Origin: Psychrobium sp. MM17-31
GTDB taxonomy: Bacteria > Pseudomonadota > Gammaproteobacteria > Enterobacterales > Psychrobiaceae
Direction of reading: 5' to 3'
NCBI RefSeq assembly: GCF_022347785.1
Contig: NZ_JAKRGA010000001.1
Location: 682,001 to 746,000 of the forward strand
DNA: 64,000 nt
The notes under the pieces are model-generated. The model did no database searches. It was not told where the DNA came from and was given only the letters and a program-made list of their open reading frames with translations. The translations under genes were made by a program, and so were the position numbers. Below are positions 1 through 64,000 of this stretch, in pieces (the stretch's first letter is position 1; every line of letters starts with the position of its first letter).

Positions 1-157
1 TCTGCATATTTTGCAGATAGCGAATCAGTTTTGGTCCCATCCACAGCGAGAACATTAACGAGGTGAGGATCGCTAAAATACTTCTAAAGGTCAGGTATGA
101 AAAAATGTTAAAACCACTGACATATTGCGTCAGGTAGTCGGTTAACCAAACTAGCAT
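1..157 (-). CDS. mraY: MraY, phospho-N-acetylmuramoyl-pentapeptide transferase (N-terminal part, cut by window edge)
   Basis: The enzyme transfers phospho-MurNAc-pentapeptide from UDP to undecaprenyl phosphate at the inner membrane, making lipid I. Only about 52 codons are inside the window; the gene runs off the left edge. The visible N-terminus starts MLVWLTDYL and continues with [11 protein letters not shown] and LWMGPKLI, the well-conserved first segments of gammaproteobacterial MraY, including the first membrane helix. The start codon overlaps the end of murF by 7 nt, as expected for translational coupling in this cluster. Confidence 0.93.
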
Positions 158-1551
158 TGCGCTGGTACTCCAATATTTTTATTATTCTTAATAAACTCCA
201 CCACGGTTTCCATCGTGGCACTGCGCGATCCCTTCACCAACACGGTAATGCGCTGGTTTTCTTGGCTTACAATATCTTGTTCAAGCGCTTGATAGAGCGC
301 CTCTTTATTATCAAAATGCTGATGCTGACCACTGTATTGGTGGCCATAATGCTGGCTTAGCGCGCCAATCGTCATCAAGCAATCGATGTTATTTTTTTCA
401 ATCACTGGGCCGAGTGACTGATGGCATTCAACGGCATAATCACCTAGCTCGCCCATTTCTCCTAACACAAGAATCTTACGTCCTTGAGTGTTTGCCAATA
501 CTTCAATTGCAGCCTTAATAGAGTTTGCGTTGGCATTATACGTATCATCGATCACAGATAATTGTGGCGATATCACATTTACGTTTAATCGGCCTTTAAC
601 ATTGGCCATTGACGCCAAGCCAATCGCGATATCATTAAGACTAGCGCCGACGGCAATAGTCGCTGCCGCTGCTGCCAAAGCGTTTTTTACATTGTGTAAG
701 CCAGGAACTGACAGAGTGATCTGCTGACGGTCAGTCTGCGTGTTTAACACAAACTCCGCGCAGCCATTAGCTAATACATTAATCTCTGTTGCCCATACAT
801 CATCTTGGTTATTAAGCGCGCTTTGGTCACTAAAACAAGCAACGCGTTTATCGCTGTTTTTCGCTCGCCACTTATCGGCGTATTGAATATCAGCATCGAA
901 GATCGCAGTGCCATTGGTCGCTAAATGATTGTAAATCTCGCTTTTTGCGGTCACCACACCATCGATAGAGCCAAAACCTTCAAGGTGGGCGGCACCAATA
1001 TTGGTAATTACACTGACATCAGGTTTAGTTAAACCGCTGGTAAAATCGATCTCACCAATGTGATTAGCACCAAGTTCAATCACTGCATATTGATGCTCGC
1101 GCGCTAATCGAAGCAGCGTTAGCGGCGCGCCGATTTCGTTGTTGAAATTACCCAGTGTTGCCAGCACTTCGCCTTTTAACGACAAAATAGCGCTGATCAT
1201 TTCTTTAACTGTAGTTTTGCCACAACTGCCTGTTATTGCGATAGTTTTAACATCGGCTAACGATTTGTTCAGCGCTGCTAATTGGGCGAGTGCTAATCTG
1301 GTATCTTCAACCACGAGCTGAGGTACAGGGCAATCTTGTTGTACTTTACTGACAATCAGCGAGGTTGCGCCAGCCGCAATGACTTGATCGATGAAGGCAT
1401 GAGCATCAAAGTTATCGCCGTAAAGCGCGATAAAACAATCGCCCTTATCGACTTGGCGTGAATCTGTAGACAAAGACGCTAGGGGTTGATCTTCGCCTAT
1501 CAGGCGCCAACCTAGTGTCTGTGCTATGTATGAAAGGGAGAGTGAAATCAT
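151..1551 (-). CDS. murF: MurF, UDP-N-acetylmuramoyl-tripeptide--D-alanyl-D-alanine ligase
   Basis: A cytoplasmic ATP-dependent ligase that adds D-Ala-D-Ala to UDP-MurNAc-tripeptide, the last soluble step of peptidoglycan precursor synthesis. The 466-residue product has the normal family length. The Mur ligase P-loop [13 protein letters not shown] lies near residue 106. The central domain has the [10 protein letters not shown] motif, and the C-terminal domain has [10 protein letters not shown] and VLVKGSRS, all typical of MurF. It overlaps murE upstream by 4 nt (ATGA) and mraY downstream by 7 nt. Confidence 0.96.
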
Positions 1552-3056
1552 AGTAACTCTTCAACCGTTTTCTGTGCTAATGCGCGCTCGTCGTAATCGA
1601 CACGGCCACATTGCAAAATCTGATAATCTTCATGTCCCTTGCCAGCCAGTAACACAATATCGCCAACTTTCGCGCGTTCGATGGTGCTTTTAACGGCAAA
1701 CGTGCGCTCGTGCTCAACAACCACATCTTCTTTTCTTTCGATACCTTCAAGCATATCGGCGAAAATCAACGACGGTGATTCGCTGCGTGAGTTATCTTGA
1801 GTAATCACTAATCGATCGGCGTACTGCTCGGCGATACTTGCCATCAATGGGCGCTTTGTTGCATCGCGATCACCACCACAACCAAAGACTACCCAGAGTT
1901 CACCATTGCAATGTACTCGCAACGCTTTAAGCGCTTGCTTTAAGGCATCTGGCGTATGAGCATAATCAACAACAACGCTTGGCGTTTTATCATTACCAAA
2001 TACTTCCATGCGACCGGCAACAGGGCTTAGCGTAGAAACATGTTCCAATAGCTGCTCGGCCTTAAAACCAGCAGCTAACAAGCAACTAAAAGCGGTTAAA
2101 ATGTTATCGAGATTAAACGCCCCTAGCAGCTTAGAGCGCAGGTTATAGGAGTTATCATTAACACTTAATGAAGCGCTGATGCCACAATGGTCAAATACCA
2201 CGTTATCAGCAATAATATTGTTGATCGCCAAATCGCTAGTTTGGTTAAAACAAGTAAGCTCAACTAAGCGATTATCGGCGCGCCAACGTTCTATCCACTG
2301 CTGAGCTGTCTCATCGGCATTATTTAGCACAACCTTTTTAGAATATGCGTCGGTAAATAACGCGTATTTTGCCTCGCCATACGCCTGCATGGTGCCGTGT
2401 AAATCTAAATGGTCTTGGGTCAGATTGGTAAAGGCTGCAACATCAAAATGAAGGGCTTTTACACGGCCAAGCTCTAAACCATGGGATGAAACTTCCATCA
2501 CCACATGGCTCGCACCAAGTTGTTTTGCGCGGTGTAAATGGGCAATTAAATCAACGGCATTAAGAGTTGTGTTAGGGCTATAGGCTAAGTCGTTATATAA
2601 ACCGTTCCCCAAGGTCCCCATGCAATATGCTGTTTTTCCTAACAAGGTTAACCATTGGCCAACGAGTTGGCTTACTGTGGTTTTGCCATTAGTACCAGTA
2701 ATACCAATTAGAGATAAGTCGTTCTGCGGATAATCATAGAATCGCGATGCAATCTCACTCAGTTGCATCTCTAATTCACCTATCGCGATAACTGGCACTG
2801 AATACGCCTTAATATCGAAAGTATCGAAGTCCTTATCGCTACTATCAACCAGCACAGCGACAGCGCCGAGCTCAATAGCTTTGTTGATATACAAACGACC
2901 ATCAGTTTGCGCGCCATTAAGCGCGACAAATAAACCATTGGTGGTAATGAGACGTGAATCGATGCCAATGTTACTAATATCAATCGCCGCTAAGGCTGCT
3001 AATTGCTCGTTAGTTACATATCCCTCTAGCAGGTGACTAAGCGCTTTATTGCTCAT
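1548..3056 (-). CDS. murE: MurE, UDP-N-acetylmuramoyl-tripeptide synthetase
   Basis: Adds the third residue of the stem peptide, meso-diaminopimelate in Gram-negative bacteria, to UDP-MurNAc-L-Ala-D-Glu. The P-loop GITGTNGKTTVSQL and the C-terminal VFGCGGDRDATKRP and DNSRSESP segments are visible. The last of these corresponds to the DNPR-type diaminopimelate-recognition motif of the family, here reading DNSR. A GTG lies two codons upstream, but a strong AGGAGG ribosome site sits 5 nt before the ATG at 3056, so I chose that start (502 aa). The gene overlaps the 3' end of ftsI by 11 nt and murF by 4 nt. Confidence 0.95.
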   Translation of the reverse strand: MSNKALSHLLEGYVTNEQLAALAAIDISNIGIDSRLITTNGLFVALNGAQTDGRLYINKAIELGAVAVLVDSSDKDFDTFDIKAYSVPVIAIGELEMQLSEIASRFYDYPQNDLSLIGITGTNGKTTVSQLVGQWLTLLGKTAYCMGTLGNGLYNDLAYSPNTTLNAVDLIAHLHRAKQLGASHVVMEVSSHGLELGRVKALHFDVAAFTNLTQDHLDLHGTMQAYGEAKYALFTDAYSKKVVLNNADETAQQWIERWRADNRLVELTCFNQTSDLAINNIIADNVVFDHCGISASLSVNDNSYNLRSKLLGAFNLDNILTAFSCLLAAGFKAEQLLEHVSTLSPVAGRMEVFGNDKTPSVVVDYAHTPDALKQALKALRVHCNGELWVVFGCGGDRDATKRPLMASIAEQYADRLVITQDNSRSESPSLIFADMLEGIERKEDVVVEHERTFAVKSTIERAKVGDIVLLAGKGHEDYQILQCGRVDYDERALAQKTVEELL

Positions 3057-4809
3057 GCACACCTCCTACTAACGGACTTTGCCCTTGGTTAGTTGCAGCG
3101 ATTTTAACGGGTAACTCAACGGTTTTACTCGGCGCGACATTAAGTAGCTGCAACGCGCCAGTAGTGACTTTAGCAAATACTGGTGCCGCGACATCACCGC
3201 CGTAATATTTATCGCCCTTAGGCTCATTGATAATAACAACAGTCACCAAGCGCGGGTTGTCAATGGGGGCGATCCCTGCAAATGACACTATGTAATCTTC
3301 GCCATAACCGCCAGCTGTTGCCTTACGCGCAGTACCTGTTTTGCCCGCTACGCGATAGCCACCAATACGCGCCTTTACCGCGGTACCGCCATCTTTGGTT
3401 ACACCTTCCATCATTTGCAACATCGCATTGGCAACTCGAGGTTCAATAACCTGCTCTGCTTGTGGTGGCTGTTCCAGCTTTAAAATAGAAATTGGATTGA
3501 GTTTTCCTTCATTGGCGATCACGGAATAAGCGCGCGCTAATTGCAATGGCGTCACCGCTAGGCCATAACCAAACGACAAGGTTGCGATTTCAAAGTCTGA
3601 CCAACGGCTGCGTTCACTCAATACCCCAGGGCTTTCCGCTGGCAGCGTGATGTGTGTTGCAGAGCCAAAACCTAAGTTAAAATAACTATTAAGTAAATGC
3701 TCTTTCGGCACAGATAGCGCCATGCGACTGACGCCAACATTGGAAGATTTTGCAATAACAGTATTAATATCGATTTTGCCGTAATTGCGTGAATCACGAA
3801 CAGTATTGGCACCTAAACGATAAAAACCAGGGCTTGTATCAATCTCAGAATCTAAGTCATATTTGCCATAATCGAGCGCCATCATTGCAGCCAACGGCTT
3901 AATCGTGGAACCTGGCTCATACATATCGGCAATTGCGCGGTTGCGCATTCGATAAGGCTTCATGGTACGGCGATTATTCGGATTGTAAGACGGTGTATTA
4001 GCCATGGCCAATACTTCGCCTGTTTGAACGTCTAATACAATTACCGAGCCCGAGGTAGCGCGATATTTTTCAGTGGCGGTTTTTAGCTCTTTGTAAGCAA
4101 TCGCTTGAATACGTTGATCGATACTTGTGACAACATCGTTGGCGTTTTCACCTTCTTCAACGGTATTTAAACGCTCAACGACCATGCCATCGCGGGCGCG
4201 GCGAACCTTGCGTTTAATTGGCGCACCAGTGAGCCAATCGTCATAGGTTTTCTCAATGCCGTTTTTACCTTCATCGTCAATATTGGTAAAACCAACAACG
4301 TGCGAAGTCACTTCCCCTGTTGGGTAGTAACGACGTGACGATGGTTTAAGGTAAATACCGGGAATTTTTAATTGCTTAATGTAGTCTGCTTGCGCTGGTG
4401 AGACTTGGCGTTTGAGATAAACAAAGCGTCTCTTGGGATCTTCCACCGCTTTTAGTAGCTTTTCCACTGGGCGCTCTAACACGCCAGCAAGGGCTTCCCA
4501 GCGTCTGCGATCTTCGAGTCCATTGTTCTTGTGAATAACATTTGGCTCAGCCCACACCACTTCCACTGGCACACTCACGGCCAACGCCGTGCCATGGCGA
4601 TCAAAAATATTACCGCGATGCGACTGTGACACTATGGTGCGTTTAGAGCGTAAATCCCCTTGATGGCGCAGCTTTTCTGAGTCAATAACTTGCAAAAAAG
4701 CGGCACGCGCCGCTATACCGATAAATACCAGAATAATAAGGGAAACCACCACATAGAGCCGCCATGTGATCAAGCTAGGTTTCTTTTTTGCTTTAGCTTG
4801 TTTGGTCAT
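3046..4809 (-). CDS. ftsI: FtsI/PBP3, septal peptidoglycan D,D-transpeptidase
   Basis: A class B penicillin-binding protein that cross-links septal peptidoglycan with FtsW in the divisome. The 587-residue product has a short basic cytoplasmic tail and one membrane helix at about residues 17-38. A pedestal domain follows (RGNIFDRHG), then the transpeptidase domain. The catalytic SxxK is STIKPL with Ser301; SSN and KTGTA follow in the normal order. The start overlaps the ftsL stop by 4 nt (ATGA). Confidence 0.96.
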   Translation of the reverse strand: MTKQAKAKKKPSLITWRLYVVVSLIILVFIGIAARAAFLQVIDSEKLRHQGDLRSKRTIVSQSHRGNIFDRHGTALAVSVPVEVVWAEPNVIHKNNGLEDRRRWEALAGVLERPVEKLLKAVEDPKRRFVYLKRQVSPAQADYIKQLKIPGIYLKPSSRRYYPTGEVTSHVVGFTNIDDEGKNGIEKTYDDWLTGAPIKRKVRRARDGMVVERLNTVEEGENANDVVTSIDQRIQAIAYKELKTATEKYRATSGSVIVLDVQTGEVLAMANTPSYNPNNRRTMKPYRMRNRAIADMYEPGSTIKPLAAMMALDYGKYDLDSEIDTSPGFYRLGANTVRDSRNYGKIDINTVIAKSSNVGVSRMALSVPKEHLLNSYFNLGFGSATHITLPAESPGVLSERSRWSDFEIATLSFGYGLAVTPLQLARAYSVIANEGKLNPISILKLEQPPQAEQVIEPRVANAMLQMMEGVTKDGGTAVKARIGGYRVAGKTGTARKATAGGYGEDYIVSFAGIAPIDNPRLVTVVIINEPKGDKYYGGDVAAPVFAKVTTGALQLLNVAPSKTVELPVKIAATNQGQSPLVGGVHEQ

Positions 4810-5123
4810 TTTGCTGACACCGCTATTTCTTTTTCGGTTGCAGGACGTTTCATTCCCAGTTTTTGCGTCGCTAATTCTTCAATTCTGCTGTGCTCTGCGA
4901 GTGCCATTTCTTCGAGTAACAAATGACGAGCTTCCAGCTTTAATTTATCGCGCTCTTCTCTTAGCTCTTCCCAATGGCCGATTAACAGCCTGTTTTGATG
5001 GGAGCTATAAATCACAGCGATTGCCGATGCTAAAACACTGACCACAAGCAGCACTAACCAAAGATGCGAGGTTAGATCTCGCCATATCACCTTGGTTAAA
5101 TTAACTTGCCGCTCATTAGCCAT
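4806..5123 (-). CDS. ftsL: FtsL, cell division protein
   Basis: A small bitopic divisome protein that works with FtsB and FtsQ to activate FtsWI. The product is 105 aa: a short cytoplasmic tail, one membrane helix at about 20-42 (LWLVLLVVSVLASAIAVIY), then a periplasmic coiled coil rich in Glu, Leu and Arg. Sequence conservation in this family is low. The assignment therefore rests on size, topology and position between rsmH and ftsI. The 16-nt gap to rsmH and the ATGA overlap with ftsI indicate one operon. Confidence 0.92.
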   Translation of the reverse strand: MANERQVNLTKVIWRDLTSHLWLVLLVVSVLASAIAVIYSSHQNRLLIGHWEELREERDKLKLEARHLLLEEMALAEHSRIEELATQKLGMKRPATEKEIAVSAK

Positions 5124-5139
5124 CTATAACACCAGCCCT

Positions 5140-6078
5140 TTAGAGTCGCTCTGCGATACGCAAAACAGAACTGCGTGAGCGTGGATTTTCGGCAATTTCA
5201 TCTTTCGATGGTTTAATTGCTTTACCAATCGCCTTATAGGTGCGCGATTTATTGAGCTCTTCTTCCGTCACAGGTAAACCAAATGGCACCTCTTCGCCTT
5301 TGCTTTGTTTACGAATGAAACGCTTAACAATGCGATCTTCAAGCGAATGGAAGCTAATAACCGATAAACGCCCTTGTGGCTTTAACACATCAATAGAAGC
5401 AAGCAGTGCTTGCTCAACTTCTTCCAATTCGCTGTTGATATAAATGCGAATTGCTTGGAATGTTCGTGTCGCCGGATGTTTGTTTTTATCTTTAACAGGG
5501 ACAACGCGAGCAATAAAATCTGCTAACTGCTTAGTGGTTTCAAATGGCGTTGCCGTGCGATCTTTAACGATGGCGCGAGCAATGTGAACAGCCCAGTTCT
5601 CTTCACCAAAGTTTTTGATCACCCAGCTAATTTCATCAACGTCGGCTTGTGCTAACCATTGTGCCGCGCTGCGACCAGACGTTGGATCCATACGCATATC
5701 CAAGGGGCCATCACGCATAAAACTAAAGCCGCGTTCAGCATCATCAAGCTGTGGTGACGACACACCTAGATCCATCAAAACACCGTCAATTTTTCCAGTG
5801 AGCTCTAGTTCTTCAACATATTGTGCTAAGCCGGAAAAAGGACCAGGAATAATTTTAAAACGGCTATCTTCTTGCTCTAATTCTTTAGCCACAGCGATGG
5901 CTGTTGGATCGCGGTCAATCGCGTACAAGGTGCCAGTTTCATCTAATTGAGATAACAAGTGACGGCTGTGACCACCACGACCAAAGGTCGCGTCGATATA
6001 AATTCCACCGGGTTTAAGGGCAAGTCCCTCTACCGCTTCGTTTAACAGCACAGTAATGTGGGAAAATTGTTGAGTCAT
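5140..6078 (-). CDS. rsmH: RsmH (MraW), 16S rRNA m4C1402 methyltransferase
   Basis: Uses S-adenosylmethionine to methylate N4 of C1402 in the 16S rRNA decoding centre. The 312-residue length is standard. The N-terminal [13 protein letters not shown], the SAM-binding [33 protein letters not shown] and the C-terminal [15 protein letters not shown] are all family signatures. It lies 3 nt downstream of mraZ, in the usual second position of the dcw cluster. Confidence 0.97.
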
Positions 6079-6081
6079 AAG

Positions 6082-6540
6082 TTACAGTGCCAGTTCCTTT
6101 AATCGGGAAGACTGTGAAAAATCGATTGATTTAGCCAAGGCCAAATCAGCCTGAACCTGTGCGTCCCAATTATCTTGTGACCACAATTCAAATTTATTCA
6201 CTTTCCCTATTAACATTAATTTTTTTTCTAAGTTGGCGTGGGTTCTCAATGGCGCAGGCAATAAAATTCTGCCGTTTTTATCCATTTCACAGTCGTTAGC
6301 GTTACCTAAAATCAAGTTCTTGATAGTCGCTTCTTGCGGATCAAAATCCGATAAGTGAGAGAGTTTATCTTCGATTGGTTTCCATTGAGCCAGAGGGTAA
6401 AGCATTAAACATGAACGTTTTATATCGATAGTGACCACCAACTTACTTTCACCATCGACAGTAACGAGTTCACGATAGCTCATTGGCATCGTGAGGCGTC
6501 CTTTTGCGTCGAGGTTAATTGCGGTTGTGCCACGTAACAT
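6082..6540 (-). CDS. mraZ: MraZ, transcriptional regulator of the dcw cluster
   Basis: A DNA-binding protein with two SpoVT/AbrB-like halves; in Escherichia coli it represses its own mra promoter by binding short G-rich direct repeats. The frame stays open 19 codons further upstream, but the family N-terminus (MLRGTTAINLDAKGRLTMP) begins at the ATG at 6540, giving the usual 152 aa. The second half has the matching DKNGRILLPAPLR segment. A three-repeat operator lies directly upstream at 6548-6577, and the best promoter is just beyond it. The longer start would place coding sequence over that operator. Confidence 0.95.
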   Translation of the reverse strand: MLRGTTAINLDAKGRLTMPMSYRELVTVDGESKLVVTIDIKRSCLMLYPLAQWKPIEDKLSHLSDFDPQEATIKNLILGNANDCEMDKNGRILLPAPLRTHANLEKKLMLIGKVNKFELWSQDNWDAQVQADLALAKSIDFSQSSRLKELAL

Positions 6541-6547
6541 AAATGTT

Positions 6548-6577
6548 CGTTTTCCTAAATAATCCCTAAAAATCCAC
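6548..6577 (-). promoter_or_regulatory. MraZ operator: three repeats at 10-nt spacing
   Basis: On the minus strand three units follow each other every 10 nt: GTGGATTTTT, AGGGATTATT and TAGGAAAACG. The shared core is nGGA followed by a T/A-rich spacer. This matches the known arrangement of MraZ boxes (TGGGN repeated every 10 bp) between the mra promoter and mraZ. The third unit is the weakest. The array ends 7 nt before the mraZ ATG. Confidence 0.75.
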
Positions 6578-6605
6578 TTTGTGACACTATATGCCACAAA
6601 AACTT

Positions 6606-6634
6606 ATTCTATGGATTAGCTCAACGATCGTCAA
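6606..6634 (-). promoter_or_regulatory. Sigma-70 promoter of the dcw cluster (proximal)
   Basis: The minus strand shows TTGACG (6629-6634), a 17-nt spacer, and TAGAAT (6606-6611), matching the consensus at 5/6 and 4/6 positions. The predicted start near 6599 gives a leader of about 60 nt that contains the MraZ repeats, which is the known regulatory geometry for mraZ. Confidence 0.7.
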
Positions 6635-6730
6635 GGCGCAAAAGCCTTAATTCCTGTGAATTTAAGCAAGCGTATGAAGTTAATAGGAAAGTATTTTTTG
6701 ATGGGTAAATAATTGATAAAAAACGTAAGA

Positions 6731-6739
6731 ATTATAGCA
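6731..6739 (-). promoter_or_regulatory. Extended -10 promoter element (distal dcw promoter candidate)
   Basis: The minus strand carries TGCTATAAT, a perfect extended -10 (TGnTATAAT). No convincing -35 lies upstream, which extended -10 promoters can tolerate. It would add a second, more distal transcript toward mraZ that is not blocked at initiation by the MraZ repeats. It sits between the end of the sensor kinase gene and the proximal promoter. The remainder of 6635-6783 is AT-rich and shows no clear terminator. Confidence 0.45.
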
Positions 6740-6783
6740 CAAGCACAACACCAGAAATAAGTACTAACTTGCGCTAAAATTGC

Positions 6784-9700
6784 TTATTTTACGGGCTCTA
6801 CTGGATAAGAAATAAAAAAGGTAACCCCCTCTCCCTCTGTGGATTCACATCTGATGCTACCGCTCAATTGGCTGGTAATAATATTGTAGATAATATTAAG
6901 CCCGAGACCACTGCCGCCATTCTCGCGATTGGTGGTATAAAAGGGATCGAAGATCTTAGGCAAACTCTTCTTTGAAATCCCTTTACCATCATCTTTATAT
7001 ACAACAGACAAGGTATTACCACGCAATTTAATATCAACGGTTATAACCCCAGATTCTTTATCAGGGTAGCCATGAATGTTTGAATTAATGATCAAATTAG
7101 AAATGATTTGCGCAAAGGACCCTGGGTAACTATAGATCAATAAATTGTCATCACAGTTAACCTGTATATCTAAATTGGTGTGCTTTAGAATATTACTCAA
7201 GCTAATCAAGATCTCTTCAATGTATTCCTTCATGTTGAACTGGCGCATTTCTTCGCTGGTTTGATCGACAGAGACTTGCTTGAAGCTGGATACCAATTGC
7301 GCGGTGCGCTCTAAATTTCTCAATACCAAATTAGCGACACTGCTAGCTTGTTCTAGATACTTTTCAAAATCCTTTTTCGACATTTTTTGCTGATTATAAC
7401 GACTATTAATGTCCTCTGTAATGCTGCAAAAATGCGAGATCCCTGTCATGCCAATACCAACAGGTGTGTTAATTTCATGGGCCACACCAGCAACGAGTTC
7501 ACCCAAGCTGGCGAGTTTTTCAGATTCAATAAGCTGACGCTGGGCGGTATTAAGATCGGCGAGAGATTTCTCCAACTCTTTATTGGTCGATTGTAATGCA
7601 AGGTTATGATTTAAAATTTCTTGTTCGAGAGCTTTACGATCACTTATATCACTAACAACCACGTGCACTACATCAGAGTTGTTCATTTTCATTCGCGTAA
7701 GTACAACGTTACACCACACCTCTTTTTTGGCTTTAGTCAGTAACAACCACTCGAATGACATAGTCCCCGTTGTTAAGCACTGTTTAATATAATGAATCAC
7801 TTGCTTAGTCGAGTTAACGCCATTTGGCTGTTCTTTAGGAGAAAAGTCATCAATAGATAGGAAGAGTAAATCGTTCTTGTCTTGATATCCCAGCAAACCG
7901 ATTAATGCATTGTTACAGTCAACGATACGACCTGACTGAATGAGTAGCGAACCCAAGGTAGCGTCACTGAACAATGATTCAAAGTTTTCTTTTTGCTCCT
8001 GCAATGCCTTAGTTTTCACAGTCAGTGCTTGTTGCATATGGGTTAAATCATCGATTGTAGAGCTCAGACGCTGATTAGTTTTTTCAATCAGCGTATTTTT
8101 CATCATTAGCTTACGAGTGAAGAAGTAGCCTATTAGCAATAGAAAACTAAAACCAAATACTATCTTGATAATGAGTTCGTAGTCGGTTTTCGCCACCTGC
8201 TGCTTATCTATCCACTTATTTCGGATCAGTGCCGTCTCGTCATAATCTAAATCTGCAACAGCTTTTGATAAAATATCGTACAAAAGCTGATTATCTGCTT
8301 GAACCATCATGCGATGGGCATAATGATTTTCAGTAATGCCAACCACAGTTAGATGAGCAAACTGCTCCACAATGTGATGCCAAGCAACAGCCGCGTGACC
8401 AACAAAAGCATCAGCTTCTCCACGGCTTACCATAGACAAAGCTTCAGTGGCTGATTTTGCTAACACAAGCTCGATATGGGGATACTGATTTTTAATCAAC
8501 GAAGCGGGGGTAAATCCTTCTATTGCCACGACTCGGTCGTTCTCAATATCCTGAATACTACCGATATAACCACTGGATTTTCGTTTAACTACTGCAAAGT
8601 TGAACTTGGCATAGGGCTTAGTTTGCAAGCCAATAGTATTTTCATCATCACCCGTCGATGGCAATAAATCGACTACGCCATAGCCAAATAATTGCTTGGC
8701 CTCATCCCATGTTGATGATGGTACGTATTCAAATGTCAGCCCTGTTTTTCGCGAAATTAACGCCAGATAGTCGATAACGATTCCGCTAATAACACCGTTA
8801 TTTTCAAATATTAAAGGACGCCAGTTAGTATCGGTATATTTGATAGCAGGCGCTTGTGCAATAAACGCCAGCTCTTGCTCAGTAAAGCGAATATTTTGCT
8901 TTGCATAGCCCAAACGACGATACACAGCTTGATAGAACGAATAGTCTTTTAAGTGGCGGTATTTACTTAGGTGGGGAATCACATGGCCGTTGGCCATTGC
9001 CAATGACAATTTTCGCGGCGCAAACCATACTTCAACTTCTCCAACCAATTCAGTCACATTATTGTCTAAAAATACGACACGACTCAATTGATGTTGCGCA
9101 GTGTTATTACGTTGACCAAATTTATATTTACGACCATCGTTGTCGGTTACTGTTAGCTCCTCAATAAAATCAAGATTAATAAAGGACTTTCCCAATAGCT
9201 CAATGGTTACATCATCATCTTCTTTTAGGGACTTTGACAGCATATTAGCAATGAGATCGGTGAGCTTGAGTTGAGTTCTAATAGCTCCTTGGGTATAGCG
9301 TCTAATTACGGTTTGATACTTTCCTGAATCTTTGAATACTTTTAGTTTGGCATTAAAACGATCTCGCAGCGATTTATCTTTAAAAGCCATGTAACGCGGT
9401 ACGTCTCTGCTAATGATGTGCTCAATCGCCAACTCACTCACGATGTTTGGATCTATTTGATTGATATACCAGCGTAAAATAGTTTGATCAATTACTATTG
9501 CGTCCACTTTATTGGCAATTAATAACTCCAATTGCTGACGCTGATCTTCCAGTTCACGGTAGTTATCAGGGCGATTAGCTGATGAATACATTCTTCGATA
9601 TTCATCTTCTAGCGCTTTATGGGCACCTTGCCAAGCAATAACTGATTTTCCATTTAGATCACTGAGACTCTGGATCAAATAATTACGCTCAGCTTTAGTA

Positions 9701-12066
9701 ACTACAACGTCAGAATATCTAATGACAGGATCCGAATAAAAGTATCCGTCGTCCTTAATATCAACCATCGCCATCGCGTCAAACTGGGGACTATTCTCAA
9801 ATTCCTCTCTTACGTTATAGTCAGCCATTTTATAATTATCGACGCCAATATCAGCACTATTAAGAACACTCTGAATCAAGTCGTGACTAATCCCCTTTAC
9901 AATATCATTGGCCATATAAAATGGAGTTGGTTCTTTCCTAGCAATCACACTTATTTTTTCTAAGTATGATTGAGAAACTCCTTCCACAGGACGTTTAATG
10001 TAGCCGAGGCTCTTTTGTAGTATTGATTGCAAGGAAGAATTTGAAATATTAGTGTGCAAAGAAAAATTTAACGCTGGCCAATCTGGCACACTACTTTGCC
10101 TAAGCGCGCTAAATGACGAGCGCTGAGATTCTGGAATAAGTGCAGGACTTGTTAAGATTGCGTCAACATGACCTTGCTCCAACGCCTTTATAGCCTGCTC
10201 ATGATTCATTATCGTCCATTGTATCTGTGTTTGCTCAATCGACGATGTCAACACTCGATAAAGCAGTTCATCCACTGCAATAGCTAACTGCTTTGGTGCC
10301 AATAGTATTTCGTCTGCTAATGGGGCTTTCGAATACAAAGAAAGTAAAAGAGTCAAATATGGTTGAGATATTAAATCTGTCGTACCTGCTATTGTATTAT
10401 CGAGATTTACAGCAATGGATAAATCCATGTGATTTTCAGTAACTGCTTTAACTAAGTTAGCGCGTTCATCATGAATTAATACTAACTCAATCCCCGTCAT
10501 ACTAGCGATAGCATTTAGAATCGTTGCCGAGGCGCCAGTAAAGCTGCCGTTTTTTTGCCCCACGAGTTGCGGCCACATTTCACTACCAATAACCAAGCTT
10601 GGATTTTGTCGAATAAAAGACATTTCTTGTTGATTAAATAAAGCGTGCATCGGAGGTTCGGCTAACCAATTGTCAAAAAGCGCCTTGCGCTGTTTTTGCG
10701 TCAGAGAAGCTACTCCCTTACGCATTATCGAAGACACCGTTGCTTTCGACTTGGTCGTCGCTATCGCGAACTCGCCTCCAGAAACGGAAATCTGCTCTAG
10801 AATTTTTAGCTCATTGTGAAAATTATTGGCAACGCTTTCACTAACCATGATTCCAGCATCAGCTTTACCATCTAATACTGCTGCTGTTACTTCTTCATCA
10901 TTTTTAACAAACAATAACTTGGCTTCAGGAAAGCGTTTTTTAACGTATCCTAGCAATGCATCGCCGGCTAAAACGGCTATCGTGCGCCGACTTATATCGT
11001 CAACAGTGGCAATATTTTCGTTATTTCGGTGAGTGAATATCTCTGCCGGCCGATATAGATAGACGTCAGAAAAGTTAAACATACTATCTCGCTGCGCTGT
11101 AGGTGTTACCCCCATTAAGCTGTCGATTTCACCACGAGCAACTTGCTCTAATGCATCTTGCCAATTGTTATAGGTTTTTAGGTCAAATTGTATGCCCATG
11201 TTGTCGCTAATATAATCGAGCATCTCGGTGTGATAACCGATAATCTTTTTCTGTCTCGTAAAAAAGCTATAGGGATACCAATGCTCACTCACCACCACAC
11301 TGATTTTATTGTTATCTAACCAATGACGTTCTGTTGGTGTCAATGATGTCAGCTCCTCCAAATTTCGATAGCGTTGAAAAAGCTGCTGACGTGAATCTTC
11401 GTCAATATCTACGTAGTCAAACGGAGACTCCATCGAAGCATCAATCACTCCCATATAAAGCTCATTGGCAACATCAAAAGAAATAGCATCTTCAATCAAA
11501 TATGTGCTGTTGAGTTCATCGGCATAATTAATGCGAAGCGAATCCGCGTAAATAGCATCAACATCATACTCCTGAGCCGCTTGTAATAGATCTGCTACCG
11601 ATTGATAAGTCAACACGTTTTCATAGTGTTGAGGTAATGATGTAATTTGCGCTTTGCCAAAAGAATCTGCAGCTATACCAATTGTCTGGTGAGTAGATTG
11701 TTTGCTGTAATTTCGCACTCTATATAGCTGTATATTGCGCATGAACGGTTTGAACAAAGTCTGACGTTGGGCAACTGGAATTGCGTTAACCAGTTGACCA
11801 GTAACTATATCGACTTCGTTTTTGGAGAGTTGTTTAAGTTCTGCAACAGAATTTAACGCGATAAAATTAACACTGTGTTGATTATCCTGCTGCCATAAAC
11901 GCCAATAATCGACGATTAACCCTTGAGGATTTCCTGCATCATCGATGAATGAATACGGCGCAAAATTGGCATCAATCGCCACAGAAATTTTCTCTTGCTG
12001 CGCCGATGCAGCTCCATTAATCAAAAACGATAAAAAAGTAAAAGTGATGACAAGAAATTTAAGCAA
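6784..12066 (-). CDS. Giant sensor histidine kinase with five periplasmic solute-binding-like modules, PAS and HATPase
   Basis: The 1760-residue product has a signal peptide (about 1-22) and four SBP_bac_3-like modules at about 25-250, 252-475, 485-705 and 705-930. An unassigned segment of about 140 residues follows. A fifth module lies at about 1073-1295, then one membrane helix at about 1299-1320, a coiled coil, a PAS domain (about 1365-1490) and a kinase core. The H-box reads HEINTPVG with His1530; DDGKGI and GGSGLGLNI are the ATP-binding boxes. BvgS/EvgS kinases usually have two such modules. There is no receiver domain and no adjacent response regulator. The only start compatible with the signal peptide is TTG, preceded by AGGT. 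The ligands are unknown; amino acids or similar small solutes would be guesses. Confidence 0.85.
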   Translation of the reverse strand: MLKFLVITFTFLSFLINGAASAQQEKISVAIDANFAPYSFIDDAGNPQGLIVDYWRLWQQDNQHSVNFIALNSVAELKQLSKNEVDIVTGQLVNAIPVAQRQTLFKPFMRNIQLYRVRNYSKQSTHQTIGIAADSFGKAQITSLPQHYENVLTYQSVADLLQAAQEYDVDAIYADSLRINYADELNSTYLIEDAISFDVANELYMGVIDASMESPFDYVDIDEDSRQQLFQRYRNLEELTSLTPTERHWLDNNKISVVVSEHWYPYSFFTRQKKIIGYHTEMLDYISDNMGIQFDLKTYNNWQDALEQVARGEIDSLMGVTPTAQRDSMFNFSDVYLYRPAEIFTHRNNENIATVDDISRRTIAVLAGDALLGYVKKRFPEAKLLFVKNDEEVTAAVLDGKADAGIMVSESVANNFHNELKILEQISVSGGEFAIATTKSKATVSSIMRKGVASLTQKQRKALFDNWLAEPPMHALFNQQEMSFIRQNPSLVIGSEMWPQLVGQKNGSFTGASATILNAIASMTGIELVLIHDERANLVKAVTENHMDLSIAVNLDNTIAGTTDLISQPYLTLLLSLYSKAPLADEILLAPKQLAIAVDELLYRVLTSSIEQTQIQWTIMNHEQAIKALEQGHVDAILTSPALIPESQRSSFSALRQSSVPDWPALNFSLHTNISNSSLQSILQKSLGYIKRPVEGVSQSYLEKISVIARKEPTPFYMANDIVKGISHDLIQSVLNSADIGVDNYKMADYNVREEFENSPQFDAMAMVDIKDDGYFYSDPVIRYSDVVVTKAERNYLIQSLSDLNGKSVIAWQGAHKALEDEYRRMYSSANRPDNYRELEDQRQQLELLIANKVDAIVIDQTILRWYINQIDPNIVSELAIEHIISRDVPRYMAFKDKSLRDRFNAKLKVFKDSGKYQTVIRRYTQGAIRTQLKLTDLIANMLSKSLKEDDDVTIELLGKSFINLDFIEELTVTDNDGRKYKFGQRNNTAQHQLSRVVFLDNNVTELVGEVEVWFAPRKLSLAMANGHVIPHLSKYRHLKDYSFYQAVYRRLGYAKQNIRFTEQELAFIAQAPAIKYTDTNWRPLIFENNGVISGIVIDYLALISRKTGLTFEYVPSSTWDEAKQLFGYGVVDLLPSTGDDENTIGLQTKPYAKFNFAVVKRKSSGYIGSIQDIENDRVVAIEGFTPASLIKNQYPHIELVLAKSATEALSMVSRGEADAFVGHAAVAWHHIVEQFAHLTVVGITENHYAHRMMVQADNQLLYDILSKAVADLDYDETALIRNKWIDKQQVAKTDYELIIKIVFGFSFLLLIGYFFTRKLMMKNTLIEKTNQRLSSTIDDLTHMQQALTVKTKALQEQKENFESLFSDATLGSLLIQSGRIVDCNNALIGLLGYQDKNDLLFLSIDDFSPKEQPNGVNSTKQVIHYIKQCLTTGTMSFEWLLLTKAKKEVWCNVVLTRMKMNNSDVVHVVVSDISDRKALEQEILNHNLALQSTNKELEKSLADLNTAQRQLIESEKLASLGELVAGVAHEINTPVGIGMTGISHFCSITEDINSRYNQQKMSKKDFEKYLEQASSVANLVLRNLERTAQLVSSFKQVSVDQTSEEMRQFNMKEYIEEILISLSNILKHTNLDIQVNCDDNLLIYSYPGSFAQIISNLIINSNIHGYPDKESGVITVDIKLRGNTLSVVYKDDGKGISKKSLPKIFDPFYTTNRENGGSGLGLNIIYNIITSQLSGSIRCESTEGEGVTFFISYPVEPVK

Positions 12067-12176
12067 GACATTAACCTATGTCAGTGATGATGCCCTATAA
12101 AGAGTAGAATAAAAGTCTAATTATTCAACCGAGGTAGGTATTATTTGTGGGAAGTAAAAATAGGATAAAAAAATGC

Positions 12177-12203
12177 TAAAGTATTTAAAACTTCGGCCGA
12201 TAG
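12177..12203 (+). promoter_or_regulatory. Sigma-28 (FliA) flagellar-class promoter
   Basis: TAAAGTAT at 12177-12184, an 11-nt spacer, and GCCGATAG at 12196-12203. The established FliA consensus is TAAAGTTT-N11-GCCGATAA, so 14 of 16 positions match with exact spacing. The element lies 34 nt before the ATG of the downstream small gene. Confidence 0.85.
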
Positions 12204-12237
12204 TAAGATACTCACTCAACTAATTTTAGGGGTTGTT

Positions 12238-12432
12238 ATGGACGGAATTTCATCAGGAAAATACACACAAGGCGCAGAATTACTCAGTGCGTCTATGAGC
12301 AAGAGCCAGCAACAACAAGAAGGTAAAATGGCGCTAGCTCTAATTGAAGCAGCGGCTAGCTCCAGCCCAGCGCAGTCAAACCTGCCTTCACCAACCGCGA
12401 CTATGGGGAATCACATTAATATCAAGGTGTAG
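12238..12432 (+). CDS. Small YjfB-like putative motility protein (64 aa)
   Basis: A 64-residue Ser/Gln/Ala-rich protein with no membrane segment. It begins MDGISSG, has a central SASMSKSQQQQEGKMALAL helix and ends MGNHINIKV. This layout (short N-terminal MD start, Gln-rich amphipathic helix, terminal G-N-I-V/K tail) resembles the YjfB 'putative motility protein' family; the family match is by eye only. An AGGGG ribosome site sits 5 nt before the ATG. The near-consensus sigma-28 promoter upstream independently places it in the late flagellar/chemotaxis class. No flagellar structural gene is in the window, so it is a satellite of that regulon. The biochemical role is unknown. Confidence 0.72.
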   Translation: MDGISSGKYTQGAELLSASMSKSQQQQEGKMALALIEAAASSSPAQSNLPSPTATMGNHINIKV

Positions 12433-12461
12433 CCCTCACTGCGATTAAAAGAGTCCCATCA

Positions 12462-12504
12462 AAAAAGGCGATTGCGCTATTACAAGTAGCTCAATCGCCT
12501 TTTT
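12462..12504. terminator. Bidirectional terminator between the small motility gene and the diguanylate cyclase
   Basis: The arms AAAAAGGCGATTG and CAATCGCCTTTTT pair around a 17-nt loop, with A-rich and T-rich flanks, so it can act in both directions between these convergent genes. Confidence 0.8.
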
Positions 12505-12523
12505 AATTGCCATCGCTGTTAGC

Positions 12524-13543
12524 CTATAACGGCATAACGCGATTTCGTCCTTGCTCTTTCGCTTTGTATAAATAATCATCCGCTCGCGCGATAAAGCTGG
12601 TTAGATTGTCCCCAGCAACAAACTCAGAGACGCCAAAAGAGGCACTAATATGATCGATGAGCTTGGTAGTTCGCTTATCTCGCAAAGTAAGTTTATCCAC
12701 TAGTTTGCGCAAGGTTTCTGCATATTGTCTTGCTTGTCGTAAACCACTATTAGGAATAAGGATGGCAAACTCTTCGCCGCCAAATCGAAATGCCATAGCA
12801 CCATCGCGCGTTGCATCGAGTAAACGACGCCCTACTGCCTTTAATACCTGATCACCTAATAAATGACCGTAATCATCATTGAATTTCTTGAAATGATCGA
12901 TATCGGCAAGAATTAGACATAGCCCTTTATTGTCACTTTTAAGTAACGATGATAATTCAGTATCAAATGAATGACGATTGAGTAAACCGGTGAGTGAATC
13001 GTATAACGCTAGCTTTTGACTCTGTTGCAACTGCGCCTTAAGCGACTCAATCTCTTCTTTCGCTTTATCTAAACTATTGCTAAAAAACTGCGTTGCATTA
13101 CGTATGGCCTTTGAATCGCCATCTAACTCACGGATAAGTCCCATAACCTCTTCAATCGACCAGCCTTCATCTTCGACGCGATGAAGATTAGAAAAGGTTT
13201 TATCAATGGTGGTTTGGAATTTACTCGCATCAGTTGAAGTATCTTTTATCGATTGACCAAGTTCTAATAACATGGCCTCAACACTCTCGCGCATCTTCCA
13301 GGTACCAGATTCAATTTCATCGGCAACGAATCGGCGATATAGGGTTTGTGCTTGCACCTGCGGGAAAATAGGATAGTTCTTTAACAACTCATCAAGCTCA
13401 GAAGTTAATTGCTGATCATCATTGCCAACGTAGGAATACCACAAGGCATAATTCATTGGCGTTGTCGCCACATGATGTTTCATCATCAAGGGAACAACTT
13501 TCTTTAGCCGTTTGGTGGATTCGGCAAAAATATCATCACTCAT
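12524..13543 (-). CDS. Diguanylate cyclase (GGDEF) with N-terminal sensory region
   Basis: Predicted to make cyclic di-GMP from two GTP. The C-terminal domain shows LYDSLTGLLNR, LADIDHFKKFND and the active-site loop FRFGGEEFAIL, so catalysis looks intact. The N-terminal ~170 residues (for example TTPMNYALWYSYVGND) are the helical region found in many Vibrio, Shewanella and Pseudomonas GGDEF proteins. No membrane helix is seen, so it is probably cytoplasmic. The inhibitory RxxD site, expected five residues before GGEEF, reads RDGA, so product inhibition may be weak. I chose the ATG at 13543 (339 aa) over an upstream in-frame start because AGAGAG precedes it. Confidence 0.9.
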   Translation of the reverse strand: MSDDIFAESTKRLKKVVPLMMKHHVATTPMNYALWYSYVGNDDQQLTSELDELLKNYPIFPQVQAQTLYRRFVADEIESGTWKMRESVEAMLLELGQSIKDTSTDASKFQTTIDKTFSNLHRVEDEGWSIEEVMGLIRELDGDSKAIRNATQFFSNSLDKAKEEIESLKAQLQQSQKLALYDSLTGLLNRHSFDTELSSLLKSDNKGLCLILADIDHFKKFNDDYGHLLGDQVLKAVGRRLLDATRDGAMAFRFGGEEFAILIPNSGLRQARQYAETLRKLVDKLTLRDKRTTKLIDHISASFGVSEFVAGDNLTSFIARADDYLYKAKEQGRNRVMPL

Positions 13544-13653
13544 AATTAACTCTCTGTAAAAAACAGTCGCCTGCGACAGCAACTGTCAAAGAAAACAACG
13601 CTCTGCGAAAACTATAGCCCTATCATAGCGTAATTAAATCTTGCACACCCAAT

Positions 13654-14541
13654 TTATTCAATGAGTTGTGAGACAGATTGATCTGTTTTCTGTTGTAGAT
13701 AGTGCCACAGCGTCTTAACTCGTAATAACTCCATTCTGTCACGCGGCGCTGCTATCCAAAATTGACGCATTATATCCAAAGTATTTGGTAAAACTTCGAC
13801 CAGTCCTTGTTTTCGATTAGCGAGGAAGCACGGCAAAATTGCAATGCCCATACCGCTTTCTACCGCTGTTGCCTGTGCAATAACACTAGTGCTTCTAAAA
13901 CGCGGCGTAATATGAGGTAAAAACTGCTCCAAGTAACACAGCTGACGGCTAAAAATAAGATCGTCGACATAACCTATCATGTCGTGATTAACCAGTGATT
14001 CCATATTGTTGACTGCGCCGCGACGAGTGAGGTAATTCTCACTGGCGTAGAGTTTTAAACGATAATCACACAGTTTAGCAACGACTAAAGATTCACTGGT
14101 CGGCTTATCGATAGTAATCGCAATGTCTGCTTCGTGATGCGCCAGTTTAACGGAGCGCTGCAGTGGCAAAAGCTCAATATTGATTTGCTGATGCTCATCC
14201 ATAAATTCAGGCAACTGACTGGCAATAAAATAGTTACCAAAGGCATCTGTGGTTCCTAAACGGATATCACCATATTGCTGTAAATTCTTGCCTTGCAATA
14301 ATTCAATGGCACTTTGGGTTTTTTGCTCCATTTCGAGGGCGGTTTGCAATAATTTGCTACCGTGTTGCGTCAATTTATGACCTTGATTTTCTCGGGTGAA
14401 CAACTGAGTTCCCAAGGCTGACTCCAACTTATGAAGGCGACGGGAAACCGTAGAAGAGTCAATTCCAAGGCGCTTTGATGCGCCTGTGAGCGTTTCACTT
14501 TTCGCCACTTCCAAAAATATTTTTAAGTCTTCCCAATTCAT
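13654..14541 (-). CDS. LysR-family transcriptional regulator, divergent from mmsA
   Basis: Typical LysR layout: an N-terminal winged helix (WEDLKIFLEVAKSETLTGASKRLGIDSSTVSRRLHKLE region) and a periplasmic-binding-fold effector domain. The family start MNWEDLKIF is at 14541, giving 295 aa; upstream in-frame starts lack support. It is divergently transcribed from the methylmalonate-semialdehyde dehydrogenase gene with 127 nt between them, the usual arrangement for a LysR regulator and its target. Control of mmsA is therefore an inference from position. Confidence 0.88.
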   Translation of the reverse strand: MNWEDLKIFLEVAKSETLTGASKRLGIDSSTVSRRLHKLESALGTQLFTRENQGHKLTQHGSKLLQTALEMEQKTQSAIELLQGKNLQQYGDIRLGTTDAFGNYFIASQLPEFMDEHQQINIELLPLQRSVKLAHHEADIAITIDKPTSESLVVAKLCDYRLKLYASENYLTRRGAVNNMESLVNHDMIGYVDDLIFSRQLCYLEQFLPHITPRFRSTSVIAQATAVESGMGIAILPCFLANRKQGLVEVLPNTLDIMRQFWIAAPRDRMELLRVKTLWHYLQQKTDQSVSQLIE

Positions 14542-14600
14542 TATTGCTACTAACGTATTAACCATTGCATATTTGCAAGACTGCCTTGCATCAACATCTA

Positions 14601-14629
14601 TTGTCAAGGATTAAACTGCTAGCTATGCT
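14601..14629 (+). promoter_or_regulatory. Promoter for mmsA
   Basis: TTGTCA (14601-14606), a 17-nt spacer and TATGCT (14624-14629). A CTAGC-N7-GCTAG inverted repeat overlaps the -10 and could be part of a LysR site. It lies in the 127-nt divergent region shared with the LysR gene. Confidence 0.5.
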
Positions 14630-14668
14630 GGCTAGATACTTACAAATATAACTATAGGAAGATCCTCC

Positions 14669-16168
14669 ATGACTATTCGCCGCATCCCGATGCTTATTAA
14701 TGGTGAGCACGTTCAATCAACCACAGATCGTTGGTTAGATGTTTTAAATCCAGCTAATCAAGAAGTGGTAGCACAAGTGCCACTAGCAACATTAGAAGAA
14801 GTTGACGGTGCCATTGAAAATGCTCACGCCGCATTCCAGTCGTGGAAAAAAGTCTCTCTGGGTCAGCGCATGCGTATCATGCTTAAACTTCAGCAACTCA
14901 TTCGCGAGAACACGTCAAAGCTTGCTGAGTTAATTACTTTAGAGCACGGTAAAACGCTGCCAGATGCCGAAGGTGAAGTAGCGCGCGGTTTAGAAGTTGT
15001 TGAACACGCTTGTTCAATAACCTCTCTAGCGCTTGGCGAAATGGCCAACAATGTTGCAGGTCACATTGACGTTCACACCTTGAAAAAGCCACTAGGTGTT
15101 GGCGCAGGTATCACCGCATTTAACTTCCCAGTAATGCTACCTTGTTTTATGTTCCCACTAGCACTAGCGACTGGTAACACCTTCGTTTTAAAACCGTCTG
15201 AACAAGATCCTTCATCGTCGCTATTCCTTGCAGAGCTTGCACTGGAAGCTGGTATCCCAGCTGGTGTCCTTAATGTTGTGCACGGCGGGCCAGAAGTTGC
15301 TGATCGTTTGTGTTCTCACCCACTAATTAAAGCGGTTTCATTTATCGGTTCGAGCCATGTCGGTAAACACATTTACGAACGCGCAAGCCATTACGACAAA
15401 CGCGCACAATGTATGATGGGAGCGAAAAACCACTGTATCATCATGCCTGATTGTGACAAAGAACAAGCGATTAACAACATTCTAGGCGCAGCCTATGGCG
15501 CAGCTGGCCAGCGTTGTATGGCAAACTCAGTTGTTATTTTAGTGGGTAAAACACAAGAATGGCTTGAAGAAATTGCCCAGCGCAGTCACGAAATGAAAGT
15601 TGGCCCTGGTAGCGATCGCAGTGCAGATTTAGGTCCTGTTATTACGCCTGCCGCGAAAAACCGTATTACCGGCCTCATCACTAGCGGTGTCGATCAAGGT
15701 GCAACCTTAATGGTTGATGGCCGTGATTGCGTGGTAGACGGCTACGAAAGCGGCAACTTCGTTGGCCCAACCATGTTTAGTGATGTTAAAACTGACATGG
15801 ATATTTACACTCAAGAGATTTTCGGCCCAGTATTATTAGTACTTAATGCCGATACTTTTGAAGAGGCAATTGAGATCCTAAACGCTAATCCAAACGGAAA
15901 CGGTGCATCAATCTTTACTAACTCAGGTTACTACGCGCAGCGTTTTGAAAACGAAGCCGATGCCGGTCAACTTGGTATTAATATTCCAATTCCAGTACCA
16001 GTAGCTTACTTTAGCTTTACTGGCTCACGCGCCTCTAAACTTGGTGATTTAGGACCAAATGGTAAACAAGCAATTGCGTTCTGGACCCAAACCAAAACAG
16101 TATCTACTCGCTGGTTTGCCCCGGGTGAAGATGCTGGTGAAGTTAACACGACAATTACCATGAAGTAA
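14669..16168 (+). CDS. mmsA: CoA-acylating methylmalonate-semialdehyde dehydrogenase
   Basis: Oxidises methylmalonate semialdehyde to propionyl-CoA (and malonate semialdehyde to acetyl-CoA) with NAD and CoA, at the end of valine, thymine and inositol breakdown. The 499-residue product has the full family length. GVGAGITAFNFPVMLP and the catalytic segment GAAGQRCMANS (Cys283) are diagnostic of MMSDH rather than other aldehyde dehydrogenases. A good AGGA site precedes the ATG. No other valine-catabolism gene is next to it; the neighbour is a divergent LysR gene. Confidence 0.93.
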   Translation: MTIRRIPMLINGEHVQSTTDRWLDVLNPANQEVVAQVPLATLEEVDGAIENAHAAFQSWKKVSLGQRMRIMLKLQQLIRENTSKLAELITLEHGKTLPDAEGEVARGLEVVEHACSITSLALGEMANNVAGHIDVHTLKKPLGVGAGITAFNFPVMLPCFMFPLALATGNTFVLKPSEQDPSSSLFLAELALEAGIPAGVLNVVHGGPEVADRLCSHPLIKAVSFIGSSHVGKHIYERASHYDKRAQCMMGAKNHCIIMPDCDKEQAINNILGAAYGAAGQRCMANSVVILVGKTQEWLEEIAQRSHEMKVGPGSDRSADLGPVITPAAKNRITGLITSGVDQGATLMVDGRDCVVDGYESGNFVGPTMFSDVKTDMDIYTQEIFGPVLLVLNADTFEEAIEILNANPNGNGASIFTNSGYYAQRFENEADAGQLGINIPIPVPVAYFSFTGSRASKLGDLGPNGKQAIAFWTQTKTVSTRWFAPGEDAGEVNTTITMK

Positions 16169-16188
16169 TAACTTAGTCCAATCAATAA

Positions 16189-16222
16189 AAAGGCCCGCTA
16201 ATCATATGATTAGCGGGCCTTT
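16189..16222. terminator. Bidirectional terminator between mmsA and the S46 peptidase gene
   Basis: A perfect 34-nt palindrome centred on CATATG, with AAAGGCCCGCTAATCA as its left arm and its exact complement as the right arm. It serves the two convergent genes. Confidence 0.9.
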
Positions 16223-16238
16223 GTTTTGAAATGAACGA

Positions 16239-18458
16239 TTACTTCACAATCTTCATTTCTTCAATCAGATTATCAGCACCGTATTGCTCCATTAACCACA
16301 ACATGTAACGCACATCAACATGAATAGCGCGAGTAATACGTGGGTTAAAGTACCAATCTTTAGTGATTGACTCATATGTTGAATCGAAGTTTAAGCCAAC
16401 TAATTCACCGCGAGCATTCATAACTGGCGAGCCAGAGTTACCACCTGTAGTATCAGCGCTTGATAAGAAGTTAACTGGTACAGAGTTAAACTCGTTTAAG
16501 ATCTTCTCGTGACAACCAAACAGCTTACAATGCCACTTCGATGGGAATTGTTTCTCCACATACTTTTGTGCGTAACTGCCGTAGTCGCGATCATTAATCG
16601 CTTTAACGATTGTCTCAGGGGCATCAAACGGGAATACACCTGTTGCTTTAGCCGCTAACCCTTCAAGTGACGTAAATGGTGTTTTGTATACGCCGTCTAC
16701 CGCTGGGTAACCGTCGACTGTGCCGAACGTTACACGCAGGGTGCCGTTCGCATCTGGGTATACAGGCTTACCAAGGCTACGATTGAATGCAATAATCGCT
16801 TTCATGTACTCAGGACGTACTTGCGCTAATTGACCAGCCATTTCTTTATCTTGTGCTTCGCGTTTCATGTTTGAGTCGTAAAGCGCTACGGCTAGCTTAA
16901 TAAAGGCATCGTCGGAGTTTTCAAAATCAGCCACCGATTTGCCAACCCACGCTAAGCGCGTGTCGTAATCAGCCAGTGAAGACTTAGCGTAGATTGCTGC
17001 CAATTTATCGTGAATTTGTGCATCAGTCATATCCGCAGTCAAACCTAGGGCTTTATTAAATGCTTCAATTGTTACTGCGTCACCTTGCTTGAGGTATTCG
17101 CTGATGTACATCGTCCACAATGCTAGATCAACATTGGCATCGAAACGCGTTTTAAGACGTTTAAGGCCAGATTTAATGCGATTGATATCGCGCGCTTGAT
17201 ACCCTGCCTCACGCTCGCTATCTGGTTTTTGGCTTTCTTTGGCTAAACGATAAAGCGTATTTGCACTGCGCAATAAGCTAGAGCTTGCAGCATATCTAGC
17301 ATAGAAGGCGCGCTTCGCATTAGCTTGGTTTTGCTCGATTAACTTAGATAGCTCACCGTGGGTGAGTGAATATTGCTGACGTGATTTATCTTGAGCAATC
17401 CAATTTAATAGATCTTGCTCTTGCTTAAGCTTGATACCGTGAATGTCAGTCACTTTAAAACCATCCATTAATCCCATGCGTTTTTTCATGCGATTGTTGA
17501 TGCTTTTAACAGTTGAAGAATATTTCACTTCAAGTGCTGGATTGCCTTTAGTGGCATCGGCAATGGTAGCAAGGGTTTTGTTGTACATATCAACTTGGGC
17601 AGGATAGCTCCAGCTACCGGCAAAATCGATTTCACTAGCCAGCTTATAACGGCTAGTGCTGCCTGGGTAACCCGCTAAAATAATACCGTCACCTTTCTTA
17701 ACACCATCGCGGTTTACCGTAAGGTATGACTTTGGCTTAAATGGCACATTGTCTTTGCTGTAGTTGGCGCTTTTACCATCTTTATCAACATATGCACGCA
17801 AGAACGTAAAATCAGCAGTATGACGTGGGTATTCGAAATTATCGATATCGCCACCGAAGTTACCTAATGAATCAGGTGGCGCGTAGACTAGACGCACATC
17901 TTTGATCATAAGCTGTTTTAACAAGAAATATTCCATGCCGTGATGGAATGAACGTACGCTACAGCGATAGTCATCACTGGTCTCACAAGCTTTAACTAGT
18001 GCTTTGCGTTTGCTAGCAATGGCATCAAATCGCGCTTTCCCCGTTAGTTCACCTAAATCGCCAACCACTTTATCGGTAACATCGGTCACTTCTTCGGTGA
18101 TGTAAACGCGTTGACGCGGGCCGCCTGATAATTCTTCAGCCATTGATTTGGCCAAAAACCCCTTCTTGATTAGGTTATTTTCTGGCGTTGAGTTATTAGC
18201 GATAGCGCCATAAGCACAGTGATGGTTAGTCACTACCAAACCATTTGGCGATACGAAAGAAGCAGAACAACCGCCTAAACCAACAACGGCATTGAGCGGA
18301 TATTGATCAAGTGAAGACACTTGCTCGGCCGATAATTCCATACCGATGCGATCAAATTCGCTTTGCAGTTTTTTAATTTGATGAGGTTGCCATTGACCTT
18401 CATCAGCGATGGCACCAAACGCAGTAAGCGCGGCGGCCAGTGAGATAATTTTTTTCAT
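16239..18458 (-). CDS. S46-family serine dipeptidyl-peptidase, exported
   Basis: S46 enzymes (DPP7/DPP11 type) release dipeptides from the N-terminus of peptides in the periplasm. The 739-residue product starts with a signal peptide (about 1-18). The trypsin-like catalytic His lies in SPNGLVVTNHHCAYGAI and the nucleophile Ser675 in TTGGNSGSPV. The family specificity position 18 residues after the nucleophile is Gly in DPP7 and Arg in DPP11; here it is Ser (GLNFDS), so substrate preference cannot be assigned. The gene appears monocistronic. Confidence 0.92.
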   Translation of the reverse strand: MKKIISLAAALTAFGAIADEGQWQPHQIKKLQSEFDRIGMELSAEQVSSLDQYPLNAVVGLGGCSASFVSPNGLVVTNHHCAYGAIANNSTPENNLIKKGFLAKSMAEELSGGPRQRVYITEEVTDVTDKVVGDLGELTGKARFDAIASKRKALVKACETSDDYRCSVRSFHHGMEYFLLKQLMIKDVRLVYAPPDSLGNFGGDIDNFEYPRHTADFTFLRAYVDKDGKSANYSKDNVPFKPKSYLTVNRDGVKKGDGIILAGYPGSTSRYKLASEIDFAGSWSYPAQVDMYNKTLATIADATKGNPALEVKYSSTVKSINNRMKKRMGLMDGFKVTDIHGIKLKQEQDLLNWIAQDKSRQQYSLTHGELSKLIEQNQANAKRAFYARYAASSSLLRSANTLYRLAKESQKPDSEREAGYQARDINRIKSGLKRLKTRFDANVDLALWTMYISEYLKQGDAVTIEAFNKALGLTADMTDAQIHDKLAAIYAKSSLADYDTRLAWVGKSVADFENSDDAFIKLAVALYDSNMKREAQDKEMAGQLAQVRPEYMKAIIAFNRSLGKPVYPDANGTLRVTFGTVDGYPAVDGVYKTPFTSLEGLAAKATGVFPFDAPETIVKAINDRDYGSYAQKYVEKQFPSKWHCKLFGCHEKILNEFNSVPVNFLSSADTTGGNSGSPVMNARGELVGLNFDSTYESITKDWYFNPRITRAIHVDVRYMLWLMEQYGADNLIEEMKIVK

Positions 18459-18554
18459 TATTGTTATCCAAGCTTATTTGAAATGAGCGGGCGCTATTCT
18501 ACGACAAACCAAAATAAAATACTCCAAACTCGAATTGTAAATTGTATAAAAAGA

Positions 18555-18583
18555 TTGCAAAGATCATTTTTTAGATCTAAAGT
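18555..18583 (+). promoter_or_regulatory. Promoter of the SPFH-RHH operon
   Basis: TTGCAA (18555-18560), a 17-nt spacer and TAAAGT (18578-18583). The predicted start falls inside the palindrome at 18582-18602. This is a moderate match in AT-rich DNA. Confidence 0.45.
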
Positions 18584-18602
18584 GATATCAAAATGACATC
18601 AC
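18582..18602. promoter_or_regulatory. Palindromic operator candidate upstream of the SPFH gene
   Basis: GTGATATCA, 3 nt, then TGACATCAC: 9-nt arms with one mismatch. Each arm itself contains a near-palindromic TGAnnTCA core. It covers the predicted transcription start of the SPFH-RHH operon. Ribbon-helix-helix proteins often repress their own operon through such sites, so the small downstream protein is the first candidate to bind it. Confidence 0.5.
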
Positions 18603-18634
18603 ATACAAATTACTTTATAAGACGGAGGTGGATT

Positions 18635-19504
18635 ATGAAAACACATACCACGGAAAAAGCAGGCTGGAGCATGAGCGGTTATCCAATTGTTGGATTACTA
18701 GTTCTTAATATTGCAATCTTCTTAACGGCGATGATTAATATCGACGGAGAGCAAAAACTTTTCTTTATTGCGCTGCTCCCGTTAAGCATCTTTATCGGTG
18801 TTGGCTTCTATATGGTTCATCCAAAGCAAGCCCGCGTGCAGCTGCTATTCGGTAAATACCAAGGCACAGATACCAATACCGGACTGCGTTGGTCGAATCC
18901 TTTGTATATCAAAGACAAAGTTTCCCTGCGTGTGCGTAACTTTGAAAGTGATAAACTCAAAGTTAACGATCAGCTCGGTAACCCAATTCAAATTGCCTCG
19001 GTCGTAGTGTGGGAAGTGGTTGATAGCGCAGAAGCGTTATTTGAAGTAGACGATTACGAAAGCTTTGTTAGCATTCAGTCTGAAGCGGCGTTGCGTAATC
19101 TAGCAACCAACTACCCTTATGATCAGCACGACGGTGAAGAGCAAGTATCATTGCGCTCGCACGCTAATCTAGTTGCAGGCGCACTAAAAGAAGAGATTCA
19201 ATCTCGCTTAGCAAAAGCCGGTGTAAAAGTTATTGAAGCGCGTATTAGTCACCTCGCCTATGCGCCAGAGATTGCCAGCGCGATGTTGCAACGCCAACAA
19301 GCAGCTGCGATAATCGCCGCCCGCGAACGCATCGTAGAAGGTGCAGTAGGCATGGTTGAACTAGCGTTAAACCGCTTAAGCGAGAAAGAGCTGGTTGAGC
19401 TAGACGAAGAACGCAAAGCAGCCATGGTCAGTAATTTATTAGTGGTGTTGTGTTCAGACAAGAATACGCAACCTGTTGTGAACACTGGCTCACTATATAA
19501 CTAA
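18635..19504 (+). CDS. SPFH/Band 7 domain membrane protein
   Basis: SPFH proteins form membrane-anchored oligomeric assemblies that organise membrane domains or proteases; this subgroup's role is not known. The start at 18635 (289 aa) has a strong GGAGG site 6 nt upstream; an in-frame start further upstream does not. Two membrane helices at about 12-33 and 42-62 ([18 protein letters not shown] and [19 protein letters not shown]) precede the SPFH domain, with [20 protein letters not shown] and [13 protein letters not shown] coiled-coil-like C-terminus follows. A 13-nt gap leads to a small RHH-type gene, an association seen in many bacteria. Confidence 0.87.
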
Positions 19505-19517
19505 TTAGGAACTAATC

Positions 19518-19724
19518 ATGACCAAACGCAAAGCCTATCCCCTGCGTATCAACGAGGATATCTTAGCGGCAGTGCAGCGTTGGGCTGATGATGAACTTCG
19601 CAGTGCTAATGCACAGATAGAATATATTTTACGCCAAGCGTTAGTGAAAAGCGGCCGGGTAAAATTAGTTGATAAGGTAATTACTGAAGTTGTTGATACA
19701 ACAGAGCAAAATAAAGAGAAGTAA
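19518..19724 (+). CDS. Arc-like ribbon-helix-helix protein (68 aa)
   Basis: A 68-residue basic protein. Residues 6-45 fit a ribbon-helix-helix fold: the beta-strand YPLRINEDIL, helix A LAAVQRWADDELRS and helix B NAQIEYILRQALVKSG. This is the Arc/MetJ-type DNA-binding fold, which acts as a dimer of dimers. The AGGA site and 13-nt distance show cotranscription with the SPFH gene. A palindrome near the operon promoter could be its operator. It is not accompanied by a toxin gene, so a toxin-antitoxin role is unlikely. Confidence 0.78.
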   Translation: MTKRKAYPLRINEDILAAVQRWADDELRSANAQIEYILRQALVKSGRVKLVDKVITEVVDTTEQNKEK

Positions 19725-19736
19725 TACCATGCAAAC

Positions 19737-19765
19737 AAAAAACCACTGCCTAGGCAGTGGTTTTT
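19737..19765. terminator. Bidirectional terminator after the SPFH-RHH operon
   Basis: The perfect stem AACCACTGCC/GGCAGTGGTT is centred on TA and flanked by A and T runs. It separates the SPFH-RHH operon from the convergent TraB/GumN gene. Confidence 0.88.
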
Positions 19766-19787
19766 CTTATCAAATGTTTAGCGACTG

Positions 19788-20645
19788 CTATTGAATTCGA
19801 GTCACCTTATAACCCGCTTTTTTGAGCAAGGTCGGCATACCAAATTCGCCAGCCATATGGGCGGCGCCCACTACAACAAAAGTTTGTGTTTTACCATCAA
19901 AGATTTTGCTCAATGGTGCCACCCAGTTTTTGTTGCGTTTAACTAACATTTCATCAAATTGTTTCGGCGTCATTTGCTCCGCCATCAATTTATCTAAACC
20001 AGCCATGTCGCCCTTTTTCCAAAAATCGATCAGCTTTAGCGCTTCACTATCAGGCAGCTCAAGCAACTCTAATAGCATTTTCTCATCATTGAAAGTACGT
20101 GCCAGCATATCGACCTGAAACTGCATGGTTTCAAGTTCAATCAGTGGCATATTTTTCATTTTAGCGCGGGCAATAAACAGTGGATCAACGCCATATTGTG
20201 GTGCAAGCTGCGCTTTCAAATACGGCAGTAAGCTAATAATAGTAGATGCGGCCCACGGTTTCATTGGCTCAATAGATGCCATAGGCATACCATTTTTGGC
20301 GAAATAGGCCGATAGCTTTTCATAAGTGGCAGGCGATAAGGTTGTTTTTAACGTTTGCCCCTTTGGCAACATCATTTGCTGTTGCATCGCCATCGCTTTA
20401 ACAGGATCGGTGGCATCAACTTCAATCACTAGCTGCTTTGATTGGGCAAAGCCATCCATAATTTCTTTTGATAACGGGTACCATTTACTGTCGCCAATAT
20501 GAATAGAGCCAAGCATATAGCTGGTTGTGCCATTGTGTTCAACTTTCCAAAATGCTGGTTTTGCACCATTTGCTAATGTGGCTAATGAGAAGGTCGCGAG
20601 AATTAACACGACAAATGTTTGTTTAATCAGTTTGCTAAACAACAT
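19788..20645 (-). CDS. TraB/GumN family exported protein
   Basis: Has a signal peptide (SKLIKQTFVVLILATFSLATLANG) and the two TraB/GumN signature blocks: MLGSIHIGDSKWYPL near the N-terminus and VVVGAAHMAGEFGMPTLL near the C-terminus. The conserved His and Glu residues are those proposed for the metal-dependent protease/erythromycin-esterase-like superfamily that includes Tiki and TraB. The start at 20645 (285 aa) is preceded by AAGGA. Its physiological substrate is unknown. It is a single gene between two terminators. Confidence 0.88.
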   Translation of the reverse strand: MLFSKLIKQTFVVLILATFSLATLANGAKPAFWKVEHNGTTSYMLGSIHIGDSKWYPLSKEIMDGFAQSKQLVIEVDATDPVKAMAMQQQMMLPKGQTLKTTLSPATYEKLSAYFAKNGMPMASIEPMKPWAASTIISLLPYLKAQLAPQYGVDPLFIARAKMKNMPLIELETMQFQVDMLARTFNDEKMLLELLELPDSEALKLIDFWKKGDMAGLDKLMAEQMTPKQFDEMLVKRNKNWVAPLSKIFDGKTQTFVVVGAAHMAGEFGMPTLLKKAGYKVTRIQ

Positions 20646-20692
20646 ACTTATTCCTTGTATAAAAAATTGAAGTGCCACTGTAAAGCATCCAT

Positions 20693-20729
20693 AAAAAAAG
20701 CACCATCACTAAAGTGTGATGATGCTTTT
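20693..20729 (-). terminator. Terminator of the glutaredoxin-cvfB unit
   Basis: On the minus strand, GCATCATCAC pairs with GTGATGGTGC (one G-U pair), followed by seven T residues. It lies 22 nt after the cvfB stop. Confidence 0.8.
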
Positions 20730-20751
20730 AAATACGAAATTTTCAATTTAG

Positions 20752-21612
20752 CTATTTCAAGCGGATACCGTCTTTTTCGACGCTTATCGCCCCAGCTTTT
20801 AGCAAATTACCGATAGATTGCTTAAATTTCTTTTTACTTACTCCGAATAAACGGGAAATAATTTCGGGTGAACTCTTATCACTAACATGGCTAAAGCCAT
20901 CGTTTTGCTTTAAGAATTTAATGATTTTATTCGCCAATTCATCGTTGTGAGAGTAACCAGGCTTTTCTAGAAGCAGGTCAATTTTGTCATCCTCGCGCAC
21001 ACGATTGATATAGGCTTTGGTTTTATAACCAACGCGTAACTCTTTAAATACTTCATTGCGATACAACACGCCCCAATGTGCGCCATTGATGGCCGCTTTA
21101 TAACCAATGTCGGTGTGATCGACAATGACAATATCCACTTGTTGATGTGGTTTGTAATTAACTGGCTCACGATGTAAACGCTTGTCGAGCTTAGTTGAAG
21201 CAACAATGCGATTACTAACATCAACATACAGCAGCACGAGGTATGATTTACCCTCTTCCATGCGCTCTGTTTGCTCAGCAAATGGCACTAATAGCTCTTT
21301 CTCTAAGCCCCAATCAAGGAAGGCACCAATACTAGTAACGGCACTTGCCTTAAGGCTAGCGATTTCACCAACCTGCGCTTTAGGTGTTTTTAAGGTGGCA
21401 ATTAATCGATCTTCAGAATCTTTATAGATAAAGGCATCAACTTCATCATCAACAGCTAACAAAGATTCTACCGCGCTATTTGGCAGTAAGATTTCACCGA
21501 GATCTTGACCATCGAGGTAGTAACCAAACTCAACTTCTTTGACAACCGTTAACGTATTAATGCGCCCCAGTTTAACTAAACCGCGTAGACGTGAGCCTCT
21601 TAACCTTGACAT
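20752..21612 (-). CDS. cvfB: CvfB-like S1 RNA-binding protein
   Basis: Four-part architecture of the CvfB/YitL family: S1-like beta-barrels followed by a C-terminal winged helix, 286 aa. The second S1 domain begins KASAVTSIGAFLDWGLEKELLVPF, and the winged-helix end has SDKSSPEIISRLFGVSKKKFKQSIGNLLKAG. Family members bind RNA and affect virulence gene expression in Staphylococcus; the function in gammaproteobacteria is not established. Its start overlaps the upstream glutaredoxin-like gene by 13 nt, so the two are translationally coupled. Confidence 0.9.
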   Translation of the reverse strand: MSRLRGSRLRGLVKLGRINTLTVVKEVEFGYYLDGQDLGEILLPNSAVESLLAVDDEVDAFIYKDSEDRLIATLKTPKAQVGEIASLKASAVTSIGAFLDWGLEKELLVPFAEQTERMEEGKSYLVLLYVDVSNRIVASTKLDKRLHREPVNYKPHQQVDIVIVDHTDIGYKAAINGAHWGVLYRNEVFKELRVGYKTKAYINRVREDDKIDLLLEKPGYSHNDELANKIIKFLKQNDGFSHVSDKSSPEIISRLFGVSKKKFKQSIGNLLKAGAISVEKDGIRLK

Positions 21613-21983
21613 GCTTGCTCCTGCGGTACAAAACGCTCGCTTAAATAAGCGTTAATATCAGATGATTCATACATCCACTGCACTTCGCCATTGTCTTTTT
21701 CAATGCGTAGGCAAGGTACTTTTGGTGAACCACCTTCGCTAAGTAATTCTTCTTTAAAAGGTGATGTTTTAGCGTCACGTAACTCAACGTTTAACGACAA
21801 TCGCTTCATTTGACGACGTACTTTGACACAAAATGGACATGCAGCAAATTGATACAGCGTCATTGATTTGGTTTGTGCATCAACGTTAGCCTGTGTATCA
21901 GCGTCGCGCTTTAAACCACGTGGAGAGAAAATAAAGTTAAGCAGCAAGATGATGCGGCCCAAGATCCAACGAACAATAAACAT
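21600..21983 (-). CDS. Membrane-anchored glutaredoxin/GST N-terminal-domain protein
   Basis: A 127-residue protein with an N-terminal hydrophobic segment (about 5-19), then a thioredoxin fold with the dithiol motif CPFC in YQFAACPFCVKVRRQMKRL. GGSPKVPCLRI supplies the cis-Pro that binds glutathione, and YESSDINAYL completes the fold. This resembles glutaredoxins and the N-terminal domain of glutathione S-transferases, and would reduce mixed disulfides near the inner membrane. It overlaps cvfB by 13 nt. Confidence 0.87.
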   Translation of the reverse strand: MFIVRWILGRIILLLNFIFSPRGLKRDADTQANVDAQTKSMTLYQFAACPFCVKVRRQMKRLSLNVELRDAKTSPFKEELLSEGGSPKVPCLRIEKDNGEVQWMYESSDINAYLSERFVPQEQACQG

Positions 21984-22049
21984 GTCTAAACCTCAAGAGT
22001 AAAATTGGCGGCGATGATAACACACTCACCGCTGGATCTCACTGGCAGT

Positions 22050-22625
22050 TTACGGGAGTTGTGACACTTGTTTTACGATAGACTGCCCGAGTTGAGAAAC
22101 CAGTTTATCTAAGGTCGCAACGGCATGGCTGTAACCATCTTCATTGAGATCTTTTTGCAAACTAAAATCGTGCTGTGAAATTACCTTATCGTCGTGATAA
22201 AGCTTGTATTTACCGGCAAATTTCACCGTAGAATCAAAACTTGGATAAAACTTCTCAACATAAATTTCCACACTGTAGCATTTGGCTTGTTCACGGCAAC
22301 GGGTAAAGTAATGGTCGTCGGCGCGGATCTCACTCTGCGCGTTATTAATATCATTGATTAAACTGCGACTAATACCTTTATCAATTGGCTCCGCCCACAA
22401 CTGATAACGAGTAGCGATAAGCTCGCCCCCTTCACCTTCAAACACAATATTTGACTGCTTGAGATAATCGACGACCGCAACGCGCTTAATGAGTAATTGT
22501 TTGGCATCGAAATTAACTTCCGCGCTTTGCGGGCCACTTGAGAGCTGAAAAATGTTGACTGATTGCGTCACCGATTGACAGCCAACAAGTAACACGACTC
22601 CTAAACTAACTAGGATTTTTTTCAT
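22050..22625 (-). CDS. pqiC: PqiC, ABC-type transport auxiliary lipoprotein
   Basis: PqiC is the outer-membrane lipoprotein partner of the PqiB MCE tunnel in lipid transport between membranes. The 191-residue product has a lipoprotein signal with lipobox LLVGC (Cys16), and a beta/alpha domain with FQLSSGPQSAEVNF and LIKRVAVVDYL as in the family. Only 3 nt separate it from pqiB. It is the last gene of the pqi operon. Confidence 0.92.
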   Translation of the reverse strand: MKKILVSLGVVLLVGCQSVTQSVNIFQLSSGPQSAEVNFDAKQLLIKRVAVVDYLKQSNIVFEGEGGELIATRYQLWAEPIDKGISRSLINDINNAQSEIRADDHYFTRCREQAKCYSVEIYVEKFYPSFDSTVKFAGKYKLYHDDKVISQHDFSLQKDLNEDGYSHAVATLDKLVSQLGQSIVKQVSQLP

Positions 22626-22628
22626 GGT

Positions 22629-24272
22629 TTATTTTCCTTTTGGCTGTGGATCTGACGCCATCTGACCTTTAAAGATCAGCGAATTCGGCTTATTGTTGAG
22701 CTCTTTAATCAGCGGCTGAATATCACGCATTAATTGCTGGAATTGCGACAAGCTCTGCTCTAACTCGCCGTATACCGGCGCCTGCTGGTTATAACTTTCA
22801 AGCGTTTTACTCAGCTGTTCCAATGTTTGGTTAACCGACTGTGGAATTGCCTGTGTCTCTTGGGCGCTGATTAGCTTCTTAACCTCGGCTACCGCCTCAT
22901 TCAGACCTGCCATAGTGTCATTGGCACTGGCTAACATCTCGTTTATGTTATCAACCGTCACCTCGATTGGCATTGATGAGAACTTATCGAGGATCGCAAA
23001 GACTTTCTCTTCAATCTGTGCCAAAGAGCCTGCCATTGATGGCATAACAGGCCACGACTGATAAGTCTCTTCGCGATAACTGTTGCTATCAAGCACGTAA
23101 TAATCGAGATCGACAAATAAACTGCCCGTCAGCAAGGAACCTGATTTTAGAGTGGCTCGCAGTCCCTGTTTAGTCCACTTATCAATGTATGATGAAATCA
23201 ACTCGATAGAGTTTTCGTCATCAGGAAGGCCTAAGCGCGCAGGTTCAAACTTAATTAGTACAGGAATACGGCGCTCATTGCTGGCCAAAATATCCATGGT
23301 CAGGGTGCTATCAATTTTAGCCACAGTGCCGACGCGAATGCCGCGATATTCTACAGGAGCACCAACGTCCAATCCGCGAATAGAGTCCTCAAACATCACT
23401 ACAAACTCTTTGGCTTGATATTGTCGACTCTCATACACACTGTCTGCATCGGGGTATAAAACATGTGGCTTATCGAGATTGATACTATCGCCAAGCGGTA
23501 AATCTACCGGAACGTCGAAAGTTACACCGCCACTAATGATAGATTCAAGCGAGCCTAAATTAACTTTAATTCCCTGTGTTGTCGCATTAAAATCAACGCC
23601 ACTGCTATTCCAGAAATAGGTATTTTCCGTTAGCAATTCGTTATAAGGCGCCTTAACAAAAATCTGATAATGTACTTTGCGATTTTTGATATCGAAGGTT
23701 GATTTTTCAACTCGTCCCACCTCAAAACCGCGATATAGCACCGGCTCACCGATGGATAATGAATCCCCTTGCTCACTCACTAAATCAAGTCGCGTTCCAG
23801 GAATACCAATAGCGGTAATAGGCTCTTGTTCCAAGCCAACAAATTCATCGGCAAGTACTTCACTCTCGCCAGGTACAAACTCAATATAGGAGCCCGACAT
23901 CAAGGTGCTCAATCCAGAAACACCACCATTACCAATGCGCGGCTTAACGACCCAAAAATTCGCATCCTCGGTCAGCATATCTGCCACTTGTTGGTCGAGC
24001 TGAATATGCGCAATAACGCCGCTGTCGTGGAGCCTAACCGCTTTGACAAAACCAATATCGACATTGAGAGTTTTAACGCGAGTTTTCCCAGCTTCCAGCC
24101 CCTCAGCGTTGGCGAACGTAATAGTTATCGCCGGACCGCGATTAACATAGGTATCAATAACCATCCACGAAGCAATGGCGATGGCTAAAAATGGAATAAG
24201 CCATACCTTAGAAATGCGATTATGGGTCTTAATTTCTGCCATCATCGGCGGTGATGATTGTGTTTCACTCAT
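22629..24272 (-). CDS. pqiB: PqiB, MCE-domain intermembrane transport protein
   Basis: Forms a hexameric periplasmic tunnel spanning the envelope. The 547-residue length equals the E. coli protein. One N-terminal membrane helix (about 22-42, VWLIPFLAIAIASWMVI) is followed by three MCE domains: ITITFANAEGLEAGKTRV (about 50), LGEPVLYRGFEVGRVE-like (about 170) and GLDVGAPVEYRGIRVGTV (about 300). A long C-terminal helix forms the tunnel extension. It lies 24 nt downstream of the PqiA-like pair. Confidence 0.95.
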   Translation of the reverse strand: MSETQSSPPMMAEIKTHNRISKVWLIPFLAIAIASWMVIDTYVNRGPAITITFANAEGLEAGKTRVKTLNVDIGFVKAVRLHDSGVIAHIQLDQQVADMLTEDANFWVVKPRIGNGGVSGLSTLMSGSYIEFVPGESEVLADEFVGLEQEPITAIGIPGTRLDLVSEQGDSLSIGEPVLYRGFEVGRVEKSTFDIKNRKVHYQIFVKAPYNELLTENTYFWNSSGVDFNATTQGIKVNLGSLESIISGGVTFDVPVDLPLGDSINLDKPHVLYPDADSVYESRQYQAKEFVVMFEDSIRGLDVGAPVEYRGIRVGTVAKIDSTLTMDILASNERRIPVLIKFEPARLGLPDDENSIELISSYIDKWTKQGLRATLKSGSLLTGSLFVDLDYYVLDSNSYREETYQSWPVMPSMAGSLAQIEEKVFAILDKFSSMPIEVTVDNINEMLASANDTMAGLNEAVAEVKKLISAQETQAIPQSVNQTLEQLSKTLESYNQQAPVYGELEQSLSQFQQLMRDIQPLIKELNNKPNSLIFKGQMASDPQPKGK

Positions 24273-24296
24273 TGATAAGTCTCATCGTTAATTGGC

Positions 24297-24923
24297 CTAT
24301 TGTTGGCATTTTCTATCGTAATCATCCCACAATACACGTGGGTCGAAAGATTTGGCGGCTATCATGGTTAATATTACCGAGCCCGCAAAGGCAATGGTCC
24401 CCGTGCCCGGCTGTACATTGAGTAAGTGATCGAGCTGTATTAAAGCAACTAAAATTGCTACAACAAAAATATCCACCATCGACCAGCGTCCGATTAGCTC
24501 AGTCATTCGATACAACTTTAATCGTTTAGCAGGGCAAAGCATGCCAGAGAAATATACCGAAAAACACAACAGAAACAAAATGATAAATTTAATTATCGGT
24601 ACTAATACACTGGCGACAAAGACCACAATAGCAATGGGCTCAGAACCGTCTTTCCACAGCACAATAATGCCACCAACTATTGTATTGTGCTCAACTTGCC
24701 CTAGCTTCTCAGTCACCATCATCGGCCACAAATTTGCTGGAATATATAGTAGTAATGCCGTAACTAAATACGCCAAAGTCACCTGTAAATTATTGGGCTT
24801 ACGCAAATGCAATTCGGTTTGACAACGGGGGCAAGTTCCCAGTTCAACGGGCGAGACCAAACTGCATGAGTGACAATTTGCTAAGCCTTGGCTAGCTGCC
24901 GATTGACGACAATAATCTTTCAT
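24297..24923 (-). CDS. PqiA-like inner-membrane protein, second half
   Basis: A 208-residue membrane protein. An N-terminal zinc-ribbon has CHSC and CPRC pairs, and four membrane helices follow with TEKLGQVEHNTIVGGIIVLW and DIFVVAILVALIQL. This corresponds to one half of the ~417-residue PqiA of E. coli. Its start overlaps the preceding PqiA-like gene by 4 nt, so the two halves are made separately but coupled. PqiA is the inner-membrane partner of PqiB. Confidence 0.9.
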   Translation of the reverse strand: MKDYCRQSAASQGLANCHSCSLVSPVELGTCPRCQTELHLRKPNNLQVTLAYLVTALLLYIPANLWPMMVTEKLGQVEHNTIVGGIIVLWKDGSEPIAIVVFVASVLVPIIKFIILFLLCFSVYFSGMLCPAKRLKLYRMTELIGRWSMVDIFVVAILVALIQLDHLLNVQPGTGTIAFAGSVILTMIAAKSFDPRVLWDDYDRKCQQ

Positions 24924-25531
24924 CGATGCGCCTCATCTATCCAATGCCAAAATTGATAGCGGTCTACCAAACTAAGGACCTTGGCATAACAAAAACAAAA
25001 CACTGCATAGGCCCAAAACGACCAGCCTAAATCCATTTGCGCAATGGTCACCAACTTAACCAAGCTAACCAAAATGCCCACTAAAAACACTTCTACCATC
25101 GCCCACGGCATCATCACAAAAATCAATCTCAACATCGATGTTTGCGCCCAGCAGCCAATGCCCGTTTTCACCGAGCCGATAAATAACACAATCAGCAGCA
25201 AAATAAGCGCAGGAAGAACGAAGATAAAAAACAATACTAAAACGGCCAGCACTTTGTAGTCGTCAAAATACATATTTATGGCGCTTTGCCATAAATCAAT
25301 CTGACTGACATTGCCACCGAGGTTAAAAGTCATCAAGCTAAACTGGGTAGTCAAAAATAGTAGAATGAGTCCCGTAATTGCAAAGGAAAACAACTGATTA
25401 ATATTACTGTGATGAAGACGGGTGATCTTATGATTGCAACGAGGACACAGCGCGCACTCTCCTTCTTTAACTTGAGGAGGCGCCATTAATAAATCACAGT
25501 GGTGACAAGCGATAACTTGTTCTGAAGACAT
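24920..25531 (-). CDS. PqiA-like inner-membrane protein, first half
   Basis: A 203-residue protein with a zinc-ribbon (CHHC at about 9-12, CPRC at about 30-33) and four membrane helices. Visible segments include LGGNVSQIDLWQSAINMYF and MPWAMVEVFLVGILVSLVKL. It corresponds to the N-terminal half of E. coli PqiA and is the first gene of the operon. The stop and the next start overlap as ATGA. No promoter was picked out in 25532-25600 with confidence. Confidence 0.9.
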   Translation of the reverse strand: MSSEQVIACHHCDLLMAPPQVKEGECALCPRCNHKITRLHHSNINQLFSFAITGLILLFLTTQFSLMTFNLGGNVSQIDLWQSAINMYFDDYKVLAVLVLFFIFVLPALILLLIVLFIGSVKTGIGCWAQTSMLRLIFVMMPWAMVEVFLVGILVSLVKLVTIAQMDLGWSFWAYAVFCFCYAKVLSLVDRYQFWHWIDEAHR

Positions 25532-25706
25532 TCAATTCCCGCGTCGTATTATCGAAAAGTAAAGATTCAAAAGAAATTCAATAAACTCAACCTGCCACTA
25601 TGCCAGCTAAACGCTGTCGTGTAACTGAATTTTTTGCCTAAATTGACTTAAATCATTACCACAAATTTAGTGCGAATAATAAATCGCCAATCAGCAAAAA
25701 TGGCTA

Positions 25707-25736
25707 TTGACACTATGGAACTAACGTGACAATTAT
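25707..25736 (+). promoter_or_regulatory. Promoter upstream of hpf
   Basis: A perfect TTGACA (25707-25712), an 18-nt spacer and AATTAT (25731-25736, a weak -10). A start near 25743 would leave a leader of about 70 nt and would exclude the longer reading-frame starts, supporting the ATG at 25816. The rest of 25532-25706 is AT-rich with no gene seen. Confidence 0.45.
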
Positions 25737-25815
25737 AGAGTCACACTTCAAGACAAACCACACAGGAGATATCCAGTTAGTTCTCGTTTTTAAACCACAA
25801 AAGGAATATCAATAT

Positions 25816-26214
25816 ATGTACAAAGTAAACATCAGTGGTCAACATGTTACAGTTTCAGACGAAGTAGCCAGTTACGTAAAAGATTCAATTTCAAGCTTAG
25901 AAAGATTTAGCGATCAAATCACTAGCGTGAATGTTAATTTCACAACCGAAAAACACGACACACATAAAATTATTGCCGAAGCGCAAATTCATATTCCAGG
26001 TGCCGATATTTTTGCAACATCAACAGCAGACCGTAGCATGTCAAGTGCCGTAGACGGCATGATGAGCAAACTAGAAAATCAAATGCGCAAACACAAAAGC
26101 AAAATGCTAGACAAAGCTCATTCAGGCAACAAGTCATTTGTTGAAACCGATGAAGAGCGCGCAAAACAAGACGAGTTTAATGCCTTGGCAGACCGAGGTG
26201 TAGTAACTGAATAA
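25816..26214 (+). CDS. hpf: Ribosome hibernation-promoting factor (HPF/YfiA family)
   Basis: Binds the 30S decoding region in stationary phase and stores or dimerises ribosomes. Family blocks seen from the chosen start are YKVNISGQHVTVSDEV, SLERFSDQITSVNVNF and EAQIHIPGADIFATSTADRSMSSAVDGMMSKLENQMRKHKSK. The frame is open 30 codons upstream, but homology starts at 25816 and AAGGA precedes it, giving 132 aa. It has an acidic tail beyond the ~95-residue short HPF but lacks the C-terminal dimerisation domain of long HPF. Confidence 0.92.
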   Translation: MYKVNISGQHVTVSDEVASYVKDSISSLERFSDQITSVNVNFTTEKHDTHKIIAEAQIHIPGADIFATSTADRSMSSAVDGMMSKLENQMRKHKSKMLDKAHSGNKSFVETDEERAKQDEFNALADRGVVTE

Positions 26215-26243
26215 GTGAAGGGATAAATTCACTAGCAAAAACT

Positions 26244-26278
26244 AAAAAGGCTGACTTATTTATTAAGTCAGCCTTTTT
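26244..26278. terminator. Bidirectional terminator after hpf
   Basis: The 15-nt arms AAAAAGGCTGACTTA and TAAGTCAGCCTTTTT flank a TTTAT loop. It serves hpf and the convergent gene that follows. Confidence 0.9.
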
Positions 26279-26309
26279 GCTTTTTGGTGCAAGTTAATCG
26301 GAATTAGTA

Positions 26310-26825
26310 TTACTGCTTGTAACGACCGATGCGCTCAAAATCAAACTTCATTTTCAGCTCTTTGATTTTTAACCCTTTACGCGCTCCTGTTATCACCATG
26401 CCGCGAGGCGTATCTTTAGCAAGGAGTAAATACTCTTTCTTTATCTCAAAGAACATTTGGTCTTTGTTTTGACGCCAATCGGTAGGATAAAGCCATAGAC
26501 GGTCACAATCTTCATGCCACTCAACTTCTACATAAGCTGGTGTTTCATTTTCCACATCTTCGAGTACTTTAAACACCAAGCCGTTATAGGCACAAATTTC
26601 GCCATCACATTTTTCGTTGTAATAGGTAAACAATTTACCGCGAAAAACGTATTCAGCTTCAAACATCGCCTCTAAAAACATAGCATCTAGCGCTTGTTCA
26701 CTTGGCGCGATTTCTGGCATCGGGCAGAAATTTTTCTTATCTTCAGCAAAGCTGCTCGCAGACAATGTCATCATTAGCAAGCACATCGATTTGATTAGTT
26801 TTTTCAATGGAAAAGTCCAATTCAA
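26310..26825 (-). CDS. Exported protein of unknown function
   Basis: Not recognised. The 171-residue product has a signal peptide ending near SASSFAE, with an alternative start at the second Met (SMCLLMM) possible. The mature part is rich in Glu, Lys and aromatic residues and has six Cys, including a pair in EKCDGEICAYNG and one in WHEDCDRLW, which suggests disulfides. It has one gene, its own direction and a shared terminator; nothing nearby suggests a role. Confidence 0.7.
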   Translation of the reverse strand: MNWTFPLKKLIKSMCLLMMTLSASSFAEDKKNFCPMPEIAPSEQALDAMFLEAMFEAEYVFRGKLFTYYNEKCDGEICAYNGLVFKVLEDVENETPAYVEVEWHEDCDRLWLYPTDWRQNKDQMFFEIKKEYLLLAKDTPRGMVITGARKGLKIKELKMKFDFERIGRYKQ

Positions 26826-26881
26826 TTAACACTTGAGCAATTATAAACTATTGCAGGGAGAAACTTCATAAAGAATTATGA

Positions 26882-27757
26882 TTAGCTAACACTACTTAAA
26901 TCGGGGATTAACGAGGACAACACACCTTCTAATTGTCCCAAGCCTTCTTCCGTTGCCATTTCAATTTCTTCCGGTGACAGACTCAGCTCGGTGTGAATTT
27001 CGTCGATAGCACTTTGGTTTTTTACCACGGCATTAAAGGAACCTAACGACGTAAGTCCCGGAAAGTGTTGACCCGCAATTTTATTGGCCAGACAAATAAC
27101 TCTCGCCTCTTGCACAAAATGTTCGCTTTTCTCAGGCTCGTGATGATGGGCAACGATTTGTGTTAGCCACTGCGGTAAGTTCCACGCTTTACACAGTGCT
27201 TCACCCACTTGGTGGTTGTCAAAACCAAGCACTTTGCGCTCAGCCACATGTGGCTCAACCCCCAATTTAGACACCAATTCACAGATTTTCATTGCTTTAG
27301 TGCCAAGCAAATTGAAGTAAATTAACTGCCCGACGTCATGTAATAACCCAGCAATATGTAAGCGCTCACTGTTTGGCAAATAACAATAGAGTCCAATTCT
27401 TCGCGCCAGCAAGCCAGTTAATACGCTGTGGCGCCAGAAGGCTTCCATATTGATTTCACCGCCGGCTAGCTTTGACATCGCCTCAACCACAGCGGCGGTT
27501 AAGATAAGATCGCGGAACTTATTTTGGCCAATAATAGAAATGGCGTGATCTAAACGTTCAATTTTACGCGGTAAGCTATAAAACGCGCTATTTACTAGAC
27601 GTAACACCGCCATCGTCATCCCAGGATCCGTACTGACCACCTTCGCCAAAGCAGCCGAGTCTGTCACTTCCTGCTCTAATAGATGGCAACACTTATGGTA
27701 TGCCTGAGGTAGAGATGGCAGCGAATTAACTTTATCGACGAGTAAATTAAAGTCCAT
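26882..27757 (-). CDS. HDOD-domain signalling protein
   Basis: HDOD proteins are HD-related domains without full catalytic HD signature, used in regulation and chemotaxis or biofilm signalling. The 291-residue product is almost entirely one HDOD domain: VNSLPSLPQAYHKC, DPGMTMAVLRLVNSAFY, LRLHIAGLLHDVGQL-like and GFDNHQVGEALCKAWNLPQWL. The LLHDVGQ and HH (IVAHHHEP) residues resemble active HD phosphohydrolases, so weak enzymatic activity cannot be excluded. There is no clear ribosome site before the ATG. Confidence 0.88.
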   Translation of the reverse strand: MDFNLLVDKVNSLPSLPQAYHKCCHLLEQEVTDSAALAKVVSTDPGMTMAVLRLVNSAFYSLPRKIERLDHAISIIGQNKFRDLILTAAVVEAMSKLAGGEINMEAFWRHSVLTGLLARRIGLYCYLPNSERLHIAGLLHDVGQLIYFNLLGTKAMKICELVSKLGVEPHVAERKVLGFDNHQVGEALCKAWNLPQWLTQIVAHHHEPEKSEHFVQEARVICLANKIAGQHFPGLTSLGSFNAVVKNQSAIDEIHTELSLSPEEIEMATEEGLGQLEGVLSSLIPDLSSVS

Positions 27758-27864
27758 TTATATGATCTATCGGTACTTAGTAGGATGTTTGTATTAAAAA
27801 TGGTAACACAACAATTCGTTAAAATTAAAACCTGAGCCTGTTAATTGGATCTAACTTATTCAAA

Positions 27865-28629
27865 TTAAGAAGAAAGTGGTATGCCACTGTGAAACTTAAA
27901 ATCTGGATCTGCGCTTAAAATTAGCTCAGCCTCCACTTCACCAAAAAAGCGAATACGTTCACTAATATCTTTGCCTGCCACCATTTCAGCTAAAGCTAAA
28001 TAATCTTGGTAATGGCGCGCTTCACTGCGTAATAACGAGGTATAGAATTTATTAAGATCATCATCGAGTAGCGGTGCTATCTTGGCAAACCGCTCACATG
28101 AGCGTGCTTCGATATAAGCCCCGATAATAAGCTTATCGATAAGCGTATTCGGCTCGTGAGTTATAACGTGCTTCATCATGCCTTTGGCGTAGCGACCTGC
28201 GCGAATATTGCGATACTCAATACCACGCTGTTCCATAATTTCTAACACTTGATAAAAGTGATGTAACTCTTCTTTAATGAGAAGCATCATTTTGTCCACC
28301 AGAGATTGCGCAAATGGATCGTCGCTATTGGCCACCACTTTTTTTAGTGGCGGGTTGTACTTAGCCAACTCCTCCATAGACCCCACTTTTTTATAGACAT
28401 ACTGTTCGTAAGGTTCGAACCACTTCATCACCACATCACAGCTCGATTTATCAAGCGCATATTTACGCATCAAAAACATCGCTGTTTGACCTGCTTTTAA
28501 TTCACACATCAAATGATCCAGCAACAGCTCTGGTAAATTTTCCGGCTTAACGGCTTCTTGTACCCATTCATCGGGAGTTTGACAGTGTAAAAAGTTTAAA
28601 ATTGGCGCAAGTAATTGTTGATTCGACAC
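27865..28629 (-). CDS. miaE: MiaE, tRNA 2-methylthio-N6-isopentenyl-adenosine-37 hydroxylase
   Basis: A ferritin-like di-iron monooxygenase that hydroxylates the isopentenyl side chain of A37 in tRNAs reading U-starting codons, using O2. The 254-residue product has LAPILNFLHCQTPDEWV at the start and two iron-binding Glu/His pairs: in DHLMCELKAGQTAM and IKEELHHFYQVLEIM, and then in EARSCERFAKI and LLRSEARHYQDYL. It starts with GTG, 6 nt after GAGGT. It lies upstream of the HDOD gene with a 107-nt gap. Confidence 0.94.
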   Translation of the reverse strand: MSNQQLLAPILNFLHCQTPDEWVQEAVKPENLPELLLDHLMCELKAGQTAMFLMRKYALDKSSCDVVMKWFEPYEQYVYKKVGSMEELAKYNPPLKKVVANSDDPFAQSLVDKMMLLIKEELHHFYQVLEIMEQRGIEYRNIRAGRYAKGMMKHVITHEPNTLIDKLIIGAYIEARSCERFAKIAPLLDDDLNKFYTSLLRSEARHYQDYLALAEMVAGKDISERIRFFGEVEAELILSADPDFKFHSGIPLSS

Positions 28630-28829
28630 TTTGACCTCAAGCGGCTAAAAATTTTGGGCGCATAGTATCACGCCACGTTGAGTTATTCATTGATCTAAAT
28701 AGCTGTCTTAACCAAAAGTAGATAGGCAATTACTAGTAATTGCCCCATTCCTTTAATACAATCGGCAAGCTAGTTGATTAAGTCACCTATTTAGCTATTC
28801 CTGAACTGCCGATTGATTGGAGCCGAGAA

Positions 28830-29252
28830 ATGCCAAAACATTTGCGTCATGGGAGCTATCGTATAAAAGTCGTCGATCGCGTAATAATTAGCGAATCTTT
28901 CGGTAGCTGGAACGATATCACCATTAAACACTTTGTCGCCGAATACAAACAAAAAGCGGCGCCACTGTTAGATGCTCCGTGGGCGGGTCTTGTAGACGTT
29001 AGTCAATGGCAATTAGCCACGCAAGAAGCAGAAGTCTTTGCCAAAGAATTCGAGCAATGGTGTAAAACCAATCACCGCACTCACATTGCCATTGTTGGCA
29101 GCAATGCCATGGTCGATTTTCAACTTAACCGCTCAGGCTTAAAAGCCATGCCAAATCAAATTACCGTTAATCACTTTAACAACCAAGCACAGGCGCTAGA
29201 CTGGCTAGCTGACTCCGGTTTCTTATTAGAAGATACTCGCTCAACGATATAA
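28830..29252 (+). CDS. Conserved hypothetical protein, SpoIIAA/STAS-like fold suspected
   Basis: Not firmly recognised. The 140-residue soluble protein alternates strands and helices: the strand IKVVDRVIISESFGSWND, a helix, DAPWAGLVDVSQWQLAT, then HRTHIAIVGSN and QALDWLADSGF. This pattern resembles SpoIIAA/STAS-like small proteins found singly in marine gammaproteobacteria. No catalytic motif is visible. It is transcribed toward metC but an 87-nt gap holding MetJ boxes separates them, so it is probably a separate unit. Confidence 0.72.
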   Translation: MPKHLRHGSYRIKVVDRVIISESFGSWNDITIKHFVAEYKQKAAPLLDAPWAGLVDVSQWQLATQEAEVFAKEFEQWCKTNHRTHIAIVGSNAMVDFQLNRSGLKAMPNQITVNHFNNQAQALDWLADSGFLLEDTRSTI

Positions 29253-29303
29253 TCAAATAAACTAAACAATTTTGATGCATCCTTACTCACTTTGATGTTT
29301 AAT

Positions 29304-29319
29304 AGACGGCCAGACGTCT
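29304..29319 (+). promoter_or_regulatory. MetJ operator: two tandem met boxes
   Basis: AGACGGCC (29304-29311) directly followed by AGACGTCT (29312-29319). The MetJ consensus is tandem copies of AGACGTCT; the second copy is perfect and the first matches 6/8. The site lies 20 nt before the metC start, implying repression when S-adenosylmethionine is plentiful. Confidence 0.85.
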
Positions 29320-29339
29320 GTAACTTGTAAGGAAAGAGC

Positions 29340-30503
29340 ATGAAACCTGATACTCGTTTAATTGATAGCGGTCGCGAACAAAAGTGGACCCAAGGCGGTG
29401 TTAACCCCGTTCTACAACGCGCTTCAACCGTTGTGTTTGACAGTGTGAAAGACATGAAACACGCCACAGCTAAGCGAGCTGGCGATACGCTGTTTTACGG
29501 ACGTCGCGGCACTACAACTACCTTTGCCCTTTCCCAAGCGATGACAGAGCTTGAAGGCGGCGCGGGGTGTGCTCTTTATCCTTGTGGCACAGCGGCGATT
29601 ACCAGTGCATTACTATCTTTTTTAAAGCAAGGCGATCACCTATTAATGGTAGATACCGCATATGAACCTACACGGGCGTTTTGCGACAACATGCTCAAAA
29701 ACCTTGGCATTGAAACGACCTATTACGATCCACTGATTGGCAGCGACATTAAAACCCTCATCCAGCCCAATACCAAGGTCTTGTTCTTGGAATCGCCTGG
29801 CTCAAATACCATGGAAATTCAAGACGTACCAACGTTATCTAAGATCGCTCACCAACACGATATCACGGTTATTCTCGACAATACTTGGGGCAGTGGTTTA
29901 CTGTTTAAGCCGTTTGATTACGGTGTAGATATCTCTGTACAAGCCGCCACCAAATACATCGTTGGCCATTCCGATGCCATGCTTGGCACAGCAACCGCCA
30001 ACGAAAAACACTGGCCGACGTTACGTGAAAATAGCTACTTGTTAGGTCAATGCGCTGCGCCAGATGATTGCTACATGGCACTACGCGGTATTCGCACGTT
30101 GTCCGTGCGCATGAAACAGCATCAGGATAGCGCGCTAAAAGTCGCTCACTGGCTTAAAGAACAAGCCATAGTTAAAACCGTATTCCACCCAGCATTTGAA
30201 GAATGTCCGGGGCACGAGTTCTATAAACGCGATTTCAGTGGTTCAAATGGCTTATTCTCCTTTGTTGTAAATTGTGATGACGAAGCGAAAATTGTCGCCA
30301 TGTTAGATAGCATGCAACACTTTAAAATGGGCTTTAGCTGGGGTGGATTTGAAAGTTTGATCCTACCGGTTAACGGTTTGGACAGATTGCGAACGGCTAA
30401 GCCTTGGACGGAATCAAATCGACTGATTCGCGTGCATATTGGGCTTGAAGATGTTGATGATCTCATCAGTGATCTTGCGCAAGGTTTGGCCAAGCTCGCA
30501 TAA
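29340..30503 (+). CDS. metC: Cystathionine beta-lyase
   Basis: A PLP enzyme that splits cystathionine into homocysteine, pyruvate and ammonia in methionine synthesis. The 387-residue product tracks the E. coli MetC layout: VNPVLQRASTVVFDSVK, LFYGRRGTTTTFAL, the PLP-lysine block VQAATKYIVGHSDAMLGT, RGIRTLSVRMKQH and SWGGFESLI. The FYGRRG block and GHSDA favour MetC over MetB. AAGGA precedes the ATG, and two tandem MetJ boxes lie just upstream, independent support for the pathway. Confidence 0.95.
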   Translation: MKPDTRLIDSGREQKWTQGGVNPVLQRASTVVFDSVKDMKHATAKRAGDTLFYGRRGTTTTFALSQAMTELEGGAGCALYPCGTAAITSALLSFLKQGDHLLMVDTAYEPTRAFCDNMLKNLGIETTYYDPLIGSDIKTLIQPNTKVLFLESPGSNTMEIQDVPTLSKIAHQHDITVILDNTWGSGLLFKPFDYGVDISVQAATKYIVGHSDAMLGTATANEKHWPTLRENSYLLGQCAAPDDCYMALRGIRTLSVRMKQHQDSALKVAHWLKEQAIVKTVFHPAFEECPGHEFYKRDFSGSNGLFSFVVNCDDEAKIVAMLDSMQHFKMGFSWGGFESLILPVNGLDRLRTAKPWTESNRLIRVHIGLEDVDDLISDLAQGLAKLA

Positions 30504-30532
30504 TTGCCAAGCTGCCAAAACATTCCCTATCC

Positions 30533-30567
30533 AAAGGCGTAGAACTCATCTAAACTACGCCTTTTTT
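30533..30567 (+). terminator. Terminator of metC
   Basis: AAAGGCGTAG pairs with CTACGCCTTT across a 12-nt loop and ends in a run of six T. Confidence 0.85.
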
Positions 30568-30586
30568 ATGACTGAACCTCTTCAAT

Positions 30587-31774
30587 ATGGCAACAACTGA
30601 GGGCGCTAAACAGCCTTTTTTCATTCTTATCTTACTCGTAATCTTTAGCCCAATTGCCATTGATATTTATTTGCCAGCACTGCCGCAAATAGCCAGCGAT
30701 TTAGTCATTAGCAATGCGCTAGCGCAAGACACCATAACCTGGTTTATTTTTAGTCTTGGTTTAGGACAACTCTTTGCTGGGCCATTAGCGGATCGCTATG
30801 GCCGTAGACCCGTCGCACTTACTGGCATCGCCATCTACATTAGCTGTTCAGTCATTGCCTACCTAGCACAGAGCATCGATTTATTGCTACTTACAAGACT
30901 GTGCCAAGGATTCGGAGCCTGCGCTACCTCAGTCGCTGCTTTTGCTTGTGTTCGCGATAGCTTTGGCCCTGAGCGCAGTGGCAGAATGATCAGCTATCTC
31001 AATGGCGCTATCTGTTTTATTCCAGCCCTCGCGCCTATTCTAGGTAGCTGGCTTACTAGTGAATTTGGCTGGCGCAGCAACTTTAGCTTTATGGTGATTT
31101 TCGGGATAATCAGCTTGTTGTTGATCGGGTTCAACATGAAAGAAACTCGCCCTAGCGATACGCATGTCAGTAAAAACCTACTTAGTTGGCAGCGTTATAA
31201 AAGCGTACTTTATCATCCAACCTTTCTGTTCCACGCCATTATGTGCCTGCTGGCGATGGCGGTGATTTTGGCTTATGTAACATCCGCCCCAGTTTATCTT
31301 ATGGATCAACTTGGTTTAACCATGGCGCAATTTACGTGGTGGTTTGGCATTAACGCCGTATTTAACATTGCCGCCAGTCTACTAGCACCAAAGCTGATGG
31401 ATAAAATTGGTACTTTTAAAGCGCTTGCACTAGGGCTTTTCAGCTTAGTCTTTGCCGGACTATTAATGATAGGCCTGCAAAGCTTTAACACCGCTTGGGC
31501 GTTTATGATTCCGATTATTGGCTCATCGATTGGTTTTGCGCTGGTATTGGGGGCAAGTGCTGGTAAAGCTCTAGCACCATTTGGCGATCGCGCAGGCACG
31601 GCAGCGGCATTACTTGGCTTAATTCAAATGAGTGGTGCGGGATTACTGGTGGGCTTAATGCAGCGCAGCCCGCTCAATGATGTGGACTTACTTAGCGTGC
31701 ACATGCTGTTATTGCTGCCGTGTTTATTCTTGCTTTACAGCAAACTCGGCAAGGCATGGCATTTTATTAAATAG
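30587..31774 (+). CDS. Bcr/CflA-type drug-resistance MFS transporter
   Basis: A 395-residue, 12-helix proton-driven exporter of the major facilitator superfamily. Diagnostic pieces are PIAIDIYLPALPQIA in helix 1 (typical of Bcr/CflA), the loop motif GPLADRYGRRPVALTG and motif C region GFGACATSVAAFACVRDSF. Bcr homologues export bicyclomycin, sulfonamides or small peptides; the substrate here is unknown. The ATG at 30587 has no clear ribosome site. It follows the metC terminator and converges on the DnaJ-related gene. Confidence 0.88.
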   Translation: MATTEGAKQPFFILILLVIFSPIAIDIYLPALPQIASDLVISNALAQDTITWFIFSLGLGQLFAGPLADRYGRRPVALTGIAIYISCSVIAYLAQSIDLLLLTRLCQGFGACATSVAAFACVRDSFGPERSGRMISYLNGAICFIPALAPILGSWLTSEFGWRSNFSFMVIFGIISLLLIGFNMKETRPSDTHVSKNLLSWQRYKSVLYHPTFLFHAIMCLLAMAVILAYVTSAPVYLMDQLGLTMAQFTWWFGINAVFNIAASLLAPKLMDKIGTFKALALGLFSLVFAGLLMIGLQSFNTAWAFMIPIIGSSIGFALVLGASAGKALAPFGDRAGTAAALLGLIQMSGAGLLVGLMQRSPLNDVDLLSVHMLLLLPCLFLLYSKLGKAWHFIK

Positions 31775-31795
31775 CCAGAGCTCGGTTAAATAACG

Positions 31796-32434
31796 CTATT
31801 CCACACGCAGGGTTTGCCATGCGCGGCAAGCTTGTTTGAACTTTGCTGCGTCGCCACCAGCGCGATCGGGGTGATGTTGCAACGCCAGTTTGCGCCAGCG
31901 CTTGCGAATATCTCGCGGCGTAGCATCACTTTCTAAACCAAAAACCTGCAACGCTTGTTCGCGCCCGACTGCTGGTGATGTCTCGCCAATATAGTTATTA
32001 TATTTGTGCCAAAATGATTTGAGCATTTCCCTAATCAAATCGCCGCTGGTGTCGTAATTTTCCCAGTCCAGATAATAGTCCCGCAATGCCGCATCGTGTT
32101 GTAACTCTAATTCAACGTGAGACGGCACAGAGCGCGATAGAAAAATATCCATTGCTTGAACTTGCAACCATTGATTAGGTAATAACATCAATTGCAATTG
32201 ATAAAGAGCATTCATGGTAAGGAAATTGCGCTTAAACAAATCTTTGTTTTCATCTTCGTCAAGCGATTGCAACAGCCCCTTCTCTCGCAAAGCCGTTACT
32301 AAATAGTGCACTTTCCAGTGCTGCGGCTGTTCTTCCAATAGGCTTAAAAGAGGCCAAGTTAGCGGATTATCGTGGCTGTTTGCCTTGAGTAAGAGCTCGG
32401 TAATAGGTGAGTGTTTAGCGATGTCCATATTCAT
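31796..32434 (-). CDS. DnaJ-related protein with C-terminal J domain
   Basis: A 212-residue protein. The N-terminal ~140 residues form the DNAJ-related region (PITELLLKANSHDNPLTWPLL, LFKRNFLTMNALYQL). The C-terminal J domain has the essential HPD in LALQHHPDRAGGD, within RDIRKRWRKLALQHHPD. It should stimulate DnaK ATPase, but with no zinc or substrate-binding domain it is a specialised co-chaperone. It is convergent with the Bcr gene (21 nt apart). Confidence 0.9.
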   Translation of the reverse strand: MNMDIAKHSPITELLLKANSHDNPLTWPLLSLLEEQPQHWKVHYLVTALREKGLLQSLDEDENKDLFKRNFLTMNALYQLQLMLLPNQWLQVQAMDIFLSRSVPSHVELELQHDAALRDYYLDWENYDTSGDLIREMLKSFWHKYNNYIGETSPAVGREQALQVFGLESDATPRDIRKRWRKLALQHHPDRAGGDAAKFKQACRAWQTLRVE

Positions 32435-32576
32435 AAAAAATCTAACCGAGTTCCTGATTACTAAGTAAACTAATCCTAATCAATTGTGACCGATAACACA
32501 ATTGATTACAAAGAGGCTATTGGCATTATTTACTATCAGAGTAGACTCATTCAAAACAACCTAAAATGAGAACACT

Positions 32577-33014
32577 ATGTTTAAATCCCTTGCCCAGCTC
32601 TTTTCTCATGTTAACCAGCAGGCGCCAGCTCCCGTGGTTGGTTTAGAATTAGCGATGGCTGTATTACTCTATGAAGTAGCTGCCGCTGACGATTGCATAA
32701 AACCTGCCGAAGAAAATGCAATGCTCGCGTTGTTCAAAACCAGTTTTTCACTTGACGAATACGCCGCACAAGCCATGTTAGATGAGGCCAAAACTCATCA
32801 ACACAACGCCGTATCACTACAAGAATTCACTCATATTCTGCGCCAACACCTTGATCGCCCACAGCGCGTTCACTTTTTGTATGAACTATGGCAAGTGGCC
32901 AATTCAGATGATGATATCGATGTTAACGAAGAGCACATCATTCGCCGCATCAGCGATTTGCTCTATTTAAATCACAGTGATTTTATTCAGGCCAAATTAA
33001 AAGTTATCGAATAG
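32577..33014 (+). CDS. TerB-like protein
   Basis: A 145-residue all-helical, acidic protein of the TerB superfamily. It has the paired metal-binding acidic segments VAAADDCIKPAEENAML (about 34-50) and VANSDDDIDVNEEHIIRRI (about 112-130). TerB domains appear in tellurite-resistance operons, but stand-alone short members like this one are common and their role is not defined. No ter genes are nearby. It lies 51 nt upstream of polB in the same direction. Confidence 0.88.
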   Translation: MFKSLAQLFSHVNQQAPAPVVGLELAMAVLLYEVAAADDCIKPAEENAMLALFKTSFSLDEYAAQAMLDEAKTHQHNAVSLQEFTHILRQHLDRPQRVHFLYELWQVANSDDDIDVNEEHIIRRISDLLYLNHSDFIQAKLKVIE

Positions 33015-33065
33015 TCATAACTCTCCACGTATAATTGGCGCCATTGAAGATCAACGACTTAGTTT

Positions 33066-35417
33066 ATGACTGCCGCTAGCCAACACGGATTTTTACTCAC
33101 TCAGCAAGCCTTAGATATCGGCGGCAAGCCCGTCATATCATGCTGGCTTGCCACGCCGAGCGGCCCAATAAAATTAACTATCGACGGGCAGCAACCCGTC
33201 TTTTTCATTGCCACCAATCAAGTAGCAAACGCACAACAAGCATTGCGCGACGAAGGGATCGACGTTCAATTCAAATCCCTCACCATGCAAACCTTCGATT
33301 TACAGCCCGTTACGGCGTTGTATTTCAACAATATTAGCGATTCACGCAGTGCCAGCTATTTACTAAAACAAGCACTAATAATGACCTATGAGAGCGATTT
33401 CCGCCTCGATCAGCGCTATTTAATGGAACGCTTTATTTGCGGCGGCATTGAGTTTCAAGGCCAACCGATTAGCCACCCCGAATACACCGAATATCGCAAC
33501 GTTAAGATCCGTCCAAGTCAATACAAGCCGACGTTATCGGTGCTGTCATTAGATATCGAATGTAGTGAAAAAGGTGTGCTTTATTCCATTGGTCTTCACG
33601 CGCCAAGCTATCAAAAGGTCATTATGGTCGGTGAGCCACAACAGAGCCATGATTACATTGAGTGGGTAGAAAACGAAGCTGCTCTGCTCGAAGCCCTCGA
33701 AATCGCTATTAACAAGCAAGATCCCGATATTATCATCGGCTGGAACGTCATTAATTTCGATTTTAGGTTACTGATCAAACGCGCCCAATACCACGGCAAA
33801 AAACTCCGTCTTGGTCGCGGTCAAAGCTTTGCGTTGTGGCGAGAATCTAACACCGACAACAACGGTTATATCACCCTACCCGGCCGCGTGGTCATTGACG
33901 GCATTGACGCCCTTAAAACTGCCACCTATCAATTTGCCAGTTTCAGTTTAGATTTTGTGGCCAATGAATTATTAAACCGAGGTAAACTGGTTGAAAACGT
34001 CCATGATCGAATGGCGGAAATTAATCATAACTTTAAGCATGACAAACCAGCGCTTGCCGCCTATAACCTTGAAGATTGCGCCTTAGTAAACGAAATTTTC
34101 GCCCACACTGGCTTACTTGAATTTCTCATTTTCCGCAGCCAATTGACCGGATTATTACTCGATCGCGTCGGCGGCTCGGTGGCTGCTTTTACCAACCTCT
34201 ATTTGCCCAAATTACATCGCGCAGGGTACATTGCGCCTAACTTGCCGCCCGATGGAGGCCTTGCCAGCCCCGGTGGCTATGTCATGGATTCGGTGCCGGG
34301 TCTGTACGACAACGTATTGGTGTTGGATTTTAAGAGTCTATATCCGTCAATCATTCGCACATTTAAAGTTGATCCCATGGGCATGGTAGAAGGCCTTAAC
34401 AATCCCGAAGTTGCTATCGATGGCTTTAAAAAAGCCAAGTTCTCACGCGATAAACACTTTCTACCGCAAATCATCACCGATTTATGGCAACAACGAGATC
34501 AAGCCAAAAAAGACAACGACAACCCGCGCTCACAAGCCATTAAGATTCTAATGAGTTCGTTTTACGGCGTATTAGGCTCTGGCGGCTGCCGCTTCTACGA
34601 TACGCGCCTTGCTAGCTCGATAACGATGCGCGGTCACCAGATTATTCAGCAAACAGCACAGTGGATAGAAGAAAAGCATCAAGTGATCTACGGCGATACC
34701 GATTCTGTTTTTGTGTTGGTTGGCGAAGGCTACACCAGTGAACAAGCCAATCAAATCGGCATTGATTTAGCGCGCGATATCAACCAGCGCTGGATCGATA
34801 AACTGCGCAGTGATTTCGACATCGATTGCCACATGGAGTTAGAGTTTGAAACCCTGTATCAGCGCTTTGTGATGCCGACGATCCGCGGCTCAGAACAAGG
34901 CAGTAAAAAACGCTACGCGGGCATGCTGTATACATCGCAAGGCAATAAGCTGGTGTTTAAAGGATTGGAAAGTGTGCGCTCTGATTGGACACAGCTTGCC
35001 CGCGATGTCCAACAAGCGGTTTATCAATTAGTGTTTGATGGCGAAGATCCTAAAGATTACATCTTAAATATCATCGAACAAGTTAAACAAGGTCAACACG
35101 ACGACAAACTCGTCTACACCAAACGTCTACGCCGTGAATTAGCGCAATACGTTAAAAACGTGCCACCGCAAGTAAAAGCCGCCCGCCTTGCCGACGAGAA
35201 AAACAAAGCGCTGGGTAGACCACTGCAATATCAGCGCAAAGGAAGCATTAGTTATTTGATAACGTTAAATGGGCCTGAGCCCGTGGATTATTTGGAAACT
35301 ACTATCGATTATGAGCATTACATCGAAAAACAAATTGCGCCAATAGTGGATGGGATCTTACCCTTTATTGGCACAAGCTACGCACAAATTACCGATGTGC
35401 AGATGGGACTATTTTAG
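33066..35417 (+). CDS. polB: DNA polymerase II (family B)
   Basis: A family B proofreading polymerase used in SOS-associated replication restart and bypass. The 783-residue length matches PolB. The exonuclease motifs are visible: Exo I in LSLDIECSEKG, Exo II in GWNVINFDFRLL and Exo III around YNLEDCALV. Polymerase motif A is DFKSLYPSIIRTF, motif B IKILMSSFYGVLG and motif C YGDTDSVFV. I saw no LexA box upstream, unlike E. coli, where polB is SOS-regulated. Confidence 0.96.
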   Translation: MTAASQHGFLLTQQALDIGGKPVISCWLATPSGPIKLTIDGQQPVFFIATNQVANAQQALRDEGIDVQFKSLTMQTFDLQPVTALYFNNISDSRSASYLLKQALIMTYESDFRLDQRYLMERFICGGIEFQGQPISHPEYTEYRNVKIRPSQYKPTLSVLSLDIECSEKGVLYSIGLHAPSYQKVIMVGEPQQSHDYIEWVENEAALLEALEIAINKQDPDIIIGWNVINFDFRLLIKRAQYHGKKLRLGRGQSFALWRESNTDNNGYITLPGRVVIDGIDALKTATYQFASFSLDFVANELLNRGKLVENVHDRMAEINHNFKHDKPALAAYNLEDCALVNEIFAHTGLLEFLIFRSQLTGLLLDRVGGSVAAFTNLYLPKLHRAGYIAPNLPPDGGLASPGGYVMDSVPGLYDNVLVLDFKSLYPSIIRTFKVDPMGMVEGLNNPEVAIDGFKKAKFSRDKHFLPQIITDLWQQRDQAKKDNDNPRSQAIKILMSSFYGVLGSGGCRFYDTRLASSITMRGHQIIQQTAQWIEEKHQVIYGDTDSVFVLVGEGYTSEQANQIGIDLARDINQRWIDKLRSDFDIDCHMELEFETLYQRFVMPTIRGSEQGSKKRYAGMLYTSQGNKLVFKGLESVRSDWTQLARDVQQAVYQLVFDGEDPKDYILNIIEQVKQGQHDDKLVYTKRLRRELAQYVKNVPPQVKAARLADEKNKALGRPLQYQRKGSISYLITLNGPEPVDYLETTIDYEHYIEKQIAPIVDGILPFIGTSYAQITDVQMGLF

Positions 35418-35443
35418 CATAGAGCAGATCTAAAATAGGGTAA

Positions 35444-36061
35444 CTAGCTCGTCGTTACCCATAAAATCAGCGCGTCTTCTTTCGAGGTAGAAATCAAACA
35501 ATGCCCCATCATGGCATCGTAATAAGCACTATCACCAACGCCTAACTTAGTTGGCTCATAAAACTCGGTGTACAGCTCCACCTCACCTTCAATCACCAAT
35601 AAAAATTCTTCGCCTTCGTGACGTACCCAATCTCCGTAATCGTCGAATGAGCGTGCATGAACGCGTGAGCGATAAGGCATCATCTTCTTTTGGCTTAATT
35701 GTGTCGATAACAATTCGTGTTCATATGTCGGCGTTAAATGCGGCACACCTTGCCCCGACTTTGTAATATCGCGACGTCCCGTTGCTTGAGCTTTCTCTGG
35801 TTTGGTAAATAGCTGCGGAATATCGATGTTCAAACCCGCTGCTAACTTCTGCATAACAGCAAAGGTCGGCGAAATCTGCTCATTTTCAATTTTAGACAGC
35901 GTTGAACGCGCGAGTCCTGTTAGTTTTCCTGCTTCTTCTAACGTCAAATTGTTTTGCTTACGGATGGCTTTGACTTGCTTACCCAATTGCATCTTTTCTA
36001 CCGGACGCTCTTTTTGTTCATTATCGGCAACAGTCATCGAAGGGTAAATATCAGTAGTCAT
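35444..36061 (-). CDS. XRE-family regulator with C-terminal cupin domain
   Basis: A 205-residue two-domain regulator. The N-terminal helix-turn-helix (KAIRKQNNLTLEEAGKLTGL then ARSTLSKIENEQISPTF) is followed by a cupin-2 effector domain with HARSFDDYGDWVRHEGEEFLLVIEGEVELY and GDSAYYDAMMGH. This is the PuuR-like architecture that controls amine, amino-acid or betaine metabolism. The ATG at 36061 is chosen from the domain start and GGAA upstream. It is divergent from glyA, and two similar dyads lie between them. Confidence 0.9.
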   Translation of the reverse strand: MTTDIYPSMTVADNEQKERPVEKMQLGKQVKAIRKQNNLTLEEAGKLTGLARSTLSKIENEQISPTFAVMQKLAAGLNIDIPQLFTKPEKAQATGRRDITKSGQGVPHLTPTYEHELLSTQLSQKKMMPYRSRVHARSFDDYGDWVRHEGEEFLLVIEGEVELYTEFYEPTKLGVGDSAYYDAMMGHCLISTSKEDALILWVTTS

Positions 36062-36117
36062 TAATTGTATTCCATACATAGTGCAGCTCAGAGATGGCCT
36101 CAATTGTTACATAAAAA

Positions 36118-36131
36118 TTTCATTCTAGAAA
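36118..36131. promoter_or_regulatory. Operator candidate 1 (TTTC-N6-GAAA), regulator side
   Basis: TTTCATTCTAGAAA, a TTTC-N6-GAAA dyad with the same spacing as the site at 36185-36200. It lies 57 nt upstream of the XRE-cupin start, as expected for autoregulation. Confidence 0.5.
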
Positions 36132-36184
36132 CACCCCATTAAAAGTTTACTGGAGTACAAATTTTTAACAAATTACAAACAAAG

Positions 36185-36200
36185 GTTTCCAATTGGAAAC
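36185..36200. promoter_or_regulatory. Operator candidate 2, perfect palindrome GTTTCCAATTGGAAAC
   Basis: A perfect 16-nt palindrome containing TTTC-N6-GAAA. It overlaps the predicted -35 of the glyA promoter, so binding would block transcription. The adjacent XRE-cupin regulator is the most likely binder. Confidence 0.65.
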
Positions 36201-36214
36201 TTTTAATCTATTAT
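36186..36214 (+). promoter_or_regulatory. Promoter of glyA
   Basis: TTTCCA (36186-36191), a 17-nt spacer and TATTAT (36209-36214). The start near 36221 lies after an alternative upstream reading-frame start, supporting the ATG at 36244. Confidence 0.55.
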
Positions 36215-36243
36215 GTGGAAAACAACCTAATAAGAGAACGATT

Positions 36244-37539
36244 ATGAAAAGTAATTACAGCTCATTCGAACTAGAACATTTCTTTGCCTCAGGTTTGGCA
36301 GCAACCGATGGCGCAGTACAAATGGCTATCGATTTAGAAAATAAACGTCAAGAGCAACAAATTGAACTGATCGCTTCTGAAAACATCGTTTCAAAAGCTG
36401 TTATGCAAGCGCAAGGCAGCGCCCTAACCAATAAATATGCAGAAGGCTACCCTGGTCGTCGTTACTACGGCGGTTGTGAATACGTAGATATCGTAGAGCA
36501 ACTAGCAATCGATCGCGCCAAGCAAATCTTCGGCTGTGAATACGTTAACGTACAACCACACTCGGGTGCACAAGCAAACGGTTCAGTATTTCAAGCACTA
36601 CTAACCCCAGGTGATACTATTTTAGGTATGTCACTGGACGCAGGTGGTCACCTTACCCACGGCGCTCGTCCAGCCCAGTCTGGTAAATGGTTTAACGCCA
36701 TTCAATACGGCGTACGTGAATCAGATCTAGCCATTGATTTCGACCAAGTATTAGAACTTGCACGCGAACACAAACCAAAGCTAATTATTGCCGGCGGTTC
36801 AGCAATCCCTCGTGAAATAGACTTTAAACGCTTCCGTGAGATCGCAGATGAAGTGGGTGCTTACCTAATGGTAGATATGGCTCACATCGCAGGTCTAATT
36901 GCGACTAACCATCATCAAAACCCACTGCCATACGCAGACGTTGTAACGACAACGACTCACAAAACACTGCGCGGCCCACGTGGCGGCATGATCTTAACCA
37001 ACAGCGAAGAAATCGCCAAAAAAGTTAACTCAGCAGTATTCCCAGGTCTGCAAGGTGGTCCATTAATGCACGTAATCGCTGGTAAAGCGGTTGCCCTTGG
37101 TGAAGCACTAGAGCCAGAATTCCATTCTTACATTTCACAAGTCATTACCAATGCTAAAGCACTAGCTAACACGCTAATCTCTCGCGGCTGTGACATAGTG
37201 ACTGGCGGTACAGACACGCATTTAATGCTTGTTGACTTACGTCCAAAAGGCCTCAAAGGTAATGCGGCAGAGCAAAGTCTAGAGCGTGCAGGTATCACTT
37301 GTAACAAAAACGGTATTCCGTTTGACCCAGAAAAACCAATGATCACCTCAGGTATTCGTCTTGGTACTCCAGCTGGTACCAGCCGTGGTTTCACCGAAGA
37401 AGACTTCATCCAAATTGGTCACTGGATTGGTGATGTATTAGACGGGTTAGTAAGTAACCCAGAAGACAACAGCGCCGAAGAACAACGCGTATTAGGCCTT
37501 GTGCAAGAGCTTTGCAACAAGTACCCACTATACCGTTAA
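36244..37539 (+). CDS. glyA: Serine hydroxymethyltransferase, alphaproteobacterial-like type
   Basis: A PLP enzyme interconverting serine and glycine with tetrahydrofolate. The 431-residue product has [43 protein letters not shown] and the PLP lysine K240 in [13 protein letters not shown]. The extended N-terminus ([21 protein letters not shown]) and [10 protein letters not shown] resemble alphaproteobacterial SHMTs rather than the 417-aa E. coli GlyA. That and the private XRE-cupin regulator suggest a catabolic, inducible copy, as in glycine-betaine/sarcosine use, rather than the housekeeping enzyme. That role is inference. Confidence 0.93.
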
Positions 37540-37586
37540 GATTTGCGGATATAGCTTCCTAGTGATAGCAAAACCGTAAACCTAAC

Positions 37587-37617
37587 ATCCCCAAGTTGCA
37601 TCGAGGAACTTGGGGAT
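37587..37617 (+). terminator. Hairpin downstream of glyA
   Basis: ATCCCCAAGTT pairs perfectly with AACTTGGGGAT over a 9-nt loop, followed by an AT-rich stretch but no real T run. It is a possible weak terminator or mRNA-stabilising hairpin. Confidence 0.5.
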
Positions 37618-37681
37618 TATTTATCGCTAACGCGATCCCCCTCCTCGATCGTTTTGTTATTCCTTTAGTTAGTTTGTTCAG

Positions 37682-37705
37682 CGGCTCTTCGGAGCCGTTT
37701 TTTTT
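37682..37705 (+). terminator. Strong terminator of glyA
   Basis: CGGCTC-TTCG-GAGCCG, a six-pair stem with the very stable UUCG tetraloop, followed by eight T. It sits 140 nt after the glyA stop. Confidence 0.92.
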
Positions 37706-37723
37706 CTTTTGAGAGAGAGAAAG

Positions 37724-38422
37724 CTAGCTAGCGAAATCTAAATAACGATTTACAAAGGGATTAGACAATCGCTGTGGAGAGATTTTTTCGATAATTTCTA
37801 ACGCAGCACTGGTGCTTTTAACCGCCTGCTGATAGCCACTACCTAATTTAGAGAATGATTCACTATTGGCCAGTTTAGTAAGCTCTGATTGCGCATGATT
37901 GATATCTTGCTTAAAGGTATCTGAGGTTTTAGCCTTTTCCACATCGGATAAGATAGTCATCGCTTTTTCTAATCCAGACGACAGCGCAATATTCTTGGCC
38001 GACGGATTAGCGCCGTCTTCAGATTTATCAACTGCCTTTTTGATATCCCTAAGGTAATCCACCAAGCTTGTCGGTTTTTCATCTTCTTTCTGCTGAGAAA
38101 ATTTCGATTTAAACAGCGAGCTTCCCGTTAGGGATTGATACTCACCATCGGAAATCAACCCGTATTCGTGCACCTTTTCAATCAGCGCCTTGGTGTCGAT
38201 TTGAGTAAAATTACCATGCGAGAAAAACTGCTCACTGATGGCGTGTAATTTTTGCGAGCGGCTAGAAAGCTTAAGTTTCTCCCCAGCCCCTTCGTCGGAC
38301 ACCTTGTCTTTAGAGACATCTTTAAGCGGCGTAACCTTGTCAGCCTTTTCTACTTGAGCGTCGGTTTGATTACCCAAATAATTGGTACTAACTAAGCTGT
38401 TATAAAGTCCGATTGAGTTCAT
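37724..38422 (-). CDS. Hypothetical soluble helical protein
   Basis: Not recognised. The 232-residue product from the ATG at 38422 (MNSIGLYNS) is hydrophilic, Ser/Lys/Asp-rich and probably mostly helical, with no signal peptide or membrane segment. It ends PFVNRYLDFAS. Repeated Lys-rich pieces such as VTPLKDVSKDKVSDEGAGEK suggest a disordered N-terminal third. An in-frame start 21 codons earlier gives a non-typical hydrophobic extension and lacks a ribosome site. It is divergent from rlmF; the context says nothing about function. Confidence 0.65.
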   Translation of the reverse strand: MNSIGLYNSLVSTNYLGNQTDAQVEKADKVTPLKDVSKDKVSDEGAGEKLKLSSRSQKLHAISEQFFSHGNFTQIDTKALIEKVHEYGLISDGEYQSLTGSSLFKSKFSQQKEDEKPTSLVDYLRDIKKAVDKSEDGANPSAKNIALSSGLEKAMTILSDVEKAKTSDTFKQDINHAQSELTKLANSESFSKLGSGYQQAVKSTSAALEIIEKISPQRLSNPFVNRYLDFAS

Positions 38423-38529
38423 TGATGGCTCACAAAATTTTGACGGTTTGGGATAAATAACCCAATAAAGCAAATGCTGCGCCAAACTGACGTGTTAATA
38501 TAGGGCTATTACCGTTAACTAGAACTACC

Positions 38530-39471
38530 ATGAATACCAAGCACAAACTGCATCCCCGTAACAAACATCGCGGCCAATACGATTTTGCCAAGCTAGCAAA
38601 GACAGAGCCGTTGTTAGCACCTCATATTATCAGCAATAAACTGGGTAAACCGTCGATTAACTTTGCCAATAGCGATGCGGTAAAGTTGCTTAATCGCGCG
38701 ATTTTAAAGGTGGATTATCAAGTAAGTGATTGGGACATTCCCAAGGGGTTCTTATGTCCGCCAATTCCGGGGCGTGTTGATTACATTCATTATTTAAGTG
38801 ATTTGTTGGCAACTACCTATCAAACTAAGCAACGGAAAAAACCAGCGCTACGAGGACTTGATATCGGCACAGGCGCAGGCTGTATTTATCCGCTGCTCGG
38901 CAGGCAGGTTTATCAATGGCAGTTTGTGGCGAGTGATATTGACAGTAAATCGATAAAGTCGAGCCAAGCTATTTTAGATGCCAATCCAACGCTAAATAAT
39001 GCAATTACACTACGTCTACAAAATGACAATAATCGCATTTTTCACGGCATTATCAACGATGGCGAACTGTTTGATTTTACCCTGTGTAACCCACCTTTTC
39101 ATGAATCACTTAACCAAGCCAATGCGGGAAGCGAGCGTAAACGCCGCAATTTAGGCACCAATAAACGCGGTGACAGTAAGCTCAATTTCGGTGGTCAAAA
39201 TGCGGAGTTATGGTGCAAAGGCGGCGAAAAAGCCTTTGTTGGCAAAATGATTAGCGAAAGTGTCGATTTTTCGCAGCAGGTGTTGTGGTTTAGCTCGCTA
39301 ATATCCAATAAAGACAATTTGCGCCCACTGAAGAAGAAGTTAGAAAAAATCGGCGCAATCGAGATCAAAGTAGTGAATATGGCACAAGGCCAAAAGGTAA
39401 GCCGCTTTTTAGCGTGGACATTTTTGACACCACAACAGCAGCAGCTGTGGTGCCAATCAAAGCCTAGTTAA
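38530..39471 (+). CDS. rlmF: RlmF, 23S rRNA m6A1618 methyltransferase
   Basis: Methylates N6 of A1618 in 23S rRNA. The 313-residue product shows the family start LHPRNKHRGQYDFAKL, DWDIPKGFLCPPIPGRVDYIHYL, the SAM site GLDIGTGAGCIYPLLG and the catalytic CNPPFHES (NPPF motif for N6-adenine). The C-terminal KVSRFLAWTF is also conserved. It is convergent with the peroxidase gene (12 nt apart). Confidence 0.95.
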   Translation: MNTKHKLHPRNKHRGQYDFAKLAKTEPLLAPHIISNKLGKPSINFANSDAVKLLNRAILKVDYQVSDWDIPKGFLCPPIPGRVDYIHYLSDLLATTYQTKQRKKPALRGLDIGTGAGCIYPLLGRQVYQWQFVASDIDSKSIKSSQAILDANPTLNNAITLRLQNDNNRIFHGIINDGELFDFTLCNPPFHESLNQANAGSERKRRNLGTNKRGDSKLNFGGQNAELWCKGGEKAFVGKMISESVDFSQQVLWFSSLISNKDNLRPLKKKLEKIGAIEIKVVNMAQGQKVSRFLAWTFLTPQQQQLWCQSKPS

Positions 39472-39483
39472 TCTAAACTTAAG

Positions 39484-40659
39484 TTATTCTCTCGCAAATT
39501 TATAATGTGGGCCACGTGCAGGATGCGCTGTTATCGCATGCATAAACTCCTCTAAATCTTTCAATTCTTGCTGATTGAGATTAAGTGGCTTAAGCAGATG
39601 TGAGGTCTTTGGCGATAGCGGATCATCTTTATCGACGCGCTGCGGAATTCCACCCGCATTGTAGATATTCATAATGCCGTCCATTGCCGCGAAAAACCCG
39701 TTGTGCATCCAAGGTTTGTTGTTCATCACGCCACGAAGACTTGGCGTTTTAAATTTACCAACATCCTCAGGATTTTTGGTCACTTTGTAACGCCCCAAAT
39801 CTTCAAATTTTCGTTTGTAATAGGTTAAACCGATATTGTGAAACTGCTCATCGGAAAACGTTGGACCATTGTGACAGTTAAGACAGCCAGCTTTGGTGCG
39901 AAAGAGGTGCAAACCGTTTAACGCACTATCATTCAAACTCGCTAACAACGCATCGCGACGGCGTCCCGGTTTTTCTTCAATCGCCATTAAGAAACGATCA
40001 AAGTTAGAAGTGCGTGATAGTAGCGTGCGTTCATAGGTCGCAATCGCCTGACCGATGAGCTTAGCGGTGATCTGCTCTTGGCCAAAAACAGCCTTAAATT
40101 GCTGCTTATATTCTTCATTCGCATTTAGGCGCTGCTCCAACTCGGGTAGCGTAAAGTTCATTTCTACTTTATCGACTATCGGCATTAGCGCTTGCTGTTC
40201 AAGAGTTGCGGCGCGGCCATCCCAGAATAATGTTTGACGGAACGCGGCGTTTTCAATGCCCGGCGAGTTGCGCGCTCCTGTTTGCCTGTCATGACCAAAG
40301 GATTTTTCACGGCCATCGCCCCAACCTAAATCGCGATCATGACAACTGGCGCAAGCAATCTGCCCTGAGCGCGACAGTTTAGGATCGTGAAACAGCTTTT
40401 CGCCAAGGCGCATTTTAGCGACGGAAAATGGATTGGTCGTAGGAAATGTCGGCATAGGCACTCGTCCTAGTGGACGATGCTCAATGCCTTCGCGAAGTTG
40501 TGGTTTGGGCCATTGATTTATAGGCTTGCTATATAATTTGCGTAACTGCTCTATGGTCAGCGGTACAGCAGTTTGCTGTGCGCTAGCCGCCTGAGATACT
40601 GAAAAAGATAAAATCGATGCACTGACTAATGCTATCGATAGTTTATTAATAAAATTCAC
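39484..40659 (-). CDS. Di-heme cytochrome c peroxidase/MauG-family protein
   Basis: A periplasmic protein with two covalent hemes that reduces H2O2 or oxidises a protein or small substrate. The 391-residue product has a signal peptide (about 1-27) and CxxCH heme sites at 103-107 (CASCH) and 259-263 (CLNCH). RQTLFWDGRA and KPWMHNGFF are further family blocks, the latter like the distal Met-His region of bacterial peroxidases. The start is GTG with AAGG upstream. It is the third gene of a Fur-box operon with a TonB receptor, separated from it by a terminator, so its level is probably reduced relative to the receptor. Confidence 0.9.
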   Translation of the reverse strand: MNFINKLSIALVSASILSFSVSQAASAQQTAVPLTIEQLRKLYSKPINQWPKPQLREGIEHRPLGRVPMPTFPTTNPFSVAKMRLGEKLFHDPKLSRSGQIACASCHDRDLGWGDGREKSFGHDRQTGARNSPGIENAAFRQTLFWDGRAATLEQQALMPIVDKVEMNFTLPELEQRLNANEEYKQQFKAVFGQEQITAKLIGQAIATYERTLLSRTSNFDRFLMAIEEKPGRRRDALLASLNDSALNGLHLFRTKAGCLNCHNGPTFSDEQFHNIGLTYYKRKFEDLGRYKVTKNPEDVGKFKTPSLRGVMNNKPWMHNGFFAAMDGIMNIYNAGGIPQRVDKDDPLSPKTSHLLKPLNLNQQELKDLEEFMHAITAHPARGPHYKFARE

Positions 40660-40682
40660 GGAATTGCCTTGCTATTTTTTGC

Positions 40683-40717
40683 TAAAAACAAAAAGGCTCC
40701 TAATGAATCTAGGAGCC
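40683..40717 (-). terminator. Intra-operon terminator between the TonB receptor and the peroxidase
   Basis: On the minus strand, GGCTCCTA pairs perfectly with TAGGAGCC over a 7-nt loop, followed by TTTTTGTTTTT. It starts 13 nt after the receptor stop and 24 nt before the peroxidase start. No room is left for a separate promoter, so readthrough is needed for the peroxidase. Confidence 0.85.
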
Positions 40718-40729
40718 AGTGTTTTAGTA

Positions 40730-43438
40730 TTAATGCTTGTAACTGATGCCTAACCAAAAGCGACGCCCCAACTCTAAACCGGTTGTTTTGGGTGCTATTT
40801 GATAGGTACGTTTGTTGAGTAGGTTCTCGCCGTCAAATGACAGCACTACTTTGTCTTTGCCAAATATATCGAATGAATATTTTATGCTGCCGCTGAGGAG
40901 CCAAAACGCAGGTCGTTCACCAGCAATATACAGCGGATATTCACGTTTGGATGGCGCACACCCGTTACAAATTGTGGTTGCCTCTGTGTATGACTCAAAC
41001 TGATTAGTGGCGTAAATAATATCTTGTTTACCATTATAACGCGCCGCAGCCGACAAGCGCCAAGCGCCCCACTCACCGCCCCAGCCTAAGTTAGCTACTA
41101 TTGGACGATTAAAATCACGACGTTCAAGGCCAAGATCATTGCGGGTTATTAGCGCATCCCTGTTGTTCCCGTCTGCGGTAAGGGTGCGCAAAAATACGAG
41201 TTCACTATCGTCGTAATCGAAGTTAAGAGTACTTCTTGAACCGTCAAAGTTGATCGTTTGTGTCTTGCCATCAAAGGTAGCAGCGTCTACTTTACTCACA
41301 GCATGTGACAAATTAAATTGCACGTGCTGATTATCAAAGTTTGCCATCCAGCTCAAAGAGATACGCTCATATTCGCTACTGCCATCGTTACCGCCAAAGA
41401 GCACTGATTGACCGGTTTCGTTAAAACCTTTGACACGATTAATACTGTCTTTACTTTTACGATTGAGCCACTTTGCCTCTAAGGTCCCACCTAGCAGTTG
41501 AGCTCGATACGCTAGCGTAATCTCATCACTATAGGGGGTTTTAGTATCTTTGTACTCGTAACCATAACCGGAGGTTAACTTAGCTGCTTCCCACTGTCCG
41601 GGGCGATTATTGAGGACTTTACGCACTTCTTCACGCATCGGAGTCATCGCTTCATTAAGCTTATAACTAGCAACATCGCCTTGATAATAACGATTAATAC
41701 CTAAGGTAATAGCTTGTGTAGCATCTTCAGTAAGGTCGAATTTTAATCGAGCTCGCGGTGACAGTGTATGATTCTTAAAGAAATCGTTGTATTCATAGCG
41801 TAAGCCAACGACAGCGGTTAAACGTTCCCAATCTATCTCATCTTCGATATACAGCGATAAATAGTTAACCTTAGCCTCGGCATTGCTTTGTGGTGATACT
41901 TGACGACGTTGGAAATATTGACCTGTTTGGGCAATATTTTGATCAAACAGCAACACATCTTCTGCATTGGTAAAGTCAAATGGACGCCCCAATTCGGCTT
42001 CTAATTCGGCAATTGGACGATGATATCGAGTTTCAACACAATCGACTGTATAGCCATTACAGTTAATATCAGGCGAAATAACAACGCCATTGTAAATCAC
42101 TGAATCTTCCAATCGATTGAACTGGGTGTGCTGATGCTCGAGTTTATAACCGACATTAAACTGTTGGTAACCCCAACGATGACGGATTGCATTAAGTACA
42201 AAATCTTGAGAGAAAGCTATAGTATCTTGAATTTTCTCAATATCACCGTAACCACCTTCAGCACTGACCGAGCTATCAGTATATTCGCCCCAGTTTCTGC
42301 CTTCAGCTTTAGCCCACAACAGGCGTTGTGATGAGGTTTCTTTGTTGTTGGTACTATTGCGCCAAGACAACGTACTATCAAAATCGCCCCAATCGCGATT
42401 TGCTTCCCACTGCCCTGTTACAACAAGTCCACCACCTGTCGTATTGTAATCACTATTGAGTGCATTGGTATCAAAATAATCGGCATCAAATGGTGCATAC
42501 AATAGACTCGTCGTAAGCAAATCATTAGCTGTTAAATGGTTGTGGTATTTAACCATCGCATTATAGTTCTTCTGTACTTGCTGACGATAGGTACCTAATT
42601 GGTCAAAAGACTCTTTTGATTCAAGCATTTGCAATTGAGTACTAATGCCGCTTTGCTCATTGAGCGGTGTCGAATAATAAGCACTAAAATCACGTTTGCT
42701 AAAATCTGGAATTGGTAGGGTATCATCACCACTAAATGTTGGCGCATAAAAACGTTGATACTCAACAAAACTACCTGCAGTTTGGCGATAGCTAAATCCA
42801 TATTGCGTTTTTTGCTCTGCATTCTTGGTTTTGGCTAACACTAAACCGCCAGAAAACTGGCCGTATTTAGCCGGAATGTTACTGTCGTAAACGGTCACTT
42901 CATCAAGTAATTGCAGGTTGATAAAAACTTCTTGGCTATGACCAACGACATCTTGCAACAAGTTGCGATCGGCAGTGGCATTACTGGTATTAAGCTTCGA
43001 ATTGTTGTTTATGCCATCAATACTGTAACCAGATTGTTGACCATAACTTCCCGCGATTGAAACCTCTGGCGGTTTAATGTTAGAAACTTGTCCTGATTGA
43101 TAGGCTGACTCACCATATTGCACACCTGGCAACACGCCTAGTAAATCATTGAGATTACCATTACCAAAGTTATAGTCTTCTATTAGTTTTTGATCGAGAG
43201 TATAGGAACCTTCACTCGATTGAGAAATTGGGTTAATGCGCTGGCCGACGACCTTAATTCGTTCGATTGGCTTTAAACACTGCTTATCATCCTTGGCACA
43301 CTGTTTGTTCGACACTGAATTTTTCTGTTGTTGCTCACTGGCTTTTTCCTCAACCACAGGAGTCGCAACTTTCTCTTCGCCAAACGCAACAGCAGCTAGC
43401 ACAATGCTAGCTGCTGGTAACATGTGTAAAAACTTCAT
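40730..43438 (-). CDS. TonB-dependent outer-membrane receptor
   Basis: A 902-residue receptor: signal peptide, a Lys/Glu/Gln-rich N-terminal stretch, then a TonB-box-like IERIKVVGQ near residue 58. The plug domain (about 80-200) has LNDLLGVLPGVQYGESAY and YSIDGINNN. The 22-strand barrel ends LGRRFWLGISYKH. The operon's Fur box suggests iron-regulated uptake. The ligand is not evident; neither a heme-receptor FRAP/NPNL-type motif nor a siderophore gene set was seen. It begins 6 nt after the lipoprotein gene. Confidence 0.9.
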   Translation of the reverse strand: MKFLHMLPAASIVLAAVAFGEEKVATPVVEEKASEQQQKNSVSNKQCAKDDKQCLKPIERIKVVGQRINPISQSSEGSYTLDQKLIEDYNFGNGNLNDLLGVLPGVQYGESAYQSGQVSNIKPPEVSIAGSYGQQSGYSIDGINNNSKLNTSNATADRNLLQDVVGHSQEVFINLQLLDEVTVYDSNIPAKYGQFSGGLVLAKTKNAEQKTQYGFSYRQTAGSFVEYQRFYAPTFSGDDTLPIPDFSKRDFSAYYSTPLNEQSGISTQLQMLESKESFDQLGTYRQQVQKNYNAMVKYHNHLTANDLLTTSLLYAPFDADYFDTNALNSDYNTTGGGLVVTGQWEANRDWGDFDSTLSWRNSTNNKETSSQRLLWAKAEGRNWGEYTDSSVSAEGGYGDIEKIQDTIAFSQDFVLNAIRHRWGYQQFNVGYKLEHQHTQFNRLEDSVIYNGVVISPDINCNGYTVDCVETRYHRPIAELEAELGRPFDFTNAEDVLLFDQNIAQTGQYFQRRQVSPQSNAEAKVNYLSLYIEDEIDWERLTAVVGLRYEYNDFFKNHTLSPRARLKFDLTEDATQAITLGINRYYQGDVASYKLNEAMTPMREEVRKVLNNRPGQWEAAKLTSGYGYEYKDTKTPYSDEITLAYRAQLLGGTLEAKWLNRKSKDSINRVKGFNETGQSVLFGGNDGSSEYERISLSWMANFDNQHVQFNLSHAVSKVDAATFDGKTQTINFDGSRSTLNFDYDDSELVFLRTLTADGNNRDALITRNDLGLERRDFNRPIVANLGWGGEWGAWRLSAAARYNGKQDIIYATNQFESYTEATTICNGCAPSKREYPLYIAGERPAFWLLSGSIKYSFDIFGKDKVVLSFDGENLLNKRTYQIAPKTTGLELGRRFWLGISYKH

Positions 43439-43444
43439 AGAGCT

Positions 43445-46243
43445 TTACTGTTTAGTGCTATCTAACGGGAAGCCATCCACGTCGTCATTCACACCGTCGT
43501 TATCACTGTCTTCATCAAGCGTTAAGCCCGACGCGTCAATCATTGCTTGTGTTGCAAAGGCCGCAAAGAAGTTTGGTTTACCATCTTTGTCAGTATCTAC
43601 ACTTGCAATGTTTGTGCGAGTAAAATCATCCCACGTACTCATTGCCGAAGCAGTAGCTGCATTGATTGCATCTTTTTCAACAGTACCAAGCGCTTCATTG
43701 CTAGCAATAGCGAAGGCATCGTCAAACTTGCCTAGGCTAGTAAGCTGTGCAGCGTATTTAGGTAAGAAATTTAGTTTAAACTGCAGCGCTGAATCTTCTA
43801 AATCCGTCATGTTTACTTTAATAAAGTCATGCCATGTTTTTGTTGCAGCAGCTAATGCAGCGGGCGCATCAGGGTTAACCCCCATTTCGCGTCTAATCGC
43901 ATTAACAAAACCTAAGTAATTAGTAGAAACGGATCCTGAGTTAAAGTACTTAGCAGTCACAGTACCTTTGTCTTGCTCAGCAGCGTTAGTTTCAACTTTA
44001 CGAACTAGCTCAAGCGCGCGGTTGTACATCCCTTGTGCTTTTACATAATCTTTAGCTTTATAGTAACTTTCGCCAACTTTAGTAAATAAAATAGCATCGC
44101 TTTCAATCTCTCTAGCTTTTTGAAAGTTTTCTTCAATAACAGCAACGTGTTTTGCGATAGCTTCTTTGTCATTTAGCGTTTGAGCGAAATACAGCATGGT
44201 TGCTTGTGCGTATATTGCGTCACTAACTTCGATATCTGTATCGTTGATACCGTTGTTATATTTCGTTAGAGCAATATTGCTACAAGTTGTAAACGATGCT
44301 TGCATTGCGTCAATATGTGCCTGTGATTGAGTGCGGCTTGTAATTAATTCATACTCTTCTAACACCATTTGACAGCCAGTAGAACCAGTCACGAATTGCT
44401 GTTCGACATTCTGCGCTAGGTATGCGTCAGAGCCAATAATCTCAATCCCTTTCCCCAGCATGAATACAGCATTGTCATATTGCTGCTTTTCTCTGTAAAG
44501 AATAGCCGCACCTTTAGTACCAACACGACTAAATGCCACGGTGGAGGTGAAGTGCGCACGAAGATTTTCTTCATTTTTCGCAGCTTCCAGTAATGCCAGT
44601 GCGTCTTCTTTTGTTGCAGCGTTGGAAACATTAGCTAAAAGTTTTGTCTCATTAGCGTCGTCAGTAATCCATTCTTTATAAAAATCAGTCGCCGCTTTAT
44701 CTGTTAATAGCTTAATATCAAAATCAGGATATAAATGCACAATGTCATCTGCAACACTAACCATGCCGTAAGGATATTCAACCGCAGTCACAGGCGCAGA
44801 ATCAGCAGCAGTGCGAGGGTATTCGCTGTCATAATTAACCACACCGTAAAGTGCTAATGCATCTGCAAGCGCCGTCTTGGCTTTTTCGTTTTCACCTAGC
44901 ACGCGGTACGATTCAACAACTGCTTCTAGTGCTGTATTACGTACACTGTGATAAATTTTACCCAGGTTACCATTGCGGTCATTGCTTACTAAACGGTGAC
45001 CAACTTGATTAGCATAGCCATGCAGACGATCAACATGTCTAACTGCTAGGTTGTAATTTTCGTCAGTCGGATTATTTTGCCATTGTTCGATAGCATCATT
45101 GATTATCCCGCGATAGCCAAAGTAAGCTTGCAAAACATGTGTTTCATAAGGTTTGTCTGCACCGTTTTCGAATAAAACATCTAGTACACTAAAAGCATTT
45201 GTAGCTTTCTCAGCATTACCAGCTTTAAAATAAGAATCAGAGATATCGTTGTAAAAGCTAACATCATCACGATTGAACGACGATGTACCTTTTGTTGCTA
45301 CATATTCCCCATAGAGTGCTAATGCTTGATCGCGCAACTCAGCAGCTTTAGCTTGTTTAGCTTCATCTTGCCCCTGATAGTTATTCGCAACTCCAACATA
45401 GGCCCCCGCACGCTGTTCATCACGAACAATTTTTTCATCGCTAGTTAAACGGTCAACTTCTTTTGAAAGACCAGCTGCAGCATAACCATTAGCTAACGCC
45501 GTAAATACATCACCTTGGTTTAAGTCATCTTCCAGTGCAGTGACTACTGTTTCTGCACGCTCTAATCGAGAACTATCATCTGCATAGTAGTAATAAGCAC
45601 GGTCGGCATTGCTGGCTGCGCTAGATGAAAGTGCAAGCGTTTCGGTAACTTCACCGCCATTGCCATCGCTAACTTTAACTTCGACTGAGTCATTCACAAC
45701 GCTTAATTCGTTAGGCGTGTAAGTAATTGCACCTGTTGCGCTGTCTAGAGTCAATGTTCCTTTGGTTGGCTCTGTAACTACGCTATAAGTTAAGGTATCA
45801 CCATCAATATCTTGTGCATCTACCGTTGCTGTTTTCGTTTCGCCGCCAGTTAATACAAGCTTTTCAGAGTCAATGGTTGGTGCATCATTTACATTTTCAA
45901 CCGTCACCGTCACCTGAGCGCTTACCGTGGCTTTTCCATCAGAAACAGAAACACTAAAGGTATCTTGACCGTTAAAGTTTGCGTCAGGTGTGTAGGTTAA
46001 TTCGCCATTAGCAGCTACTTCTACTGTACCATTGGCAGGTGCATTTCCTAATGAATATGACAATACATCACTGTTATTAGCATCCGTTGCTGTTGCTGTT
46101 AATTTGCCGCTCGCATCCTCTTGAACCGACAACGTATAACTAGATTGAGAGAACTCAGGAACTGAATTGCTAGAACTCCCGCCACAAGCGGTTAACGTAG
46201 CAACTGCAGCAGCTACGGGTAATAGTTTAAATGTATTTTTCAT
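43445..46243 (-). CDS. Ig-like/helical-repeat/calcium-repeat surface lipoprotein, partner of a TonB receptor
   Basis: A 932-residue lipoprotein (lipobox LTACGG, Cys20). It has two cadherin/Ig-like repeats (about 28-118 and 118-205) with DANFNGQDTFSVSVSDG and VTVTVENVNDAPTID. A long TPR-like helical region of about 650 residues follows (for example YNDISDSYFKAGNAEKA and VGESYYKAKDYVKAQGMYNR). Type-3 calcium repeats close the protein (DTDKDGKPNF, DSDNDGVNDDVDGFPLD). It is the first gene of a Fur-box operon and ends 6 nt before a TonB receptor. A SusD-like capping role at the cell surface is inference. Confidence 0.85.
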   Translation of the reverse strand: MKNTFKLLPVAAAVATLTACGGSSSNSVPEFSQSSYTLSVQEDASGKLTATATDANNSDVLSYSLGNAPANGTVEVAANGELTYTPDANFNGQDTFSVSVSDGKATVSAQVTVTVENVNDAPTIDSEKLVLTGGETKTATVDAQDIDGDTLTYSVVTEPTKGTLTLDSATGAITYTPNELSVVNDSVEVKVSDGNGGEVTETLALSSSAASNADRAYYYYADDSSRLERAETVVTALEDDLNQGDVFTALANGYAAAGLSKEVDRLTSDEKIVRDEQRAGAYVGVANNYQGQDEAKQAKAAELRDQALALYGEYVATKGTSSFNRDDVSFYNDISDSYFKAGNAEKATNAFSVLDVLFENGADKPYETHVLQAYFGYRGIINDAIEQWQNNPTDENYNLAVRHVDRLHGYANQVGHRLVSNDRNGNLGKIYHSVRNTALEAVVESYRVLGENEKAKTALADALALYGVVNYDSEYPRTAADSAPVTAVEYPYGMVSVADDIVHLYPDFDIKLLTDKAATDFYKEWITDDANETKLLANVSNAATKEDALALLEAAKNEENLRAHFTSTVAFSRVGTKGAAILYREKQQYDNAVFMLGKGIEIIGSDAYLAQNVEQQFVTGSTGCQMVLEEYELITSRTQSQAHIDAMQASFTTCSNIALTKYNNGINDTDIEVSDAIYAQATMLYFAQTLNDKEAIAKHVAVIEENFQKAREIESDAILFTKVGESYYKAKDYVKAQGMYNRALELVRKVETNAAEQDKGTVTAKYFNSGSVSTNYLGFVNAIRREMGVNPDAPAALAAATKTWHDFIKVNMTDLEDSALQFKLNFLPKYAAQLTSLGKFDDAFAIASNEALGTVEKDAINAATASAMSTWDDFTRTNIASVDTDKDGKPNFFAAFATQAMIDASGLTLDEDSDNDGVNDDVDGFPLDSTKQ

Positions 46244-46269
46244 AACACCTCCGATAAGAAAGGTACGCG

Positions 46270-46298
46270 ATCTTAATGCAAACCATTCTCAATTTCAA
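46270..46298 (-). promoter_or_regulatory. Promoter of the lipoprotein-TonB-peroxidase operon
   Basis: On the minus strand: TTGAAA (46293-46298), a 17-nt spacer and TAAGAT (46270-46275). An excellent GGAGG site precedes the ATG. The remaining 46299-46527 shows only a weak hairpin after the phosphatase gene and no further gene. Confidence 0.65.
46275..46293. promoter_or_regulatory. Fur box inside the operon promoter
   Basis: The 19-nt site reads AATGCAAACCATTCTCAAT on the plus strand. It matches a standard Fur-box form (AATGATAATCATTCTCATT) at 15 of 19 positions by direct count. It fills the spacer between -35 and -10, so iron-loaded Fur would block RNA polymerase. Confidence 0.75.
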
Positions 46299-46527
46299 TG
46301 TGATTTTCGTATAAAGTTATAAAAAATAACTAGATGATATCAACGGCAAAATTAGGACGAATAAAGGTAGATAAATAAATAGTTAGAGCAAGTGCAAACA
46401 CTGAGTTTAAACAAGTGATTAATCTTTGCAGAAGCTACTCATTTGAATATTGAAAAGAAAGGAAGAATAGCAATGATGACGAAAACGCGAGGAAAACATC
46501 CTTGTTTCCCTAAGAAAAATTGCAGGG

Positions 46528-47328
46528 TTAATGGCCCCAAGAACCATACATGGCGTTTGGTAAGATCAAAATGTCTTGTGCTTGACGTTGTAAAAGCTTA
46601 GAAATATCAGCATTTTTTTGCGTTGTTTGTGCGATATCTTCGATATTATCGCCCACTTGCATTACCAAGGTAAAATCGCGATTCCACAGAGTTTTTAACG
46701 CTTTGTCTTGTGCCCAACACTGAGTTGCTTTACCTGAAGTAAACTCATTACGGCGTAGATCTTTGTCATTGATAATAGTTTTATGATCGATGGCTTTTTT
46801 GTCTTGTGGACGCTTGCCCGTTAAACAGGTATTTTTGGCATCGATAGGAAAGCCAACACTCACTAAGTTTTGCCAAGTATCACCATCGTCTAAATGATTG
46901 CGATTGGTCACAAAGGCTAATTGTCCGCCTAATTCAATTACCGTTTTCACAAATTCAATGGCTCCTGGAATGGCGGTAGCGTTTTTCTCTTGTACCCAAG
47001 CACGCCAGCTATCACTGGTGTAACTGCCGCCAGTTAAGTCCAAACGTTTGTTGTAATCGCTGTTATTTAGCAGTGTTTCATCCACATCCATAATCACTAA
47101 CCAAGGTGTTTTAGGTAATTGACGTTCTTTTAAACTTTGCGTTGCTTGTTGATAAAGGTAGCTAGTGATTAGTGGAAACTCTTTACTTTGCTGTGTCCAT
47201 TTTACCCCAGTGCTTAGTCCGAGTTTCTTAGCGGCTGTAGATTTATTATTGGTGGGATTAGCCTGAAGTTGGCCAACGCTTGCTAAGCACAAGCTCGCCG
47301 CTAATACACTTGAGATGACTTTGTTCAT
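46528..47328 (-). CDS. HAD-family acid phosphatase / 5'-nucleotidase (lipoprotein e(P4)-like), exported
   Basis: A class IIIB HAD phosphatase that removes phosphate from nucleotides in the periplasm. The 266-residue product has a signal peptide (about 1-23). Motif I is VIMDVDETLLNNS (the first D is the nucleophile), motif II LAFVTNRN, and the end has VMQVGDNIEDI with the acidic motif. WRAWVQEKNATAIPGAIEF is typical of the e(P4) group. No lipobox Cys is seen, so the enzyme should be soluble in the periplasm. Confidence 0.9.
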   Translation of the reverse strand: MNKVISSVLAASLCLASVGQLQANPTNNKSTAAKKLGLSTGVKWTQQSKEFPLITSYLYQQATQSLKERQLPKTPWLVIMDVDETLLNNSDYNKRLDLTGGSYTSDSWRAWVQEKNATAIPGAIEFVKTVIELGGQLAFVTNRNHLDDGDTWQNLVSVGFPIDAKNTCLTGKRPQDKKAIDHKTIINDKDLRRNEFTSGKATQCWAQDKALKTLWNRDFTLVMQVGDNIEDIAQTTQKNADISKLLQRQAQDILILPNAMYGSWGH

Positions 47329-47400
47329 ATTGATTTACTCAGTTGTATGACTTGAAATTTTAGTAACTCAATAATGATACTTTATAACAATAGAATGCTT

Positions 47401-47416
47401 TGTGATCTAACTCGCA
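47401..47416. promoter_or_regulatory. CRP-like site between divergent genes
   Basis: TGTGA-N6-TCGCA matches the CRP half-sites TGTGA and TCACA at 9 of 10 positions. It lies 62 nt before the next gene's ATG and 73 nt from the phosphatase start, in position to act on either. Confidence 0.4.
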
Positions 47417-47477
47417 TTTGAAAACACGGCAAGTTTTAAGCTACATTGAATCCACAGCAGTCAAGTTATGGAAAATT

Positions 47478-49289
47478 ATGAATAAAACCAATCTCGTTAT
47501 TGCCATCATCCTCAGCGTTTTATTAGTAATTTCCATTCAGGTTTATCGTCTTTTTTCAGAGCTACCTAACCAAGCTGCCACACAACAATCATCGATGGTT
47601 GAGGACGTTCAACCACAAAGTAATTCATTTTCCCCTAATCATCCTGAGAGCACGCCGACGATGGCGACAGTGCTCAAGTCTATATCGACACAATTAGTTT
47701 GTGAAGATTTTGAGCGCACTGCCAAAAGCTTTGATCGTTCAAGGCAAAGGTTTATTGCAAAGGTGGCTGCAAATAGTTTTTATGATGGTGTCGATAAGAT
47801 GGTTATCTTAGATACCTTAATGGCGGAGTATGGCGTTGAATCCACAGTAAACTTTGTTCGCGATATCAGTAGTGTGTCGATAGCGCATGAAGACTTCAAG
47901 CAACACAAAAAGAAACTTGTTGAATTAGCGAGTAACGGAAAAGAGTCTGAAGGCAAGCCGACTTTACCAATGAATATTGGCTGGTGGAATACATATCTAT
48001 CCATTGACGCCACGCTTATCGAGCGAGCTAATTACACTATTAGTAATCTACCCGGTGTTGAAAGAGAAGTTTGGACGCGCGTGGTGGAAGATGCCATAAC
48101 AGAAAATGATTTCTCGACACTACAACACAGCATTTTGCAATTAGCTAAACAAGATTATCACCCCATTGAAAATGCAATGTTAATACTCGACATCACACAA
48201 GCTCTGATTCGCGCGCCTTTTAGCACGGTACAAAAGCAGCGTATTATCGACGATCTCAGCGCCATCAATAGTGCGACGTTTTTCGTTTTAGCGAGAGAAA
48301 ATAAAGAAGTGAGAGTTGGTCTTGAATTAAAAAACTTAAGTCGCTTTGGCATCGATTTTCGCGCCGTAAACTTCGTTAACATAGCAACACTAACGCCGCA
48401 GAGTAACGAACAGCTGTTACAACAATGGCAAAAAAGTCTTACCCAATATGACAAACATAATCAGCGCCCTGTGGCCGAGACATGGTGTAAGGAAAATAAA
48501 CCTGAAAAGCCTGTGTATTCGATCTCTCGCGTTAGCTTAACGTCTATCATCAACCAAGGCGATTACACGGCACTTAGCGAGTTTATCAACGGTTGCTTTG
48601 TCATCGATAGTATTATCGAAACAGACTATTTTCTTACATCTCAAGGTTGGGACAGAGGAAAAATATTTAGCATTGATGCCATGAAAAAAGATGACTTTAA
48701 GGAGAAAGCTAAACTCATTAAACAGGGTTTACCAAACACCTATCATCATATTTTTAGTTTTACGTCGGGTGACTCCACAGGGCATCGAAACAATCGATTA
48801 GAGCAATTGTCATTGCTGATAGAACACGGCCTTTATCCCAAAGATCCCAACTTAGCCTTCGCGCTGCGCAGAATAAACGTTGAAGATAGCCTGTCAATCA
48901 TTAAACAGGCTGGCGATATTGCTACCACCAATCAACATGGCGCGAGCTTAGTATTCAATACGATGTTAATGGGCAAGGATGATTTAGCCAAAACGTTAAT
49001 AAGAAAAGGTTATCCACTAACGACTTCCGTTAATGCGCCCGATCCGCTAATCGCTTATCTAATGCGGCTGCGTAGTAATAAACGTGAATACGATATGGAA
49101 TTTCTTGAACTACTCATGGCAAACACGCCACAAATTAACCGTTGGCACATTAATGCAGTACATCATTTAAAATTGCGAGGATTTGAACATATTGACGCTA
49201 TCATAGAGGCCTTCCCAGAACTTTATCCAGAGCCACCAGAAAGCTTGATAGAAATAGATTGTGACGGACACTTCATTGAATTTGGCTAG
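47478..49289 (+). CDS. Membrane-anchored protein with ankyrin-like C-terminal repeats, unknown function
   Basis: Not recognised as a named family. From the ATG at 47478 (TGGAAA upstream) the product is 603 aa. It has one N-terminal membrane helix (about 5-23, VIAIILSVLLVISIQVY) and a long periplasmic or cytoplasmic helical part. The last ~170 residues alternate helix pairs like divergent ankyrin repeats (LSLLIEHGLYPKDPNLAFAL and DDLAKTLIRKGYPLTTS). The frame opens 20 codons earlier, without a ribosome site. It is a monocistronic gene. Confidence 0.72.
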   Translation: MNKTNLVIAIILSVLLVISIQVYRLFSELPNQAATQQSSMVEDVQPQSNSFSPNHPESTPTMATVLKSISTQLVCEDFERTAKSFDRSRQRFIAKVAANSFYDGVDKMVILDTLMAEYGVESTVNFVRDISSVSIAHEDFKQHKKKLVELASNGKESEGKPTLPMNIGWWNTYLSIDATLIERANYTISNLPGVEREVWTRVVEDAITENDFSTLQHSILQLAKQDYHPIENAMLILDITQALIRAPFSTVQKQRIIDDLSAINSATFFVLARENKEVRVGLELKNLSRFGIDFRAVNFVNIATLTPQSNEQLLQQWQKSLTQYDKHNQRPVAETWCKENKPEKPVYSISRVSLTSIINQGDYTALSEFINGCFVIDSIIETDYFLTSQGWDRGKIFSIDAMKKDDFKEKAKLIKQGLPNTYHHIFSFTSGDSTGHRNNRLEQLSLLIEHGLYPKDPNLAFALRRINVEDSLSIIKQAGDIATTNQHGASLVFNTMLMGKDDLAKTLIRKGYPLTTSVNAPDPLIAYLMRLRSNKREYDMEFLELLMANTPQINRWHINAVHHLKLRGFEHIDAIIEAFPELYPEPPESLIEIDCDGHFIEFG

Positions 49290-49359
49290 TTGGAATTATT
49301 GTCGCGAGAAAAACCGATAAATAGAAATTCCTATGCAATCAAATTGCTGCTAGGTCGCA

Positions 49360-49388
49360 TTGAAATTGTATCCAATATGCCTTAAAAC
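49360..49388 (+). promoter_or_regulatory. Promoter of the GH109-like gene
   Basis: TTGAAA (49360-49365), a 17-nt spacer and TAAAAC (49383-49388), 38 nt before the ATG. Confidence 0.4.
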
Positions 49389-49426
49389 TAGTGCCGATAA
49401 AAAATACAATAACTTCTGGGATCACT

Positions 49427-50899
49427 ATGAAAAAAGTTAATCGCCGCGATTTTCTTAAAACCGCTGTCGGCACAGCGGCATTAGCCAGCGCTACTGGTGC
49501 GCTTTCTGGCTGTCAAACCACCACTAGCTCAAAAACGTCACCGCCACCATTACAGCAAGGTAAAAGTGTTATGGGACTGGTTGTTGATAAAATGGATGTC
49601 GTACGCGTTGGCTTTATCGGTGTTGGGCAACGCGGTATTGGCCATGTTAAACATTATTGCGTACTCGATGGTGTCGAAGTCAAAGCTATCTGTGATACCC
49701 ACCAAGAAGTGTTAGATCGCGCCGTCAATCACGTGGTTGAGCAGGGGCGAGAAAAACCAACCGCCTACACTGGCAGCGAGCACGCCTATCGCGACATGCT
49801 AGCGCGTGATGATATCGACATTGTCATCATTTCCACGCCTTGGGCATGGCACACACCGATGTGTGTCGAAACCATGGAAAGTGGCAAGCATGCCTTTGTA
49901 GAAGTACCCGCAGCAACGACACTTGAAGAGTGTTGGCAACTAGTAGATACCGCAGAGCGCACGCAGAAAAACTGCATGATGATGGAAAACGTTAACTACG
50001 GCCGCGATGAATTAATGGTGCTCAACATGGTGCGCCAAGGCTTGTTTGGAGACTTGGTTCACGGCGAAGCCGCTTACATTCATGATTTGCGCTGGCAAAT
50101 GAAAGAAATTGAGCACAAGACCGGTTCATGGCGCACCTATTGGCATACTAAAACCAACGGCAATCTTTATCCAACCCATGGTTTGGGGCCTGTTTCGCAA
50201 TACATGAATATTAACCGTGGCGATCGCTTTGACTATGTTACATCAATGAGCTCCCCTGCTCTTGGCCGCGCAGCTTATGCCAAGAAAGAATTCGCCACCG
50301 ATCACGAACGCAACCAGCTCGATTATATCGCTGGCGATATTAATACCAGTATCATTAAAACGGTTAACGGCAGAACGATTATGGTGCAGCACGACACCAC
50401 TAGTCCGCGTCCCTACACCAGACATAACCTTATTCAAGGCACTAACGGTACCTTCGCTGGTTTCCCAAATCGCATCGCCGTTGAAACACCGCCACCAGCC
50501 ATTAAAGCGATTTATGAAGCAGAGCATCAAAAAGCCCTACAAGCGTGGAAAGACGGTGGCGAACAAGGCCGTAAACCTTACCCACCAAGTTTCCACGGTT
50601 GGGATCGCGATATGGAAAAATGGCGTAAGCAATACGATCACCCGCTATACACACGCATGGGGGAAGAAGCCAAGCGCAACGGCGGACACGGCGGCATGGA
50701 TTTCTTAATGAACTATCGCATTATTTATTGTCTGCGCAATGGTGAACCTCTCGATCAAGACGTTTATGATGCAGCAGCTTGGTCGTCAATTTTCCCACTA
50801 AGCGTGGCATCGGTAGCAGATCGCAGTAATTCGAAAGACATTCCAGACTTTACCCGTGGCGCATGGAAAACAGGTAAACCATTACCGATAGTTTCGTAG
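49427..50899 (+). CDS. Gfo/Idh/MocA-family glycosidase, GH109-like (alpha-N-acetylgalactosaminidase type), Tat lipoprotein
   Basis: GH109 enzymes use a bound NAD to split alpha-GalNAc glycosides by a redox mechanism. The 490-residue product has a twin-arginine motif ([11 protein letters not shown]) followed by a lipobox (LSGC), fitting export in folded form with its cofactor. The Rossmann motif [21 protein letters not shown] and [23 protein letters not shown] are GH109-like. The ATG at 49427 is chosen over an upstream in-frame start because the Tat motif begins there. No other glycan gene is adjacent. Confidence 0.87.
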
Positions 50900-50914
50900 G
50901 AGTTTCCCTCGCAG

Positions 50915-50953
50915 GCGCAGTGCGAAAGATTTAGTTACATCTTTGTACTGCGC
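50915..50953. other. Imperfect stem-loop between the GH109-like and oligopeptidase genes
   Basis: GCGCAGTGCGAAAGAT pairs imperfectly with ATCTTTGTACTGCGC across TTAGTTAC. No T run follows, so it may be an mRNA end or processing structure rather than a terminator. Confidence 0.4.
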
Positions 50954-51073
50954 AAAAGTCATTACTCCCTGTTCTTTTGTTATGTTATCGCATTTTTTCG
51001 GGTACACTCGAAGGCGATAAAAATAGATGTATCGGCAAATTAAGGCGGTACATACAACAACACAGGGATTTCC

Positions 51074-53248
51074 ATGAAAACCAAATTAACCACTCTTAGC
51101 CTACTTTTGGCACCAACGCTTATTTTAAGCGGCTGTGATAGTTCACAGCAGACAACCTCACCAGAAGCATCAGCGCCAGCATCTAAACAAGCGGCTCCAG
51201 AAGTCAAAGCGCCTGTTGCTAAAAAAGTGCCTCATGTCATTGAAACACACGGTCATAAACGTACCGATAACTACTACTGGATGCGCGATGACGAGCGTAA
51301 AGATCCAGAGATCCTAGCGCATCTAGAGGCTGAAAATGCCTACACCAAAGCGAAGCTTGCGCATACCGAAGACATGCAAAAAGTGTTATTCGATGAAATC
51401 AAGGGCCGTATTGTTAAAGACGACAACTCGGTACCAGTGCAAGACGGCGCATACTACTATTCAAGCGAAACCACAGGTGACAATGAATATCCTGTTCACG
51501 TGCGCGCAAAAGATTTTAACGGCACCGACAAGCAAGTATTGCTTGATGTTAATGAATTAGCCAAAGCACACGATTACTATGCGGTATCAGGTTTATCAGT
51601 TAGCCCGAACGACAAAATTTTAGCGTATGGCGAAGATACAGTAAGTCGCCGCATTTACACCATTCGCTTTAAAGATCTTGCTACAGGCAAGATGCTACCA
51701 GATAGCCTTGAGGGCACTAGTGGCGGCGCAGTTTGGGGGAACGACAACAAAACCGTTTACTACATAAAGAAAGATCTGCAAACCCTACTTGGCTTCCAAG
51801 TTTACCGTCACACGCTAGGTCAACCACAAAGCAGCGACGAGTTAGTGTATGAAGAGCAAGATAAGTCTTACTACACCTACGTGTGGAAGTCGAAAGACGG
51901 TTCGACCATCTACATTAGCCACGATAGCACCGAAGCTAGCGGCGTATCGCTTATCGATGCTAACGACCCTAAAGCAAAACCGATGCGCGTTATTCCTCGC
52001 CGCAAGGGTCACGAATATTCAGTGGCTAAAAAAGGCGACGATTTCTATATCAATACGAACTGGAACGCCACCAACTTCCGTTTAATGAAAGCCTCTAAAG
52101 CCGATTTAAACGATCAAAGCAAATGGGTTGATGTTATTCCAGCTAACGACAATGTAAAACTCAACGGTTTCTCACTATTTGATAACCACCTTGTTTACAA
52201 CCAGCGTGACAACGGCTTAACAAAAATCACTGTGCGTGATTTAACCACGGGTAAAGAGCGCGAGCTTGAGTTTAACGATCCTGCTTATCGCGTGAGTCTA
52301 TACGGCAACAACAATCTAAACAGCGATAAAATTCGTTTGTACTATTCAAGCATGACAACGCCGGGATCTCACTACGATTACTCATTAACAGGCGATGCTA
52401 AAAAGCTCCTTAAGCAATCGAAAGTGTTAGGTGATTTCAACGCTAATAACTACAAATCAGAGCGCATCATGATTACCGCACGCGACGGTAAAAAAGTGCC
52501 TGTGTCACTGGTTTATCGCAAAGATAAATTCAAGAAAGACGGCACAAACCCACTGCTACAATACGGCTACGGTTCGTACGGTTCAACCATGGATCCATCG
52601 TTCTCTATCACGCGTTTAAGCCTATTAGATCGCGGTTTTGTTTACGCTATCGCCCATATTCGCGGTTCACAAATGCTTGGTCGTCCTTGGTATGAAGATG
52701 GTAAAAAGCTGACCAAAATGAATACCTTCACCGACTTTATCGACGTGACCAAAGGTCTGGTTGAGCAAAAATACGGTAACAAAGACAACATTTTTGCGGC
52801 TGGCGGCAGTGCTGGCGGCCTATTAATGGGCGCAGTGATGAACATGGAACCGTCTCTCTACAACGGTATGGCTGCGGCAGTACCTTTTGTTGACGTGGTA
52901 ACAACCATGCTTGATGAGAGCATTCCATTAACCACCAATGAGTTTGATGAGTGGGGTAACCCGAAAAACAAAGAGTACTACGACTACATGTTATCGTACT
53001 CGCCATACGATCAGGTTAAGGCGCAAGACTACCCGAATATCTTAGTAACTACGGGTCTACATGACTCACAAGTACAATACTTCGAACCAATGAAGTGGGT
53101 TGCTAAATTGCGTGAATACAAAACAGGTGACAACCTATTAGTATTCAAAACCGATATGGAATCGGGTCACGGTGGTGCATCTGGTCGCTTTAAGCGCATT
53201 AACCAATCGGCACTGCAATACGCGTTCTTCTTAGACTTAGTTAAATAA
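51074..53248 (+). CDS. S9A serine peptidase, oligopeptidase B-like, lipoprotein
   Basis: A 724-residue prolyl-oligopeptidase-family enzyme: an N-terminal seven-bladed propeller (HGHKRTDNYYWMRDDERKDPE opening) and a C-terminal alpha/beta hydrolase domain. The catalytic Ser is in GGSAGGLLMG, Asp in LHDSQVQYFEP and His in ESGHGGASGR. The overall layout is closest to oligopeptidase B (PtrB), which cuts after Lys/Arg in short peptides. E. coli PtrB is cytoplasmic. This one has a lipobox (LILSGC) and an Ala/Lys/Pro linker, so it is anchored in the envelope. Confidence 0.92.
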   Translation: MKTKLTTLSLLLAPTLILSGCDSSQQTTSPEASAPASKQAAPEVKAPVAKKVPHVIETHGHKRTDNYYWMRDDERKDPEILAHLEAENAYTKAKLAHTEDMQKVLFDEIKGRIVKDDNSVPVQDGAYYYSSETTGDNEYPVHVRAKDFNGTDKQVLLDVNELAKAHDYYAVSGLSVSPNDKILAYGEDTVSRRIYTIRFKDLATGKMLPDSLEGTSGGAVWGNDNKTVYYIKKDLQTLLGFQVYRHTLGQPQSSDELVYEEQDKSYYTYVWKSKDGSTIYISHDSTEASGVSLIDANDPKAKPMRVIPRRKGHEYSVAKKGDDFYINTNWNATNFRLMKASKADLNDQSKWVDVIPANDNVKLNGFSLFDNHLVYNQRDNGLTKITVRDLTTGKERELEFNDPAYRVSLYGNNNLNSDKIRLYYSSMTTPGSHYDYSLTGDAKKLLKQSKVLGDFNANNYKSERIMITARDGKKVPVSLVYRKDKFKKDGTNPLLQYGYGSYGSTMDPSFSITRLSLLDRGFVYAIAHIRGSQMLGRPWYEDGKKLTKMNTFTDFIDVTKGLVEQKYGNKDNIFAAGGSAGGLLMGAVMNMEPSLYNGMAAAVPFVDVVTTMLDESIPLTTNEFDEWGNPKNKEYYDYMLSYSPYDQVKAQDYPNILVTTGLHDSQVQYFEPMKWVAKLREYKTGDNLLVFKTDMESGHGGASGRFKRINQSALQYAFFLDLVK

Positions 53249-53286
53249 GACCGCATAAAATTTACTTAATTTAGGATTTCCTAACC

Positions 53287-53316
53287 GCCCGCTTAAAAAT
53301 TTAAGCGGGCTTTTTT
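53287..53316 (+). terminator. Terminator of the oligopeptidase gene
   Basis: GCCCGCTTAAA pairs with TTTAAGCGGGC (short AA loop) and is followed by six T. Confidence 0.92.
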
Positions 53317-53387
53317 GTACCATCAATACTATTGTCAATTTTGCGCAAGGTGATAAGCTGAATTTAAAATCAACTGCTTAATTTACT

Positions 53388-54626
53388 ATGCCAACTAACT
53401 TTGCGAAGCCATGGATTGCCGCCTTGTTAACCAGTCGCTGGTTATTACAACTCAAACGATTTAGCTATGAATGCTATCGCAAAGTCTTTGTGCGCCGTCA
53501 TCCTGTCACCTTTTATTACAGCTGTTACGATCCCTATTCCCATCTTACTGCGCAAGTGCTTGCAGAGCTGGTGATGTTTTTTGACGTAAAATTAAAAATA
53601 ATAATTGTCGGCGCGATTAACCAAATCGATGAACCAGCCCATATCAATTATGCGCTGCGCGATTGTCAACAGCTTAGTAAGCGTTATCAGCTTAGCGACT
53701 TTTCCAATAGTGCTATTCCCTCACAAGCAGCCTTTAACGCAGCAAATAACTTGTTATTATCGGGTGAATTGACCTTGGAGCGACTCATTGCCGTAGGCCA
53801 GCAGTTATGGTGTCAACCTGAGCTGTTAAATATGAAACAGCATCCGGCACTTACGAGTCATTTAGCACAAAAACTTAAAAAAAATACTGCCAAAGTACTG
53901 GCCAAAGGGCATTTTCAAAGTGCTGTACTCCACTATGGCCGAGAATGGTATTGGGGATTAGATCGCCTGAGTTTTCTCACTCAGCGTTTAAAAGAGCTTG
54001 GTGCCTGTAAGATGGACAATCGACTGCTCAATTTTGATAGGCCAAGCTCGCAATCTATCGACTATCCTCAAGAACCAAAATCAATAGATGTATATCTCTC
54101 TTTTCGTAGCCCCTATTCTTACATCGCTTTATGTAGGTTAGCGAAACAGCCAGATATAGCTATCAATTTAAAACCTGTTTTGCCGATGGTTATGCGCGGT
54201 ATGGAACTATCCAAAACAAAGAAGATGTGTATTTTATTAGACGCAGCGAGAGTTGCGCATGCGTCGGATATCCCATTTGGAAAAATCTGTGACCCGCTCG
54301 GCAAGGGAATTCACGATTGTATTAACTTATTTTATTTCGCCAACACTCAGGGTAAATCATTAGAAATGATAACTGAGCTGATGACTGGCATTTGGTCACA
54401 AGGTCTCGATGTCAACGATCGCAATTCTCTCCAGTCCATTGTCGAGCGCTTAGATCTCGATTGGCAGCAAGCGTTAGATGCAATGAGGGCAAACCACGGC
54501 GTCCATCAAGCCCATGTTAATAGCGATGATTTAGCTAAACTCGGCCTATGGGGAGTACCGAGTTTCAAAGTGGGCCAAATGACATATTGGGGCCAAGATA
54601 GATTATATGATGTCCTTTCGTCTTAA
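53388..54626 (+). CDS. Tandem DsbA/HCCA-isomerase-like domain protein
   Basis: A 412-residue fusion of two kappa-class GST/2-hydroxychromene-2-carboxylate-isomerase-like thioredoxin folds. The first copy starts VTFYYSCYDPYSHLTAQVL (about 40), the second IDVYLSFRSPYSYIALCRL (about 229). The second is the better conserved and ends LGLWGVPSFKVGQMTYWGQDRLYDVL, the family C-terminus; the first looks degenerate. Family members use glutathione. Most are single-domain (~200 aa). The last 4 nt overlap the convergent gene. Confidence 0.85.
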   Translation: MPTNFAKPWIAALLTSRWLLQLKRFSYECYRKVFVRRHPVTFYYSCYDPYSHLTAQVLAELVMFFDVKLKIIIVGAINQIDEPAHINYALRDCQQLSKRYQLSDFSNSAIPSQAAFNAANNLLLSGELTLERLIAVGQQLWCQPELLNMKQHPALTSHLAQKLKKNTAKVLAKGHFQSAVLHYGREWYWGLDRLSFLTQRLKELGACKMDNRLLNFDRPSSQSIDYPQEPKSIDVYLSFRSPYSYIALCRLAKQPDIAINLKPVLPMVMRGMELSKTKKMCILLDAARVAHASDIPFGKICDPLGKGIHDCINLFYFANTQGKSLEMITELMTGIWSQGLDVNDRNSLQSIVERLDLDWQQALDAMRANHGVHQAHVNSDDLAKLGLWGVPSFKVGQMTYWGQDRLYDVLSS

Positions 54627-55375
54627 TTAATCGCTAATTCAGAAAGGTTATATTGCTCTAAAATTGTATTCCATTGCTCAATAACTTCTGGTTGTTGCAA
54701 TATCTTATTGACGTCCTGTTTCAATTTTACATGTAATTTGTTGTACAACATGCGTCTTGTATAGCGCTCTGCGGTTACTGGTTCAAAATGCAAAGCGTGG
54801 GCAAAATCACTGTGGGACTGATAGTGATGAGCAACGAGCCCCGGCACTATCGAAAAATCTCCGCGTTTCTTGGCAATTAAATTTAATAAATTTGGCACTG
54901 ACGATGTGTCTATTCGTGTTACTTGCCCCGACTTTAATTCAGACCTAATCATTGGATACTGATGACCAGTAACGCCAATAAAAGACCTTTGACTCGGCGT
55001 TTTAGCAACAAGACTCTGTACTGGTTTTGCAATAGGAGAGACGATTACATCGTAACCTGTCAACAATGGCTCGGATGCAACTAGTGTGTTAGGAAACCAA
55101 TGTGGATTGACTAAAGTTACCATACCTAACTGAGATGACTTTAGCTTCATATCAACGCGCTTGCGCGGTAAGTATTCAACTACGAAATGATAGTGACCTT
55201 TACTATGGCGAGTTAGCAGCTGTGCAATATCATCGACTAAGCCACGTTGGGTATTTTCATTGAAAAACGGGCTTAAGTCATAATACGTCCACATGGTCAC
55301 AGTTTTGATCCGCGATTCACCCACAGTGCTGACACTAAAGAAAAATAGCATTATGAATGCACAGATAAATCTCAC
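54623..55375 (-). CDS. SBP_bac_3-like periplasmic substrate-binding protein
   Basis: A 250-residue protein with a signal peptide (about 1-19) and a bilobed family-3 solute-binding fold. It opens VTMWTYYDLSPFFNENTQRGLVDDIAQLL, with VEYLPRKRVDMKLKSSQLGMVTL and a long C-terminal helix. No transporter genes are adjacent, so, as in many marine gammaproteobacteria, it may serve as a sensor accessory rather than a transporter. The start is GTG with AGGA 7 nt upstream. Confidence 0.82.
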   Translation of the reverse strand: MRFICAFIMLFFFSVSTVGESRIKTVTMWTYYDLSPFFNENTQRGLVDDIAQLLTRHSKGHYHFVVEYLPRKRVDMKLKSSQLGMVTLVNPHWFPNTLVASEPLLTGYDVIVSPIAKPVQSLVAKTPSQRSFIGVTGHQYPMIRSELKSGQVTRIDTSSVPNLLNLIAKKRGDFSIVPGLVAHHYQSHSDFAHALHFEPVTAERYTRRMLYNKLHVKLKQDVNKILQQPEVIEQWNTILEQYNLSELAIN

Positions 55376-55500
55376 AATATAGTCCTAGTTACAATGACTT
55401 CAAAAAGATAGTTTAAGTTTTCGCAGCTAGCCATTTTATTCAATTTTTTATTCAGCTAGGTCGCTATTCTAGCGCTATGAATTAGCGATGAGAACAACAG

Positions 55501-56508
55501 ATGAACAACAGCCATCACACTATTGTAATTGGAGCTGGCCACGCAGGATTGGCGGCTGGATATTATTTAAAGCAACATAATGTGGATTATATGATCGTCG
55601 ATACCAATCAACGCGTGGGCGATCAATGGCGAAATAGATTCGCAGGTTTGACGTTATTTACACCCAACGCGCTAAATTGTTTGCCGAGATATCAGGCTCC
55701 GAGATCACAAGGGCGCTATCAAACTAAAGATGAATTCGCAGACTACTTGGAGCAATACAGTATTCATCATCAATTACCCATGCTATTAGGCCAAGAAGTA
55801 AAACAGATAACACGTCTGCGCAATGGCCAATATTGCATCGAATTGCCTCATCAACCCCTAATTGCGAATCATATTATCCTAGCGACAGGAGCGTTTAAGG
55901 ATATTGCTATTCCACAATTTTCCAGTGAATTTACAGGCGTGCAATTAACCATCAATCAACTAGCCCGATGCGAGCTAATAAATCAACGCGTTCTTGTCGT
56001 TGGTGACGGCGCATCAGGCAGACAAGTTGCTACAACACTAAGTGAAAATAATATTGTCGCATTGGCCCAAGGTAAAAAGCGTAATCTGATCCCCGAGTCT
56101 ATATTGGGAATTAGCAGTTTTCGCTGGCTAAAATGGTTGGGGATTTTACGGTTGCCAAAGACTTGGGCTGTTGCCAAATGGTTAAAGCAGCGCGACCCTT
56201 TTCCTGACACGCAAATTAATGACAAAGCTTTGCGCCTGTGTGGTATTGAGCTCATGCCTAAACTTACCGCTTTTGACCCAGAGGCTATATTTGCTAACGA
56301 CGAGAAACGCTCGTTTGACGCTATTGTTTGGGCAACGGGTTATCGCAATAAAGCGATACCAATAATCGATGAGAAAAATGACAGTGACAGTCTAAACGAC
56401 AACATCTGGCCACTGGGACAAGCGTGGCAGTTTAATCGCGCTAGCGGGCTGATTTATGGCGCCCAATTCGACGCCAAAATCATTGTTGATAAGATATTAA
56501 AACGATAA
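55501..56508 (+). CDS. FAD/NAD(P)-dependent oxidoreductase, flavin-monooxygenase-like
   Basis: A 335-residue flavoprotein. The N-terminal FAD site is VIGAGHAGLAAGYYLKQH, the GDQWRNRFAGLTLFTP segment is typical of YUCCA/CzcO-type monooxygenases, and a second GxGxSG-like site VVGDGASGRQVATTL binds NAD(P)H. VWATGYRNKAIP is the ATG motif near the C-terminus. The substrate is unknown. It is a single gene, 14 nt from the convergent SnoaL-like gene. Confidence 0.87.
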   Translation: MNNSHHTIVIGAGHAGLAAGYYLKQHNVDYMIVDTNQRVGDQWRNRFAGLTLFTPNALNCLPRYQAPRSQGRYQTKDEFADYLEQYSIHHQLPMLLGQEVKQITRLRNGQYCIELPHQPLIANHIILATGAFKDIAIPQFSSEFTGVQLTINQLARCELINQRVLVVGDGASGRQVATTLSENNIVALAQGKKRNLIPESILGISSFRWLKWLGILRLPKTWAVAKWLKQRDPFPDTQINDKALRLCGIELMPKLTAFDPEAIFANDEKRSFDAIVWATGYRNKAIPIIDEKNDSDSLNDNIWPLGQAWQFNRASGLIYGAQFDAKIIVDKILKR

Positions 56509-56522
56509 CTACTTTTTAGTCG

Positions 56523-56975
56523 CTACTTCTTAGTGGCAACAAAGGTTTTATTAACAATGCGCCACTGACCATTGCGTTTATACATCACTAAATAGTCAAC
56601 ATAATGGGTCTTTGGCGTATCAAAATCTAGCTTCACCATCGCCATTTTGTCATCAACGATGTCAACACTTAACACCTTCGCCTGCCATAAATCAGGCGTT
56701 GCCTTTTTAAACACCTTGGCAAATTGCGCTAGAGGTACTGTGCGCACAATATCATTACCGGTTTCTTTATCCACCATTGGCATTTTTATATCACCAAAAT
56801 CCGTATCAAAAGCCTCATTAAGCAGCGCTTGGTCACCATTGGCCGCCCCATTAAAATATTTATAAGCCGTTGCAACTACCGCTTCATATTCATTACTTGT
56901 TTTTGCCTTAGCAAAGCTCTGACCGCTAATACTACTCACAAGTAGCGCAACAATCACAATCATCGATTTATACAT
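56523..56975 (-). CDS. Exported NTF2/SnoaL-like (putative lumazine-binding) protein
   Basis: A 150-residue protein with a signal peptide (about 1-22) and a single NTF2-like cone fold: YEAVVATAYKYFNGAANGDQALLNEAFDTDF, then KVLSVDIVDDKMAMVKLDF and YLVMYKRNGQWRIVNKTF. This subgroup is often called putative lumazine-binding and has no proven function. It is divergent from the VOC gene, with a perfect inverted repeat in the 203-nt region between them. Confidence 0.87.
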   Translation of the reverse strand: MYKSMIVIVALLVSSISGQSFAKAKTSNEYEAVVATAYKYFNGAANGDQALLNEAFDTDFGDIKMPMVDKETGNDIVRTVPLAQFAKVFKKATPDLWQAKVLSVDIVDDKMAMVKLDFDTPKTHYVDYLVMYKRNGQWRIVNKTFVATKK

Positions 56976-57077
56976 TGTTAATTCCTTCTCTCAAGGTGAT
57001 GAATTCGTCGATTCATTTGACCTAGTTTGGCGCCGTTTGTACATCGGCAAAATGTAATAATTCATGTCGATTAAACA

Positions 57078-57101
57078 CTACTGACAGAATGCTGTCAGTA
57101 G
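57078..57101. promoter_or_regulatory. Perfect inverted repeat in the divergent region, operator candidate
   Basis: CTACTGACAG-AATG-CTGTCAGTAG: a perfect 10-nt inverted repeat with a 4-nt gap. It lies 77 nt before the VOC start and 103 nt from the divergent SnoaL-like start. The WYL regulator encoded two genes away is the natural binder. It is not a LexA box (the half-sites face the wrong way), and no T run follows. Confidence 0.55.
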
Positions 57102-57178
57102 GCCAGTGCTATTGTATTTCCATCGCAGCAACAAGTGCTACGACAACAAAAATAAATTACAAATCAAAGGAATACACA

Positions 57179-57562
57179 ATGTTAGATCACACACCTCTCG
57201 TTTGGGCAGAAATTTCAGTTAACGACATGAGTCGCGCACAAGCTTTTTACAAGGAGCACTTTGGCCTGACCTTTAAATACGAAGAAATGAATGACATGGA
57301 AATGGCTATTGTCGAAACTAAAGATGAATCAGTCACCAATCTTGCGCTTGTTAAACACGATATGATGAAACCAAGTTTAGAGGGTTCAACTATCTATTTG
57401 CATCTTGGTGACTCATTACAAGCACAAGTGAACGCGCTAAAAGAAGCTGGTGTTGAAATCTTGTTGCCAGCCATGCCAATTAAAGACGGCAGCTGTGGCA
57501 GTATCGCTATCTTTGTAGATTGTGAAGGCAATAAAATTGGTTTATGGTCTCAAAATATGTAG
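57179..57562 (+). CDS. VOC (glyoxalase/dioxygenase-fold) family protein
   Basis: A 127-residue protein with two beta-alpha-beta-beta-beta units: PLVWAEISVNDMSRAQAFYKEHFGL and TIYLHLGDSLQAQVNALKEAGVEIL. It ends GSIAIFVDCEGNKIGLWSQ. The first metal ligand position (usually His) reads Trp-Ala-Glu, so metal binding is uncertain. AAGGA precedes the ATG at 57179. A terminator then separates it from the WYL regulator gene. Confidence 0.85.
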   Translation: MLDHTPLVWAEISVNDMSRAQAFYKEHFGLTFKYEEMNDMEMAIVETKDESVTNLALVKHDMMKPSLEGSTIYLHLGDSLQAQVNALKEAGVEILLPAMPIKDGSCGSIAIFVDCEGNKIGLWSQNM

Positions 57563-57576
57563 GCTCTATAGCCATA

Positions 57577-57604
57577 GGTGCTCAGCGTTTTGAGCACCGT
57601 TTTA
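57577..57604 (+). terminator. Terminator after the VOC gene
   Basis: GGTGCTCA and TGAGCACC form a perfect 8-nt stem over a 6-nt loop, followed by GTTTTA. The T run is short, so readthrough into the regulator gene is possible. Confidence 0.7.
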
Positions 57605-57628
57605 TGAGCATCTTATCGAGAAAATACT

Positions 57629-58333
57629 ATGCGCCGCGCCGACCGACTGTTTCAGATAATTCAGCTACTTAAAAATCGTCGTTTAACGACCGCGCAACTG
57701 CTGAGCGAAGTGCTCGAAGTATCGACTCGCACCATTTATCGTGACATTCAAGATCTCATTGTCAGCGGAATTCCCATTGAGGGCGAAGCTGGCGTTGGCT
57801 ATATGCTGCGCAAAGAAGTCGATGTGCCGCCGCTAATGTTTAGCGAAACCGAGTTAGAAGCCATTCAAGTTGGCATGCGGATGGTTCAGGCATGGGGCGG
57901 TCACGAACTGTCGAAAGCAGCTAAGCAAGCCATGATAAAGGTTTCTGCGGTGCTGCCAGAACGCTTGCAGTCATTTAATGCGTTAATGTTCGCCCCCAAC
58001 TTTTACGATCAAGCGCCTGAGTTTCAACACATAGATACCCTGCGCAATGCCGCTCGTACAAGGCAAGTTCTGCGCTTTGATTATTTAGATGCCAATCAGA
58101 ACCCAACACTACGCCAAGTGCGCCCGTTGGCCATTTATTTATGGAAAGCGAAATGGACGGTCTTAACATGGTGTGAACTAAGAGCTGATTTTCGCAACTT
58201 TCGCATCGACCGCATTCAAACAATAACCTATATCGGTAAATCATTTGAGCCGCAAGTTGGCCAACGACTGGAAGACTTCCTCGAACAAATCTATCGCGAA
58301 TACGATGTAACACCAGACAATTCAACAATATGA
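57629..58333 (+). CDS. YafY-type HTH-WYL transcriptional regulator
   Basis: A 234-residue regulator: the N-terminal winged helix RRADRLFQIIQLLKNRRLTTAQLLSEVLEVSTRTIYRDIQDL, and a C-terminal WYL domain with RQVLRFDYLDANQ, RPLAIYLWKAKWTVLTWCELR and FRNFRIDRI. WYL domains sense ligands, often nucleic-acid fragments. It is downstream of the VOC gene past a terminator; the inverted repeat before the VOC gene is the likely target. Confidence 0.9.
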   Translation: MRRADRLFQIIQLLKNRRLTTAQLLSEVLEVSTRTIYRDIQDLIVSGIPIEGEAGVGYMLRKEVDVPPLMFSETELEAIQVGMRMVQAWGGHELSKAAKQAMIKVSAVLPERLQSFNALMFAPNFYDQAPEFQHIDTLRNAARTRQVLRFDYLDANQNPTLRQVRPLAIYLWKAKWTVLTWCELRADFRNFRIDRIQTITYIGKSFEPQVGQRLEDFLEQIYREYDVTPDNSTI

Positions 58334-58438
58334 TCTAATAAGCCTAGCTGGGTTCAGAGTGCGCCATAAAAAAGAAGTGATTTAATCAACATCACATGTA
58401 TAATGTATACAATATAACAACAATATGTGGATCCCCTC

Positions 58439-59413
58439 ATGCAAAAATCACTGCTAACAGGCCTACTAGCGCTTGGGTTAATTACGGGCTGTCAAACGAC
58501 TGAGCCTGCTCCAGAAAAAGTCGATTACAGCAAGATGAAACTCGCTTACGGCAACGTCGTTAAAGACGGCGAAGTCTACGTGCCATCGTGGGTTATCAAT
58601 GAAGAAAAAATCAATAAAGTGCTAGCTTTTGAGCATAAATGTGCCGAAAACCTAGTATTGCGCTACCAAAAAATGTCACAAGCCGATGTCGAAAAGTCGT
58701 GTAAGTTACTACTAGACACCGAATCTCGATTCCACAAGCTATTCGGTACCCAAGGCAAGCCATTGTTGCACGATAACAACGATGTATTGCGTGCCAATAT
58801 TTACGCGGGTCGTGATGATTACGTGAAATACGTAACCGAGCATTTTGACGTACCATCGAACAACGGCGGCATGTATTTAGAAGGCTTGCCACATATGGAA
58901 AACAACAGCGCAGAATACGTTGCTTATCTGCGTAATGGCCAAGTGTGGAACCTAAACCACGAGTTTGTTCACTACCTCGATGGTCGTTTTAACACCTACG
59001 GTGATTACTGTTCACCACCACACGACAACCATTACGGTCCAGAATATTGTCCAAAGCCAGCGCCAGAGCCGCCATACTTAATTTGGTGGGGTGAAGGTTT
59101 AGGCGAATACGTTGCTCACATGAACAACAATAAACGCGCGCTGCAATTAGCTGGTGATAAGACTTATCAATTAAGCGAATTGTTCTACAACAACTCAGCC
59201 AACTGGAATACCGATCGCATCTACCGCTGGGGCTATTTAGCCGTGCGCTACATGATGGAAAAACAGCGCGATAAAGTAGACGAGATGCTATTTCACGTGC
59301 GCCGTGGCGATTACCCACGTTACCAAAAAATCGTTAAAGATTGGGGCACAAGTATGGATGCAGACTTCCACGCTTGGTTAGATACTGTGGCGATAGCTAA
59401 AGACAAAAAGTAA
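58439..59413 (+). CDS. Stand-alone mini-collagenase-like (M9-type) metallopeptidase lipoprotein
   Basis: Zinc metallopeptidase signature HEFVHYLDGRFNTYGDY near residue 167, followed by WWGEGLGEYVAHM about 50 residues later. This is the HExxH plus downstream Glu layout of M9 collagenase catalytic subdomains. The product is 324 aa, with a lipobox (LITGC) after the signal. Vibrio collagenases are over 800 aa, with an activator domain and often PKD/binding domains; here only the peptidase part remains. The ATG at 58439 is used; a GTG four codons earlier is open but lacks a lipoprotein-like start. Confidence 0.8.
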   Translation: MQKSLLTGLLALGLITGCQTTEPAPEKVDYSKMKLAYGNVVKDGEVYVPSWVINEEKINKVLAFEHKCAENLVLRYQKMSQADVEKSCKLLLDTESRFHKLFGTQGKPLLHDNNDVLRANIYAGRDDYVKYVTEHFDVPSNNGGMYLEGLPHMENNSAEYVAYLRNGQVWNLNHEFVHYLDGRFNTYGDYCSPPHDNHYGPEYCPKPAPEPPYLIWWGEGLGEYVAHMNNNKRALQLAGDKTYQLSELFYNNSANWNTDRIYRWGYLAVRYMMEKQRDKVDEMLFHVRRGDYPRYQKIVKDWGTSMDADFHAWLDTVAIAKDKK

Positions 59414-59444
59414 CGTCAATCAGTAATTTTCGTCGATGATTTTC

Positions 59445-59474
59445 GGCGAGGTGGCCACTCACCTCGCCTTTTTT
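59445..59474 (+). terminator. Terminator of the mini-collagenase gene
   Basis: GGCGAGGTG and CACCTCGCC form a perfect 9-nt stem over 6 nt, then six T. Confidence 0.93.
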
Positions 59475-59517
59475 ATGCCTGCGTTTTTGCATGCAAACTA
59501 TCATTAAATAACTAGAT

Positions 59518-60237
59518 TTATGGTTGCTGCTTAGTCGCCGTTAATACAATTTCACGTAAACATACATTTTGTGGCTGACCGTAGGCGTAGCTAATAGCGT
59601 TGGCGACATCAACAGGTGCTAACACGCCATCCATGCTGTCTTTCCACGCTTGATAACCATCGATAATTTCTTGCGATGTGGTGTGCGATAACAATTCAGT
59701 TTCCACGGCACCCGGCGCAATAGTGATTACGCGAACATTGCTATCGGCCACTTCTTCACGCACGTTTTCAGAAATGGCGTGTACCGCAAATTTAGTACCA
59801 CAGTAGGCTGCGTGATTACCAAAGGTCTTGCGACCAGCTACTGAACTGATATTAACGATAGTTCCAGTGTTACGCGCTTTCATGTCACTTAGTACCGCTT
59901 GCATGCCGTTCAGTAAGCCAAATACATTAACATCTAGCATGGTTTTCCACTCACTAGCGTCTTGCACGTCCACTTGACCAAGCAGCATCACGCCCGCATT
60001 GTTAACCATTAAATCAACAGGGCCAAATTGGGCAACAGCCTGTTCTACCGCGGCGTTAAATGCTGATTTATCAGTCACATCAACCTTGGCACAAATAGTA
60101 TTTGGCAAGCCAAATGCCTCTAGTTTTTCTACGCGACGTGCAATAAGTAGCAGCGGATGGCCTTGCTCACTCATCTGTTTTGCTAAAGCTTCACCAATAC
60201 CTGAACTTGCGCCTGTAATCACTACTAATTTTTTCAT
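59518..60237 (-). CDS. Short-chain dehydrogenase/reductase
   Basis: A classical SDR of 239 aa: VVITGASSGIGEALAK cofactor motif, NNAGVM, catalytic Ser in VNISSVAG and YCGTK with Tyr and Lys. An Arg after the second strand (LIARRVEKL) suggests NADP(H). The ATG at 60237 has AGGAG 7 nt upstream, better than the earlier in-frame start. The substrate is unknown. It is 92 nt downstream of the LysR gene in the same direction. Confidence 0.9.
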   Translation of the reverse strand: MKKLVVITGASSGIGEALAKQMSEQGHPLLLIARRVEKLEAFGLPNTICAKVDVTDKSAFNAAVEQAVAQFGPVDLMVNNAGVMLLGQVDVQDASEWKTMLDVNVFGLLNGMQAVLSDMKARNTGTIVNISSVAGRKTFGNHAAYCGTKFAVHAISENVREEVADSNVRVITIAPGAVETELLSHTTSQEIIDGYQAWKDSMDGVLAPVDVANAISYAYGQPQNVCLREIVLTATKQQP

Positions 60238-60329
60238 TGCTTGACTCCTATGAGTTGTCATCTAAATCTTGATGAGCATTTTAAAGCGCCAAGCAATAAG
60301 GATATATAAGGCAAGTGTCACATCATTGT

Positions 60330-61208
60330 TTACTCACAGTTAACAATGCGCCTTATCTCTTCACCAATAAACTGCCCTCGAGCAGATTGTGGCGACTTAT
60401 TATTGTAAGCAATATACAAAGATTCGTGCACAGCATGAGTAAGATAATGAATCTTAATATGAGATTGCTTGGCAAAGGCCAGCGCTGCATTTAATGGCAA
60501 TACTGTAAAACCAAACCCCATACTCACCGGCTGGCAAATAAGACTAATTTGATTGGAAAAACCGTGCAGCTCAAATTGCTCTATTGACTCAAAACGAGGA
60601 AAGTTCTTCTCAAGCAGCAGCTGCGCGTGATACCGCGCGTCCGGATGGCCGATAAACCCAAGCTTAAGTAATTGTGACCAATCTATGTCGGTCACAACCG
60701 CAGGAGTAATCAATACTAAAGGCTCACTGGCAATTTCACGACAGGAGATATGCCGATGACGACTAGGCGCTGTCATCAAACCAATATCGCAATCCCCAGC
60801 AATCAGCTTAGCCTCGATGTCTTCATTAGGCGCAAAACGATAATCGATAATAAGCGCTGGATATTGCTGCTGAATATTAAGTAGCTGCGGATATAGCTTC
60901 AAGCCGATACTACCCGGTGAAGCAATGCTTACCTTGCCACTATACTTATCATCGCTGCTCACCTGCTGCGCCAGCGCTTGCCAATTGCCGAGCAGTTTGT
61001 CTCCTTCTTCATAAAGCATTTTTCCCTGCGCCGTTAACGAAAAACGCTTACCCTCACGGCGCAGTAATTCACAATCTAAATATTGCTCTAGCTTCTTAAT
61101 ATGCTGACTAACCCCAGATTGCGTCATAAAGAGTTTATCGGCGGTGCGAGTAAAATGGCCTTCTTCTACCAAGATACAAAAAGTTTTAAGCCACAATGGA
61201 TTAATCAT
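60330..61208 (-). CDS. LysR-family transcriptional regulator
   Basis: A 292-residue LysR protein with the winged helix LWLKTFCILVEEGHFTRTADKLFMTQSGVSQHIKKLEQYL and a substrate-binding effector domain. It is divergent from the VOC gene with a 103-nt, very AT-rich region and upstream of the SDR gene. It may therefore control the VOC gene, and itself and the SDR gene form one minus-strand unit. The effector is unknown. Confidence 0.9.
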   Translation of the reverse strand: MINPLWLKTFCILVEEGHFTRTADKLFMTQSGVSQHIKKLEQYLDCELLRREGKRFSLTAQGKMLYEEGDKLLGNWQALAQQVSSDDKYSGKVSIASPGSIGLKLYPQLLNIQQQYPALIIDYRFAPNEDIEAKLIAGDCDIGLMTAPSRHRHISCREIASEPLVLITPAVVTDIDWSQLLKLGFIGHPDARYHAQLLLEKNFPRFESIEQFELHGFSNQISLICQPVSMGFGFTVLPLNAALAFAKQSHIKIHYLTHAVHESLYIAYNNKSPQSARGQFIGEEIRRIVNCE

Positions 61209-61311
61209 TACAAAATATACTCATATAGATAATAAATGATAATTTTTTATACTTTATTATATTCTCTATACTGATGCCATCACCTAAACAAAGGCACAGA
61301 GGAACACAGTT

Positions 61312-61809
61312 TTGAGTAATTATCCACGCAGCTTTTCCCACATCGGCATTTCGGTACCCAACGTCGAAGAAGCCGCTAAGTTCTACACCGAAGTTCTTGG
61401 CTGGTATTTAATTATGGCGCCAACCGAGATTGTTGAAGATGACAGTCCTATCGGCGAGATGTGTACCGATGTCTTCGGCGCTAACTGGAAAAAGTTCAAA
61501 ATTGCGCATCTATCGACAGGCGATCGTATTGGCGTTGAATTGTTTGAGTTTGCCAATCAGCAAAACCCTGACGATAACTTTGAGTATTGGAAAACTGGCG
61601 TCTTTCACTTCTGTGTCCAAGATCCAAACCTTGAAGAATTAGCCGAGAAAATCGTAGCTGCAGGCGGTAAAAAACGCATGGCAAAGCCGCGTTACTACTA
61701 CCCGGGAGAAAAGCCTTATCGCATGATTTACATGGAAGATCCTTTCGGCAATATTCTAGAAATTTATAGTCATTCTTATGAACTAACTTACAGTGCAGGT
61801 GCTTACTAG
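61312..61809 (+). CDS. VOC family (lactoylglutathione lyase-like) protein
   Basis: A 165-residue single VOC domain: SHIGISVPNVEEAAKFYTEVLGWYL (first His ligand), VELFEFANQ (Glu), FHFCVQDP (second His) and EDPFGNILEIYSH (second Glu). All four candidate metal ligands are present. The start is TTG with GAGGA 8 nt before it; no better start codon is in range. It is divergent from a LysR gene and convergent with the CheY-like gene 3 nt away. Confidence 0.86.
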   Translation: MSNYPRSFSHIGISVPNVEEAAKFYTEVLGWYLIMAPTEIVEDDSPIGEMCTDVFGANWKKFKIAHLSTGDRIGVELFEFANQQNPDDNFEYWKTGVFHFCVQDPNLEELAEKIVAAGGKKRMAKPRYYYPGEKPYRMIYMEDPFGNILEIYSHSYELTYSAGAY

Positions 61810-61812
61810 GCC

Positions 61813-62289
61813 CTAAGCTTGTTCTTGCTTATCTAAAGCTTCAACAACCTTTTCATTGAGAATACCCAAGGTTCGGTGATGTAATACGACATCATCGAAC
61901 AAATCTGCAAGCTGTTGTTCCATTTTCTCTAGCTCGAAAGGTTTAAGTAAGAAACCAGATACACCAGTGGCAATGCACTCTTTGACATCATCGAGTTTTT
62001 GATTACTGGTTACCATGATAAAAGGCAGGGTTTTGGTATCGTGAGAAAAGCGGATCATTCGCAATAATGAAATGCCATTAACTTTGGGCATATGCCAGTC
62101 GCACAGCACCAAACTAAAGGGATTATTTTGAATGAGCTGATGGGCTTTTTCACCATCATCAGCTTCGGTGACATTGGTAATGCCTAGGCGGGACAACATA
62201 TCGATGATAATAGCGCGCATATACACCACATCATCAATGACCAAGACTTTCATTTCCTTTTTAAGATCTTCATCGTAATTATCTAGCAT
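61813..62289 (-). CDS. CheY-like response regulator (single REC domain)
   Basis: A 158-residue receiver with no output domain. It has the acidic pair in VLVIDDVVYMRAI, the phospho-Asp in LVLCDWHMPKVNG, Thr/Ser in IMVTSNQ and Lys in LLKPFELEKM. The C-terminal ~30 residues extend beyond a normal REC. A strong GGGAGG site precedes the ATG at 62289. No kinase or chemotaxis gene is adjacent; which kinase phosphorylates it is unknown. Confidence 0.9.
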   Translation of the reverse strand: MLDNYDEDLKKEMKVLVIDDVVYMRAIIIDMLSRLGITNVTEADDGEKAHQLIQNNPFSLVLCDWHMPKVNGISLLRMIRFSHDTKTLPFIMVTSNQKLDDVKECIATGVSGFLLKPFELEKMEQQLADLFDDVVLHHRTLGILNEKVVEALDKQEQA

Positions 62290-62398
62290 GACTCCCTCCC
62301 TGACAGTTAATACCAAAGTACCACAAACTAGACAAAAGTAAAATTGACATTCATCAAGCTTAATTTGCCTAGCTTTCTTTGATGATTCTAAATTTACA

Positions 62399-63169
62399 TT
62401 ATTTAATTAAGGCGCCTTTTATTATCTCGCCTTGGTTATCTTTAGCGGCTTGTGGCGAGGTGAAAATCGTTTGCGGTAGTTCATCAAACACGCTGATAGG
62501 CGTCATACCGCTTTTGCCGCGATTATCAGCCAGTTTTATTGTGCCGTATTGCTGCCAATTAGCCCAAGGCAGTCGAAATCTAGGTTTGTTGGTATTAACC
62601 GTCGGATAAAAGGCAAACTCTTTAATCAAATGGGTTTGTTTATCGAAAAACACTTCGTATTTATTATCAGGAGTGACCCCAACATCGTTAAATGTCATGG
62701 TAAGAACATCGACATCTTGACCGTCTAAACTCTTGTCTTGACGGGTATAAGCGAGATTTACGCCATCATCGTGTAATTTAAACGGCATCACTACCCAATA
62801 GGAATCGTTAATCCAAACCTCATAGCCCCAATTCATTTTCTCGGCGAGCATTTTCTCGTCTTTAAGCTCTTTACCTTGCTCCCACACACGGCCCTTCTTA
62901 GTATGAATATTCATCAGCAATACATTGCCTTTGTCATACTCGATACGAATATCGCCGGTAAACTTGTCCCATACATGAAATCGCGAGCCAAAGAAAAGCC
63001 ACGAGATATAACGGGTATTATTGTAATTATCTCGCCCGCCCATCGCAGCCACACTGGCATTGGCAATTTCCTGCGCTTTTTTATCTACCGAAGACACAAC
63101 GGGTTGCGCTTTTACCGGAAAATGAACAGACGCAGTGATAAATAACAACAGTGCTATAAAATTTCTCAT
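62399..63169 (-). CDS. Exported protein of unknown function
   Basis: A 256-residue protein with a signal peptide (about 1-21). The mature part is beta-rich: RYISWLFFGSRFHVWDKFTGDIRIEY, MPFKLHDDGVNLAYT and VFFDKQTHLIKEFAFY. It resembles LolA/outer-membrane-lipoprotein-sorting-like beta sheets, but this match is weak and no lipoprotein pathway gene is adjacent. It lies 9 nt downstream of the edge-truncated beta-propeller gene, so the two are cotranscribed. Confidence 0.75.
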   Translation of the reverse strand: MRNFIALLLFITASVHFPVKAQPVVSSVDKKAQEIANASVAAMGGRDNYNNTRYISWLFFGSRFHVWDKFTGDIRIEYDKGNVLLMNIHTKKGRVWEQGKELKDEKMLAEKMNWGYEVWINDSYWVVMPFKLHDDGVNLAYTRQDKSLDGQDVDVLTMTFNDVGVTPDNKYEVFFDKQTHLIKEFAFYPTVNTNKPRFRLPWANWQQYGTIKLADNRGKSGMTPISVFDELPQTIFTSPQAAKDNQGEIIKGALIK

Positions 63170-63178
63170 AAATACCTT

Positions 63179-64000
63179 CTATTTAGTGCGGTGCAGTTCT
63201 GTTGATTCATTAGCTAAATGACTAAAAATTATCGCGTTATTGCTAACATCAAAACCATAACTATCACCAATTTCAATGTGCTCTACCAATTTATTCGGCT
63301 TAGTTATCGCACTTACCTGCAGGCGAGTATCATAGCTTGGAATGTGGTAAAGCTTACCATTACTAATAACCGTATCGCGATTAACGCCAATCGCCAGTTT
63401 AGCGATAGCATCAGCTGGTAACCTCTGGGCTAAAATATCCTCAATAGAACTGCGATACAATTTGTTCTCTCTATCTAACAAGTACACACCGGCCAATGAG
63501 TTTGAGTCAGGTTCAGCATCCACCAGCAAACGTTGCCAATTTGTCGTCAGAGGCAAAATTTTCTTCGTTTTAATGTCTAACAGCACAATGCGTTGATATT
63601 GGCCATCGGCCAAATGCACAGCAACCAACGCCTGATTTAACCAAGAAACGTGATTCACTCTATCATCGAATGTGCGGCTAAATACCAGCGCCCGCTTTTC
63701 AACATCAAACAAGTGTACGCGATTAGCTTCACCTGCAACCAAATGTACATCGTCAATACTCACCTCGACATTGCTAAATACCTTGTATTTAGCGAAGTTT
63801 GACAGCGCCATTGCGCCGCCGCTATCGCGCTGAACATAAACCTGCGCTGCGCCATCGCGTTTGGAAATAAACGCCACGCCGTTTGAACGATGAAACAAGC
63901 TTGGCAGCATATCGTAAATGGTAGAATTGCTCACCGCGAACTTAGCATCGTTTAACCACTTAAAATCGTAATTGCGAATGTTGGTGCGATATACGATGTC
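63179..64000 (-). CDS. Beta-propeller protein, C-terminal part (cut by window edge)
   Basis: The frame is open from 63179 through the window end, so about 273 residues are visible and the N-terminus is outside. A GTG at 63934 is only an internal codon; sequence before it (for example IRNYDFKWLNDAKFAV) continues the same pattern. Repeated strand units such as GVAFISKRDGAAQVYVQR and VHLFDVEKRALVFSRTF suggest a TolB/PD40-type propeller. Such C-termini occur on CadC-like membrane-bound winged-helix regulators in Alteromonadales, but the diagnostic N-terminus is missing. Confidence 0.65.
   Translation of the reverse strand, partial: DIVYRTNIRNYDFKWLNDAKFAVSNSTIYDMLPSLFHRSNGVAFISKRDGAAQVYVQRDSGGAMALSNFAKYKVFSNVEVSIDDVHLVAGEANRVHLFDVEKRALVFSRTFDDRVNHVSWLNQALVAVHLADGQYQRIVLLDIKTKKILPLTTNWQRLLVDAEPDSNSLAGVYLLDRENKLYRSSIEDILAQRLPADAIAKLAIGVNRDTVISNGKLYHIPSYDTRLQVSAITKPNKLVEHIEIGDSYGFDVSNNAIIFSHLANESTELHRTK

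Follow-up and report, generated by a model that had tools for sequence, protein, structure and literature searches.

A FusA-family receptor operon of Psychrobium sp. MM17-31 with a conserved large lipoprotein and a two-heme enzyme: a candidate Fur-controlled iron-protein importer

A three-gene operon in a 64,000-nucleotide stretch of the Psychrobium sp. MM17-31 genome (hereafter, the window) is best read as a Fur-controlled outer-membrane importer of the FusA kind, in which a large lipoprotein (hereafter, LIPO) would capture a small iron protein and a two-heme enzyme would free its iron oxidatively. We put the probability of this reading at roughly one half. It is supported here by the conserved pairing of LIPO with the receptor, the family to which the receptor belongs, the exchange of the two-heme enzyme for a FusC-like protease in some relatives, the conserved catalytic residues of the enzyme and a conserved Fur-like site. 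We infer a protein substrate, a capture role and surface position for LIPO, and release by oxidation.

The features of the operon are listed in Table 1. All three genes lie on the minus strand in the order LIPO, receptor, two-heme gene, with 6 nt separating the first two, and every element of the layout given by an earlier sequence-only reading was recovered: the lipoprotein, the short gap, the TonB receptor and a CCP_MauG protein with two CxxCH motifs. That reading had also reported that a partner for siderophore, heme or copper (MbnP-type) uptake is absent, and this holds for the six neighbouring genes scanned (36.2–50.9 kb). Neighbours above family cut-offs are a serine hydroxymethyltransferase, an RNA methyltransferase, an acid phosphatase and a GH109-like oxidoreductase, which are unrelated to the operon. 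The gene upstream on the same strand (window 46528–47328) encodes a HAD acid phosphatase of the e(P4)/5'-nucleotidase type, and in L049, a near relative, a gene of equal length (266 aa) likewise lies 5' of the three genes.

Table 1. Features of the operon and its promoter region (window coordinates)
Feature	Position	Strand	Basis
Fur-like site, 17.8 bits	46278..46296	-	motif from 37 other LIPO promoters; plain consensus
sigma-70-like hexamers TTGAAA-17-TAAGAT, overlapped by the Fur-like site	46270..46298	-	sequence scan
LIPO, 932-aa lipoprotein	43445..46243	-	ORF; lipobox LTAC-GG; two domains of Ig/cadherin type; body of ~670 aa, TPR signal weak; C-terminus Asp-rich, of calcium type
Ig/cadherin-like domains of LIPO, residues ~29-205	45629..46159	-	PF17963, PF17892, PF17803
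C-terminal calcium-type motif DxDxDGxxN-FF ... DxDxDxDxxxDxxD, residues 883-926	43466..43597	-	sequence; alignment of 39 rows
902-aa TonB-dependent receptor, FusA/YddB family	40730..43438	-	ORF, profile match, tree
Terminator-like hairpin and T-run between receptor and two-heme gene	40695..40717	-	sequence scan
391-aa two-heme CCP_MauG enzyme	39484..40659	-	two CxxCH, W146, Q156/P160/E166 peroxide pocket, Y333

A receptor profile of 39 rows was searched against all PDB sequences. FusA (447.9 bits) and YddB (321.6 bits) were returned far ahead of the next protein (18.8 bits), with neither FhuA nor PhuR above 15 bits. At least 90% of 82 FusA-family rows share a Cys pair and many further residues, and in a tree of those 82 rows the window receptor falls within a 17-row clade, every member of which is accompanied by a two-heme enzyme. 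The receptor alignment comprised the window and 38 of the 39 rows at 950 bits or more, the truncated L055 being left out. Judged by sequence, then, the receptor is a member of the FusA/YddB ('protease-associated import') family. The earlier statement that no nameable cassette fits this operon is not supported, given this assignment and given that CCP genes beside FusA homologues that lack FusC are already in print (PMC6793856). A second, divergent LIPO-receptor-two-heme trio is present in the same genome (L036:8129-14775; G000 contig C4, about 388129-394775); it belongs to a different clade of the receptor tree, and its substrate is possibly different.

The two Ig/cadherin-like repeats (PF17963, 6.9e-26) and the calcium-type C-terminus that had been proposed for LIPO were both borne out, the latter being Asp-rich with nine Asp invariant among 39 aligned rows. 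The helical-repeat body placed between them is weakly sustained, by a TPR match below its cut-off (PF13424, 3.7e-4) and by short TPR matches in the PDB. Invariant in the same rows are three Cys (the lipid Cys20, C624 and C654), Tyr219 and Tyr505; Tyr218 is kept as Tyr in 37 of 39 rows and Tyr220 in 34. A search for SlipAM/Slam gave no match, but the controls were equally silent. The C-terminal motif recurs, without the rest of LIPO, in a 3316-aa open frame (L142, G110 contig C1). No description of LIPO was found in the open-access literature searched.

A lipoprotein gene directly beside that of a TonB-dependent receptor recalls the SusCD, BtuG-BtuB and XusAB systems. By family profiles LIPO differs from their lipoproteins in its domain make-up, and it gave no match to the SusD/RagB domain. 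A SusCD-type pair was rejected for want of this match, and the suggestion that LIPO serves the receptor as SusD serves SusC stands as a functional analogy, not a structural one. XusAB is a lipoprotein-receptor pair that passes iron chelates (PMC13142918), and so provides a precedent for an alternative in which LIPO would act as XusB does for XusA within a xenosiderophore or heme importer, a role with which the PepSY and ABC genes near some relatives would agree. We hold this to be the least probable of the alternatives considered here, given a receptor of FusA/YddB type, far from the other solved receptors named above, and the FusC/PqqL-type proteases found in some loci.

The pairing of LIPO with the receptor was followed in 394 genomes of the order, which yielded, among the matches listed, 14 full-length LIPO relatives in 13 genomes. 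A profile of the body confirmed the same number of full-length bodies; the remaining matches listed correspond to the N-terminal Ig part or to further pieces of the full-length relatives. In two more genomes (G110 and G072) the match is confined to the calcium-type motif of the C-terminus. In the same 394 genomes the receptor profile gave 14 matches above 1000 bits, in exactly the 13 genomes with LIPO. Another 35 genomes returned receptor matches of 264 bits at most, and none of them has a full-length LIPO. Among 369 genomes of the class, LIPO and a strong receptor occur together in three (two of them shared with the order set), and a fourth (G563) has a 144-bit receptor only and no LIPO. In these searches the best two or three candidates were scored per genome (two for the receptor in the order), so that paralogues may be missed.

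Thirteen neighbourhoods from the order genomes (L036-L048, including the second copy in the same genome) were compared. LIPO adjoins the receptor in 12, in divergent orientation in L041, and the lone non-paired case, L045, ends at a contig edge. The two-heme gene is present in 10 of the 13, being missing from L038, L041 and L045. Pairwise distances correlate most strongly between LIPO and receptor (r 0.92), followed by LIPO and CCP (0.83) and receptor and CCP (0.80), with shared ancestry contributing to all three values. Homologous lipoproteins thus do occur with this receptor in other genomes. One-to-one co-occurrence in 13 of the 394 order genomes, together with the adjacency seen in 38 of 39 close loci (described below), leads us to reject a chance neighbourhood and bears out the view of LIPO as a true partner of the receptor.

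A scan of public contigs with the receptor profile provided a broader set of 80 loci from 316 relatives, of which the lower-scoring part is a sample; the set overlaps the 13 order neighbourhoods, with at least eight contigs of equal length. Neighbours were counted within 6.5 kb, and loci with a receptor above 900 bits (n=39) were termed close. LIPO is found in 38 close loci, each time directly before the receptor, the exception (L055) starting at a contig edge. The two-heme enzyme is present in 37 and a FusC/PqqL-type M16 protease in four; both occur in two, and one or the other in 39/39. In the 22 intermediate loci the counts are 19 for LIPO, eight for the two-heme enzyme, six for M16 and eight for neither enzyme. 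In the 19 distant loci they are one for LIPO, zero for the two-heme enzyme and seven for M16; this set includes loci of Pectobacterium, Klebsiella, Erwinia and Dickeya with M16 directly 3' of the receptor.

Overall, 47 of the 51 LIPO loci with full 6.5-kb flanks carry one of the two enzymes. The four LIPO-receptor loci with full flanks that carry neither nearby (L082, L085, L094 and L114) are more distant. L082, L085 and L094 are Ectothiorhodospira loci, in which a lipoprotein relative lies on both sides of the receptor. Desulfuromonadales-type FusA relatives without a lipoprotein were also encountered (L101, L104, L110, L111, L113 and L122), with genes of ~670-760 aa on the opposite strand downstream.

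The M16 profile was built from six loci that include L065, L102 and L112, and for this reason the proteases of these three and of L090 were each checked individually against the PDB. The two loci that have M16 but lack the two-heme enzyme, L112 and L090, gave as their best matches PDB entries 6b03/6brs/6b05, which we take to be FusC, at 2e-121 and 2e-47, respectively. In the two that carry both enzymes, L065 and L102, the best match is PqqL (2e-88 and 1.4e-79), and FusC is matched at 3e-43 or better. The presence of a FusC-like protease where the two-heme enzyme is lacking makes the two enzymes look like alternative processing factors. Two further relatives stand outside the set of 39. L038 lacks the two-heme enzyme and encodes an M16 protease together with DUF4920 and PepSY, and L041 (L041:5821-11898), a close relative with LIPO and receptor divergent, has neither enzyme within 20 kb and is an exception to the pattern. 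In L102 (L102:296-14235) M16, LIPO, receptor, DUF4920, PepSY, ABC, a 221-aa gene type, DUF4857 and CCP are gathered in one locus, which may show the complete pathway. The DUF4920 and PepSY-TM pair that is operon-linked in relatives is found unlinked in the Psychrobium genome itself, at L188:4727-5750.

Neither an M16 protease nor a dedicated TonB (FusB-like) gene, the latter sought as TonB_C, was found among the six scanned window neighbours (36.2–50.9 kb). Several generic M16 proteases are encoded elsewhere in the genome, the best scoring 41 bits to the FusC-like L112 protein. This leaves room for an alternative in which the importer is the same FusA-family iron-protein importer, an unlinked protease frees the iron, and the two-heme enzyme might be no more than a peroxidase, an auxiliary that guards the periplasm against peroxide and Fenton chemistry as iron enters. 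Peroxidase activity is common among bCCP/MauG proteins, this one keeps the peroxide pocket, and the two loci with both enzymes also fit. The enzyme is linked in all but two of the 39 close loci, and those two (L090 and L112) carry a FusC-like protease; this tells against an auxiliary role, and we regard this alternative as rather unlikely, albeit the strongest competitor to oxidative release.

The third gene product matches PF03150 (CCP_MauG) at 1.3e-53. In an alignment of 43 rows (the window and 42 of 44 CCP rows, two long opposite-strand proteins, L086 and L097, being left out), W146, E166 and Y333 show no variation; Q156 and P160 are conserved in at least 90%. The W-Q-P-E spacing equals that of Trp93, Gln103, Pro107 and the pocket Glu in MauG, the last of which is presumably Glu113. 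Y333 aligns with MauG residue 294. For Trp93, Gln103 and Pro107 of MauG we refer to PMC6405878. The window enzyme therefore shares with MauG, MbnH and BthA two CxxCH hemes, a Gln-Pro-Glu pocket and a Tyr at the six-coordinate heme position, and has Trp as in MauG; it differs in its gene partners and in lying under the NCBIfam equivalog cut-offs of both MauG (210.6 versus 443.85) and MbnH (203.5 versus 362.85). A Tyr aligned with that of MauG is also found in three CCP-like proteins encoded elsewhere in this genome, unlinked to the operon, indicating that this residue marks a branch of the superfamily and not this operon.

The C-terminal part of the enzyme matches PDB entry 6e1c, which we take to be MbnH, at 4.5e-9 and MauG at 0.0012; the 12 matches listed include no classical bacterial CCP. 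Over the full length 6e1c is matched at E 2e-59, and classical CCPs score equally. The full-length match to 6e1c and the match to MauG, along with the conserved Tyr and Asp residues of LIPO, are what might be expected if the enzyme acted in maturation, in the manner of MbnP/MbnH, by oxidising residues of LIPO or of the receptor into a metal site for uptake of a metal or metal complex. However, none of the four Trp residues of LIPO is conserved at 90% or more in the 39 rows, which argues against MbnP-like Trp maturation of LIPO, and no MbnP family was matched; a standard MbnPH copper pair was rejected on these two grounds. With the MauG and MbnH cut-offs missed and LIPO-receptor loci known that lack the enzyme (L038, L041, L090 and L112), we consider such a maturation role improbable. 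Oxidative release from an imported protein remains the preferred reading. Given the peroxide pocket and the position of the Tyr, an oxidative reaction is no less likely than reduction of the imported protein.

The promoter proposed earlier, with a Fur box in its spacer, was recovered insofar as both the hexamers and an overlapping Fur-like site are present. The count of 15/19 attached to that box is wrong and was rejected: upstream of LIPO the 19-nt Fur consensus is matched at no more than 13/19 positions. In the window 36 positions score 13/19 or higher, so the plain consensus count alone proves little. Promoter-like sites are likewise no commoner in the window than in shuffled sequence (14 found, against a mean of 14.8). 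A motif seeded with the Fur consensus, symmetrised, and derived from 37 of 38 LIPO promoters (which are not independent; L049, a near copy of the window, was omitted) was more discriminating, ranking 46278-46296 first of 63,982 window positions, with the next position at 13.9 bits. Fur matches of at least 14/19 occur upstream of 18 of 56 LIPO genes versus 20 of 437 other genes (Fisher p 4e-9, with loci that are not independent), and upstream of only 2 of 52 receptor genes and 2 of 42 CCP genes at the same loci. In L049 the Fur-like site reaches 12/19, a value equalled by 47% of shuffles. The genome encodes a strong Fur homologue (154.7 bits). Taken together, the sites make control of the operon by iron and Fur likely. 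Accessory genes near relatives (DUF4857, ABC and PepSY) are named like those of BT3625-BT3633 in B. thetaiotaomicron, which rise 36–128-fold in low iron (PMC10434189).

Whether such control would extend to the third gene depends on the transcription unit. The terminator-like hairpin 5' of the two-heme gene makes its co-transcription uncertain in the window, and no good Fur-like site lies 5' of this gene (10/19 at best). The scan found no such hairpin in L049 and found one in 6 of the 20 close loci in which the gap from receptor to CCP exceeds 20 nt, so that the terminator is not a conserved feature. Of the 36 close loci with a two-heme gene no more than 2 kb downstream, 14 show an overlap between the longest frame of that gene and the receptor gene, and in those lineages it is most likely part of the operon. 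Three Shewanella loci (L053, L054 and L055) have a 107–109-aa open frame between the receptor and two-heme genes.

Across the loci LIPO is constant and the enzyme varies, being two-heme or M16, with two close loci that have both and a few loci that have neither; capture, import and oxidative release is the simplest reading of this pattern. In the scheme that we propose, Fur would sit on the promoter when iron is replete and the operon would be made in iron shortage. The large, calcium-stabilised LIPO would then capture a small iron-containing protein, for which a ferredoxin-like protein or a small cytochrome is a candidate, and would hand it to the FusA-family receptor for TonB-driven import. 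Once in the periplasm, the imported protein or its cofactor would be oxidised by the MauG/MbnH-like enzyme with peroxide and the iron so released, a task that falls to the protease FusC in the classical system.

In that system, ferredoxin binds to FusA and is pulled in by FusB, and cleavage by FusC sets its iron-sulfur cluster free (PMC7593965). The operon resembles Fus (FusA-FusB-FusC-FusD) of Pectobacterium and YddB/PqqL of E. coli in its receptor family, in the FusC/PqqL-type protease of some close relatives and probably in control by iron. Its scanned neighbours include neither an M16 protease nor a dedicated TonB gene, and it differs further in the constant ~930-aa Ig/TPR/calcium lipoprotein and in having a two-heme enzyme in the place of the protease. 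Also close are the clusters described by Grinter et al. 2019, where cytochrome c peroxidase family genes lie beside FusA homologues, in multiple cases lacking FusC, and where reduction of the imported protein was suggested for the CCP genes (PMC6793856). The association of receptor and two-heme gene is of the same kind as here. In that account the CCP link is named for an Achromobacter cluster, and a Pseudoalteromonas cluster is mentioned solely with respect to its marine/environmental origin; the word 'lipoprotein' is absent from the main text, and the supplementary table may list a lipoprotein gene (PMC6793856).

The link between receptor and CCP is therefore already in print, and the constant lipoprotein partner is the part not met with in the literature searched. 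The variant is spread through cultured marine bacteria, and LIPO relatives lie beside related receptors in Desulfobacterota and Deferribacterota. More tentatively, and with somewhat more doubt than belief, we suggest that a whole branch of FusA-type protein importers pairs a giant calcium-binding capture lipoprotein with peroxide-driven iron release by a bis-heme enzyme, an iron piracy that would be oxidative and not proteolytic. Import of a whole protein for its iron has been shown for plant ferredoxin in Pectobacterium. If our reading is true, the operon would add a second way to release iron from an imported protein, together with a large lipoprotein for its capture, and it makes the substrates of marine FusA relatives a testable question.
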